DNA of 64,000 nt from Paramacrobiotus metropolitanus. Lineage: Eukaryota; Tardigrada; Eutardigrada; Parachela; Macrobiotidae. Made by a program: the position numbers and the translations under genes. Where the stretch lies: NCBI RefSeq assembly GCF_019649055.1, contig NW_026570231.1, forward strand, positions 682,001-746,000, given 5' to 3'. The notes under the pieces were generated by a model. It had not been told where the DNA came from. It did not search any database and worked only from the letters and a program-made list of their open reading frames with translations. Shown piece by piece: positions 1-64,000 of the stretch (the stretch's first letter is position 1; the number at the start of each line of letters is the position of its first letter).

Positions 1-228
1 CTGGAAATTATGCAGTCGCTAAGAAGAGTAGAGAATTCTTTTCTTTGTGGCTTCCATACCATAGTCGCTTGATTAAGATGTAAGCAGTCCGACCTATGAT
101 GAACATCTCCGAATGATTAAATGATTTACGAATTAACCAGATCTGAGGTCGCAAACCATGGGATTGTTGTTTTTTTGTTGCTGAATGCAGTAAGCCGTTG
201 AGTAATGCTTGGGTTTTCTTTCCTGCAG
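1..228 (+). other. intron of the threonyl-tRNA synthetase gene (3' part)
   Basis: No coding signal is visible. The stretch ends in a pyrimidine-rich acceptor (ttttctttcctgcag) directly before the first recognisable ThrRS exon, so it is read as intron. The 5' exons of the gene lie outside the window. Confidence 0.7.
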
Positions 229-2193
229 GAGAAGCTATGGAGCGTCATTACGGAGGATGTCTTTGTTACGGTCCACCCATCGAAAATGGATTTTATTATG
301 ATATGTTCCTTGAAGATCGGGCAGTGTCTAGTGTTGACTTTCCAAATTTGGATACTATCGTTAAGCAGATTGTTAAAGAAAAGCAGCCTTTCGAGCGACT
401 GGAAATGAAAAAAGAGGATTTACTGGAGATGTTCAAATATAATCCCTTCAAGGTGCGAATTCTCAACGAGAAGATCGACACCCCGACCACTACTGCATAT
501 CGCTGTGGTCCACTAATTGATTTATGCCGCGGTCCGCATGTTCGTCACACCGGGAAAGTGAAAGCCATGCAAATCACCAAGAATTCAGCGACCTACTGGG
601 AAGGGAAAGCCGATGCTGAGAGTCTGAATCGCATATACGGCATATCATTTCCGGATAGTAAACAACTGAAAGAATGGCAACATTTCCAGGAAGAAGCTGC
701 CAAGAGAGATCACCGGAAATTAGGTAGGTAGAAGTGTTGACGCTGCTTTAAAGAAACGGAAATACTATTTAGGATGAAAAACCTTACTGCTGTTCACATG
801 CTGATTCTGTGTGGAGATAACTATTCTATTCTGATTGTTTGTTTTCGGTATTAATTTGTTGTCTTGAAAATTGTCAGTAGATTTGACAGTCTGTTGTTAT
901 AGGGAAGGAACAGGAACTGTTCTTCTTCCATGAACTGAGTCCAGGAAGCTGTTTTTTTCATCCACGTGGAGCGCACATTTACAACGCTTTGGTCGAATGG
1001 ATTCGATCAGAGTATAAGAAGCGGGGTTTCCAGGAAGTGATATCTCCCAATGTTTATAATAGTAAACTATGGGAAACATCTGGTCATTGGCAGCACTATG
1101 CAGAAAATATGTTCCAGTTCGAAGTGGAGAAAGAGAAATTCGCTCTGAAGCCGATGAACTGTCCTGGTCATTGCCTTATCTTTTCGCATCGACCGCGGTC
1201 CTGGAGAGAACTGCCGCTGCGTATGGCAGACTTCGGTGTTCTGCACCGTAATGAATTATCGGGTACGCATTTTATAGATTCATGAATTTCGCATCACAGC
1301 GGAATGGTAAACAGTTGTTCATGATGTTTAAATGTTGTAGCTGAGTAACGCTCCATTCTTTCATAGGCACTTTGACCGGTTTGACTCGAGTCCGACGTTT
1401 CCAGCAAGATGATGCTCATATCTTCTGTGCAATGGAGCAAGTTGAACAGGAGATTGGGGGCGCTTTGGACTTCTTAAAGCACGTCTACACCATCTTTGGC
1501 TTTACTTTTAGTCTCAAGTTGTCAACTCGGCCAGAGAAATTCCTCGGCGAGCGAGCGGTGTGGGATGAAGCCGAGAAGCAATTGGAAAAATGTCTAAATG
1601 CATTCGGTCAACCCTGGCAGCTGAATCCCGGTGATGGTGCATTCTACGGTCCGAAGATCGACATTACCATTATGGATGCTTTACGCCGGCATCATCAGTG
1701 CGCTACCATTCAGCTTGACTTTCAGTTACCTATCCGGTTTGATCTAAACTATAATTCGCACGATGGAGGAATGAAACGGCCAGTGATTATTCATCGCGCG
1801 GTGTTGGGATCATTAGAGCGCATGATTGCCATCCTGACTGAGAGTTTCGGAGGAAAATGGCCATTCTGGATTTCACCTATGCAGTCAACCGTCATACCTG
1901 TTGCTCCGCCGTTTGAAGAGTACGCACTGAAAGTCAAGCAAAGTATCCACGACGCAGGATTTGTGTGTGACTATGATTACGATACTGGTACCACTATGAA
2001 CAAGAAAATCAGAAATGCTCAGCTAGAGCAGTACAATTTTATCCTCGTCGTCGGAGAAAAAGAACAGGAAAATGGGACAGTAAATGTGCGCACCCGGGAC
2101 AATGTGGTACACGGCGAATTCAAAATAGAAGATGTTGTTGAGCGCTTCAAGAAACTGAAGGAGAGTAAAACTAGCAAAGCTGATGAGTTTTGA
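229..2193 (+). CDS. TARS1: threonyl-tRNA synthetase, 5'-partial
   Basis: Class II aminoacyl-tRNA synthetase that charges tRNA-Thr. Three exons join in phase: 229-723, 903-1262 and 1367-2193; the first needs one base from an upstream exon outside the window. Seen in order: the end of the editing/second-additional domain ([20 protein letters not shown], then [11 protein letters not shown]), the start of the catalytic core ([15 protein letters not shown]), the PMNCPGH zinc-ligand segment, class II motif 2 ([13 protein letters not shown]), motif 3 ([12 protein letters not shown]) and the C-terminal anticodon-binding domain. The N-terminal TGS domain is missing only because the window starts late. 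Sequence is closer to the cytosolic than to the mitochondrial type, judged by eye. The stop at 2191-2193 faces the convergent cyclase gene about 620 bp away. Confidence 0.96.
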
Positions 2194-2813
2194 GCTAATG
2201 CTAATGAATTTTTGTAATCATTTACGGTGGTAACAACAGCGTTTTTGTCGTTTGCCGGTTCTGCTATTGGATCTTTTGGATCATGTTTCTGTTAACGTAA
2301 ATTAAGTACTGTTTTTGGCCATATTAAATCATTTAGCTCGTGGCAAAAAGAATTGTTATTTGCGAATATGAGGTACGGTCTTTTGGAATGTCTAATAAAG
2401 CAAGGGAAATTCCGTGAAATTTATTACGATTCACGAATCCATTTACAAAAATGTCATGAAATCGGAATTATGTTCACCGGTTTGAAGACACGTTGGAAAC
2501 TAAGCAAGGAAAGGAGCATTATGAAATTGTTTGAAAGTGCTGTAGTATAACCACAAGCCAAATAACATATCATTTTCCCATGGCGAATAACAAAATGCAA
2601 GACACCATTTAAACTGTAAAGGACATCGAGTGTTGATACCAGCGAACCTTGTGACCAAATCTTGACTTTGCCCATCCCGTTAGTAGCCGTTACAACCAAG
2701 CAGAAAAAAGTGCTGTGGGTTGCCCTTCATGACATTGTAGACGCAGAATATTACATTGGTTTATATAAGTCTTGTCTGTTAGCTTTGTCTGTTCTTTACA
2801 GCCTTGCAGTTTC
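2194..2813. other. convergent intergenic spacer
   Basis: Spacer between the stop codons of the synthetase and the cyclase. A 65-codon frame at 2353-2550 has no recognisable domain or splice context. Nothing else is supported here. Confidence 0.5.
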
Positions 2814-5244
2814 TTAATTTTCTCTCCCGAGCAGCCAGAACGTTTCGGCACTCTTGCCATTCTGCAAAAGAGATAATCTTTATCACTGTCTGCTGTCCAA
2901 TTGTGGTTGTGGTCAGACTTAAGTGCTACCTAGACTGTGTAAATTACCTTAAACTTTACAGCACCGCGTTTTTGCAACGAAAATCCTCCAGATTTAGTTA
3001 TAATTTCTGCAGTTGTTGGACTAACGTGAATCTTGCTCGCTGAAAAAAAGAACGAATATAGTCGAACCTTCTCTTGGAATAAGAGCCACCATGCAGAGTA
3101 CCACTGGTAAATTAATACCAAATTTTAAACTTACGCTCGCTTGTTGCTTCTAGCTTTGCGGCAGTGCTGACGGCCTCTCCAAATCTGAAAATTAAAATTT
3201 TTAATTGCTGTTGTGGGTTTTCATTGTTCTGGACCAATCATCCCGTATTTATATTTCGATAGCTTTCTCGTACAAACAGTATTTTGGAATTCGGCTTCCG
3301 ACAATTCCCGCCATACATTTTCCGCTGTGTAATCCGATGCGAATTTGGGCAGTCTCACTCGGACGATGAGGCAGCCGAAAATCGGTATAAGCATTGATCA
3401 TGTCCAAAGAAAAGCCGGCTAGTTCAGTAGCATGCTTGCTGCCATTAGGAGTAGGAATGCCGCTGGCTATCTACAGATACATACATTAATATTTAGTAAT
3501 ATATAGTGCAATCTCAGAATGATAATTTTTGCGTTGTGCTAATTACATATGTCCCGAGATACAGAATATATGCATGTAGTTTTAATGATTTACGGAATTG
3601 TACGTGGTATAATTGGAAAAGCGACTAAGTGGGCATCTGTACTGTACTCTACTATCTGTACTGGAAAGGTAAGTACATGTTACTAAAAAGTAACAAATTC
3701 AAAGTTTTAGAAACCAGATTTCTTAGCAAATGATTGATAATTCACCGCACCAAATCCGCATCTCCAATAGTTTCCATTTTATATGCGTCATATCGCTCGA
3801 CAATGCGGTCCGTTATCCTGTAGATGGTATTTAGAAATTCCACCATTTCGAGAGCCGTACTTTGGTCCGTTATTGTTGTATAACCAACGATATCGGAAAA
3901 GTAAACCGTAACGCACTCGAAAGTGGCCGGCTGCACTCTTTGTCCGTTTGAGAAACTGAGGGCTATAGTTCTACAAACATTCTGATTGTGAGCCTTGGAT
4001 TAAATAAATTCAAAAGATTTTAAACCAAGTTAATTAAAACCATCCTCAGGTCGTATCGTACTTTAGATCATTAAAGTATGCAAAACCAGTTTTACGTAGT
4101 TAACGATATCCTACGCTAAATTAATTAAGTAATGCAACTAGTATATTGTAGTAGTTAATGTGCCTCTGTAATTAAGCGAATAGTCAACGTTTTGCCTTAC
4201 GGTGGGAGTAGCTGTCCCAGGAGCAAGTCCAGTTCGTGTTTATTTTTCGATAATTCAGTTGTTTTCTGCTGAAGAATTTGTTCGAGATGGTCGGTATATT
4301 TGTCAATGCGATCGACAAAACTTTGAATTTCGGTAGAGAGTCGAAGCATCGGCTTGATGTTAACTGTGAATTGCACAAAATAAGAATAGTACGCCGGCAA
4401 TCATTACAATACAAGTAATAATTATTACGTATTTAATTGTATAAGTGCGGGACGTGCGGCAACAGCCATATGCACTATGTGCTTATTGTGTTTAAAGTAC
4501 GAGTATATATGTACGTAGCAGGCTACTAACAGTTACGTATACTCGTATTTCAAGACCTTTTTGCATTAAAAATTAAATACGTAAGTATTTTTTAGCTACC
4601 AAGTACACTCTGTAGTTGGTAGTAATTATGAAATGGCCTGCGCTACAACATGCCTTCAAGCGATCGTAGAGGTACGTACGAAACAACGGGGTAGGATGCA
4701 GAGTTATATTAAATGAATTTTGACGCAGATAATATAATCTGAAGCCGCATATTTTTTGAGTTACTAGAAAACATTTGGGTATAATTACACATTATAATTA
4801 CACATTTTTACCTGAAGCTGGTCGGGTGGCAGTATAGTACACATCTGGATATTTCACTTCAGATGCTTTCCGGGTATTTCCGTTTCTGGCCCGGTACGAC
4901 ACTGTCGAACTGCACATCATACCAAAATTTAATATTAAATTTAAAGCAAGATGAACCTTAATCGTTTTTACGAAATAGTACTCAGTATTCTACCTTTTTG
5001 CGGCAGAAGCAGGGGAATATTCCTCCTGCATATCCAAGTTAATGTACTTGGCCCAAATGCGACGACGGAGAAGGAAAAGCACACCGATAACGGCCGAAAA
5101 AACGCCGGTTGCATACAGATACATATGGCTCCATCCAGGATGATTGGTGGTCCAGTAATCTTGTAAGGACAATACCGGCTGGAGTCCGATTAAGAAGACC
5201 ATGGTCACCGAGATCAGAACTAATGATGCTGTGATATCGTTCAT
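2814..5244 (-). CDS. minimal membrane guanylyl cyclase without kinase-homology domain
   Basis: Would make cGMP from GTP at a membrane. Eight exons join in frame: 5244-4994, 4909-4812, 4363-4201, 3955-3751, 3470-3274, 3184-3135, 3039-2948, 2861-2814 (367 aa). The N-terminus has two hydrophobic segments (about residues 6-26 and 42-61) followed by RRRIWAKY, so a signal/TM plus a very short outside loop. Next comes the dimerisation helix (DRIDKYTDHLEQILQQKT) and the cyclase fold: YFSDIVGYTTI, KMETIGDADL, IRIGLHSG, YCLFGEAVSTAAK, ending FWLLGREN. Both metal Asp and the guanine-selecting Glu/Cys are present, but the usual VNTASR is VSTAAK. The ligand ectodomain and the kinase-homology domain of ordinary receptor cyclases (about 1000 aa) are absent. 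Start chosen at aacaATGa; an upstream exon cannot be excluded. Confidence 0.85.
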
Positions 5245-6612
5245 TGTTGTTCAGTGCGAGGCCAAATCTCCGTAAGTTATCTTTTACCCAAACCAAGCTG
5301 ATTGGATTGTGTGTTACTTGTCCCGGCAGTTAATCAGCATCATGCGCAGGTGCAGCTTTTTTTAACTCCTTGGATGGACAAGCGAAGATTTGAGACTGAA
5401 CGAGGAACAATCTTTGCTGATTGCTTGCCAAAAGTGAAGCTGTCAAAATTGCGTGCGTTTGCTAATCAAACCATCTACTCCAATTGTTACTATCTATAAG
5501 CTGTAAATGTAGTATATAAAGCACCTTTTATATCGGCTACCTTATCACTTGCAGACAGTGTTGTATTAGCGGTTTATGAAATCTGCAGATAAAAAAATTT
5601 ACCGGTAATGGTATTGTGCTTGCCTAGCATGCCAGCGCAAAGTTCATTGTAATAAATGCATGCTGTCGAGAATTGATTAGCGTGTTTTCTGAATAGTGCA
5701 AGCTCCGTGTCATTTGTATTGGGAGTTATAATTAATACCTGACAATATATGCAGAAAGTTCCCGGCAAAGGTCAAAATCTGCTCCATGAGTTTATCTTGT
5801 TGTTGCTGACTTCTTGTTCATTACAAGAATTGATTTGCAGCACAATTTGCATTTCGCGTATTTTTAAGTAAAACTTGCGCTCCAGAAAACGCTTACTTTA
5901 CAATACAATTTCTGGATGCGTGTTTTCTTATAATCTAAGCAACTTTTAGTACAGTCGATTCACTACAACAATAATGGGTGACAAATACCACACACCCACT
6001 AATAAGATTTCCCCCTGTAGAGGATATTATTTTATCGGAGAATAGTTGATACAGCCATATATAGGTACTCGTAGTGTTTTTGTTGCGGTATATTTGTTAA
6101 GCGTACATAAACAATTCTTTTATTATACGCCACTGCCACAGACAGGTTTTTAATAACATGTTTAATTATCCAACACATTTCGTCAGATCTATTCAAATGC
6201 AGCCGGCACTATTAAAGTCATATGTAATAGTTTTCATTTTTCATCTCTTTCTTCACAGATTCGCAAACAGAATTTTTGTTGACCATGCTCTGCAACTGTC
6301 AGAAAAAAAACTAACGCAGACAGATAAATATAGTAAATACATATATTATACAGATAGACTATATAGTACTGTACATAGATAAGTAATAGACTGCCCTGTA
6401 CTCGGAGGACGCCTGTTGCATTGGTAACAGTGAACGGAAGGATAGTTTAAATTGCCTAATCGTACATGATCCCTTCTGGCTTTTAGCAAATGTAGTCAGA
6501 TTCAAAAGTCGCATTCGAAACCGTTTTTTAAAAAAAAACTATCTAGCACGAGTTCCTCTTCTCAGCACAAAGACGTCAAGCAACAAATTTAAAACCAAAG
6601 TAAACAATAGCC
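5245..6612. other. divergent intergenic region
   Basis: Lies between the 5' ends of the cyclase and zinc-finger genes, so promoters of both should be here. I see AT-rich sequence and short frames only; no conserved element I can name. Confidence 0.45.
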
Positions 6613-7983
6613 ATGATTGATATGGAGCCATTAATGGCCCTTAATCCCCATATGCCAACATGTTATATTTGTGGACGGCAATATGGACACTCTTCGCTAA
6701 AGATACATGAACCGCAGTGTTTAGAGGTACGTGCAACGTCAGCCGGTTCATAGAATTTTTAAATTAGCAAGAATTGCTTAAAACAATCGCTTCTGGAGCT
6801 GTACCTTATACTTGTATAATTTATATTTCTGCATTCACAGATTACGCACATATATATACAGGCGAGCGTCGATTAAAGTACGAGTACTGTAGAATATTAC
6901 CACATCAAGGAGTTTTCCCAGTTAACATGAGATGGGACTGCAGATTTATTATTTCACTTTCGCATTATTTGCGGCAAGAATTAACTGTAGTTCCAAGTTT
7001 GTCCTTTGTCGTACCAGAGGTGGCATCGTGAGAACTCAGAGCTTCCACGGCATCTGCAGCGTTCGGCTCCTGTACCACCGCAGGATTTTCAAGCTGTGGT
7101 ACCACCTAGGAGAAGTCGGGAAAATTTTTATCAACCGCATGACTGTGCGCCACTTGGCCAATCCCCCTTCCGGGAGGCATATTTTCCGCCTGGACAACGA
7201 GATTTTATTGATGCTCCCATCGCGCGCAGTCATCCTGGACCTAATCCTATTGGCAAAGTCAGGATTGGTTATATTAACGGCAGTGAATACGGCATGGACA
7301 CGTATGAAGTGTACAGACCCAATGACTATGGCAGACACAGTGCTCCAACAGTACAACATACACGGGAAGATCGATATTATGGGCCACGACGCCATGAGCA
7401 ATGGCACCATGACCCTGTACCGCAAACACACCATATGACCCCAAGTTACAATTACAGGGGTCCTGCAAATATGGAGGTTATGCACATGCGTCTTCCACAG
7501 GACAGATATGATTACCGCTCGGTGGAGCCACCACTGTCCTATACTGAAAGGCTACCTCCGCCAGGTAACGAATGGCCGCGCAGAGTGTAAAATAAAATTC
7601 TTATCAGGAGCTGTTGACCTTACAAAACCGTAGCCGCTGTGTTAGCATATGATCAGCCAGGTCAAGTAATACTGTAATACCGAAACCAGTTCGTTAGTTT
7701 CTGTTTAAAAATAGTATGGGCCCTTAGAATGCAAGTTTTTAGAAGTGTTTCAATTCTTTTTGAAAAATGCAAAGTAACACATACAAATTTTACTGGGCAG
7801 ATCTATCGTTTTACAGGGCGATTTTCATATCATACGGAAGCGCAATTGGATCGTATGGCTTACGACCGCTTTCAAGCCAATTTAGTGCCGTGTCACAATT
7901 GTGGACGGAGATTTCGTCCCGACCTTATACCCTCTCACACCCAAAACTGTGTGGATCATCCGGAAATATTTCTGCGGCACTAA
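6613..7983 (+). CDS. C2HC zinc-finger protein (ZC2HC1/ZNF474-like)
   Basis: Three exons, 6613-6726, 7018-7564 and 7817-7983, join with matching phases. Exon 1 carries a first C2HC finger, [20 protein letters not shown], and exon 2 opens with the family-typical [15 protein letters not shown] that follows it in ZC2HC1/ZNF474 proteins. The middle (about 150 aa) is low-complexity, rich in Pro, Arg, His and Tyr. Exon 3 holds a second finger, [21 protein letters not shown], ending near the C-terminus. Family members are poorly understood, often testis- or cilium-associated; that role is not visible here. ATG at 6613 is preceded by tagcc. About 275 aa in total. Confidence 0.82.
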
Positions 7984-8515
7984 AATGTGTTTTATTCATT
8001 ATTATATTAAACTTTTCATGGTTTGATGACTTAATATTTTTTTACCAATCCGAAATGCAAAACAACTAAAAGTGCAGACGACACAATCACGACACAGTAC
8101 GTATCACTTGTTGTCTTACCCGCCGCTTACTATAGTGTCAAACTTCTGTCCAAATTTATTTTAAAACCGGTAATTTTAGTAGTTATTCTTTGTGCCATTT
8201 GGTTTAGGCCCATAAAAATACAGTTCTTTTACTATCAATTTTGTATTGTGTTCGTCCGCGCGCAGTTGATTGACTCCATGTTGTATTGTACATCTTTCTG
8301 TATTCAGAAAAATCATTATGAGCTGCGAATCTCTTGGCAACAAACGCACCAGTGAAGATTTCATGTATTATTTACAATGCAGTGCTTTCTTATGTCGAAT
8401 TTCATCCGAGTGTGAATGAAGTCCCAAACTTTACTAACTGGATTTTGGAAGTTTTAGAACATTGGAAGCAGTTGTGTAGCTGTCTTTTGAAATTTTCTAC
8501 CTAACATAAGCCAAA
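7984..8515. other. intergenic spacer
   Basis: AT-rich, no supported coding exon or RNA gene. It should include the 3' end of the zinc-finger gene and the promoter of the next small gene. Confidence 0.4.
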
Positions 8516-9195
8516 ATGTCAGATACGATCAGTAAATACGACAAAACGGAAACATCCATCACTACTACAACAACTCCAAATGTTCCTACGGGTCACGTTG
8601 CTCCTATTCCAGCTGGGGACGAAGCAGCAAGGGTTGCTCATGCAGAAGCCAATAAGAACTTCTTGCGCCATGCCGATATGAAGGTTGGAAATATGCATAC
8701 GAAGTACTTATACTTTCAGGCTGTGCAAGTTCAAAATTATACTGCATTAATAATATAGAACACATACTACAGTCTACAGAGTAAGTGCTACTGGAGACAC
8801 ATAGCGTACTAATGTTCATTAAAATAGCTCGTAGGTTTTCGTAGATATGCGGTAACCTTTTGTACGTGCATACCAGTTAAATGGTACTACCCCATAGGAT
8901 GTTGCGGACGCCGAAGCCCATCGACGACCAGATGGCGTTTGGGAGAAGGTATGGATTCCTCTATTCATGTTTGTTCAGTTTTTTCGAGCTGGATTGGCTT
9001 TTGTTTGCCGATATTTGTGTTAGATAAGTATGTCACTACAGCCTTCTATTGCAGAATGCTCATCTTGAAAGGGAAATTCCAGGACCGGGTGGAAGCGTTG
9101 TTACGGAAACATATGATTCCACTGTACTGACCTATCCTAATCCACCTGCTGAATGTGGAAATTGCACCCATTCCACTCACCATTCCCATCACTAA
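8516..9195 (+). CDS. small unrecognised soluble protein with His-rich C-terminus
   Basis: Three exons, 8516-8683, 8898-8948 and 9055-9195, all phase 0, give 119 aa. I do not recognise the family. The N-terminal 30 residues are Thr/Pro-rich (ETSITTTTTPNVPTGHVAP); residues about 34-80 are a charged Ala-rich stretch (DEAARVAHAEANKNFLRH, then DVADAEAHRRPDGVWEK) that could be helical; the C-terminus has CGNC and ends in STHHSHH, a possible metal-binding tail. There is no signal peptide or membrane segment. Context gives no functional clue. The first exon's start has a good aaaATGt context. Exon structure is inferred from splice signals and needs transcript support. Confidence 0.6.
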
Positions 9196-10761
9196 CCGAA
9201 CACTACTGTACTCTAGCTGTCACATCTGTTTATCTTTTCCGTAATAGAGAAAATGTACAGTAATGTGTTTTGTAAAAGCATACTGAATTAGCGCTATAAC
9301 TGTAGGATCATCATAATATAAGTCGCTTTTGCGAGCGGTCCCTTTATTACCGGTCATAATTTAATAGACCGATCACAATGAAACAGATCTGATCCATGTC
9401 AAGTACAGTAAAATAAAAGCCAGTCCGCTGCATTTATATGTAGACTACGAATGTAATATTATTTGTGGTGGTTTCCACTGCTTTAAGCGTTCTCGATCAT
9501 TAATACAAGTACAAGCAGCGCCGACATAAGACGTACGGTACGTTCTGTACGGTATAAGACATCAAAAAACAAAGCGCACTATATATCCCTATGATGAAAA
9601 TCTGCGTAAAATGCGCGTTCAAGCGGTAAAACAACCGGCGTAAAAGCTGTTCTCCTGTCTTTGCCGATCGTATGTAAAAATAGGCGTTTATCCGCAAAGC
9701 GCGCGCGTGAGAGGATGAGAGGAGAGTACAGAATACAGATAAATCCGGTATGGCGCTTTAATTAATACGGGGTTTTTTTACCAAATTATTACTTACAAGT
9801 TAGGGGTTTATAGGCTTAGATTCCAATCTGATACTCAATCAGGGGTGTCATAGGAGGTTGTCAACCGGCACCTTTTCAGAGATTGGAACCTTTGTTCACC
9901 GTCTGCCTGTGCGCTACCCTGTTTTTCAAAAACGATTGCTCCCCGCCCAATTTTGCCCCCTATCCAAATTTGACACCCCCTTTTTGCCGAACCTGTGACG
10001 TTTCTGTACTTAAACAGTTAATTATTACAATCCGTCAGACGGTTTTGTTGGCCATTTTTCTGGTGGATTCACTGAATTTCCGGATATATTTAAAAGTTCA
10101 CTAGACTCATGTTACCCTGGCAAGCCGCTAGGCGGTGTACCGTATACAGCTCCATACAGAATTCGAAAGTATAGATTCCGATCTAACGGAGTCGTACTTC
10201 GAATTCAAAATTACAAATGCAGTTACAGATATTTATCTTCGTATTAAATTCATAGAACATGTTAGTAATCGATGTAATCAAACCTTTAATCCTGTAGCAT
10301 GTTTATAGTGGGTATTTAATGCTTAAAGTCGTGTTCTATAAGCTTTTTTTGTTGTCAGCGCCCAGATTATAGCAGTGCTGGCGCGTATTACTCAGGTGTA
10401 TAACGTTTAACTATTAATGTTGCGGTGCTAAATCTTGGTTCTGGCCTAAGAATCTTGAAATGAAAAAATAACCGCACGTTTAACAGGTGTTTTGTCCCAC
10501 CGCTAATTTCATTGTTTTCACGCTAATCTTACCTTTTATCAATATATTCACAGCATACGGCGACGGCATAATAATTTTGTGCTGCTGGATAGCGTTGATA
10601 ATTTCTGTATATATGTCTCCAGATACCGACATTTGGCTGTGTTTGCGTCTTATTTTGATGGACTAATTAATTACCTGTAGTGTATCTGCGCCTGTTGGTA
10701 TTGTTGCTTCCTGATTGATTTGACCTTTCGTCGATGTGGTTTCTGTTAACTGGAAATTCGA
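9196..10761. other. intergenic region
   Basis: About 1.6 kb without a supported gene. It has a short GA-rich run (gagaggatgagaggagag, near 9710) and poly(A)-signal-like aaataaaa near 9410. No coding exon, tRNA or mobile element could be supported. Confidence 0.4.
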
Positions 10762-13335
<2,574 letters not shown>

Positions 13336-14947
13336 AGTATGCATGTGGGTGCGAAAATGCAAACATCTTCGATTGATTTCCACCTAACTGTTAATTTGTT
13401 ACGGTGTATTCAACACTTCGTCAATGTGTCGAATGTGCAGTTAGTTTAATTATTTGAATCGAATGTTTTAGCGTTTCAAAATGTTTCGAAGCATTTTTGC
13501 TTTAACTGTTAAAATCTCATAGCTTGGACAGAACCTGCAGTGCCGCACTAACAAATCAAATAGATGTACTCAGCAGATGAGTTGCCGTAATGTGGTACCA
13601 TTCACCGTATCACTCTTAAATTATGAATATTTATTTTTTTGGAAACCGCGGTAATCTTTTTACTATCAATATATATGTGCAGTTATTTTTAAATAGCTCT
13701 TCTGTAAGAGTTGGGCATGGTATATTATGCTGAACATCGTCAATGTAGCAAAAAATTCTCTGGACTCTGGAGTCTGGATAGCCTCCGATTTTGATGCATT
13801 CAGCATTTCGGCTCACTCAAAATTCAAGACAGATTTAACAGGAAAATAATTTCCAAATTATTTAACCCTGTGTCTCATAGTTAAATTCAAAGTTTACTGA
13901 TAGTTTTGTAAATACCTAATTTGTATTACCTGTTTTGGAACAGAAGCAATATTTTATATTAGTTTGACGCCTTCTTGTTAGCTTTGACATTTCAAATGCG
14001 CCAGATTCTGCCAAAACAACAGATCGGGAATTCATGGTATTTTTAAACGAAAAACATTTGAGGCAGTGTAATCAAGAGGGGAGAAAAAATATATCAATGG
14101 AAGCAAACCAGGCGAGACAAAGTTGTAGTCGAGCCGGCACAATAATCATATACATACGAGTAGCTTTTGACTTTTGCAGATGAAGCGTCACATTGCTTAG
14201 TTTAAAACAATTTATATTGATCCTGCCATTGACAACAGTGTTATTTTTGGTACTTCCTTCTCACAGCAGAAATACCAGCTCCGCTACTACTTAGTACTTA
14301 TCGAAGCTATCGATTGTTTTCCTACCAAATTTATCAGGATTTTGGTATAAATTTATCATTATGGACGATAAACTTACTGCGCTTTAAGTGGTAGCACGTG
14401 CTCTGAAATTGATAAGGTCATGTAAGGAATTGTCGATCAACAGACACGGGCACCAAAACGGCCAGTATGTTGAGCGTGTTAATTTAACCCGACGCAGTGT
14501 TGTCCACATACCTATATGAGTACTCAGTAGTCTGTGTTGCATTGCATGCGTTAACGCCAAACGTTTTTTTATTTTTCTTGGAGCGTCAGTAACTTGTGAA
14601 TTTTAAGTTGGCAGCAAGCTTTGGTTTTTTTCGTTTTTTTTCCAAAGTCTTGTGCACTTAGCCGCGCATGTTACTGCCCAGTGCAGTTCCGAAATCTTTA
14701 AATTTTCTTATTGCGAACTCGGATGTGTGTGTCCTTGGAGTTGTTTAGACCCTCGTATTTTAGTGTGTATTGTAAACAGTAAACTGTAAACAGCAACCAT
14801 GGTCTGACTCCCTACTGAATCTCAGACCTGTGAAATTATGTTGCGCGACCATTTTGGTTCTGCGTTTATTCCCCACATTGGTCCCACGACGTGAAGTTTG
14901 ATGACGGAAGGCTGCCTGCGTTTAGGTGGCCTCGGTGACAGGAGAGC
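13336..14947. other. intergenic region / promoter side of Kir channel A
   Basis: No supported exon. The last few hundred bases include a repeated taaacagtaaactgtaaacag motif near 14773 and probably the 5' UTR of the downstream channel gene. Confidence 0.4.
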
Positions 14948-17900
14948 ATGGGCAGGAATGCTAAGTTTTTTACCCAGTCGGACGGATGGGAATCGGATTC
15001 GCAGAGCACTCCCATCGCGCACGCCGCCCTCACTCCCCATCCCGCCACAACCAGCATCAACGGCAGTATGGGCAACAGTGGGAATGCAGTGTATCGGTTT
15101 GGCAAGAGAGTTATCGGGCAGCGTCACAATTCGGGCACTTCGACGTTCCGTTCACGATTGCTGCTAAAACATGGCACCTACAACATTACGGGGAAAAACA
15201 TTCCCCAGCGACGGGTTCGGCTGGTATCCGATTTATGGAATACGCTGATTGACCTCAAGTGGAGGTTTATTTTGATTCTGTGAGTTCTTCAGTACGATAG
15301 CTGATATGCGGTGAATTTTTACGGGTTTATTACCACCTGTTGCACAACTGGTCTCGAGTGATTCGATAAAAAACGCCTGAGGCCATCGTTTCTTTTGTGA
15401 TCGTTTCATTGCATGGGTGGGATTATTTTTCGCGTCTGGCTTTGTTAAGTTTCTCGCAGTTTCAATTTCGATTGCTACTAATTTTATACGCCCGTTTTTT
15501 TATCGTGGTTAGATATTGTATCGTTTTCCGTTACATTGTAATGGTGAGGAACGCCACGCTGAAATCCCAATAACGTGCTTTTCGATTTTTTTGCTTCCGT
15601 CCTGTATTTTTATGGTTAATTAGAATGGATTGGCATCTCCTGCTCGTACGTTGATATGGCCAGTTTAGTGAAAATAATTTGTTTGAAACCTCGAACGAAG
15701 AAAGTGAGTTTAAGCAGCATTCGGAAGCGTTGGATAATTTGCATGAAAATTACGTAATACAGGCGCAGCAAGTGTCATGCAAAGGAAATTACGTATGATA
15801 GCGTGCATTTCCGATGAGAGACTTTAGTCACTTTACTAAGCGTAAATTAAACAGTGCTGGCAAACATGCTACCACTTTAACAATTATTCATGCAGTTATT
15901 TTTTTGTGTTTGCAGCATGATTTTGACAAAATCACGAAAATGTTTTCATATCGGTGGTTTAAATGGATTGGTTAAATGGTTATTACGATGCGAAAAAAAG
16001 TTTTAATGCGATCTTTATGAGTTTGGATTTCTCATTGCTGAAGCCTGAAGTTACTCATCGTCGGTGCATGCCGAATATTTATTTGTTTGATATCTTATTT
16101 TATGTTGCAGTTTTATGTTAAGCTTCGTCATTTCGTGGGCTTTATTTGCCGTCATATTTTACGTCATTGCTTCTGCACACGGAGACCTGGAGCGAAGCAA
16201 TCAGGAAGATTGGAAACCCTGTATAAAAAATTTGGAAAGTTTTACGGCTGCGTTTCTATATTCTGTAGAAAGCCAGCATACAATTGGTTATGGATTTCGT
16301 TACACCACAGAAGAATGTGCCGAAGCGATTATTTTTATGTACGGTAGTTTAGTCGCCACAGGGCTGGCTAACTACAAGAAGCGCAGAGATTTTGATTCGT
16401 TATTCTTTTACAGGTGTCTTCAGGCTGCCGTGGGGGTAGCCTTGCAAGCATTTATGGTGGGGGTTGTTTTCGCTAAAGTTCAGGTACCTTGCATATACTT
16501 TAATTTTTCCTATAAGATCTGCCAGTTTGAGTTTTTGCCTTAAGTTAATATTTTATGTGCTGTACGACATTTTGGCTGTATTGCTTTCATTCGTCTGATC
16601 GGTTTCTTTCCACTTTAGTTGCCAAAAAAGAGGGCACAAACCTTGCTTTTCAGTGAAAAAGCCGTCATATGCAGCCGTGATGGAAAATTATGTTTACTCT
16701 TCCGCATTGGCAACATGCGCCGGAGCTTGATAATTCAGTCAAGTGTAAGTTACCTTATTGACTGCAAGTAGTGGTTGGTTATCTATAACTAACGCGAACC
16801 TTGCTGAACCAAGGTTACTGAAATGCGGCGTGATGAAAAAGCAAATTAATCCATAAAGGCATAAAAAGTATTTGCCTAGTGTACCAGTTTCCAGATAAAG
16901 AGACTAATCATTGGAGTAGCGAAGAAGGGGAAACGCTCGTGCTGGTAGATTAACCCAAACTAATCGCGATTGAACAATGGTGTTTTGGAACTGCTTATCA
17001 TCAACGATAGAACTTATTTTCTTACGCCGTAAGAAATTAAATTACGATACTTGCATACGTATTGGCAAAGTTAATTTTAATTTGGTATGCTATCCAGCGT
17101 GCTGCGATGAATCCGGCTTTCTGCATTTTTCATAATCTTGTGAATTATCATAGCTCACTCAAAAATGTTTGTAGTAAAAAAAGGATATTTTCGAGCACCC
17201 CAAAAGCTAAATTTGATTATTAGCCCCGATACCAGTAAAGACATAAGTAAAATATTGATATCAGCTGATGTTTTAATAATGAAAAATACTGATATCGGAA
17301 CCTTTTGAATTAGGTGAGAGCGCAGCTTGTTCATCATCGAAAAACTATCGAAGGCGAACTACTACCATTTCATCAACATGAAATGAGTATTCAGCTAGAT
17401 TCCATGAGTGGAAGCGCCTTTCTGGCATGGCCAGTCACTGCTTGTCATGTAATTACACCAACCAGCCCGATCTATGATCTCAGTAGGAAATCTTTGGAAC
17501 GCGCCAAATTCGAAATGATAGTTATTCTCGAAGGTAAGATAGAAGTTTTGCAGATTGCAGGAACTTGTAAATTATTATAAGGTGGATTGTTATGGGTAAT
17601 TTTAATTTTTGGTAGGTGTGATTGAATCCACGGGTATGGTGACACAGGTATGTACTTAGTTACAAACTTACAGTTAATGTGTTTGTACTTTGTACGTTAT
17701 TATTTTCTGAAAACGATTATCCTTTCACAGGCGCGGACCTCGTATGTGCCAGAAGAAATTTTATGGGGTCATCGGTTTTCTCGGTTGCTGACTTATCGAA
17801 AAGAAAGTGGACAGTACGTTGTCGATTTTGACCGGTTTCAAGCTGTGGAGGTAAAATATGTTTGTTCGTGAAAACTGCGTGTGGAGTACAGAGTATATAT

Positions 17901-18333
17901 TTTTCTTCCGTTTATAGAATTTGTTAGAATCTATGTTTTTGGTCTTGCTAAGCTAAGTGGTACTGTATACCGGCATAAATATTTGAAGACTGGATTGCGG
18001 GTTTTGTAGTTTGTCCCGAATATGCCCGATTGTTCGGCAAGAGAGCTTGATATGATTAAACATGCCAGTGTTCCGGATAACTATCAAGATGAGCAGCAAA
18101 ATGATGGTCGAGCTGCTGCGGAGAACACTCCTCCTAGTCCTAGTTTGCAGCGGGCAGTGTCTGCCGTCGGTATGCATTCTCCGAGTGCGATTGTTCCTGG
18201 TCTCAATGATCCCGGCCATAGTTCTCATTCGGTTGTTCCCGACTCACTGTCTCCTCGTCGGACAAGTGTACAATTTTCTGCCCCGGTGATACGTGTACAT
18301 GATGCTCATTATCACGATAAAATGGAGTATTAG
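14948..18333 (+). CDS. inward-rectifier potassium channel (Kir), paralogue A
   Basis: Tetrameric plasma-membrane K+ channel. Eight exons in phase: 14948-15279, 16111-16338, 16414-16483, 16619-16744, 17314-17533, 17616-17647, 17731-17850, 18010-18333 (483 aa). Seen: cytoplasmic [20 protein letters not shown] slide-helix region, M1 ([20 protein letters not shown]), selectivity filter TIGYG, M2 ([20 protein letters not shown]), then the cytoplasmic Kir domain ([40 protein letters not shown]) and a Ser/Pro-rich tail. The pore-lining position that controls rectification (Asp172 of Kir2.1) reads Gln in VALQAF, which predicts weak rectification by homology. Paralogue B lies about 30 kb downstream on the same strand. 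ATG choice: first in-frame ATG of a long exon; the sequence upstream is GC-richer 5' UTR-like. Confidence 0.93.
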
Positions 18334-19015
18334 AGTTGCGGGATGAAAAGTTGACCTCCAGTTTCAAGTTTTGGCTGTAATCCTAGTGGAGGTTTCTTTT
18401 TACTGATAATGTTAAGGTGGGGTTGCGGCTTTCAGCAAAATTGTTTGTTGATTTCTGAGGTAGAAAACACAGCTTTTGTGCTGTTAAATCAAAATTACAT
18501 AGTGTACTTTTATCATTCCGCTGTCTGATTGTAAGTTCCGGTGAAATCATTTTGATGAAGAGTGGAGCGGAAATGAGCAATATTTTTAACCAGTGATATT
18601 TTTCTTCTGCTGCTTTTATGAACTGCTTGTGAGTGTTAACTGTCTCTGAGAAATACATTAAAAAACGCTTTCGGCTCGGCTTTATTCGTGAATCTGACTT
18701 GACAGTGTGAAAACACCAAGATTGCAATGGAAAATTAACTGCAACATCGGTAGCACATTTTTAAAAATTAATCTGGGCAGCTACAGGTCTCGCATATCAA
18801 ATTGAACAACAAAGCGGATAAAATGTAACCACGTTAAGTACTTTCTAAGTATATCGAAAATGATGTTTTATATCGAAAAAATTATTGCTGACGTACGAAT
18901 ACGCAAAAAATAGCCGCTAATCACCTCGTCGCCGTCAATCGCACAGCTGTCCTGCCTTTTATAGGAATCTATCTGCGTTCGTTATCCACTTGCATCTTGC
19001 AGTTTTTGCAGTTGC
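18334..19015. other. convergent intergenic spacer
   Basis: Lies between the stops of Kir A and the minus-strand gene. An antisense 114-codon frame (18383-18727) shows no domain. Nothing else is supported. Confidence 0.4.
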
Positions 19016-20676
19016 TTATCGAGTGGTATTCCTGCTTTTTCCATAGGGATTGTGCCGTGAGCAGTGCTCTACTACGTGCGCAATTTCTTCTGCTTTCTTC
19101 GTGGTCATGCGCTGTCCGGAAGGTGATTCATAGGCTTCGGCATACTTTTCCTGACTGACCTGCGCTACGTCACCGTCCGTTAACCACATGAAAGCAGGTA
19201 GTTTGTAAAAGCACTGGACAATATCCAACCGCCCACCCGTTGAAATTTCTAAGCTCTTTATCTGTCCTAGTCCCCGCCTCGCCAGATCTTCGATGGTTGT
19301 TTTAAATTGCTGTTCTGTTAAAACGCTGGCTTTGTATGTCAATGAATACAGCCGGTAAAAAACAAACTGGCCGGGAGACAAGAGGATCTGCTTTGTCGCC
19401 GTTAAAGGCAGCGCTCGTACTGCTGGTTGTACTTGTACCCTTGCTTGTACTCTGTCCGCTACACGGGTCAACTGATAGCACCAGGCGGCACTGGCGCGGG
19501 CTAAAATGGTTCCAATCGCCATTTGTGGCTCAGGTAATTGCTTACTGATGTCGTCACGCGTTGGAAAAAGCAGAAATTCCAAAAGATGAATCATTAGTGC
19601 ATTTTTAAGCGCGTGGTGTTCCGTTTTCTTAGTTTCGATCTCTGGGTTATTTGAAAAGGCATGAACATTTACTAATGCAAGAACGCGGCGTGCTCTAATA
19701 GCGTCTATCAGGTCGTGGTCAAGCTGAAAAAAATATTCCCGCGCTTCGTCATCCAGGACAAAGGTCAACGGTCCGTGCATGTTGATGTAATCATAAAACC
19801 GAAGCGCCAGAGTTGGCAAATTGGTGGTGATTGCATCCGGATTCATCGAGTCTATTGCCCTGGAAGAGGACTGCACCGCTGAGGACGACGGCAGCAACAG
19901 ATATTTCAATTCGGAGCCATAATAGTTTAACGGCTTAGACAACTTTTTCAAGAATCGACTGCAGGTGTCCGGATTTGCAGTTGCGACAAGGGATGCACAC
20001 GGCTCACGCAGATCGATACAGAGTTTCTGGTAGCCAAAAAGGAGTTCGAAGTCTCGCGCATCCCAGCTGCGCCGTATCGTTTGCAGTACAAGTTCCGCAG
20101 TGCTTGTTCGTACCAGTTCCAGAAGACCGCCGTTGGCTTCGTTGAGCACTAACGTCGTCTTGTACTTTGTCAGCGGTGTTCCGCGAATCTGCTTCTTTAT
20201 ATCTGCAAAAAATGTAAACGATGTTTTCTACTTGCGGGAATTCAGAATTTTAGTATGAATCGGATTTGCTGAATAGAATTCTATTATTCAACAAAAATAC
20301 AAAATTCAATTATGCAGCAAAAAATATAGGTAATTCGCATACCCGATAGCGACGAGGTCAGTTGAACGTTTCGTTGTTTCTCAACGTGCGAAATAGCATC
20401 ACCACATATGTTAGTAAACTGGGACGTTTGACCAGAAGACGGTACATCAATTAGCAGAAGTTGTAATGCAGAGTTGTATCGTAAGTTTTTGCGGTTTTCA
20501 CCCAAAGGTTGGAGATAAACGTTTCCGGCAGAAAGTGTCGCAACTAAGCCCAACAAGCAGCCGAAAACGGTCATTGGCGTAGTTTGGTACTTCTTGGCTT
20601 CTGCTTCGAGATATTCCCAGAGTTGTCGCGAGGCCAGTTGTTGCAAATCGGGTAGCACGGCACTGAACGCTTCCAT
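19016..20676 (-). CDS. uncharacterised protein, possible degenerate P-loop (DUF3987-like) ATPase
   Basis: Two exons, 20676-20343 and 20202-19016, join in phase to 506 aa. I do not recognise it with confidence. The order of features resembles DUF3987/primase-helicase-like proteins: a helical N-terminus, then LLLIDVPSSGQTSQF where a Walker A GxxGxGKS would be (Lys replaced by Gln), about 60 residues later VLNEANGGLLELVR, like a Walker B-type hydrophobic-Glu stretch, then LCIDLREPCASLVATANP. The C-terminal half is helical with a winged-helix-like stretch (LTEQQFKTTIEDLARRGLG). Such proteins are common in phages and mobile elements, and this gene sits at the edge of a transposon-rich region, so a mobile origin is possible. 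The function call is a guess; the gene model itself looks sound. Confidence 0.55.
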
Positions 20677-20938
20677 TTTAATGCCTCAAACTTCCCGAAA
20701 ATTGTAGGCAGAGGAACTACAAAGAACAACCACAACTCAAACATCATTAATTATTAGGAATTTAAGGTACAGTAGTTATAAATATGGTTGACGCACTCCC
20801 ACTGCCTCACAGCAGTTAAAAAGCTTTACCGGTATGTGCGCGCGCGTTCTTAATAACAGTTATGTCAAACATGCAACGAAAAGCTAGTGCATGTTATTCT
20901 TTCTCTCAAGTTCAATGGCTCAAAGTAAACGTGTCCAT

Positions 20939-21389
20939 TCATTCATTTTGGCCACCATTCATTTTGGCCACCATTCATTTCGGCCACCATTCATTTCGGC
21001 CACCACTGATTTGGTTACCGCGTTCGATTTTTGTTTTTTAGTGTTCTTAGGTTTCTTAGGTCTTCTTAGGTTTTCTTAAGTTTCTTAGGTTATTCTTAGG
21101 TTTCGTAGGTTTCTTGGGTTTCTTAGGTTTTCTTGCCCTCGGTTTTTGGGTGTGTTTACTATTTTAGGTTTATGTTATTAAATTTACTTGTTTTCCTTAT
21201 GTTTTCTTATGTTTATTTTTATTATGTTTTATTTATTGAGGAAACATTGCTGGATCACAGGCTCACAACGTAATGAATGTATGTACTCGTATTAGCTGAA
21301 AATCGAACGCGGTACTAAAATCAGTGGTGGCCAAAATGAATGGTGGCCGAAATAAATGGTGGCCAAAATGAATGGTGGCCAAAATGGGC
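20939..21389. mobile_element. foldback (long inverted repeat) element with tandem 17-bp units
   Basis: The left arm (20939-21029) and right arm (21301-21389) are inverted copies of each other over about 90 bp, ending inward at CGCGTTCGATTTT/AATCGAACGCG. Each arm carries four tandem copies of about 17 bp, GGCCACCATTCATTTT and variants. The 270-bp centre is a T-rich degenerate repeat of cttaggtttcttagg followed by plain AT-rich sequence, with no ORF. This is the structure of a non-autonomous foldback transposon. I could not identify a clean target-site duplication. Confidence 0.7.
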
Positions 21390-22022
21390 CACCAGATAGG
21401 GCGCCAAAGTAAAAACTTCAATACAATTACATCTCTTCACTATAACTTTGCACTAGGGCTGCATGATCACATTACAATTCGATTAGTAGCCAATGCAAAT
21501 TACTGTATTGGAATCAAGGTCACAGTCACATGAAATTAAATAAGCAGATGTGGTGAAGGAAGAGTCTGAACTGAAGTCTCGTACAATATTCTGCGAATTC
21601 TAGGTGGCCATATACATGCACACCTTTTAAATATTGTATTCAGTTACGACAAGGCTAATAATTGATGATAGGACAACAATTTCTTAGGGCGCGCAGAGGT
21701 ACATATTATGGTGGTCTCAGTAAGTTTTTCGATTAATTTGATATTAACAATTCTCGAGAACTCTGTAAACTGAAAACTTCACTATAGAGTCTAGATGAAA
21801 TTGTAGACGTTTCAACATCCATAAACCACGATAACGCGAGTACGGTTATGCAAATTTCAGACTTGAAACGAACAGATTTCAGAAACAGCTTGGCGATCCA
21901 GCTACAAAAAAGCTTGCAACATAACAATTTATTAGAATTCCGGTAGATTCCGGTGAAATTTCGGACCTTCTTATAAATTTGTGCCAAGCTGCATGGTTGC
22001 TACCGAATTTCTGCACACACAA

Positions 22023-22070
22023 GTGAAAGCGGTTACTATGGATACAGTTTCCATAGTAACTGCTTTCCAT
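22023..22070. repeat. short perfect-stem hairpin
   Basis: GAAAGCGGTTACTATGGA (22025-22042) is followed after 7 bases by its near-perfect reverse complement TCCATAGTAACTGCTTTC (22050-22067). It may be the remains of a MITE. Confidence 0.5.
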
Positions 22071-22424
22071 TTCAGGCATTTCTACACTCATCATACAATC
22101 ACCGGTACTTTTCTTCCTGACTCAAGAAGTACCCAAAAATCACTGCTCCGGGAGCAGGGAGCAGTGCTCCCAATCGAAAGAAACGAAACTATTTAAAAAG
22201 TAAGTAGTAATACACCATTTTGCGAGCGGTTTGTGGGCCGATGGTGTATCTGTATCCGTGACCTTCATGGCATTGGCTGATGCGCTGCCAGTAATCGGCT
22301 CAGACGTGACCTTTGGACATTCATTGATAGCTACTGTAACTTTGAAATTTGAATTTCAAAGAAAATACAGTGAAGAGTGTAGGAAGGAAATAAGTGCGCA
22401 GTAATTAGGGAAGAAGTAAGTAGT

Positions 22425-22910
22425 GGAAGTCGACTTCAAGCCGATTTGAAGTCAAATAAATAGTAAAACGAAAATTTGTCTTACGTGGTTAGATAGAGGA
22501 AAGAGTATTTGGACGTCGCACAAACTTTACATGTACTGCTCCAGTCGTCCACCCGGAGTTTCGCATCACGGTTGCACATAAAGTCTATGCAGGCAATGCA
22601 GTCGTGCTTCGATGGCCGGAACAATACAGGGAAAGTGCTGTGCGACATCATTATCGAAATATCTATATTTTAAAGATATAACGCGGATTTTGTTAGGTTA
22701 CTTTCAGATTCCTTAAATTATTTTAAAAGACTTGTGAGTCGACTTGAAACAGAACTTGAGGACTTGGTTTCATAACTTTCATACACCAAGTCGACTTCGT
22801 TGACTTGGTTTGAAAGAATAAGTTCAGGTTAATAACCTGACTTTTCCTTCAGTTTTTAGTTACGTTACTAACTTGATAAGTCGACTTCGCCAAGTATTTG
22901 GCAACCCTAA
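22425..22910. repeat. cluster of AAGTCGACTT palindromes
   Basis: Four copies of a GTCGACTT-centred palindrome (near 22427, 22738, 22789, 22879) lie among related CAAGT/ACTTG repeats. The right end reads TTTGGCAACCCTAAC, reminiscent of hAT terminal sequences (CAGGGTTGCCA in reverse), so this may be a decayed hAT MITE. No matching left end was found. The rest of 21390-23542 shows no gene. Confidence 0.35.
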
Positions 22911-23542
22911 CTATAGACATGTACAGAAGTAGTTCTACTGTACTGCCTGTACATAGGCTGAATTATTAGCCCTATTACCTTTTATTTTACGGGAAGCATT
23001 TGAATACTAATACTTCCCAATATTTATAGGGTAAAAATAAAATAATAACAAAAATACAGTTTTGGCAGGAACTGTATGTAATGTATAATAAATAATAATG
23101 CTGGTATAGCTAACTTTACAATTAGATGGGCGTGGCGCAGCATTGTGAACGTGTGGCCGCCGGCCGGCATGACCATTTGCTCTGCGCATGCCATTGCCGA
23201 CACCATGCAACCCTGGTGAGCCTTGTAGACAGCCCATTAACAGCTAGCAGCAACACGCCCCTAAGACCACTACCACTGGTGCTGCCTTAACAGGGAGGAC
23301 CGCCCTCTCTATTCCTATACTACAGTCCTAACAGCAAGTAACGATGGATGCGAATAAAGTTCTCAAGTATGAAAAGTTAGACTTCAAGAATCCGGAGACC
23401 TCGAGTTCGTTTTCATCATTCAATAGTCCAAGATTTATGCTCTTGACGCACTTATTTCTGCAAGAACCGTCAAACGGAATTCTTTAGACTAATTTCTGGC
23501 GAAATTAGCTATTGGTGATTTGTCGCTTTTCGTCATATAATG

Positions 23543-23608
23543 CTGAGATCCACCATTTCAGGTTCGCCGCTCCTGCTGAGATCCACCATTTCAGGTTCGT
23601 CGCTCCTG
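23543..23608 (+). repeat. two-copy tandem repeat of 33 bp
   Basis: CTGAGATCCACCATTTCAGG plus following bases is repeated directly at 23543 and 23576 with one or two differences. It abuts the palindromic MITE-like element. Confidence 0.65.
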
Positions 23609-23625
23609 AAAATTTGCTTTTACAG

Positions 23626-23752
23626 TAGACAATTTGGACAAAGTGCGGCAGTAGCAATACAAATGGCTAAAGCCGTCTCGTAGACGCACGACGGAACGGC
23701 TATTGCTACAGCCATTGTTATTGCTACTGCCGCATTTTGCCCAAATTGTCTA
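23626..23752. mobile_element. 127-bp MITE-like palindrome
   Basis: The ends TAGACAATTTGG and CCAAATTGTCTA are exact inverses, and the similarity continues inward over about 55 bp (GCGGCAGTAGCAATA...TATTGCTACTGCCGC with small gaps). TA on both sides would fit a TA target duplication (Tc1/mariner type). It has no coding capacity. Confidence 0.6.
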
Positions 23753-23979
23753 GTAATTCGGTAAATACTCTGCGACCTGCGTACATCAGTGCTTCTTTTA
23801 CCGTTGTCGATCTGAAACTTGATAACAGTTATCAGAAATATATTCTAGTTCCAACATCAAAATAGCCGCCAGTCACGTGATTCGAAACTAAAAATACGGC
23901 TAACCTTCTAGATCTTATGTGATCGAGGATTGGTCTTACGACCACCGGACTGCAGATTAAGAAATACCCGCCTTATAAT

Positions 23980-26900
23980 ATGGACGCCAGGGCCACGTTT
24001 TTTATAATAGCTTTAGAACGGCTCGACGAAGCTGGAAATAAGGGAATTGAAGAACTGCAAGATGTGGCCGTTACCATACAGTCTGAAACTCAGAACGAAA
24101 ACTTCAGCTTGGAGTCTCTTCTCGCCATAAAAAACGGAATTCCTGAAACCTCACCGTATGACACAGTGCGCTTACAAGGATTTCTTATAACAAGCTTAAG
24201 CGGATGTGTCGCGCTTAAAAGCACTGGAGACGGTAACTGTTTGTACAATTCAATTGCTGTTTCGGTAAATGGACAGGAATCGTTATCGAGGGAGTATCGA
24301 GTACGTGCAGGGCTGCTGATGATACTAGAACCAGAGCGCATGACTTTTAGTCCGGAGCAGCAGGTAATCGACACTTATGAGGTCCACCCTTGGCGGTACC
24401 GGTCTTTATTGGCGCAGTTTGCCGAAACCTGCCCGCACCGGTATCACGTTGCAACTGCTTTTTTAAACAAAGAAACATTTGACGAAATTCCGCGATGCGG
24501 CCCAGGTAGTGAAAATTGAATCAGCGTAATATTACCCACAGAAATGGAACTTTGGATTCAGAACGATGCCGAAAACATCGTGAAACCAAATCGATGGGCA
24601 TGCCGGAACTGTATCATTGCTGTCGCAACGTCGTTGCAGGTGGAGATAGTTATTTTACGGCCAAAGGTATGCTATGTTTTCTAATGACGTTTGGTCTTAA
24701 GACCAGCTTACCAAATGCACGGTTGCAGGGATACTCCTCTTTCCTGGTGCGACCGAATTCACCCTGTGGAAGAAGAATTTATATATTATGGGAGACAAAT
24801 CACTTTGCTCCAGTGCAGCTTGATACAAGAGCCAAACAATACCTGTCCGCGGTAATCATTGAAGCTATGCATCGAAAGCGCGACAAAAATTCCAGCGGAT
24901 TATCATTGTTTTGCCTTTCTTGCATTTTGTACCCAAAAAAGACCGACTGTAGCAAACAAATCTTAACAGATTCTGATTTTTACGATTTTCCAAGTCCGAT
25001 CACACCAGAAAAGCAAATGAAAAAACGCAAGGAAGGAAGTCAAACCAATAAAACTTGCCCCGTGGAATCCAGTAGCTCCCGGTCCGCATCATTAGTGCCT
25101 CAACTGAAAAAGCGCAAAACGTATCTCCAGCAGCCTGACCTGCCCCCGAAAGCAGTAAAGTGCGCCACCGACGATGAAAGACATCTGTCCCACTCAGGAA
25201 CTCGGCTTAAATTTTCTGAATCAGGTCAGAATGGGACCATGTTACGGAAACATTTCTGAATTTCGACTTACCGGACGATTTAGATCTTTTCCAAGAACAG
25301 TCGAATGCTGAAGTTTCTACAGGTAATATAATGGTTAATCGTTTTTACGATATGGCTGCATGCAGCACGCTGGCTAATGAGAATATGTTTTTGCAGGAAA
25401 AGCCACGGTCAAGTCTGTCGAAATCGAACGTAAGCATTTGTCTTGCAACATCTTACGTGTTATACTGCGAAAATCCTTAAATGCCTTTACATACTTAGGG
25501 GATCGCGTTCGCGCCGTATTATTGGAAATTTACGGAAACGAAATCGAAAATCCTGAGTTTTGCACCAAAGGAATTTTCAGCAATCGCACTGTGGAAGTTA
25601 TGGAAAATTTAACACGATCAGTACAAAATAATGAGGTAGTTTGCACAATTGTTGGAAGTTGATGTGGTCTTACGACCAATTATCTTCGTTTAGGATTTGG
25701 ACGCCACTCAAAAAAAGCTTATCCGCGAACGAATGCGATTTTTTATGAAGGCGGTTGCAGAACAGGCGGCTGTAGGCACAGTTTGGCGGACGGAAAATTA
25801 TTTTACAAGGATAAACTGGCCAAGAAAAAGCATATCCTCAAATTTGTAGACGTTTTTGAATTTGCGTGGAATATTCATCTTCTGCCTTCACAAGCATGCG
25901 TTGCGCGAAGCGCGGAAAGCCTGGCAAAAGAGTTGTCGCGCTCTGTGTTCATTAAGGATGGACATCGGTTGATGGAGAGTATTAAATCCGTTTGTGCTGG
26001 TTGTCAAATCACGAGAGCAACAAAGCAGCTTATGCCTTATGTGCCAAAAATCAGAAGGACCACCGAATTGATGGAGCGGATTCAAATCGATCTCGTTGAT
26101 ATGGCACCCGATACGGAAAAGCAAATGCAAACAAATCTCGGCCAGTTTCGCTACGTTCTTTCCATAACAGAATGTTTCAGCTGATTTTGTTTTTTATTCC
26201 CTATTAGAAACAAGACAGCCGAAGAAATTCATGCACAGTTGGTAACCTTTTTTGTGGATGAAGGTTGTCCAAAAATTCTACAGAGTGACAACGGAAAAGT
26301 TTCCATTAATAAGCTGGTAAAAGACCTTTTGGAAAATGCAAGCGTTGGGTTTGTGCATGGTAGGCCATACCATCCACAGTCACAGGTAACTGTCTTTTTC
26401 GAATTTCTAGATTTTAAAAAAATCTTCATTTTAATGTTACAGGGACAAGTGGAACGTCTAAATCAAAAGCTGAAGCGAGCTCTTGCATTTATGATGGCTA
26501 ATTTGGACCCTGTAACGCAAGGTTTATTATGGCCGTATTTTTTGCCATCCGTCCAGCACTTATTGAATACAACACTACATAATTCCACAAATATGACGCC
26601 GTTTGAAGTTTACAAGGGGTACGCTTCTGCGCTAAGCCTTGAAAGAATAGGTAAGATTTCCCAACCTGGTCTCAAGACCTACCAAACACTTTCAGTTGTA
26701 GAATTGGATCCGGTGCCATGGAAAGCGGAGCACGTCAGTATGCTGAAACGACTTATGCCTGAGCCACCAGATGATGAGTTTGCTGATGTTTATGCAATGG
26801 AACAGTATGAAAACGACATTGATGAAAAGGCTGAAGAAAACCTTCGACACCTAGATGATCTGCCAGAACCGCTGCGGTCGCAGGCTCTACACGCGCTGGA

Positions 26901-27771
26901 ACAGCTGCATTATTGACGTGCTTGCATGCAAACATCTGTCATCGAAAATGTAGAGCGGAGACTTTTTAAAAACATCTACGGACCAGCAGTGAAGGCTAGG
27001 CAGATACGAATCGAAGTTGGCGATGTGTATATTTGGCGTCCGCATCAAAAAAGACGGAAATTATCTGGTCGTGTAAAGGTGAAGATTGTGCGAATTATGG
27101 AACAAGAGAAAACGCTCTCCTCAAGATACCAGGTGGAATATTTCAAGAACGGTGACCGGGAACCTCCCATAAAGACTAAAGAAAATTCTTGGTTTTTCAC
27201 AGTGCTTTTGGTTAACACAAACGAATTATCAATTTATCGGCGCCGTATTGCTACCCAAAATGGGGTCCATGAAGAGCGCATGCCAGAAGAAAGCACTATT
27301 GGCTGTTTATCAGATATTCACAAGGACGCAAATGCGGTGGGAAGAGGCGTGCACGAATTTGCTGACACAATGCGTGCTTATTTGAAAGAAACGAGTTGTT
27401 TGGCAAAACGCGTGCAACCAGGATTACTAGACGGAGCAGACGCAGAGAAGTTTTTTCATTTGTTGGATCAAGGTGCAGCAGCTTTCATAACGGAGACGGA
27501 GCGCGGAAAAGGTTCCAAATATCTGGAAGACGTCTTAGCTGGGATAAACGAGTTGCGAGATTCAACAGGGTTTTTGTACTGGATGAGCGGTTTATTTAAA
27601 TGGGAAGCAACGACGTCCAAATCGCCTTTTAAAATAAGAAATATCCTGGCCGGGCAAGATCTTTACCACAAAGAATCTTGCATGCGATGTATGGAAACTC
27701 AACCTGATTGTGGGCATTTGTGCTGTACAGATTCTCTGAATGAACTCTGTGCAAAACGAGGTATGAGTTAA
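23980..27771 (+). pseudogene. OTU cysteine protease-integrase fusion of the Ginger-like element, interrupted
   Basis: Exons: 23980-24505, 24542-24666, 24729-25224, 25284-25322, 25397-25635, 25694-26385, 26443-26650, 26696-27771. The N-terminus is an OTU deubiquitinase-like fold: catalytic pair in TGDGNCLYNSI (Asp, Cys), REYRVRAGLL helix, and the closing His in ILWETNHFAPVQ. A charged linker follows. The C-terminal half has an integrase zinc region (CAGCQ), then DDE residues in QIDLVDM, LQSDNGK and GQVERLN, and after the core a small beta-rich segment (GDVYIWRPHQ...) like the post-integrase GPY/F or chromo-type module. Breaks: a frameshift near 25770-25783 and in-frame TGA at 26182 (right after the ITECFS segment) and at 26914. 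Reading frame and homology continue across each break. Probably recently inactivated, or misassembled at single bases. Confidence 0.7.
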
Positions 27772-28061
27772 TCTACTAATATGCAATTTGTTATGGTTCT
27801 AAATGTACTAGAAACTCTTGATTGTAAACTAAAGATTATAGCGACAGCAACTCTTGTTGCTTTATTTCAGCAATAAGAACAGCATCTGAATGCAAGAAGC
27901 AAAAAATTCTTTAAGCTGAAGCATTTTACCATAAAAAAGTCGGCACGAAAATTCAAAAGCTAACATAAAACAGTCATTTGGTCTCAAGAGCAGGTCTCGT
28001 CGCTAAAGAAACAAAAGTATCGGTACTATTTCGACGAAACATCAATAAACTGAAGACCCGT

Positions 28062-30260
28062 TCACAATAAATCTGTAAAATAATTTCCGTTAAGCTTTAA
28101 AGTAGACGTTGCTGGATCCGCAGATTCCACTGCATCGGCTGGCGCATAATAGATGTCAGCCGGATCGATTTGAGCAGGTCCAACTTTTGCGTATACAAGA
28201 ACCCCTGGCTGAAGAACACCGTAATCGCTGGTGTCAAACTTTTCAGTAGAGGCGTTCGCTTTTCCGCCATAATACAGGTTCAGCATTTTCGAAATCATCA
28301 GGTTCTTGCAGGGGGTTTTCACAACGTTGTGCAGCTGTAAAAAGCGTAATAATGTTAGCCTTGGTCTTAAGACCTAGCGCACAAAATCTTGAACTTGGAC
28401 AATAATAAAGAAGTGCGAAATATGAACTTGGTCTTAAGACCACACATGCAACGGCTTACTCGAGCTCGTTCTAGCTTTAACAAACAAGTTTCCCGCTGGT
28501 ATTCTGAATTTTCAAGTCGAGAATTCTGCAAAAAAAACAGGTAAAATATTTCAAATCTAGCGCCACAAGCTCAAATTTCTACCTGGCAATCAATTTGTTC
28601 GGCTGCAAGTTGTGAAAGCGCGTGATCCAGCTTTTCCTTTAGTGCCGCGGCTTCTGCACGTGCACTAGCCAAATCCTGCAAAAACGGAAAAACCCGTTAA
28701 CTTAAACCTGCGTTAACCTCTTTTCAAATGACAGACGTCGTTTGAATTGGCTGGTGCCGTATCCGAAGGGACCGGAGTTTGCGGAGATCCTTTCAGTCTT
28801 TTATGAGGATTCTGTTTTTTGCTGGAAGCCGACTGCGTTTCATCTGGGTCTTTAGCATCGTCCGCATCTTCTTCTGCAGGAATCTCAGCTGCCTCTTTTA
28901 CTGCAAAATCGGCGTTTAAAAACAGCAAAAAAATAAAGAAAAAATTTTACTACCGTATTTCTCAATTTTGTTCCAGTCTCCTTCTGCAATAATTTCTTCA
29001 AACGCCCGCTCAATCATTTCACTGGTCTTCAAGCCCAGTTTTATTCTTCGGAAAATAATAGGTCCGATTTCTTTTTTCTCGCTTTCCATGCCTTTGCTCG
29101 ACTTTTTTTCTTTAGGAATGTGCTTTATCTCTCCGGCATCGGCTTTTACCATGAATCGGTTAAGAACCGCAAATGTCTTCACTGGGAGATGTGCGCATTG
29201 GTAGATGAATTTGTACGAACATTGTTGCAGCGTCTTTAACTGAAAAGAGACCAGGTTGCGTTAGCTTTGAATCTCTCTAACCTAAGGTCTGGTCTCAAGA
29301 CCAAAACATTCGCATAGCAAGAACTCACCGAAACAATCTTAGCAAAAGTCTGCTTGGTCTTGAGACCAGTGCTCAAAAGTATTACTCACTGGAATTCCAG
29401 TAACTTTGCTGATCATCTTGTTATCGGACTGCACTTGCTTGCTGGGCTTCTGCAGGTCACCTGCTTCTTGCTGGATGTTTTGTGCGTTGTAGCAAATCTT
29501 TCGGAACAACCGAAGGGTGTCAAATACGGTTTCCTCGCGTTGGACGCTTGTTTCCGTATTACGTGCACGCGATAAGAACAAGCACCGATTGTCGTCCAGG
29601 TCCACGTAGATGGCGACCTATAATCAAATTTTGTTCATTTGAGCAAATCAAGTAAAAAGAATCTACCTTAACAAGAGAATCCATTGTCCATCTGCTTTTG
29701 CAGTCTTTCACAAGAGCTAATATGCTCTCCAAACGATGCTGACCTAAACACACCACTTCACGTCACCATTGCACCATATTAATAAACTTAGTTAACAAAA
29801 CAAACCGTCTAGTATTTCCACGACCAAAATTCTGCTTTCTGCTTCTTTGATCAGAACATCTCGTGTTTTGCCATGACTTTGGACCACACCAGTGAGAGAA
29901 ATCTGAGCAGATTTTGGGTCGGAATTTTTCAGGCTCTCAATAACGACGTCTCGGTAATCTTCGTACATTATCCGTGACTGATGCTGAGCGGAAGGAGCAC
30001 GCAGGTTTCTGATTGGTAATGACACTTCGCCTACTCAACAAACTCAACTTAACAAGCACTAAACACGGCACATATGAAGCAGAGACCTTTGTAATTACAC
30101 AGAAACGCGTCCTTCACTTCCTTCTTGTAGGGCGATACTTCCATTTGAGAGGCACCAGCGGACGCCACGCGTTTATCCTTGGCGGTCTGCAATTTAATAG
30201 TTAAACCAAGGCGATGCTTTGTAAGCAAACCAAATCTTCAAACTCTTCTGTTTGAGCCAT
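28062..30260 (-). CDS. companion gene of the Ginger-like element, coiled-coil protein of unknown function
   Basis: Ten exons join without leftover bases to 521 aa: 30260-30207, 30186-30087, 30030-29806, 29743-29667, 29617-29390, 29239-28954, 28900-28737, 28675-28583, 28525-28460, 28334-28062. No domain recognised. Visible: an N-terminal mixed region, a Lys/Glu-rich stretch (HIPKEKKSSKGMESEKKEIG), an acidic low-complexity linker (AEEDADDAKDPDETQ), a coiled coil (ASARAEAAALKEKLDHALSQ continuing about 50 residues), and a globular-looking C-terminus (CKNLMISKMLNLYYGG). It shares the element's 12-bp palindrome, with two copies in each of two introns and one 2 bp before the ATG. The first intron would be only 20 nt; if it is not real, the start may be the Met in exon 2 (ASQMEVSPYKK). 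Unlike the + gene it has no stop or frameshift. Confidence 0.6.
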
Positions 30261-30435
30261 CTGGTCGTAAGACCAAGCCAAAGTAACTTTATCAGTTAAA
30301 CATTTCTACATGAAATTTTAAGAACAAGCACATTTATGTTTTTTAGAGCTTTTATTATGCAAGAAATCACGTGACTGCCTCGTGGCTTTTTACAAAGTAG
30401 GGAAATTTGGTAACCTTTTCTTTGTTATTTAATTA

Positions 30436-30758
30436 TTATTTAATCGTTTTCACCTCTTTGTTCTGTGAATGATCGGCCTCCTCGCTTTTCCTAAAAAACC
30501 GGAAAGAAAAATATATGAACAGTTGTAGTTGCTGCAGACTGGTAAGAGCTAACATAGAAACAAAAACCCATTTAGGAGCCAACACTTGTGTTTACAACCT
30601 AATACTCTTGAAAATGGAAAAATATTGCCTACACTAAATGCAGGATAACAGCCATCATCAAATAAAATTAAGTATTGGTAACATCTTTACCGTTTATCAA
30701 TCGGTTCCATGTTATTGAGATCGTCCATGTCGGTTTTGCGGCCGTCTTTCAGAGACAT
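30436..30758 (-). CDS. possible 40-aa two-exon small protein
   Basis: Exons 30758-30691 and 30490-30436 join in phase to a 40-residue, highly charged peptide beginning MSLKDGRKTDMDDLNN and ending NKEVKTIK. Good acceptor (ttttttag) and a GT donor (cg|gtaaag). No homologue recognised; no signal peptide. It lies outside the putative end of the Ginger-like element. It could be the 5' end of a longer gene or chance. Confidence 0.35.
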
Positions 30759-31230
30759 CACTCAAAACCAGACTCTAAAGATGAACAAGACACTCTTGCT
30801 GACAATAATTAGCTTTCAGCCATGATAGGAAGCAATAATATCGCAAGCGGTAAATCGAGCATGAGGAGCTTTGAGATAACCACAGGATAAGCTGAAGCAG
30901 ATCAGAACCTCATATCAGGCCTCTCAGCAGCACTGCTTACCACGTCGCACGCAAACGTTTCCAGAATTCAGATAGATTCTATTATAAAGATTACCTCACA
31001 TTAAGTGAATATTGTGTAAACTGTTAGCAATAGTACTAAAATGACTTACATAAATAAATCAGTTATTCTACAGAAAGTGAAAAAATTCAGCGAATTCACA
31101 AGCTGTAGACTCAAAGAACTTTCAAAGAAAGAAACTGGAAAGCGAAGCCGCTGCACGAACTAGCACGCAATCCCGAAACGAATGGAATGAACTGAAATGA
31201 CGTGGTGCTGCTGATGATTACTCACTTTTA
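30759..31230. other. spacer between the two transposons
   Basis: AT-rich sequence, no supported coding exon. It ends at the 10-bp duplication flanking the MULE. Confidence 0.4.
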
Positions 31231-31240
31231 CATGTCAGAG

Positions 31241-31384
31241 ACCTAAACATCACGGCTGATCCAATCCTCCTGGAGGGATTGGATGGGTGCTATTCACGCA
31301 CTTCGGTTCATTTTATGGACTTTAGCTTCGTGCTCAGTGGCAGCGATTACACATCCAATCTGCCACAAAATCCATTGGAAATTG
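31241..31384 (+). repeat. left TIR of the MULE
   Basis: 144 bp matching the reverse complement of 40929-41072 with about ten differences. It contains an internal palindrome, ATCCAATCC...GGATTGGAT at 31259-31284, which could be a transposase-binding hairpin. Confidence 0.92.
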
Positions 31385-31630
31385 CAACTAAACGCTTCTA
31401 AGCGTACGGAACACATTGCAATAAAATTGTAAAAAACAAAAAAGCAAATGCGGTATCTATTTAGTTAATAACTGCGTGGTGATTGATGATTGCCATAATA
31501 GTCAATAATTAATTGTTTGACTTCCTTACGTTTGTATCTCAATCTTGATATTTTGAACTAATGCTTTCTTGCAATCTTGCAATGTTAACTGCATATTTTA
31601 TTGGTTGAATACTGTCGGCTTCCCTTCACT

Positions 31631-31748
31631 ATGTCCTCTACAGATCTACGGTGTGATCATTGTGCTGGAGAAAAATCCTATTCGACGAAGTCAAACTTAA
31701 ACCGTCACGTTAAAAAGCACCATCCAGAATTTTCTGTTCCAAAAATTG
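31631..31748 (+). CDS. C2H2 zinc-finger exon of the MULE
   Basis: Starts with ATG and encodes 39 residues with one C2H2-type finger (RCDHCAGEKSYSTKSNLNRH, then VKKHH), ending at a gtaggt donor. Zinc fingers at the N-terminus are usual in MULE transposases, so this is likely its first coding exon or that of a regulatory isoform. The exons linking it to the catalytic part 3 kb away were not found; phase 1 at its donor does not directly match the next recognised exon. Confidence 0.6.
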
Positions 31749-34742
31749 GTAGGTTTTTTAAAAAAATGATTGCAAGGTGATGTCGTGAAGATTGAAATGT
31801 TTGTGTCGTAGCGGGAAAATGTCAAGAGCCGGAATGCCAATTTGTCTTTTATTACCTTGAATCTTTGATTTCACATCTCTGACTGTGCTTTCCATAATCG
31901 GGTTGAATTCAGCGTGAAGGAGAAAACATTTCAAAATTTCGATGAATTTGTGTCTTAGAAAGCTGATTTCGAAGATTTGACTGCCAGCCAATTCAACCAT
32001 GCGAATGGAGAAAAAAAACGAGCTGAAAAATCTTTCAGAATGTATTCTTGCTTTCGAAATTTCAAATGTACCGGAGACGAGAGTTCGAAAAAACAACGAA
32101 AATTTAAATGTACCGCTTTTATTAAGGGATGTCATCAATCATTGTTAGCTAGAGCCTAGATCATTCATCAAATTAGCGTCAAGAACTGAGTGCAATTCTT
32201 GAAGATAGTAACAAAGGTCATGCAGCGCATAGTGCAGAGCATAGTGCAGAGAAGAGTGTAGAGAAGACAGTCTTGAAATCAGTGCTAACATTAGTGCATA
32301 ACTGCATGTAAAGCGAAGCGGAAAACACGGTTCTGTTATTGATTAAAATTAAAATTTGATTTAGTCTATTGCTAGGATATGATAAGCACTACTTGCACTT
32401 TATGCGCGTTATACGAATAACAATATTATTATGTGCGCCAAACAGCAACTTGGAAAATTGTCGCAACTGCAAAACGCCGGGTGAACGAATATCTATTTGT
32501 ACGAACATACCCAAAAGACTTTTACTACTAGTATGCACTTACAATACTTGTGCTGCTTGTGCCATGCAGGTACTAGTATATTAGTAACTACAGCATATTC
32601 ATACATAAGGAAAAAGCTCCGTACGTAGTCCGTAAACCACGCTTTACCACCAAAAGTTGTTGCACACCACATCTGATTACCACCAGGCTCTGTACACTAC
32701 TGTCTGCACCACATTTTGTCTCGGGCCATTTCTGCGACAACATCATGTATATTTTATAAAATACCGGCAGCATCAGAATACCACCTTATATTACAGTAAT
32801 TTGTGGTTTCGAAGACATACAGTAGGGAGTTGCGTATACGATCTACAGTAAATACTCTTATACGTATATTTTAGCTTGCCGGAAAAGCGGATAACGGTTA
32901 GCTAATCTGCTGCCCAAATCAAAGAAACGGAATCGACTATGCCCTTTGGCTTTAACGTTTGCGCACGAGTTACTCAATGGAATGGACCCACAAAGGGGCT
33001 CATTTTTTGGAAAAATAATGAGAGAGTGGGTAATAACATCATTCTAAGCTAAGCGTGTGCAAAAACTCAAACACCGTCCTGGCCGGGCGGCCAAGCAAGT
33101 ATAACCGAAAAATTGGCTAACTATAACGGAACGGAGGCTACGAGTGCATCAAAAAAGAAGAGCCAGGCCGCAAGATGAAAGAAGTTAAAGAACAGTCTTT
33201 CTTCCCCCCGTAAAAACAATTAACTAATTATTTTCAAAATAATGGTGTCCAGAGACTTGGGTGGTGTGCACTCTGCCCTTGATGCTGTTAGGATATTTCG
33301 TTGGTTTTCGTAAAAAATTAAGAAATAAAAAGTGGTGTGCGGAGCTTGGTGATGGTACAAGATGGTGGCGGAGACTGGTGGTTAAACGTGGTGTGCGGGC
33401 CCTTCCCTTATACATACATAACTTTGCCTCACATGCTTTGTGGTGTGAAACCATTTGAAAAAAGCAATTTTAGCGAAATCCAAAACTCAAATATTAAGTG
33501 AAAAGCGTTGTTTTTTGAATCATTTAGATTGCTAATGACAGCATTATATTTGTAGCGCTACTTAATAATTGCAGTGGTAACCTTTAGGAATTATTAATAA
33601 AAAAGGTACCGTAAAGCAATAGATTATCGGCGTTAAGGTTATGCTTCGTCTGCCGTCAAGAAAGAGTCGGCATGGAGAATAATGAACACCCAAGAAAACT
33701 ATAAAGTTTTAAAAAAAATATGAGAAAACTACGGAACTTAACAAAGCTACGGAACTGAACAAACTTAAGACGGTTCAGAAAAATGCTACTTAGTCTGAAT
33801 CCATAACGGGTCGATACTGTGTCTGTTCGACGTAGTGACGGTTAATACGTTTTCCTCGACAAAATGAAAGGCCATCAGAGGAAGTTTTTTTATAACACAA
33901 GAGAATTTCATGCACTAGTTACAGTAAGTAATTAAATGATGCCTGCTGGCTACTGTAATAAGATTTCTTAAATTCCGACAACACATGTTTAATAGTCCAA
34001 AATGCCTACATAGCTATTTCGTATTATTAATAATGTGTAATTTTACATTTCGGGCGCACATGTGCGCTCGGAATGTCCGCGCGCCAAATAGTATTCAGAT
34101 TTTAGTAGCGCAGGGCCTACAAACTTGTGCTCACGTAACACAAAGTGTGTTCTCGTAAAGGTGCTTGCATTTACGTAGATCAGAACTTATGTTTAAAAGT
34201 ATGAAATTCCAATAAAAATCGTATTTCGAGCAGGATTTCTGGCTGTCTGAATTTTTTTTTACTTTCTACTTAGTTTTTACTGTTGTTTTAAAAACCTTAC
34301 TTACTGTTACTGTTAGTAAATGTCCCAAACGTTACTGCTTAATGAAGGCTTAATATTAGGGTACTGGGAACTGGGAAGTTACTCGGTACATGGAACCAAA
34401 TTCATGCACATGCGCGAAAACATTCACTGACATACGTTCTGCCTCTTACGAAAGGCTTAATCCTCCAATGCTAATATTATACGAGAGTAGGAAAAGGTGT
34501 CTATCAGGGAACTTGTACCCGTAAATTAACGCACGAATTAATAATTTGATAACACAGAGTAATACGGATACCTCGTAGAATGTACACTCTGTAATACATA
34601 CTACAGTATTTGGAGCGGATACAGTATTTGGAGCGCATAGCTAATATATGCATAATTCTAATTGATCAACATTCCACACCCGGATTGTCAGGGTGCATAG
34701 CACTAATTTTATTAGTAACATGACGACAAAATTATGTTTTAG
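31749..34742. other. MULE interior without assigned exons
   Basis: About 3 kb. It holds a short imperfect repeat of catagtgcagag (32226-32250) and GGTGGTGTGC-rich sequence (33255-33400) with an inverted relative near 32630-32715. A linking exon for the transposase may be hidden here, but none could be supported. Confidence 0.35.
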
Positions 34743-35824
34743 GTTAAAACCACCAGTGAAAGTGTGGTAGCGTCTGACTGTGAGCAACATTATGGTCACG
34801 ATGCCAACGCTGACCTTCATGCTCAAAAGATTCCCGAAAAACTTCGGATCGATATCGGAAGCAGGCTGGCTTTGAACGCAGACCCACGCGTAATTGTGCG
34901 AGATGTGCGAAAAGCTGCATGGGAAAGGCTCCAGAAAGGTTTGTAAAAACCATAGAAATTTTTTACGGCGGTTGCGTGAGTACAGTATTATACGAACCTT
35001 GCAGAGGGCGTTCATTCGCGTGCATTATGCATCACATTGCAAGATGTATACAACATTCGTCGCGAATTAAAGCTGCATTGGGAGCCACGCAAAGCTTGTG
35101 AATACCAGTCAATGGGACTTGAAGCCGCGTACGAAAACACGGTTCCATTTCAGGAAAGGAATTTATTATACTTAAAAAACATCTCGCAAAAATGTGTACA
35201 ATTCCCGGAATTATCTGAATCCTATTTTATTGCCGTTCTTCAGACGCCTTTTTAAAGGGCACAGTTTAAAAGACTGAACCGCAAAAGTCTGTGTATTGAT
35301 GCAATACATGGTGTTTGTGGCCAGCGAGGATTTAAATTTATAACACTAATGGGCATCGATGCTGCAGAACGCGGATTTCCAGTTGCACATTGTATTGCGA
35401 ATCACGAAGACGAATTAACGGTTTCGGCTTTTTTCAAAATACTGAAAGAACAAATCCTAAATTTCAATGCGGAGTGGTTTTTATCTGATGATGCTCCTGC
35501 GTTCTTTAACGCTTACCGGCAAGTGATTGGATGCAATGCCAAAAAAATACTATGCACATGGCATGTACGGAAAAATGTGAATCAGTGGCTTGACAGTCAC
35601 ACGCGTTCGTTTACCGATGCGAAGAAGCGATTCGGCAATATCATGTATGCTCGTGGAATATATGAAGCGGAAGCCGAAAGCGCTGAGCTGATTAGATTGG
35701 TCAGCACGGACAAGAAGGTGTATTCTTATTTATCTCAGTATTTGGAGCGAATAAACGAATGGTCACTGCCATACCGTGTCGGCGCTGCCTTTTCGACCAG
35801 TGCATTTATAGAAAGCTTCCACAG
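34743..35824 (+). pseudogene. MULE transposase catalytic region, one nonsense codon
   Basis: Two exons, 34743-34938 and 35005-35824. The first has CEQHYGHDANADLHAQKIPE, the zinc-binding and helical segment that precedes the catalytic domain in many animal MULEs; then ...RDVRKAAWERLQ and LCITLQDVYNIRREL. Catalytic residues: Asp in CIDAIHG, Asp in FLSDDAPAFFNAY, the C/H pair in CTWHVRKN and Glu in FIESFHR. A TAA at 35253-35255 interrupts an otherwise open frame in a spot where relatives usually have Gln, as expected from a C-to-T change. The exon ends at a normal donor (ag|gttagt); the C-terminal exon(s) could not be found, possibly displaced by the inner inverted-repeat unit. Confidence 0.8.
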
Positions 35825-36009
35825 GTTAGTACTTAATGTTATAGTACTTCATTTTTTTATATTTTCGTTCTAGTATGAAGATTTCGGGTAGCTGTAGGAA
35901 TTACGCACTACATGTACTCGTAGTTTATGAAAACACAATAGTTTACCATGCAGTACTGGCGCACAGAGCGGTTGCCGGTATAGACTTTGCGCCTTGATTG
36001 CCGCCGGCA

Positions 36010-36062
36010 TTGCCGGCATTGTTTTGCGCAACGAATGCCGGCATTGTTTTGCGCAACGAATG
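36010..36062 (+). repeat. tandem repeat with gccggcattgccggc palindrome
   Basis: Two direct copies of about 28 bp, GGCATTGTTTTGCGCAACGA plus flanking bases, begin just after the catalytic exon's intron and adjoin the inner inverted repeat. Confidence 0.6.
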
Positions 36063-36793
36063 CCTGGCGAATAGCACTTATTATACCACGAATAGCACCA
36101 TCGCTCATTCACTTATTATAGTGTTTCACTTGAACGACCATACGAATAGTACACTAAGTATAAGCAGTCTCTTGTTGCAATGTTCGCAAATTTATCTACC
36201 AGCTGTCCACTTCTTCTAGGGGAATGATCCCCTTGTTTCGTCCCGTTGTGCTGCCTGACACTTCGGAAATTACATCCTGAAACAAAAGTAATCATGTATG
36301 AACTCAAGCAATTATGTAACAAAATAAACTTTGGTTATAATAAGACGCTCAGGTTTTGTAAAGCAAGGCTGATAAATTAGATTCATTGGTGCTTAATATT
36401 AAAATCAGAACAAACTCCGTCTAATGTAAGACCGGAGCATATACCGCAGCTGTCGCCCTATAAATTCCATCTTAAATATCAAGATAATAAAATCGTTTAA
36501 AGTGAAACAATTTTAGTTTGTGGATACGGCTTTGTTTTTATTTGTTTCACCTGTTCAGAAACTGCCGGAACTTCGTCGCCGCGGAATGAATAATTGTGCG
36601 ACAGATCCGGAGTGCTTACCTCAGCGGCCGGCGATGTTGTGGCAATAGAATTTTCAGATAAGGAATCAGTTGCATTAACATCCATGAAAGCTAGAGACAC
36701 ACCAAATAACGAGATCGACATTTTGTTATCTTTATTGTAAGATCATTTTTTGTAGCATAGAAAAATTAAGTATAGGAACTGCTATAGGTGACC

Positions 36794-36920
36794 ACTCCGT
36801 ACACAACCTTTCACTACTTTTTACTCCGTACACAACCCTTTGCACTACTTTCTTTCCGTGCATAACCGGTACCTTTCACTCGACCTTTTTGTGCACGACC
36901 TTTTACTCCGTACACAAACA
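36794..36920 (+). repeat. degenerate tandem repeat, unit about 32 bp
   Basis: Four to five copies of CTCCGTACACAACCTTTCAC with variable spacers. Confidence 0.6.
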
Positions 36921-37107
36921 TTCGGCACTATCTTTATCTGCGTTGCACTACCTTTTAATCTTTAAATTTTTTCACGACAAAGTTTTTTTGGAACTGCCGT
37001 TTTCTCCTTAACAGCTGTTTTTTTTCAATGCGAAATTGTTAGCCGTGCTTAGGTTAGTTGAATACTGGCAGCTAGCTCCGTAATATCATGTGAGTAATAT
37101 TACATTC

Positions 37108-37155
37108 AAACAGCTTGCTTCTACAGAGTACAGACTCTGTAGAAGCAAACTGTTT
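37108..37155. repeat. 48-bp near-perfect hairpin
   Basis: TTGCTTCTACAGAGT, a 4-base loop (ACAG), then ACTCTGTAGAAGCAA; the stem extends to 22 bp with one mismatch. A partial second copy, CTACAGAGTACAGACTCTG, occurs at about 37178-37196. Confidence 0.7.
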
Positions 37156-37473
37156 GGGTTTCTGTCCTGCGTTCATTCTACAGAGTACAGACTCTGCACA
37201 CATTTACTCTCCATAACATTGATGTCATCGTCAATCTGGCAAGATCACCAGCGTCACCCACTAATGACCACTACGTCACGTAACCACCATGGCGTGCACG
37301 AACTGACCAATGAGCTGAGCTCAGCTGGCCAGTGGCTGGGGAAAGGCACGATTTTCTTTTGTTCGCACAGGGATTTTGACTAAAACTTGCTGTTTGTGTG
37401 CATCGCATGCCTCGCTACTGCTGATCTCAGCGCTTACAGCTCGCTGATATTTTAGGATTCGGCTAATGCTAAG

Positions 37474-37689
37474 TCAATGGTTTAGTTGTAAAACAAAGTT
37501 GCACAACAAATCGTAGCTTAAAATGGGAACTACAGATTCCAAGATGTTGTAGTAATATTCCCACGCCCTGTGTTTTCCGGCACCTTTATCGCGCTCGCAA
37601 GATTCTTTCAAAGCTCGCTTCCACAGTATTTCGTGCTCGTGAACGGTTTTTTCGGACGCGGACGCTGACGGGCGCACGCTTTCGGCCAT
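37474..37689 (-). CDS. hypothetical minus-strand ORF inside the MULE
   Basis: 71 codons starting from a good context (aaaATGg): Ser/Glu-rich start, then a helical charged segment (HEILWKRALKESCERDKGAG). No family recognised. It might be an exon of the same cargo gene as the PWWP segment, or of the element's own second gene; a further open minus-strand frame at 36497-36721 (acidic, Ser-rich) could belong to it. Confidence 0.25.
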   Translation of the reverse strand: MAESVRPSASASEKTVHEHEILWKRALKESCERDKGAGKHRAWEYYYNILESVVPILSYDLLCNFVLQLNH

Positions 37690-38770
37690 TTTGTTAATCG
37701 GCTTTACCGTTTCGAAAAATCAACCTACTTACCGTGTAGTTTGGTTGTGCAGTGCGGTTTCAGGTTTGGGATCGCCAGTTCAGATGTTACTTAATTATGA
37801 TGTCGATCAGCATTAATTAGAAACAAGTACGACTGAACTCGTATCAATAATTGCATGGGCTGATACTGCATACAGATAATTATATTTTGGCGATTTTCGC
37901 AAAACTGCCCATTGACCAGTTTGCCACGATTGCTATAAGAAAGAAGAAAAGCCTTTCTCCTCTCCTACAACATCGATCTACAACAAATTTTTCGAAATAC
38001 AAAGTGTTTCTTACAGCTGTTTGCGTCAATACTTTCGAGAATTACAACCAAAAATGCTACAACAAAGCTGACTCTCGTGCTTACTTCTTCTATTGTACTC
38101 ACAACTAAAATATATCTAGTATAACACCTGCAATCTGCCGCAAAAATTTAACCTGCTGTAGAAAAGTGTTATGGAAAGTGATAAGCGTAGTGCATACACA
38201 AGTGGTGACTTTAATGCAGACCTTAGTGCAGCTGATAGTAATGGAGTGTACAGTTTACCCGAGTACAAATCGAAGTGCTATACTTTCTACTTGCATCGAT
38301 TGTATATATTTTTATTTTTACAGATAACGTTTTATTTTATTTTATCTGGAGTCTGGTTAAGCTCGGATGCGAGAACTGATTGGGCTTGAGTTTCTCTTTG
38401 TACTTTGACCTACTTTCACAGTGTCAACCACTATATAAAACAATGGTACATTAGTTATCTATACAAAAAAATTGCACAACAACTAACAAAGTCATGTACA
38501 AAGTATTGCGGATTAGTCCTGCAAAAATTTTCAAGCTAAAAAATGTACCGCATTGTGGAGTCGGAGGCACGACTGGAGGAGCGACAGTATTCCCGTTTTG
38601 TTTTAACGCAGCCAGTTTCACGCATGTCTGCAGCTGCGCGATGGACAGCTCTCTCTTGGACTGATCGCCCACTGTGAATGGCTCTAGTCCTATCAAGCAA
38701 TGCATAATATTTTTCATTGCCTAGGGTTGAAAACTATGGTGCTACATTATTTGACTGCTTTGCAGTGTAC

Positions 38771-39030
38771 CGCCTTTAGGAACCCAACCGAATTGCTCCG
38801 CTTTGTCGGTTCCAAAAAATTTACGTAAACACCTCGGTTTCTGGCATTCTCCGGTGGCGTTTCAACGCACGCCGGCCAGCGGTTATAACCTGCGTTAATT
38901 TTTATAGTTAGTTAATAGTAATACTGACAGCTGAAAACCATGGGGACCCTTCCAATGCAAGCTTATCAGCAGCCATACCTTTGATCTTTGCCCAAACGAT
39001 TTGTCCTACTGAAAAGGGCAACGCTGACAT
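38771..39030 (-). pseudogene. PWWP-domain gene fragment carried inside the MULE
   Basis: Exon 1 (39030-38979) encodes MSALPFSVGQIVWAKIKG and exon 2 (38889-38771) continues YNRWPACVETPPENARNRGV with a good intron between them. Together they form the start of a PWWP domain (VWAKIKGYNRWPA is the aromatic-cage beta barrel signature), a chromatin reader of methylated histone H3K36 and DNA. The following segment, NFFGTDKAEQFGWV, is in another frame because a T run has 6 instead of 7 bases, so the copy is broken or misread at a homopolymer. A further exon from 38722 downwards is possible but its frame is uncertain. PWWP is not a normal transposase domain, so this looks like captured host sequence. 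Confidence 0.65.
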
Positions 39031-40100
39031 TTTTGCAGTTAACGCCGAAATTACGTTGCTCAAAATGAGAAAACAGAGCAATGTTCCGTGAATTATCAAA
39101 AGTTAAAGCATGGAGGCCGTAAAGCATGGAACACGTCAGAACATCATAACTTCCGAAATTCAGCAAGAGTAAATAACAACAACGGGAAGAATACTGGATA
39201 GCCGTGGCTGTCTTGTGTATCTGTGTACTTATGCCATCCACCCCAAGATAGGTAGCAGCTTGGTATCCCGACTCCGTAAACAAGCGTCCTATACAGTCTA
39301 CTCGAATGGTCGCTCAAGTGAAACACCATGATTAGTGAATGAGCGATGGTCGTTCAAGTAAAACACCCAAAATATATTTATTTCCCCAAAACCGATTTTC
39401 TTCCGTTTTTTTCTTTATCCAATTAAGCAGGATTTACCCTTTACAGAGTACTTAAAATTTTTAAAGAAGAATTCCATATTACTGACCATGAGTGTCAACC
39501 CGAGTGCATATCTTAAGACTGACCGGAGTAGATACTGGAAGAGAGTTTGTTACCCCCCCCCACTGTTCAATTTTAGATTTTCGCATACGGAAAAATTTAG
39601 GAAGACTGGAAGCAACCTAAATTTCAACTGGTCGAGGATTTGCGTAGATCGGTCATCAAGGAACAAGGTCTATAATTTAATTACAAAGAAATCTGGGACA
39701 TCGAGATTTTAAAAAACCATAACATACTGGAAAAACTGTAAACGCCATTAGATTCAGCATGATCAGAAACTGTGTCACATGTATTTTATTTCTTTAAAAA
39801 AAAATTATTCTAACCCGTCCCTCCGATGCCGGTTCCGGCAAAACTGGCTCCTGTAAAACTTTGTAACTTTGAAATAATAGCAGTTCCAGTTAGAACGTTT
39901 ACTAAAGTATTAAGTGTTTAGTCTGTGCTGTATAATATGTTTAGTGTACTATATAATATACAGCTATAAACTAAATTCAGAGCCATGTTTGAATTTTGCC
40001 AGGCTTCGAAGAGGTGGTTTGTGATCGCTATCAAAATATAACTACGGCAAGCCGATAAACATATTAATATTATAAACATATTAATATTATTAAAATATGT

Positions 40101-40460
40101 AAGGAGGTGGAAATAGTCGAAAGGAGGTGTAAAAGGTGGTTACAATAGCCAAACGTGGTGGCAAAAACAAGTATTTTTAAAAAGGGGGTGCGAATAGCCA
40201 AGAGGTGGTGAAAGGTCGTGAGAACAGCCATTTCCTTTTTAAAAATCAATCAGAAAAATTAAACTTTTTTGAGTCGTTGTTCTATCGAATTAACTATCTA
40301 ACTAAGTAATGCTTCAGCCTAACAATGGTAAGCCCGTTTCGTCTTGCACTTAATCTGACCAGAGCCCTAACCCGAGTGCTAACATTAGTTCTAACCAAAG
40401 TAAAAATTCGAATGCTGACCTTAGTTTTAACCATAGTATTAACCCGAGTGCTCATGTTAG
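40101..40460 (+). repeat. two degenerate short-repeat clusters
   Basis: 40101-40229 repeats AGGTGGTG...AATAGCC-type units about six times. 40370-40460 repeats AACCCGAGTGCTAACATTAG-type units; read in one frame it would give Asn/Ser-rich peptide repeats (NPSANISSN). The same GTGCTAACATTAGT core occurs near the opposite end of the MULE (about 32283). Confidence 0.4.
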
Positions 40461-40928
40461 TGTTGTCGGAAGGCTTTCCTTGAGTGGAAGTGATAATTTA
40501 TAAATATTTTAGAATTGTTTGTAAGCATGTTTTGGTAGGACGAAAACGGTCCTTGACTTTCATTTTAAACAAAAAACAGTTTTGTAATGCTTCCGTTGCT
40601 GATCTGAAGGTGTAACATATGGGAAGTTATCTGAAAAGAGATTCATTTGTGATTTGGCCAAAATAAAACTTAGCACGAACGAGAGAAATTCTTCTTCTAT
40701 TCTTCTTCATATGCGAGGCGTATCTATATGTCGATATGTGGTACCTTTTACAATTTACAAAATGTTCCACACGCTAGTCAGATTAGAAAATCGGGTATCT
40801 GTTATCAGGGTCGATACGTTTTGCGCTTTGCTTTTTAAGCCTTCCTATTGATAGAAACTAAAATTTCTAATTTCAAATAATATTAATTATTTTCGTGCTT
40901 GGACTTGCGCTTAGGCACTGAAAAGCAA

Positions 40929-41072
40929 CAACTTCCAATGGATTTTGTGGCAGATTGGATGTGTAAACGCTGCCACTGAGCACGACGCTTAAGTCCATAA
41001 AATGAACCGAAGTGCGTGAATAGCACCCATCCAATCCTTCCAGGAGGATTGGATCAGCCGTGATGTTTAGGT
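40929..41072 (-). repeat. right TIR of the MULE
   Basis: Inverted partner of the left TIR, same length. Flanked on its outer side by the duplicated CATGTCAGAG (41073-41082). Confidence 0.92.
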
Positions 41073-41563
41073 CATGTCAGAGACTTGCAGCAGCAAGGCG
41101 TGTGACAACAAACGAAGCTACGCCCATTTGGGAGGGTTGCTGCCAGCTGCTAACGGGCTGTCAGCCGCTGTCTACAAGCCTGCTCCATAATAATTTTGAC
41201 TGCTCCGCGGATCCTATCTTGTGTATCTGTGGGATTTGGAAATCGAAAGAAAATAAAGCGTAACCTGATTGAGAGCTTCACTAATTTTAAAGACCAATCA
41301 GTTGTCTGAAGTCCAGGAACTCCAGAGTCAATTGCTCCCTGTCGCTTGAGAAACCAACCAAGCGGGGCGGCGACTTCGTGCGTAAAGTGATCCAGAAGCA
41401 GAACTGTAGACTTTCCTGTTCATCTATTTAAGTATTTGGAACATTTTTTAGCGTTTTGGAGTTAGAAAATTGCAGAGGTGCTCAGGTGTTGCTTTTGTTT
41501 TCCCATTCTGTTGACTGTTATAAGCGTTACTGTATTTATGCAAACGATTTTATTTTTCGGAAA

Positions 41564-44500
41564 ATGGCTCTCTCAGGAGTGCACCAGATAATCACGAAAT
41601 ACAGGTGCGTAGGGTGAGATGCTTTGGTGAATTGCCGTTTGTGCTTTGGACCGAACTGCAGATTGTTTTGGTTCTTTAAGACTGTGTAGTGGGTACTGTG
41701 TACTGTTATTTTCTTCCAGAAACCGTACGAGCGATGAGCTCAACCAGTGCCTGATAAATCTGTGCCGACTCCTTTCTTCGTTTTCTACTATTGACAAACA
41801 GACGGACGCAATTGTCGTCTCCTTCCGAGAGCTGTACTTGATATTACTGACGAATCGTTCAGACAAGAGGTACGGCAATTATTCTAAAATATAAATTTAC
41901 TTATTTTATACGTACAATTATATTTCTATTCGTGGCATTATTTTTTTTCTAACAAGGGATTGTATGGCACATATGTGGAAGAGGGATAGTTACCTGGTGT
42001 ATTCTGTTATGTACGTGTTGTGATTTCAGAGTTCCTGAAAATGTTATCATCCTTTGTTTGTCGGCTCTGCAAGACCTCAAAGCGATTCATCCACAGCTCC
42101 TGACAATTGCCGTTGCCTGCTTAGCTGAAGTCAGTCCTTCGGAGACAGTTAAAATCGATGCAAAGTCGCTGGAATCGCTCGATGTCAGTCGCATTCCAGT
42201 TTTTCTGCATCTCTTGCGACAACAGGTAATTTTGGCTTAAGCGCCCATGTGCATGTTTATTTTATTCAGTTGGGAGAGCATTTTATTAGCATTATTAGAA
42301 ATCTGTTTTGGACGATGTTTAGGACCTGCCAGCTGAATTCGGACGATCAAACTGCGTTTTGTTGGCCAAGTAAGTTTCAGTGCTGCGTTGCCGTCCATGT
42401 TTACATTACAAACGCGGAATATAGGCGCGAGCTTTTACGTTTGCAAGAATTGCAAGGTTAAGCTGATTGTGCTAGTATTAAGAGTTGTGCTTTATTTGTA
42501 ACATGTTTTCAGATATTTAAACGATGCAGTTACCGGGCCTGCAGCAAAACAGTCCGTTCTGGCGTTTTTCGTTAATTTGTTTGCTGCGGAAGATGAGAAA
42601 GTTTTATATGAAGGTGGGTGCGTGCGTGCCGTTATAACTACTTGGGATGTTTTGTACAGTAAACGTTTCGCCCTTTGAGAAGAGTTGGGATTCTTGTGGT
42701 TGTGACTAGGCTGCGACAGCGGTTGGCGTTGCGGTATTATTTTACCTTTTGAATTCTGTTTTAGATTGCTACGATTTGGTGTGCTGGTCGGTGGCGAATT
42801 GGCTCATCAATGCAAGTACATTCGATGAAGCCCAGCACGAAAAAAGCAAACGCACCACCAAATCGGTGGAGCTGTTGTCCGTTACGGAGTTGGATGGCAG
42901 TACTCCGTCGGAGGCGTTCACCGTTCTTTGTTTGGCGCGCGCATATGCCGAGGATCAGCAGATGAGCATCACGAGTTTTATGCTCCTGTACGAAATCCTG
43001 TTGACATTACCTCTAAAAAACATGATGGAGGTGGTTCAGGATGAAACTCTAGCGATGCCTTTGGCAACTTTGCAAGGGCGTGTACGCTATGTGTCTTTGG
43101 AAGAAGTGGCGTTCGATTATTGTTTGCGGTTGCTAAAGCAGTCTGAAGTTCGTAAGTGTTTATGTCTCTTGAATAAATAAATCTATTGCTGTAGCTGATT
43201 GCAGCTGCTTGCTGAATTTTCTAGGCCCCCTAAAGTCATCGTACGATTGCGAACTTCAGGATGTGGTAAGGCTGCCAAATTATTTCAGTTTTACGTGTAA
43301 ACTTTATAGCGTAAGACCAAGTGTGGTAATTGGTTTGAAGGTATTATCGGAAGCTGTTAGAATTATGGATTTGTTGTGCTCGAGAGATAAGAAGCTTGTG
43401 CGCAAGGCTTTCCGGAGTGTTCAAGACGTTAACGATCGCGTCGTAAGGAAAATCCATAACATGCAACTTCTGCTGATAACCTTTCGTTTCATGTTGAACC
43501 ATGGTGCGTAAGCGGTTTTGTATCAATCTTCTAATAATTTTCGGCACTTCAATCTTAGCTGGTGTTCCCCATTAGAAAAAATAGAGGAGAATGAAATTAT
43601 TTCAGGAGATAGTGCCGATTTCGAATTGGATAACTTGTGCCATTTTATGTGTTGCGACTTCCTGCCAGGCTCTGGATTACTTGACAACATTTTTGCCTCT
43701 GAATTCATTGCACTTTTGCGGGATAACCGTTCCTTGGTTCGAAACCGCACGAAAATGTTCTCGCGATATTTTCCTAGTTTATTTAAAGTGCTAGCATGGA
43801 ATCCTCGGGCCAACATGCATCTGTTTGTTGAACTCCTGGAAGTTATTACTACTAGCACAACTTATTTGGAGGCAAGTTTCAGCTCGCGGTATAAGCATTT
43901 TTTGCTGCGAAAAAACTGCAGATCTGTTTTCATAAACCAATAAAATGTTTAACCGTTGCTGTGTTCACAGATTTTCCATATGCTGATTGATCTCCCATGT
44001 ACATCTGCGGCGTTGGAAGTAGCTTTGTGTGGAGAATCTAGTTTCTTCACGTCCATCCGGCAGTTGGCTACAGATAAATACAAGGATGCTAGGCTAAAAT
44101 TTTATTTCGAATTTTTCCTTCGCAATGAGGGCGGACGAGGCGAAACACCCGATCAGTGAGTTAAATGCGTTTTGATGGCTTATGGCAGGCTTTAACACGA
44201 GTTCTACAATAATAATTTTACTGCTTGCAGTCTGACTGAATTTCATGCCGTCCTGTCAGATGTTACAGCTCATCCAAGGGTTGTTTACTGTTCGCAGGCG
44301 ATTTCGGCTTTGATGAGGTTAGACTAATGTGCAGGCTGTTATATGTTATTGTCAGATAGTTTTTTTGATTCGCGGTGTGGCCGATTTTTGTTAGCCGATA
44401 GGTTTTCTTTCTCCTTTACGTTTGTTGCGCTGTACCTACGTAGCTTGTACTCTTCTAAATATGAGTTTTTCACACTGTTTTAGTATTTACTTTTCGACTT

Positions 44501-45467
44501 CAACTGTGACCAGACTGGACCGCTTGAATTCCAAAAAGCTGGCTATTGCGATCCTGGATCGTATGCATTCTCTTTACCCCAGCTTTACGGACCTAATGCA
44601 GATGCAAATGTTAGTATAATTATACTATACTATTACTATTTTTAATACCTGACACGTATTATGTTAGCTGTGCTGTATTTAACAGCCAACTTTTGAATGA
44701 TTTCAATTATGTGGCCATTTATTTAAAGGGTCATGGCTGATGGATTCTGCTCCATCATTGCTCGGATGCCGAACCTACTGATAGAGATATACGAAAAGGT
44801 CACAGATTATATCCTGAAAAATCACTTCATGTATGCCACATTCTTGACATCTCTGGTAAGTCAAGACATATGAATTAAAATTATTTGGAAACTTTCTAAT
44901 AGCCTTGAACTTATAATAGCTTATTCATCTTTTTCCCGTTAAGGTTTGGTGTATTGGAGAACGGATTGATGGCCGAGTGGGGTTAGACAATACTATGGCT
45001 ATGAGCAAATTTTATGATGTTGTGGAACTGTTGACGTACGACATTATTAAAACGCAATCGAAAAGTCTTGTTCATAATCCACAAGCGTGGAGTATGGATC
45101 TATTCCAAGCTTCGCTTAATACTATGACAAGGGTAAGGACTTGGGAATAGTGACTGAGCTCTTTTTCTATGACTTCTTTTGTTTATATCACTTTTTATAG
45201 TTAGGAGCACTAAGCAAGGATCTGACACGGAGGACTGTGATATGCCTTAATAATATTTGCAAAAAAACGCGAGAGCATCCAGATCAGCAGCGTTTGCTGA
45301 TAATCGAACAAATTAATTCGCTCATCAAATTGTTGGAGCTCCCTAGCGTTACGGATATTGTGATGAATTTGTCTATTTCGCCAGAACCGGAAGTGCTGGA
45401 GGCCATTAAAGGGCTCAAAAGTGTAGCCGACGAATACCAAGAACTTTCGGCTGCACAGTCCCCTTAA
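41564..45467 (+). CDS. AP5Z1: AP-5 complex subunit zeta-1
   Basis: Large helical-solenoid subunit of the AP-5 adaptor, which works with spatacsin and spastizin at late endosomes/lysosomes. Fifteen exons close in frame to 800 aa (human about 807): 41564-41604, 41720-41869, 42030-42225, 42323-42369, 42513-42613, 42765-43151, 43225-43265, 43341-43503, 43576-43871, 43971-44155, 44231-44317, 44484-44609, 44729-44855, 44944-45132, 45201-45467. Recognised by conserved stretches in the right order: EEVAFDYCLRLLKQS, RYFPSLFKVLAWNPR, FHMLIDLPCTSAALE, TSLVWCIGERI and LLELPSVTDIVMN. Intron 9 uses a GC donor (GAG|GCAAGT); homology requires this junction. The MULE right end lies about 480 bp upstream and may be in the promoter. 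Confidence 0.9.
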
Positions 45468-46074
45468 TGTTTTTGTTAATGCTTTATTCAACCTTTAGTT
45501 ATGATCATGTGCTATGTTATTTCTTGACACGCTGTGATAAGAAGAGGTATTTTGCTGCTGGAGGTGATTAGAAATCCGGACTGGTTTTTCCTCTCCTGAT
45601 TTGCTCAACGATGATAACCAATTTTATATTTTGCTAATTTTTTAAAGATAAATTTTGTGATTCCCGTGTGGTTGCTCAAATGCAAAAAATGGGGGTGCCT
45701 CTGAATGGCTTTGATCAATTTGTCATTTTCTTTATTGTAGTTTGTACACAGAAATATTTATGTGAAAAATCGGGTTATATAAAATCAATTAACTTCAACT
45801 AGTATTGGAATTAAATTGACTACTTTTGTTAGAGAAACTGAAGCTGGCTACTGCAATTAAAAAAAATCTGTTCGTTGCAATCCGTTGATACAAATTATCA
45901 ATAAGGACTGCTAACAATACTATTTACGGGCTAGTACGTGCAAAGTATGAGTAGCGCCACTTCTCTGTTATTATTATACCCCAGCAAATTTTTAAGGTTT
46001 GTTGTCCGAGGTCTAAGACTCTATTTCGTTTTGTTGTTCTTTTGGATCACAGTTCACTGATTTACATAATTTAA
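45468..46074. other. intergenic spacer
   Basis: AT-rich, no supported gene. It should include the AP5Z1 3' UTR; it ends at the truncation point of the retrotransposon. Confidence 0.4.
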
Positions 46075-47499
46075 TTCAAATGCGAAATCTACAGCACAGG
46101 AAGTTTCACTGCGGATCGTCTACACGCCATTCGGAAAGTCCTGGACGTATTTCCTGGAATGCTAGTCGCGAAGGAGGAAGACTTGATGCTGCTGGGCGCG
46201 CCTTTAACTTCAGCAGCATGCGAAGTGTTCCTGGTCAACAAAACCGAACAGTTGGATCATTTCCTGCGTCGACTGAAAAACATTCCAGCTCACTTTAGCC
46301 TATACCTACTGAAAAACTGCCTGTTTATACCAAAACTGCTGTATGGATTTCGCACCGCGAGATGTTATGAACATATGCCGTTAATGGAAAAAATGGATGA
46401 GTGTATACGCACTGGTTTGTCATCCATTTTGAACATTCGGGTGAACGATATGCAATGGAGCCAGATGACGCTTCCAGTAAGAGACGGTGGATTAGGACTT
46501 CGCGCTACTAAATCGCTAGTTTTTCCTGCCTTCCTGGCATCGGCGTATTCAGTGGTCAGCCTGGTCTCCTCCATCTACCCGTCAACGAACGAAGCGCACC
46601 TAGCACCTGTCGTTCAGCAATGGGTAACGCTAACAAGAAGTGAGCCTCCGATTGACGGCGCCAGAAAGTTTCAGACTGCATGGGACCGTCCGGCAATCGA
46701 TTACGTGGTGTCATCACTGCGTTTAGCCGCTACCAATGAAACGGACAAAGCAGTACTGCTAGCCGCCTTGAATCGTGATTCCGGGGCATGGCTCAACGCT
46801 CTCCCTGCACCAAGTCTCCATACATTCTTGCGTGACGATGAAGTAAGAATTGGCGTCGCATTACGGTTCGGACTTCCTGTGGTTGAAGAGCACGACTGTG
46901 TCAATTGTGCTAGCCACGTGGAAACTAACGGCCACCACGGGCTGTCATGTTCCAGTAGCAAAGGACGATGGTCCCGGCATCTCGAACTGAACAACATTGC
47001 TAAACGCAGCTGGGAAACGGCGGGCTTTCCCTGTCAGAATGAGCCATCGGGATTGTCAGACAAGGATAACAAGCGACCGGACGGCATGACACTGATACCC
47101 GTGCGTGACGGAAAGGCGGTAGTGTGGGACGCCACCTGCTGGGACACCGTGGCTACCTCGCACGTAAAAGCCAGCTCAAAGAAGTCAGGTAACGTGGCAC
47201 GGCTGGCGGAAGACTTTAAGCGCGGGAAGTACGGATTTTTGGAGGATATGGGGTATCTGTTCTACACCCTCGCAGTCGAAACCCTTGGAACTTTTGGTTC
47301 GGAATTTGCTGAGATGATACGTTTTGTCGGGAGGAAGATTCGCGATGTGACCGGGGAATCTCGATCTACGGCTTTCCTTAGACAACGTTTTAGTCTCGCT
47401 GTTGTTAAAGGAAATGCGGCTGCTGTCTTGGGTACATTAAACGCGCGACCGAAAGTTGGATGTGACAGTAATGACTTTGGTTGTTTTTTCAATGTGTAA
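46075..47499 (+). mobile_element. 5'-truncated non-LTR retrotransposon, RT C-terminus plus restriction-like endonuclease
   Basis: A single open frame of about 470 codons with no intron. It opens with FKCEIYSTGSF, the end of the reverse-transcriptase palm; the catalytic YxDD motif is upstream and lost. Then comes a thumb-like region (LPVRDGGLGLR), a CCHC-type finger (CVNCASHVETNGHHGLSC) and an endonuclease-like domain with KRPDGMTL and VVWDATCWDT, the RPD...D pattern of RLE-type elements. A poly(A)-like signal (aataaa at about 47565) follows, but no clear poly(A) tail or target duplication. 5' truncation is typical of target-primed reverse transcription. The clade was not determined. Confidence 0.8.
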
Positions 47500-48256
47500 A
47501 TTCAAACTTTTTAATTAGTGTCTTTCGGCGCAGGCTTTTTGTTACGTTTAATTGGCTATTGCCTGAATAAAAATCTTCCATCATTTAATTCAATAATCTA
47601 CAGTATTTAACATTTATGTGTGGGCAGCATCAGCGAAATAACGAGAAAAAACTGAGTTCGGGATATCTGAAACTGCAAACTGGATTTTGCGGAAACAGCA
47701 ATGAAGTACTGTAACTGCTAAGCCGTTCCTGGCTGGGTGATTTCTGATTTGGATCTCCCGTCATGGATTATGACTTTGAGATAAGATTAAGTTTTGCAAC
47801 TGAAAACATCTGGCATTTGCTTTGATGGCGAGCGATAAATGATGGATGGAGTTTGGTTCAGTTATGTTACATGGTGGTCACGGGATCACGAACGGTGCTT
47901 GAATGCACAGAATGGTGGATGCTGGAAGACTGGAAGTGGAAGGAAGTCTGCGAACGATTCTCCGATTTTATGGGTTTTGAACATTCCTAATTGAATGGAG
48001 CGAATGGGATTGAGTAACGAGTTATGACTGATCGGGATAAAACAACGCTTTCGGTTCTGCCGTTAATTTGTTGCTGATATTAATAACTCGGATCTTAACA
48101 ATTAACTCAGGTTCAACTGATTGATAATGTGAGCGTGGCTTCGGAATTTATGGAAATAGACTACAATTCAGCGGACATTCTTCGGATTTTCGGAGATATA
48201 AATACGTACACCGTCCATGTACAAACATTGATCTTAATTAGGCACTAGACCTTGAA
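47500..48256. other. intergenic region upstream of Kir channel B
   Basis: No supported exon. Probably retrotransposon 3' UTR followed by the Kir B promoter. Confidence 0.4.
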
Positions 48257-51200
48257 ATGGCGCATTATAAACCTGCGCGGCGATTTTCCGACCAGCGAAA
48301 GTCGTCGGTTCACAAGAACTTTGTTTTCACCGTAGATGGGGCTCCAGCTACTGGGTAAGCGTAACGCCGTAATATAGGAAAAAACTTGAACGTCCAGTAT
48401 ATATCTGTAAAGTTATTCTATTTTTCGTTGCAATCCTTGTTCTATTTGAAAATTTATCTAAAGGGTGATAATATCCGGCAATGGCTATACATCTTGAAAA
48501 TAATGCAGAATCAGAATATACCAACCAGCTTTCGTTGCACTGTTCGCGCGCGTGTGTATTCGTGGAAAGGTCAGCTATTATACCCACCATTGTAACCAGT
48601 GCGTTGACAACGAGATCCGTACATGATGTGGAATTCTTTCGTTAGGTGGGAAACGGACATCAATCCGCAGAGAAGACGAACGACAGATGATCAAGACGGG
48701 TTTATCAAACGGAAAATTCATAATGTTCGCGCCAAATCATTTGGAGACTCCCCGATTGTCCGTCAGAAAGCCACTAATCGGTCACGACTGTTACTGAAAT
48801 CCGGAATGTACAACATTGTTGGCAAAAACATACCCCGCCTTAGGGAGCGGTACTTTTCGGATTTTTGGAATACCATGATTGATCTTAAATGGAAATACGT
48901 TTTGCTTTTGTACGTGCATGCTTTAATACTGCACGATATAATATCCTTCGCAGTCGGCACTAAAAACTGCTCTCTTTTTGTTGCAGTTTTTACAATACTT
49001 GTGGGCCATAGCTACAAGTATCGTAAAAACTGCAGCAAAAACGTGTTATTGATATTTGACATTGAAAGCGGTATTATGGGCATTCTTTGTCTTAGTTTCC
49101 TTATCTCTTTGGTCTCCTCCTGGCTGCTTTTCGGGTTGATATTTTACTTAATTGCCCTTGTTCATGGAGACATGGAGGAAATCCACGAAGACAGCAAATT
49201 TGTGCCGTGTCTGGTCAACATCCACAACTTTGCTTCGGCATTTCTGTACTCGATCGAGACGATGCATACAATCGGATACGGAGCACGATATCCCACTGAC
49301 TCTTGCACTGTCTCCATTATCGCCATGTATGGGAACAAGGAAATGCACTTGTTGTAGTTCGGTGTTCGTAAAACTTTTTTAAAGTGTGATATCTCAGCAT
49401 AAAAGATAAATATATTAATAAACTCAGTTGTCGTCCTTGTAGGTGTGTGTCAGCGTTGATAGGATGCGCTTTGGAAGCGTTCATTGTCGGTGTCGTTTTT
49501 GCCAAATTTCAGATGCCGGCCCAAAGGGCGCAGACGCTTTTGTTCAGCAAAAACGCGGTCATTTGTACGCGGGACGGACAATTATGCTTGCTATTCAGGA
49601 TTGGAAATATGCGGCGGAGTTTGATTATCCAACTGGTGGTGAAAGCCCATCTGGTGCACCACCGCATGACCCAGGAATCCGAATTAATGCCTTTTCATCA
49701 GCATGAACTGAAAATTCAATTGGATTCCATGAGTGGAAATGCTTTTTCTTCCTGGCCAGTCACTGCTTGTCATCTGATCGATGCTGAAAGTCCGATATAC
49801 GAATTATCACGGACATCACTGGAACGAGCCAAATTTGAAATAATTGTTGCTCTGGAAGGTTAGTTTCAAGTATTGTTCCGAGTTTTAAAACTCAGCAAAC
49901 GCAGCTGAGAAATGTAATTAGTATCTTTTTTTGTGACCTTAGATAACGCAAACGTTTGTTGTTGTAATGCATAGGTTATATGCAGCTTGATTGTTGTATG
50001 GTGTAGTGTTTCGGAATGATATTTTGAATGCTGCTCAGTTAATATATTGTGTAAATCAGGCATTGTGGAAAACACCGGAGCCGTAGTTCAAGCGCGAACT
50101 TCGTACACCCCCGAAGAAATCGTGTGGGGACATGGGTTTACGAGATTGCTGACCTTTCGTAAAGAGCAAGGTGAATACGTGGTGGATTTTAACCATTTCC
50201 AAACTTTAGAGGTATAACACAACTTCGGTAATGTTTTCTTACGTTTTATGATATATCTCGATTCATTGGTGAGAGATTTGCTCGACGTAGAGATATCTAA
50301 TAATAAGCATAGAACACCATGGCTAACTTTGTGCACGGCAATTTTATTCCTGTTTCTTATCGAAGTTTGGCAATACTGTATGCTATCTTTGCCAGTATTT
50401 TGTTTAGTGGCGAAATGCCTAATTTGTTTTGATAAATCCGTGTAGCTGCTTCATGCTTGTGACACTGGGCGATTTTGCTTGTAGCCAGTAAGGGGAATGA
50501 CTGGGCGCTCTGCTCGGGAACTGGACGAACAAAAGTATTTTAGCGCTCCGGAAAGTCCAGCCTTTGATCACAAGAACGGCCCGTTCGAGCCGGCTAGCCC
50601 CACTTTACTTAGAGTATTAACTGCGGCGGCTGGTTTGGAAAAAATGGATTTTCATTGTGGATACGATGGTTCCCCGGTAATCGCCGCAGTATCCCTTTTG
50701 CTGAGTTCCTTTGTCTGTGTATATGTGTCTTGAATATGCCTAGATTCGCCAACACCAATCAGTGCGGCGTGGTTCCCGATCTGTCCTCGGCCGAGATGCA
50801 CCACACCCCAAGGAAGTTATCCGACCTCCAAGTCCCAGTTTAGCGGCTGCTATATCAACGCATGTTTTACCCTCTCTTATACAGAGAACGCGAGATCAGT
50901 GTGAAGTATGCACATAACTTTTGTTTTATGTTCCATGAGTGACCGAAGTAGACGTGGACAACAGGAGAAAATTATGCTGTTATTTATTCAATAAAACATC
51001 AATGTAAAAAATTCCACTTTAATAGTCTTTTACCCTTAACTATATCCTACTGTTATCTTGCTTTCCCTTCAAGTAGTTTACCGTTTTTTTGAAAGACTCG
51101 GTTTATATTTGCTGAAATTGTTTTTTTGCAGAGTGATGCGAGACACTTCCCTCATGTATCGCCAGAGAACCACCCGCATCTGACTCCTGTGTCACAACAT

Positions 51201-51536
51201 AGTATGGAGCCGATGTCACGTACATCCAGTATGAGTTCTCTTAAACGACATCCTGTGGTCAATTTCTTTGTCGATGCCATTGAAGAAGATGAAAAAGAGG
51301 TGACGAATATACAGCTATTAATACATTACAAAGTGTAATAATTATGGAGCTGGAAGTTTTGAGGTTAAAAACTTGTCTGCTTAATTAATACTCGTTTTGT
51401 GTTGTCATGAACTGCTCCGAGTTTACTCACAAGAATGATGCACCTATATGAAGTTGTTCGCACTCACTGTATTCGCAGTCATATGTATTTTTACAGTTTG
51501 TGGTTTTTGGCATGTTTTCAGATTACCAAATTCTGA
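48257..51536 (+). CDS. inward-rectifier potassium channel (Kir), paralogue B
   Basis: Nine exons in phase: 48257-48354, 48646-48909, 49096-49326, 49443-49858, 50060-50211, 50485-50676, 50744-50905, 51132-51299, 51522-51536 (565 aa). Same architecture as paralogue A: RLLLKSGMYNIVGKNIPR, M1 (VLLFFLISLVSSWLLFGLIF), filter TIGYG, M2 (VSALIGCALEAFIVGVVFAK), cytoplasmic Kir domain with QLDSMSG and YTPEEIVWGHGF, then a long Ser/Pro/His-rich tail. The rectification-controller position reads Glu (ALEAF), unlike Gln in A. Intron positions match A except that two introns present in A (after FAKVQ and before VRAQL) are absent here, so one long exon covers M2 to the beta-core. The first exon (MAHYKPARRFSDQRK) is chosen by ATG context and phase; an alternative start exists inside exon 2's upstream frame at 48623. 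Confidence 0.92.
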
Positions 51537-52819
51537 GACCGGGCAGGAACGCAACTGGCAGCAATTGCCGGTGGAAACACTGATAGACACCTTTACACGT
51601 TAGCACCTTCCGGTGGCCACTGGAATCTTGTGTGATCGTTGCAGCTGCAGGTTAATAAAATCTTTGCGTACATAAACTGTACAACTTTCAATACCTTTTT
51701 ATTTGATTTTGAGCGGCTAAAAGACTGTTGTTCTTATGTAAAAGACCATCTGTTCTTATGCTGTTTTTTGCTTTGTTGAAAATCTCAAAATTTCGTATTT
51801 ACTAACTTTTTGGTTTTGCGTATCTTTCATCGACGGCTTTTTTCATTTCCGGTGATTACTGTTTCACAACATGCGGTATCCAGCGTGTTGCTGAATACCA
51901 GTGAATTGATTGCTTTGCGTATACAAGAATACTATTGTCCCGATCACATTGTACTTCCAAGTAAAATTTAGGAACAAATTTTCAGGACAGCTTTACAGCT
52001 GTAACGATTTTTCTGTTCGCAGAATCTAGCAAAGTACGGATGTACGTTATGCGATCATATTGACCCTACTCCTACACTGGAATACGCTGCTTCTCTTGAT
52101 TTTTTCCAGCTCACCAAATGAAATAACCGACCTCATAGAAACATATAATAGTTAACGAAATTGCTTCCACGTGATATAAAATTACAATTATCTCATATTA
52201 CAATTTTGGTTGGTTTTGCCTGCTTTTGTTTAATCTGAATCGTATTCTTCAATTGAAATCTTGTCACATTATAATGTATTTTGCGTCCAGACCCGTACAG
52301 ACGTGTCTGCGTCGGGCATAACTGGGGTTTCTGATGACTGATGGTCAAATCTCCCATACAACCGGTTTGACTGTACCTACAGCGCTGCTGTTTCGTTTGA
52401 GTACGCTTTGCTTTGTGTCTGATGAAGTTTAACGGCGTGGGCAGGGGTCCACTGGCACCGCATCGGTGTACCGATTCATTCGCGGAGATGTATGTTTTTT
52501 GTCGACATACCGGATTAAAATATACAGCAGCAGACGTACGAGCGGCTCGATGTTGACATATTTGTCTCTTACAATATATTGGTGGCTTTTCGTGGTTGAT
52601 CATGATGCCGCAATGGGCATTATTCAGTAGTCTCGTACGGATGAAAATCTAGACTTTTGATTGTCAGAGAAGCAGTGAGTTTTTATCATTTCACCAGTTG
52701 TGCAATAACCGCATCGCATATAAACAGCCGCATGTGTTCGGAATCATTATGCGCTCACATAGCGCAGCATTCAGGAAATTGAATGTCATAATATTACCGG
52801 TTATCATTAATCCGTTACA
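51537..52819. other. intergenic region
   Basis: Kir B 3' UTR and PHLPP promoter should lie here. An antisense 136-codon frame (52193-52603) has a Gln/Lys-rich composition and no domain. Nothing else is supported. Confidence 0.4.
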
Positions 52820-55800
52820 ATGTGGTCCATACGCAGTCGCGCCGATCCCGGGGAATCGGCCAGACGGAAATATATGTGGGATAAGACACAGCATGGCACG
52901 GGGTCATGGTGGTCGTCGGGGTTTCGTGAGAGTCTAGACGGTTCGGTGGTCTCACGGTCCCGCTCGTCCCGACCGGTCTCCGCCGCCGAATGGCACGCCG
53001 AAGGCGCCCTGTACGATGCGACCTTGGCGCAGGAGCGGGATGCGGTGGATAATTGGCTGGGCAACGATGTCAGCCGGGGCGTGATACGGATATACGAAGC
53101 GCGGATTAACTGTTCGCAGTCCACATTGGTTCTGTGCAATGTGACCACCACGGCGCAACAGGTGTGCTTAAAAGTGGGACTACCGCCCAATGCACTGCAT
53201 TATCAACTGAATGGCGACGTTATTCGGCGGATGGATCCCTTTGATTGTCCCCTGGCTCTGCAGAATGATTATCTCCGATGTATCGGATTTGATAAGATTA
53301 AGCGAATACAACAGGAAGGAGCGGCGCTGGAACTGGCTGATTTTATTCGGTTTTACGCCGGTAAGTGACGCAATGTTTCGGTAAAAGATATTATTTCTGC
53401 GCAATTTGAATGTAAAACGGGTGTGGTGCATGTCCGCGAATGGTCTTTTGTTTGGTAAGTTTCAGTTGAATCTTTTTTTAATTTGCGCCCTTCCAGTAGC
53501 GTCTTATCTGACCAGAGGAATAAGATAAAAAATTACGTGAACACCAGAACTGTTACATCAGATTGGGAGTAATGACGGGTAGGGTGTGTTGTACAATTGT
53601 GCTTCAAATATAGCAGTGTAATTACCGCTATGTTGTAACGATTAATCGAAATTTAATCGACAGTGAGAGTTGATCGTGGTAATACTTTAAATTTAAAAAT
53701 GAAGCAAAACTTGCTTTAACTATTCTTCTGTAGTGCAGGCCGGCAAGCAGCGCTAACAGAAAACTATCCATCAAATAAAAATTTGTCCCGGTAAATACTG
53801 GACGAGTTAATATTATCTAAACGCTCATCGCATTACCGTGTGTGACGTTGAAAAAAGAAGTGGATCGACTCTCTCTAGTCTGCCAGAATACCGCCCGTTC
53901 TTCTCAGACCACTGCAACAAACTTACTGCCGGATTAAAGGACGTTTCAAAACATTCCCGTCTTATTGTTAGCGGCGTAAAAATTGAAAAAAGCTGTCAAC
54001 GACAGCGCTTTTCTGATCCACAAATAAAATTGTGTTACTTTTGGGCTTTCGCACTTCAGTTTAATTTCCCTAATTTATCGATATGTCCAATCCAGTATTA
54101 TGCGTTTTATTTTGTAAGAGTTCAAACTGACACCTAAATTTTGGAACAAATAGTAACTGCTTGGAGGAAACTATTGTATAATTGCTACTGTAGGAGATAC
54201 CGTAGTTGTTGTTTTTCTCGACTTTTTTAAAGGATACGCTAAAAATTGTTAATTTCTACAAATTACGGACAGGCTGAACATTTTCTACGATTTTTTGAAG
54301 TGTCTGACATATACTTATTTTGCTAGTTATAGTTCCAAAAATTATAATTATTATTATTATTACGGCACAAGAGCAGACAACCCCAAGGGGACTTCAAGTC
54401 TGGTCGAACAAAAAACAATTTTAAATGCAAGTAAAGAAGTGAGCAAATTAGACAGAAGCATATGTTTAGCTAAGTAAATACAGAATTTGTGACTAGCACA
54501 TGGGATCAGCCGGCTACCGGTACTTTATATTTTTTTGGGTCTCGCAAAAGCGACAGCACAGTAAGACATGTGTTGAAAATTTCCGTAATAATATGTGGTC
54601 ATTCTGACGAAATTTCCATAGTAGATCATACAATGTCAGCGTGATGACAAATGTAAATCTAGTAGATCAGGTCTCTCTGGCGGCAGGGCATTTAGCTCGC
54701 CTGGCTTTACTTATATTGTTTGAGGCTAATAATTAATGGTCAGCAGAGTTTTTGTTTGACCTACATAATCCAATAAAATATGCAATATTTTAGAGATGCA
54801 CTGGGTTAGAAAGCAGCTGGTAGCGCGTCAAGTGCTCATTACACGTCAGACCGGCGTATTTGTCAATCGGTAGTAAACTGCATCTAGGAATTCTATAGAC
54901 AACCATTTTTTATCCTTTCCACTCTGCTGCCAGCTGAAAGTTTCGATGTGTGATTTTTCCAGTGCACACTCTCTTTGCAATAACACAATATTCCATATGA
55001 AATAGTTTAAACAGAGTAACTGAGCCATTGGCTCGGCTCCGTTTAACTTGATAGACTATTGTCAAGGTTATCGCCGCCGCGCTACTGCAGCGAATAGCCT
55101 ATGGAAATGTAAAACTGGTCTTGCATCTCATGTTGCACAGTTAGCGTTTGATTATAAGTGAGGTTAGGCCAAATTATGAAAGCCATGATCATCGCCATCC
55201 GAATTCATAACGTAATAATATGCCGGCTTTGGCTCATAGTTAAAATCTCTGTAGTAAAATCGGGATTTTTACATTTTGGTTGAGCGTAAAATTTAATGCA
55301 ATAAAAGAAACAGTGCTTCACTGGAACACAGTTTTTTTTTGCGTAAAAGTATTATTACGTCAGTGAATTTATGGTCGCCATGAACTTGAGGAAAGCGTCT
55401 TATTCATAAGGCAATGTTGATTTACGATTATGATTTGAGTGTCTTGATGGTAGCTGGCAGTTATTATGTGGGCCAGTAAAATAAATAACATGTAAACCTT
55501 AATTTACTAGTCATAGTTGGGCAGTTTAACAGGTAGTTACTTTGCACACTCTTGGCAGGGGGTAAAATAAAGCAGAGAAATGTGTGTATTTGTTATTGTT
55601 GAGAATTTTTTCCAACCTAGCAGTTAAGGTTAGTGTGAATGGGTGCTTTCCGCTGGGGTTTATCACTGTGATTTTTTGTACATTAATCTTGATAGTTGAG
55701 CGTAGTTTGTCAATCATGAATACAGTGCTACCGTGTATATCTGTGGTCTACCTCTGGGCCCCTTTTTTTGCCTGTTAAGATAGCAGTGGCTGTATACGGC

Positions 55801-58800
55801 GATAAAAACTATCTCATTAATCACGCTTGCTTGAAAAGAAATTGTGTGTCAGAGCGTGAAATACGTGTCAAACGCTAACAAAATACTAGTGATCGCTTCT
55901 ATTCTTGTCGCACGATGTTCATGTGTCAGAACTGATTTGGCGGCGGGTGTTAGGAGTACAATGGAAGCGACTATAAGGTAGGCATTGTTGCGGTGTTAAC
56001 CGGCAATTAACCATACGTACTACGGCCCAATTAGTTGTTTTGCAGTAAAATCGCTTTCTTGTGGTTTTGTATTACGAGAACTGGGGAAAGAAGGAAAAGC
56101 AGCGATTACTAACAATAAAACATCTACTATTGTTGTCCTCTTCGTTAGGCCTAGTCATTTATTTTTGTACTTCACAAATAATAAAAAACAAGTTGTCAGA
56201 GTTAAAACCGAATAAAATTTAGTGAATGTGATTAACTAGCAATAGTGGTTAACTATACTTAGGTTTTTATCTTGCGGTGTCTCGTTATACTACTGATGCA
56301 GTGATTGAAAAAGGGTGACGTGCAGTTTCATTATTAAGCTTGTAATTTGAAAACAAGATCTGCAACATTACGGGTACCGTTACACTACCATGCCTACAGT
56401 AATGCATGTTTCCGGGATAGGCGGTATTAAATTCAGTGCAAACGTTTGTATACAGTAGTGTGAAATGGCAGAAATGCTTTTTTTGTCGTGCAGACCGAGT
56501 GTTTGGAATTGTTCACTTTAGAATTTTCAGTTAAACACCTTCAAACAAACTACATAATGACTCGGTAAATTAAAGTATGCGTAACTGCAAAGAACACCGA
56601 CATAGACCGAGAAAATGGCTTGTTAAGTGTTCTGTTGTGTTTGGGGCATTGAAAAAAGGTTAAACGATGAACTTTAATTGACTGTCCGAGGAATCGGAAC
56701 TTAATTTTCTCATTGTTCTCCGCAGGTAAGCCGTATTTGGATGCCACATTTTCTCGACAGTCCTTGTGTACGGTTCTACCGGTGCGCAAACAGAAAGGTC
56801 TTCTGCATCCGTGGACACGACGTCTGTGCGAAATCTCCGGCACGCGACTGCTCATCTATCCAGGTGAAGAAATGATCACCTTACAGGTTATAGAGTAATC
56901 ATTTTGTGTAACCTATTGAAGAGTTTGTTTTCGAAAACTGTGGAATAGGGCAGATGCAAATTATACTTCTGACAATGAGCGAAATTCATTGGTAAACACC
57001 TGACACACTATGGAGTGTGTATATGGTTTACATAATAATAATAATGTACAAAACAATTTAGGGCACCGTGTTAGTTGTGGATTTACGTTGTGAGTATTAC
57101 GCAAATTCAAAGTCAATATTCTTCCACTACCGGATTTCGACTGCACTTGCACATAACTCGAGTACAACGTGTGCGTTTTATTTGCATAATTCATATTGCT
57201 ATTTTTTTCGGAATGCGGGTCCGCTTGTTGCCGTAGAGGAACTCACTTAGCTTTGACCGACTTGTTACGTAATTATCAATTTTGATTATTTGTAGGGACA
57301 GGAAGTCATATATTATTGACTGACATAATTAACGCCATTTCAATGAGATCTCGAAAATATCAAAAATTAATAAATTGTTTCTGCTCGTATCCCGTTTAAA
57401 GCGATTTCTGCGACCACTGCGATGACAGATAGAGAGATCATAAAGGGGTAACTCTGATGATTTTATGGTTGTCAGTTTTAAGCATTACTTGTTTACTTTA
57501 TAAATACGATATTCTTGTGTAATCGGCATTGAAATTTTTTCGTATTTTGACACTGGAGTTTTTTAGGTACCGAAAAGACCCAGCCGCAGGATGTGTATCA
57601 TTTGGTTCGTGGTAAAGTAGAGGAATCGCGCGGTCAACGCCACCACGAATTTTGTCTGAAAATAACCGGCTACACCGCCAACGCGGCTGCCACGGCCAAC
57701 CCCCACACACCGGCAACAGCCTCAGCCCCCCAAACGGCTAAGTCGGTGTATTTGGCGTTCGAAAATGAGAGCGACCTCATGAAATGGAGTCGTAAATGTA
57801 ACAAAGCCATCACGAAACAACCGGATGTCGCCGATCTGTCTAATAATCATCTGGAGTTTCTTCCGGAGAACTTGTTCGTCAACGAAAACCTGACGAAGCT
57901 CAATCTACGCCATAATGCCCTCAAAGAACGACCCATTGAGGAAGACATCTATACAATTGGATGGATTGATGACTTACCGCGATTTACGCAACTCAGGTTT
58001 GATTTTTGCCATTGCTTGGTTGATTTATGCCTTATGGATTTCTCGTACGCTAGAAACAGCATTGTTTGTTTAGTTGGTTTTTATTTATGTCGCATGCTTT
58101 TTCGTATTTCGTTAATTAACTGATCGTTACGCTGAAAACAGTATCCCGTATTGTAGTAACAGTAATTTTCCTAAGACGAATATTCTCATAACAGTACAGA
58201 AGTAAAAGAAAAGCGGTGTATTTTAGAAGTAAAAGAAAAGCGGTGTATTTTAGCGGACTGAAGATTAGGTGTTTTAAGGTTCAAATGTGATTAAGGTATT
58301 AAGTGGCTGGGATCATGTAACCGGCAATCTCTCTCGTATGCATCGGCTCGTCTGACTGATAATCTTGTTTAGGTCATTAAATTTGGCAAACAACGACCTG
58401 CGAAATTTTCCCTTGGCTGTGTGCCGAATTCGCACTTTGGTGGAGTTGAACATGGCCAGTAATAAATTGGAGGATCTGCCTAGTCAAATTGCAGATTTAA
58501 CCAGGTATGTATAACATATACAATATGTCATGTTCGTACACAAATGCCGGCCGCACGGCTACTGATGACAATATTGCACAACGGTGCAGATTATGGTGTT
58601 TGATTATATGCCGGTGGATTAGCGGCATAAATCAACATAACTGTCGCAGATTATTTAGACGCAGTGGTTTGTCAACGCAGATTGGACACGTTATGTCCGC
58701 TTTTAAGTAGGAATTTGACCATATGCAAAGAGCCAAAAAGAAACGACTGTGCAGTGGGATTTCGCGTGTTCACGGAACACGCTGGGCATGTTCAGTTCGT

Positions 58801-61800
58801 TAACATCGTGCGCTGAGCCGATTATCAGATTAGAGGACCTACTCGACCACGGTTTTTCGTTTTGTTTTCCCCTGTGCTTATCTTTGTCAATGTGTTTCTG
58901 ATTTTGAAATTGTTCGCGAAACATAAACATTTTTCTAGTTTTAATGTTTTTTGACTTTCGTAACATTTAACGAAATTTGTAGCATTTCGCATGGTCGTCT
59001 TAGGGGTCGAGTGACAATTTAAGCGGCGTGCTGGTCTTTAACATTAGAAGTTAGAAATGAGATACAACACAAGGTCTGGAACTCAAAATGACGCAATACA
59101 AACTTGGGCCTGACAGTTTAGACGGTCGGCGATGGTAGAGTTTTTAAATATGCCGAAATGAATGCAACCGTGAATTCATATTAGAAGTGATATTCTATAT
59201 GAATATACTGTTTTGTGTTTCTACGGCTAATTAATACTTAATTGTCGAACTCTACCGTCGTACTAACCCTGTAGGTGGACAACATTTACAGTGGAATGTT
59301 TCAGTATCTTGGTATTAGAAAGGTCACTCTTGATTCGTGAAGTAATTCGATAAAAATTTAGATCAGAGTAGCTTGTTATTTGTTCTAAATTCTGATGGTA
59401 GTATACTTCAGTTTGCTGTGATTTCAGTTTAAAGGCTCTCCACTTGCAAGCCAATCATCTCAAAGATTTGCCGCTAGAAATGCGGCAAATGAAAGAACTG
59501 AAACTCCTGGTTCTGGCCTTTAACCAGTTCACTTCCGTGCCCGCTGTTATCGCCGAGATGAAGCAGGTCAGTCTCTTGTCTTAACCGCTGTTCTTTTCAG
59601 AGTGGTCAACTGACCTAGACTGTTCAAGAGTGATGCATTTGGCACTTGTGTTTTTCTTACATTCTTTTTCTTTGAACCGTCACAGATGGACAGTCTTATT
59701 CTGGCCGGCAATTTCATCGCTCATCTGCCGGACACGTTGGCGCTCAACCTCAAGCACATTCACAAACTGGATCTCAGAATGAATCAGCTGGATTTCGGAC
59801 CGGAAGTGCCGCTGGCCTGGACAGCGGCGCTGCAGAATGTGACTCATATTGACCTGCGGGATAATCATATTCCCATCATGGATCTCAGAGCGTTGGCCAA
59901 TCTACAGTTCCTTAATTGTCAGCGCAATCAGACGACGCTCATGCACCTTAGCGGTGCAGTTCTGTGTTATTTGAACGTCTCCAATAACTGTGAGTAAAAA
60001 AAACTTTTTCGGAAAACTAGGAAAATAATAAATAAAAAATGAATGTACCGGGTGAACAAATACATAGTAACCGAATCCTGTAAACTACAGTGAACTAAGT
60101 AGTTGTTGATTTTGATGATTGTTGTTGTTGGGCACTTTGGTTGATTAAAGTTTGTTGTTTTTACAGCACTACAAAAAGTCAACATTTCCCCAATTCCAGC
60201 CAACCTGCTACATCTGGATCTGTCGCAGTAAGTGCACTGTCGGCTGATAGAATTTCCGGTCCATCCAGTTGTGTGTGTTGATGGTGATTGTTTTTCTGTA
60301 CACAAACAGCAACGCACTGACATTATTGCCGGACTGGATTGGCGAGCTGCGGCGGATGGAAACCTTGATTTGTAATTTCAATCACTTGACTTCACTACCG
60401 AGCAGGTACGGATTGCGCTGGTGATGATATCCAACTGACAATAAATCAAATTGTGTCTATCAACACACCCATGCAAATTCAAGAAGCTCGACTATCTGCA
60501 TTTTTTATTGTTAGTGAACATAGTTTTTTTTTCTTACAACAATAATTTACTACAATAACTGTTGCGCTAGGAATGTACGAGCTCGTATAATTGTAATAAT
60601 AACGAATGATTCTCTGTAATTAAATCAGGTCTGATGTACGATACTTTTGCTATTGTTGGCCGTACTTGGTTTCGTTTTAGTTTGAGAAATGTCATAATTA
60701 TTTGCTCATAGGTGATTTGTGTTTCGCTGCAATGACTCTTTTGTCAGTGTGTGATCGTGATTCACTGTTAGTATTTATGGAGGGCATTAATTAATAATGC
60801 GGTCGCAGTGACATATTTGTTATTTTGTTTATGTTTGTAGAATATTCCAAAACATCTGCTCGCTGAAGACGCTGATTATAGATCATAATCGGCTCACCAT
60901 GTTACCGGATAGGTTTGGCAGTAAATGTCAACTGGAGACATTGATGGTCGGTGTCACAAATTGTTTTGTAGCGCGTGTAAACTCGGATGACATGATAAAT
61001 TCACTGATGCATATATTGATGTGTTACTTATAGATGCATCAAAATAAATTAACGTATTTACCGGATCGCTTTCTGTCCACCTGTAACCGATTACGGGTTC
61101 TTAATGTCAGCAATAACCGACTCTTCTCCCTGCCCGCACCCAGTGCTTTTACCGATCAGAACCGCATCCAAGAGCTGTATTTGGCAGCTAATCATCTCCA
61201 AGATGATGCACTTGATATTGTGACCAAATATCCACGGCTTAAGGTGCTCAATTTGGCATACAACGATATCTGCTCCATTACTGACGAGTAAGTAGCGGTG
61301 GTTAGCTAGTACATCTGTGTACGATTCCGGAAATAGCATGACCTGGAATTACTGGCTGCGGATCACTGATGGCACTGTACACGCGTGGGGGTTCTATGTT
61401 TCTGCAGATTTTTTCATACACTTGAACTCATTGAGGAGCTTAATCTGTCCGGAAACAAGCTGACATCACTGCCCGCTGCCGTCAAGCAACTGACCAATCT
61501 GCAGACACTGAAACTGCATTCCAACCATCTGCGGGCGGTGCCTGACTTTTCGGGATGTACTGCATTACGGGTGAGCCTGTGGTCACTCTGTCATTGTGCC
61601 GTGTATTGTATTGATACGGCTTTCCGGCACATATGAGCTGATATTATATTGCATAATGCTTTTGATATGGTTTGGTTGCTTTGACATTTTTTCAACTGCC
61701 CCACCTAGGTACTCGATATTGGCGGCAATGAGCTAGACAAGCTGGTACTGGACAGTATTATGGGGGAGAATCTCAAGCATCTCGACGTGTCTTTCAATCT

Positions 61801-63976
61801 GCATCTCAGAATAGATTATTCGCAATTTGAAAAGCTGAGGTATAAAAGAAATTAAGATAATCCTTCTTACGTATAAATGGCACAAATTGGTATTAATTAA
61901 GCTGGATTTGTTGATTTACTGACTGATTGAAACTTTATGTAGTTCGGACAAGAACGTGACCTTAGTGGATATGAAGGACAGATCGCACAACTCAAGCTTC
62001 GAAAGGGTGCCACCTCTGGAAAACGAACTTGAGCCGAAATGGAAAATCGGATTTGCTCAAACCTCCGGCAACCGGAACAAGTACATACCTGCTGGTTGTT
62101 ATCTTAAACAGCTGGCTAAAAATAAAATGCTTATTTCTATAGGCTGTGTATCACTCAGCTGCGCTTATCCGTCTTTGACGGCAATGTTAACGAGGCATTG
62201 TTTGGCATTTTTGACGGGGGGTTCAACAACGAAATGCCGCTCATGCTGTGCGAGAATTTCCCGTCCATTCTGCAGCAAGAGAAGTCAAGCAAGAAAGCCA
62301 CCAACATCCATCATCTGAAATGTGCACTACTGAAAGCTCATCTGGCTGCCGGCTCCACGGGTCAAAAGACGGGCGCTTCCGTGGCTGTGTGCCATGCTGT
62401 GCGCCACAACGACGAGACCTGGCTGTACTTTTCCAATGCCGGCCATGCCGAGGCGGTCCTGTCCCGTAATGGCGAACCGGTGCTGTTGTCACGGAAATTC
62501 CTAGCGGCCGAAGATGCCGAAGAGTGTGAGCGGATCCGGGCGGTGGATGGGATCATCACCGAGGATTCCTTGGTTAACGGCAGCTGTACGGCCACGCGGA
62601 TGATCGGGGCCAGCTACATGTTTCCCTATGTCATTCCCGAACCACATTGCATATCCTTCAAATTAGCCCCTTATGACCGGCATGTGATAATAGCCAATAA
62701 GGGTTTGTGGGATGTTATAACGCATAAGGAGGCCATCAACGAAATTCGTGGACTGTCCAATACGATTTCTGCCGCCAAGCGGTTAATTGACCTCGCGCAG
62801 AGTTACGGTGCCCGGGGAAATCTCAGTGTGATAGTAGTGGCCTGCGACATGCCGCCTTTACGAGAACCTTCACCGGTCGTCAGTGTCCCGACGCCCTCGG
62901 CAGAGCCCGCTGCTGCCGAAGAAAATCCCACTGCATCGGATAACGAAAGTGATTCCGAAGGTGATTATTTTCCACAAGAGGTTCGGCCGTCGACGATCCC
63001 GAAAAAGTTTCGGTATCCGCGGTCGGCCAGTCAAATTCTCCTCATGGATGAACAAGTGCAGGTGGCGCGTAGTGCGCATAGCCTAACGGAGCACATAGAG
63101 GAAGAACAGAACTACTATTTTCAACACCGGCGCGATTCGCTGGCTGAAGAGCTGTCTTCCAGTTCAACGTCACCCGACATGCCATCAGGTTGCGAAAAGA
63201 CCGTACTGACCAACGGCGATGATTTCGAAGTGCATGTATCATCCTCACGTGCCCGCATTTCTGATTTGTCGGGGAATACGTTGTCCGGACATGGAGACAG
63301 CGCGCTGGGTAGTTCGGTGAATCCCAGCGTCAGCGACGGAAATGGTTCACCGGTCAGTCATGACGATAGCTGCGGGATTATTCTCGAGCATCTGGAGAGT
63401 CCCGTCAGCGAGGCCAGTTCCCATTACAACGGCAAAAGCCAAGATGACGAAGCCGTGCACTGTAGCGATCCCATGGACGATGAGGAATGCCAGAGCTGGC
63501 AGTTTCTCATGAATGAGGCGCTGGACGGTAGCGGCACGGAGGCCGATGAAGTGATGGAAGAGGCCACGCTGACCGATGAGACCGCTCCAGAGGAATCTCC
63601 TGATGTGCCGGCGATTGATAAGATCGATATTCCCCGACCACCCACGCCGCCCGTACCACCGGATCCGGCGCTCTTCCTGAAAGCGCCGGTAAAAATACGC
63701 GTATCACCGAAAGGCAATCCCGCGGAAAAGGACCCGGATCCCAAACGGAACAAACCACTGATTGATGAATTGGAAAGTGTGCTGAAAAAGCGGTTGTCTA
63801 TAATGGAAGAGACCGCTGAGCCTGTGGATGGCTCAGTACGAAAGAATGCGGAAGCAGTGGAGAAGGTCATCCGACCGGTAAAAAGTTCCTACCAAATGGT
63901 TTTCAAACTGGCTAACCAATCTGGTTCTGTTGCTCAAAGCATTCAAGCGCTGAGTGCCGCTAAGCGTAATCTTTGA
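52820..63976 (+). CDS. PHLPP: PH domain and leucine-rich repeat protein phosphatase
   Basis: PP2C-family phosphatase that in other animals dephosphorylates the hydrophobic motif of Akt and PKC. Fourteen exons close in frame to 1488 aa: 52820-53360, 56726-56863, 57567-57996, 58373-58504, 59428-59566, 59686-59989, 60167-60227, 60310-60405, 60841-60946, 61034-61287, 61408-61570, 61709-61839, 61943-62080, 62143-63976. Domains: Ras-association-like (about 85-180, YQLNGDVIRRMDPFDCPLAL), PH (about 195-300, QKGLLHPWTRRLCEISG), LRRs (about 310-830), PP2C (about 865-1115; FGIFDGG, KTGASVAVCHAV, NKGLWDVIT) and a 370-aa acidic, Ser/Pro-rich tail ending KRNL. The PP2C C-terminal metal motif, GxxDN/S in relatives, reads GARGNLS. 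Having RA, PH, LRR and PP2C together is the full vertebrate-like layout. Intron 1 is 3.4 kb and shows nothing else. Confidence 0.95.
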
Positions 63977-64000
63977 TACTGCGGTGGTTATGGCAAAGAG

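What the first reader, a model, noticed from the sequence alone, without database searches (positions are those of the whole stretch)
23932..30274. A 12-bp palindrome is repeated through the non-coding parts of both genes of one transposon
Nine perfect copies and one imperfect copy of GGTCTYAMGACC lie within 6.4 kb and, as far as I could see, nowhere else in the 64 kb. With the exon models given here, every copy is in an intron, just before a start codon or in the 3' gap; two introns hold two copies each. The TACG version sits before both start codons in mirror orientation. Ordinary subterminal repeats cluster at transposon ends; spread through introns and promoters they suggest a regulatory system: transposase/host repressor sites, coordinated expression or silencing, or introns that grew from a common palindromic insert. 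I know of no described element with this arrangement.
Basis: partly seen in the sequence, partly recalled or inferred. Interest (0 to 1): 0.8.

Follow-up and report, generated by a model that had tools for sequence, protein, structure and literature searches.

The report
Transposon peppered with its own palindrome
A rare animal jumping gene carries about ten copies of a private 14-letter palindrome outside its coding sequence, and a distant cousin in the same genome carries a matching set with one mirrored letter change, which suggests that each family marks its own DNA for a protein that recognises it.

Summary
GGTCTYAMGACC occurs 10 times (9 exact) at window 23932-30274, in no modelled exon. 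In the 170-Mb genome 29 of 35 exact places lie in three copies of this one element. The element is an 8.2-kb DNA transposon with TGTAG inverted repeats, 5-bp target duplications, a gypsy-type DD35E integrase with an OTU-like region, and a second gene.

The decisive result is a second, diverged family in the same genome (integrase 48-54% identical, gene 2 33%). It lacks this word but carries its own set of ten, TGATCTYAAGATCA instead of TGGTCTYAMGACCA: one symmetrical half-site change. Several sites sit in the same introns; in one gene-2 intron both families have sites at nucleotides 22 and 87, although the sequence around them aligns no better than the best of 200 shuffles. A non-coding relative carries four sites.

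I read these as family-specific DNA sites for an element-encoded dimeric protein, most likely gene 2. Gene 2 has a DGQHR/ParB-like motif, but every database match is below threshold. The closest described arrangement is the plant VANDAL/VANC anti-silencing system. Binding and function are untested.

The parts
23223..31242 (+). Element E1, window copy; its right end (about 82 bp with the right inverted repeat) is missing
   Evidence: aligned with full-length copies L001 (C2) and L002 (C3), 97.6-97.7% identity
23223..23266 (+). Left terminal inverted repeat, TGTAGACAGCCC...
   Evidence: matches the inverted right end of L001/L002 over 37-44 bp; those copies have 5-bp duplications ACAGC and CTTGT
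23980..27771 (+). Gene 1: OTU-like region, then gypsy-type integrase (D,D35E) and a Cys-rich C-terminus; broken in this copy (stop near 26914, 1-bp length differences between copies); exons by hand, uncertain at 24729-25322
28065..30260 (-). Gene 2: 510-aa model, 10 exons; DGQHR motif split by an intron; coiled-coil-like C-terminus
23931..23944 (+). Site 1, TGGTCTTACGACCA, 35 nt before the gene-1 ATG
24692..24705 (+). Site 2, TGGTCTTAAGACCA, in intron 24667-24728; the matching intron of E2 has a site
25665..25678 (+). Site 3, TGGTCTTACGACCA, in intron 25636-25693; the matching intron of E2 has a site
26667..26680 (+). Site 4, TGGTCTCAAGACCT, in intron 26651-26695; the matching intron of E2 has a site
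27979..27992 (+). Site 5, TGGTCTCAAGAGCA (12-mer exact in the other two copies), after the gene-1 stop; E2 has a site about 20 nt after its gene-1 stop
28362..28375 (-). Site 6, in gene-2 intron 28459-28335 with site 7
28429..28442 (-). Site 7, 67 bp from site 6 in the same intron
29290..29303 (-). Site 8, nt 87 of gene-2 intron 29389-29240; E2 has a site at nt 87 of the matching intron
29355..29368 (-). Site 9, nt 22 of the same intron; E2 has a site at nt 22
30262..30275 (-). Site 10, 1 nt before the gene-2 ATG; inside the 80-bp tandem duplication of L001/L002

Best explanation
The palindromes are family-specific recognition sites for a dimeric DNA-binding protein that the transposon itself encodes. 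Each family keeps about ten sites spread along its DNA wherever coding does not forbid it, so the protein marks or coats the whole element. The most likely binder is the gene-2 product, a protein with a DGQHR/ParB-like motif followed by what looks by eye like a helix-turn-helix and a coiled coil. The most likely use is to keep the element's chromatin open or to regulate its own two genes, as VANC proteins do for VANDAL transposons. Shown: the sites, their confinement to the elements, the coherent family-specific change, the shared positions, and their presence in a relative without long open frames. Inferred: that a protein binds them as DNA, that it is gene 2, and the role.
For:: 29 of 35 exact places in the genome lie in three copies of E1; a diverged family E2 (3 copies) has its own palindrome. 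E2 has 10 sites of type TGATCTYAAGATCA (6 exact, 3 with one and 1 with two mismatches) in each copy, no E1-type site within 1 mismatch, and E1 has no E2-type site within 1 mismatch; 20 of 22 exact E2-type places lie in E2 copies or the relative E2n; positions 3 and 12 are complementary in 9 of 10 E1, 10 of 10 E2 and 4 of 4 E2n sites; of 7 introns paired by flanking protein sequence, 6 agree in number of sites (three with one, one with two, two with none); the two-site intron has sites at nt 22 and 87 in both families. E2n, which shares only its ends with E2 by blastn, keeps four sites; around the DG(Q/N)HR motif gene 2 of both families weakly matches ParB/Srx-type models (GmrSD_N 0.00041, DndB 0.0036, ParBc_2 0.020, DGQHR 0.058, ParB-like partition 0.0065).
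Against: No binding data exist. The gene-2 family matches are all below curated cut-offs where one is given, and unrelated weak hits appear too (MDM1 0.00075 on the coiled-coil part, DUF1015 0.039, DUF5824 0.048, ATLF 0.17, a phage phosphoesterase family 0.12). hhalign against 11 bacterial ParB proteins gives P 0.051 with a probability of only 1%, covering only the box around DGQHR. An AlphaFold model of one gene-2 exon found no solved relative (best E 1.9); the PDB sequence search gave one chance hit (E 5.3). One of 7 paired introns disagrees (E2 has a site, E1 none), and E1's two start-codon sites have no E2 counterpart. No DNA methylase gene was found in this genome, so DNA demethylation, the best-known effect of VANC, may not apply.
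Confidence: 0.55

Rival explanations
1. The sites are bound by the integrase/transposase (gene 1) and help assemble the transposition complex or make it specific, like the subterminal 12-bp TnpA repeats of En/Spm or internal repeats of the P element, but spread further inside.
For: E2n, in which no integrase match was found, keeps four sites within about 700 bp of its ends together with E2-like inverted repeats; the gene-1 C-terminal open frame is 37% identical between families.
Against: In E1 and E2 the sites are spread along the whole element, not gathered at the ends. The fold model of the gene-1 C-terminus was too poor to judge (pLDDT 35). The En/Spm and P-element comparison is recalled.
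Confidence: 0.2
2. The sites are transcriptional or chromatin elements for a host protein that the transposon exploits.
For: In E1 two sites stand directly before the two start codons; many sites lie in transcribed parts.
Against: Two families in one host use two different, internally uniform versions, and the E1 word is not enriched in the rest of the genome (7 strand-hits outside against about 27 expected). E2, as I read its start codons, has no site directly before them.
Confidence: 0.12
3. The sites act as RNA: short hairpins (5-bp stem, 4-nt loop) in introns and leaders that affect splicing, export or silencing.
For: The change from G-C to A-T keeps the stem.
Against: Read in the sense direction the centre occurs in both orientations (TCAA and TTGA in introns of both families), which fits a DNA palindrome better than a fixed loop. 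Against this, the TTAC centre is in sense orientation in 3 of 3 cases, too few to tell. The distance to the donor varies. E2n has sites without long open frames. Rfam finds nothing at its gathering scores.
Confidence: 0.08
4. The pattern is neutral: a short repeat spread within an ancestor and was inherited.
For: An 80-bp tandem duplication shows that copies can arise by duplication.
Against: Neutral inheritance would not make about 20 positions differ together as one symmetrical variant, nor keep two sites at nt 22 and 87 of an intron whose alignment score no longer exceeds the best of 200 shuffles, nor keep all 10 sites of E1 out of exons.
Confidence: 0.05

Closest known systems
VANDAL transposons and VANC anti-silencing proteins (Arabidopsis; PMC5735166 passages, PMC10398659 abstract)
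   Same: A short motif is repeated in introns, intergenic and terminal non-coding parts of one transposon family; related families have different motifs; motif regions are gained by tandem duplication; the binder is encoded by the element.
   Different: Plant elements (MuDR-type, recalled) against an animal integrase-type element; the motif here is a 14-bp palindrome, mostly single sites rather than tandem arrays; the proteins are not known to be related; no DNA methylase was found in this host; binding and anti-silencing are shown for VANC and not here.
Ginger DNA transposons (PMC2836005, abstract and Results part 1)
   Same: Gypsy-type integrase with DD35E spacing, TGTNR ends, inverted repeats of 40-270 bp, introns, OTU protease region in some.
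   Different: 5-bp target duplications with mostly NCWGN targets (not CCGG or RTATAY), OTU-like region before rather than after the integrase, a second gene, 8-12 kb length, dispersed palindromes; GPY/F unclear.
Bacterial ParB-parS and DGQHR/DndB/GmrS proteins (PMC8494293 introduction; PMC4619093 passages)
   Same: Scattered short sites on the DNA served by a protein with a ParB/Srx-type N domain, an HTH and a C-terminal dimerisation part; gene 2 has DGQHR (E1) or DGNHR (E2) and a downstream QR pair.
   Different: Homology is below threshold in every search; no ParA partner was looked for; the HTH of gene 2 is judged by eye; no CTP binding or spreading is known.
En/Spm TnpA sites and P-element internal repeats (recalled)
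   Same: Short repeats bound by an element-encoded protein.
   Different: Those sites cluster near the ends.

Membership tests
Ginger1 | 4-bp target duplication CCGG or CCGT | tested here: not met
   5-bp duplications; 5 of 6 copies exact (ACAGC, CTTGT, CCTGG, ACTGC, ACAGA), one with a mismatch (CCAGT/CCTGT)
Ginger1 | GPY/F motif in the integrase | tested here: inconclusive
   absent from the E2 stretch checked, which stops before the C-terminal exon; a GPY string stands at the very start of the E2 open frame, where I judge the frame not to be that of the exon (E1 has ELDPVPW there)
Ginger2/Tdd | Gypsy-like DDE integrase, TGTNR ends, 4- or 5-bp target duplication | tested here: met
   Pfam rve E 5.1e-13 for E2, over its cut-off; 0.0016, under it, for the window copy; DD35E; TGTAG ends and 5-bp duplications; 4 or 5 bp for Ginger2 from PMC10045372
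Ginger2/Tdd | Absence of GPY/F and YPYY motifs | tested here: inconclusive
   GPY/F as above; YPYY not examined
Ginger2/Tdd | H2C2 zinc finger | tested here: inconclusive
   a CxxC pair is present (CAGC/CKGC); the two His are not clear by eye
Ginger2/Tdd | Integrase tree places it in the Ginger2 clade | not tested
   no reference Ginger or Tdd sequences were at hand
Ginger2/Tdd | RTATAY target preference | tested here: not met
   six target duplications, five of them NCWGN
VANDAL/VANC-type system | Motif repeated in non-coding parts including introns, family-specific between relatives | tested here: met
VANDAL/VANC-type system | MuDR-type element (recalled) with a VANC homologue | tested here: not met
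   the transposase is rve-type; no VANC-like Pfam match for gene 2; no VANC sequence was compared directly
VANDAL/VANC-type system | Element-encoded protein binds the motif and removes silencing marks | not testable with these tools
   needs binding and chromatin experiments
ParB/parS-type system | ParB/Srx-fold N domain | tested here: inconclusive
   several sub-threshold ParB/Srx-type matches around the same motif in both families; hhalign P 0.051, probability 1%, against P 0.41 for an unrelated profile; TIGR00180 finds nothing over cut-off in the genome, searched exon by exon
ParB/parS-type system | HTH domain that reads the palindrome | tested here: inconclusive
   HTH-like residues by eye only; the model of the following exon is helical but matches nothing
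ParB/parS-type system | CTP-dependent loading and spreading | not testable with these tools
   biochemistry needed

The most novel reading that the evidence does not exclude
A eukaryotic DNA transposon carries a ParB-parS-like system of its own: gene 2 encodes a ParB/DGQHR-type clamp that loads at the dispersed palindromes and spreads over the element, giving it a self-specific chromatin domain. The two families have diverged in both protein and site, so that neither protects the other.
Probability: 0.18. Interest if true: 0.92.

Novelty: new variant of a known kind. Interest (0 to 1): 0.75.

Why it matters
Element-specific self-marking through short dispersed motifs is, in the listings I saw, described only for plant VANDAL elements. 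An independent case in an animal, on an integrase-type element with a different transposase and in a genome where no DNA methylase was found, would show that transposons can evolve sequence-specific self-recognition more than once. The pair of families gives a direct test: two proteins, two sites that differ by one symmetrical letter, and an obvious swap experiment. A binder with a ParB/DGQHR-type domain would also add a protein class to transposon biology.

Tried and rejected
Genome-wide DNA searches with the E1 left end and the E2 left end found only the known copies. The search with the end of E2n found E2n and the E2 right ends. Integrase searches (only the best 150 candidates scored in each) gave, besides E1 and E2, many matches at 23-40% identity; three of those loci (L032-L034) were fetched and show no dispersed palindrome of this strength. 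Gene-2 searches found only the six known copies. Viral-contig scans with gene 2, the integrase and ParB, and a genome-contig scan with gene 2, gave no relatives. Phage and plasmid protein searches with gene 2 gave only chance-level hits.

The six exact E1 words outside the elements, and the E2 words on C8 and on C11 at 461136, show no blastn similarity to E1 or E2 (8 loci). Three TGGTCTTAGGACCA hits belong to one short repeat with 207-bp direct repeats and a single site each. The AlphaFold model of the gene-1 C-terminus was unusable (pLDDT 35) and was not searched. RNA families: none at gathering scores.

Rejected: within-family conservation as evidence, because copies are too alike; and a claim that the word is avoided in the host, because the expectation is only a Markov estimate from the window.
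Full report
OBSERVATION. The palindrome is there as described: 10 sites (9 exact, 1 with one mismatch) between 23932 and 30274, with one other hit in the window at one mismatch. It is not what chance gives: the best near-palindromic 12-mer in this element has 9 places within one mismatch, against a maximum of 4 in 40 Markov shuffles and of 5 in 20 overlapping 8-kb segments of the rest of the window. The unit is longer than 12 bp: T precedes all 10 and A follows 8 of 10, so I write it TGGTCTYAMGACCA.

THE ELEMENT. Two other copies were found through the motif search and fetched. L001 and L002 are full length, about 8.2 kb, 99.5% identical to each other and 97.6-97.7% to the window copy. Ends are TGTAG...CTACA, inverted repeats about 40 bp, target duplications ACAGC and CTTGT, 5 bp (read by eye). 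The window copy lacks the right end from 31243, has an in-frame stop near 26914 and several 1-bp length differences from the others. Gene 1 on the plus strand has an OTU-like region (Pfam OTU E 0.032, below cut-off; DGNC and NHF strings by eye) and a gypsy-type integrase (rve E 0.0016, below cut-off, for the window copy; 5.1e-13, above it, for the second family; D,D35E). Gene 2 on the minus strand is a 510-aa model with ten exons. No reverse transcriptase match appeared among the pieces scanned. All exon models are mine, from GT-AG sites and frame, and are supported by protein similarity between the two families rather than by RNA.

GENOME-WIDE. In 169.8 Mb, GGTCTYAMGACC has 45 strand-hits at 35 places; 29 of the 35 lie in the three copies and 6 are single. 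A Markov estimate from the rest of the window gives about 27 strand-hits by chance; 7 lie outside the copies. The tool's control, the pattern read backwards, has 172, so the word is not common in this genome. The six single places were fetched and show no blastn similarity to the elements.

A SECOND FAMILY WITH ITS OWN WORD. Protein searches found a diverged family, E2, in three copies (C9, two on C18), 12.4 kb, one copy 4 kb shorter. Integrase matches are 48-54% identical, the gene-1 C-terminal open frame 37%, gene 2 33% over 279 aligned positions. A blind count of repeated words in E2 brought up GATCTCAAGATC. With flanks this is TGATCTYAAGATCA: the E1 word with G to A at position 3 and C to T at position 12. 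Each E2 copy has ten sites, 6 exact, 3 with one and 1 with two mismatches; no E1-type site is in E2 and no E2-type site in E1 at one mismatch. In my models 8 of the ten lie in introns, one lies after the gene-1 stop, and one (X 12815) beyond the last exon that I could model. The count test gives 9 places for E2 against at most 3 in 25 shuffles. Exact E2 words occur at 22 places in the genome, 18 in E2 copies, 2 in the relative below, 2 single. A wider pattern, TGNTCTYARGANCA, gives 67 strand-hits (backwards control 47) at 58 places, 34 of them in these elements; the other 24 are scattered, three of them one unrelated repeat. About 20 positions differ together between the families, which neutral drift does not explain.

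POSITIONS ARE KEPT. I paired seven introns by the protein sequence on both sides; the others were not paired. Six of seven agree in the number of sites: three have one in each family, one has two, two have none; one has a site only in E2. In the two-site intron of gene 2 the sites start at nt 22 and nt 87 in both families. Outside the sites 46 of 89 aligned positions agree; the alignment score (-7.5) is high but does not exceed the best of 200 shuffles (-6.0, mean -18.3). None of the seven pairs exceeds its best shuffle (one, before ELDP, equals it at -19.5). In the single-site introns the distance to the donor varies (26 and 8, 30 and 22, 17 and 75), which speaks against a splice signal. Both families also have a site after the gene-1 stop. 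E1's two sites before start codons have no E2 counterpart.

A NON-CODING RELATIVE. Two exact E2 words 80 bp apart on C33 led to E2n, a 2.8-kb element with E2-like inverted repeats and target duplication ACAGA. By blastn it shares only its ends with E2, and its longest open frame is 131 aa. It carries four sites: two exact ones about 320 and 400 bp from the left end, in what looks like a diverged 80-bp tandem, and two with one mismatch, 55 bp apart, about 640-690 bp from the right end. So the sites belong to the element as DNA and not only to its genes.

DNA OR RNA. Positions 3 and 12 match in 23 of 24 sites listed, which fits both a palindrome read by a dimer and a hairpin stem. The centre occurs in both orientations relative to transcription (TCAA and TTGA in introns), which favours DNA; the TTAC centre is in sense orientation in all three cases.

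WHO BINDS. As far as I could see, the two families share only two genes. Gene 2 of E1 reads ILDGQHRLESILAL and of E2 IIDGNHRLRALKEL, with a shared intron position after the G. PMC4619093 (passages) describes DGQHR and DGQQR as marks of DGQHR/DndB-type and GmrS domains, with a QR pair in the former, and places DUF262/GmrS in the ParB/Srx fold. Matches around this motif are GmrSD_N 0.00041, DndB 0.0036, ParBc_2 0.020 (trimmed proteins), DGQHR 0.058 and a phage ParB-like family 0.0065: all weak, mostly from one superfamily, in two proteins 33% identical. Unrelated weak hits appear too (MDM1 0.00075 on the coiled coil; DUF1015 0.039, DUF5824 0.048, ATLF 0.17; a phosphoesterase family 0.12). hhalign to 11 plasmid ParB proteins aligned only the DGQHR box, P 0.051, probability 1%. 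PDB searches by sequence and by an exon model found nothing of note. A HTH-like stretch after the motif is my reading by eye. ParB recognises parS sites through an HTH and is enriched over up to about 15 kb around them (PMC8494293, introduction); a DndB homologue can negatively regulate its own gene cluster (PMC8569181, passage). I therefore hold gene 2 as the likely binder, not as shown.

WHAT IT WORKS LIKE. The nearest described arrangement is VANDAL21/VANC21: a 9-base motif in introns, intergenic and terminal non-coding regions, different motifs for VANC6 targets, and gain through tandem repeats (PMC5735166, passages). E1 shares the layout, the family-specific word and an 80-bp tandem gain. 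It is not a member: the transposase type differs and gene 2 shows no VANC-like Pfam match. No DNA methylase was found in the genome; that search reads exon by exon and its control genomes are prokaryotes, so absence is not proved. If it holds, any anti-silencing would have to act on other marks.

CLASS. The element resembles Ginger2 in ends, integrase and 4-5-bp duplications, and differs in target preference, OTU position, second gene and size; GPY/F could not be settled. No tree was made. The host was not identified; the genome has cadherin-domain sequences, so I take it for an animal.

NOT IN PRINT. Among the papers listed by my searches of an open-licence library (15 of 81; 64: 10 of 17; 93: 12 of 66; 94: 11 of 11; 103: 3 of 3; 106: 8 of 89; titles and abstract starts only) I saw no transposon with a ParB/DGQHR gene and no animal element with dispersed intronic palindromes. 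Subscription papers and Repbase were not searched.

Noticed in passing
L003:7686 to L004:1710 (C9:1136686-1140710): Two of three E2 copies carry, between gene 1 and gene 2, about 4 kb with a minus-strand run of cadherin domains (of six pieces scanned, three pass Pfam Cadherin at 4.6e-11, 2.5e-10 and 1.9e-8, two match weakly, one not); the third copy lacks this stretch. It looks like a captured host gene.
   Followed up: partly
L001, L002; window 30256: An 80-bp tandem duplication around the gene-2 start, with an extra palindrome, is present in two E1 copies and absent from the window copy; E2n has what looks like a diverged 80-bp tandem with two palindromes.
   Followed up: partly
G000 C20:489074, C111:276694, C189:66127 (L035-L037): A repeat of about 1 kb with 207-bp direct terminal repeats, copies 98-99% identical, each with one TGGTCTTAGGACCA; unrelated to the element.
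   Followed up: partly
target duplications of six element copies: Five of six 5-bp target duplications fit NCWGN (ACAGC, CCTGG, ACTGC, ACAGA and CCAGT/CCTGT); CTTGT does not. Possibly a distinct target preference.
   Followed up: no
G000: No Pfam DNA_methylase match at E 0.01 in the whole genome, in a search that reads exon by exon.
   Followed up: no
window 23256-23275: A half-site CTAAGACCA lies close to the left end of E1; it may be chance.
   Followed up: no
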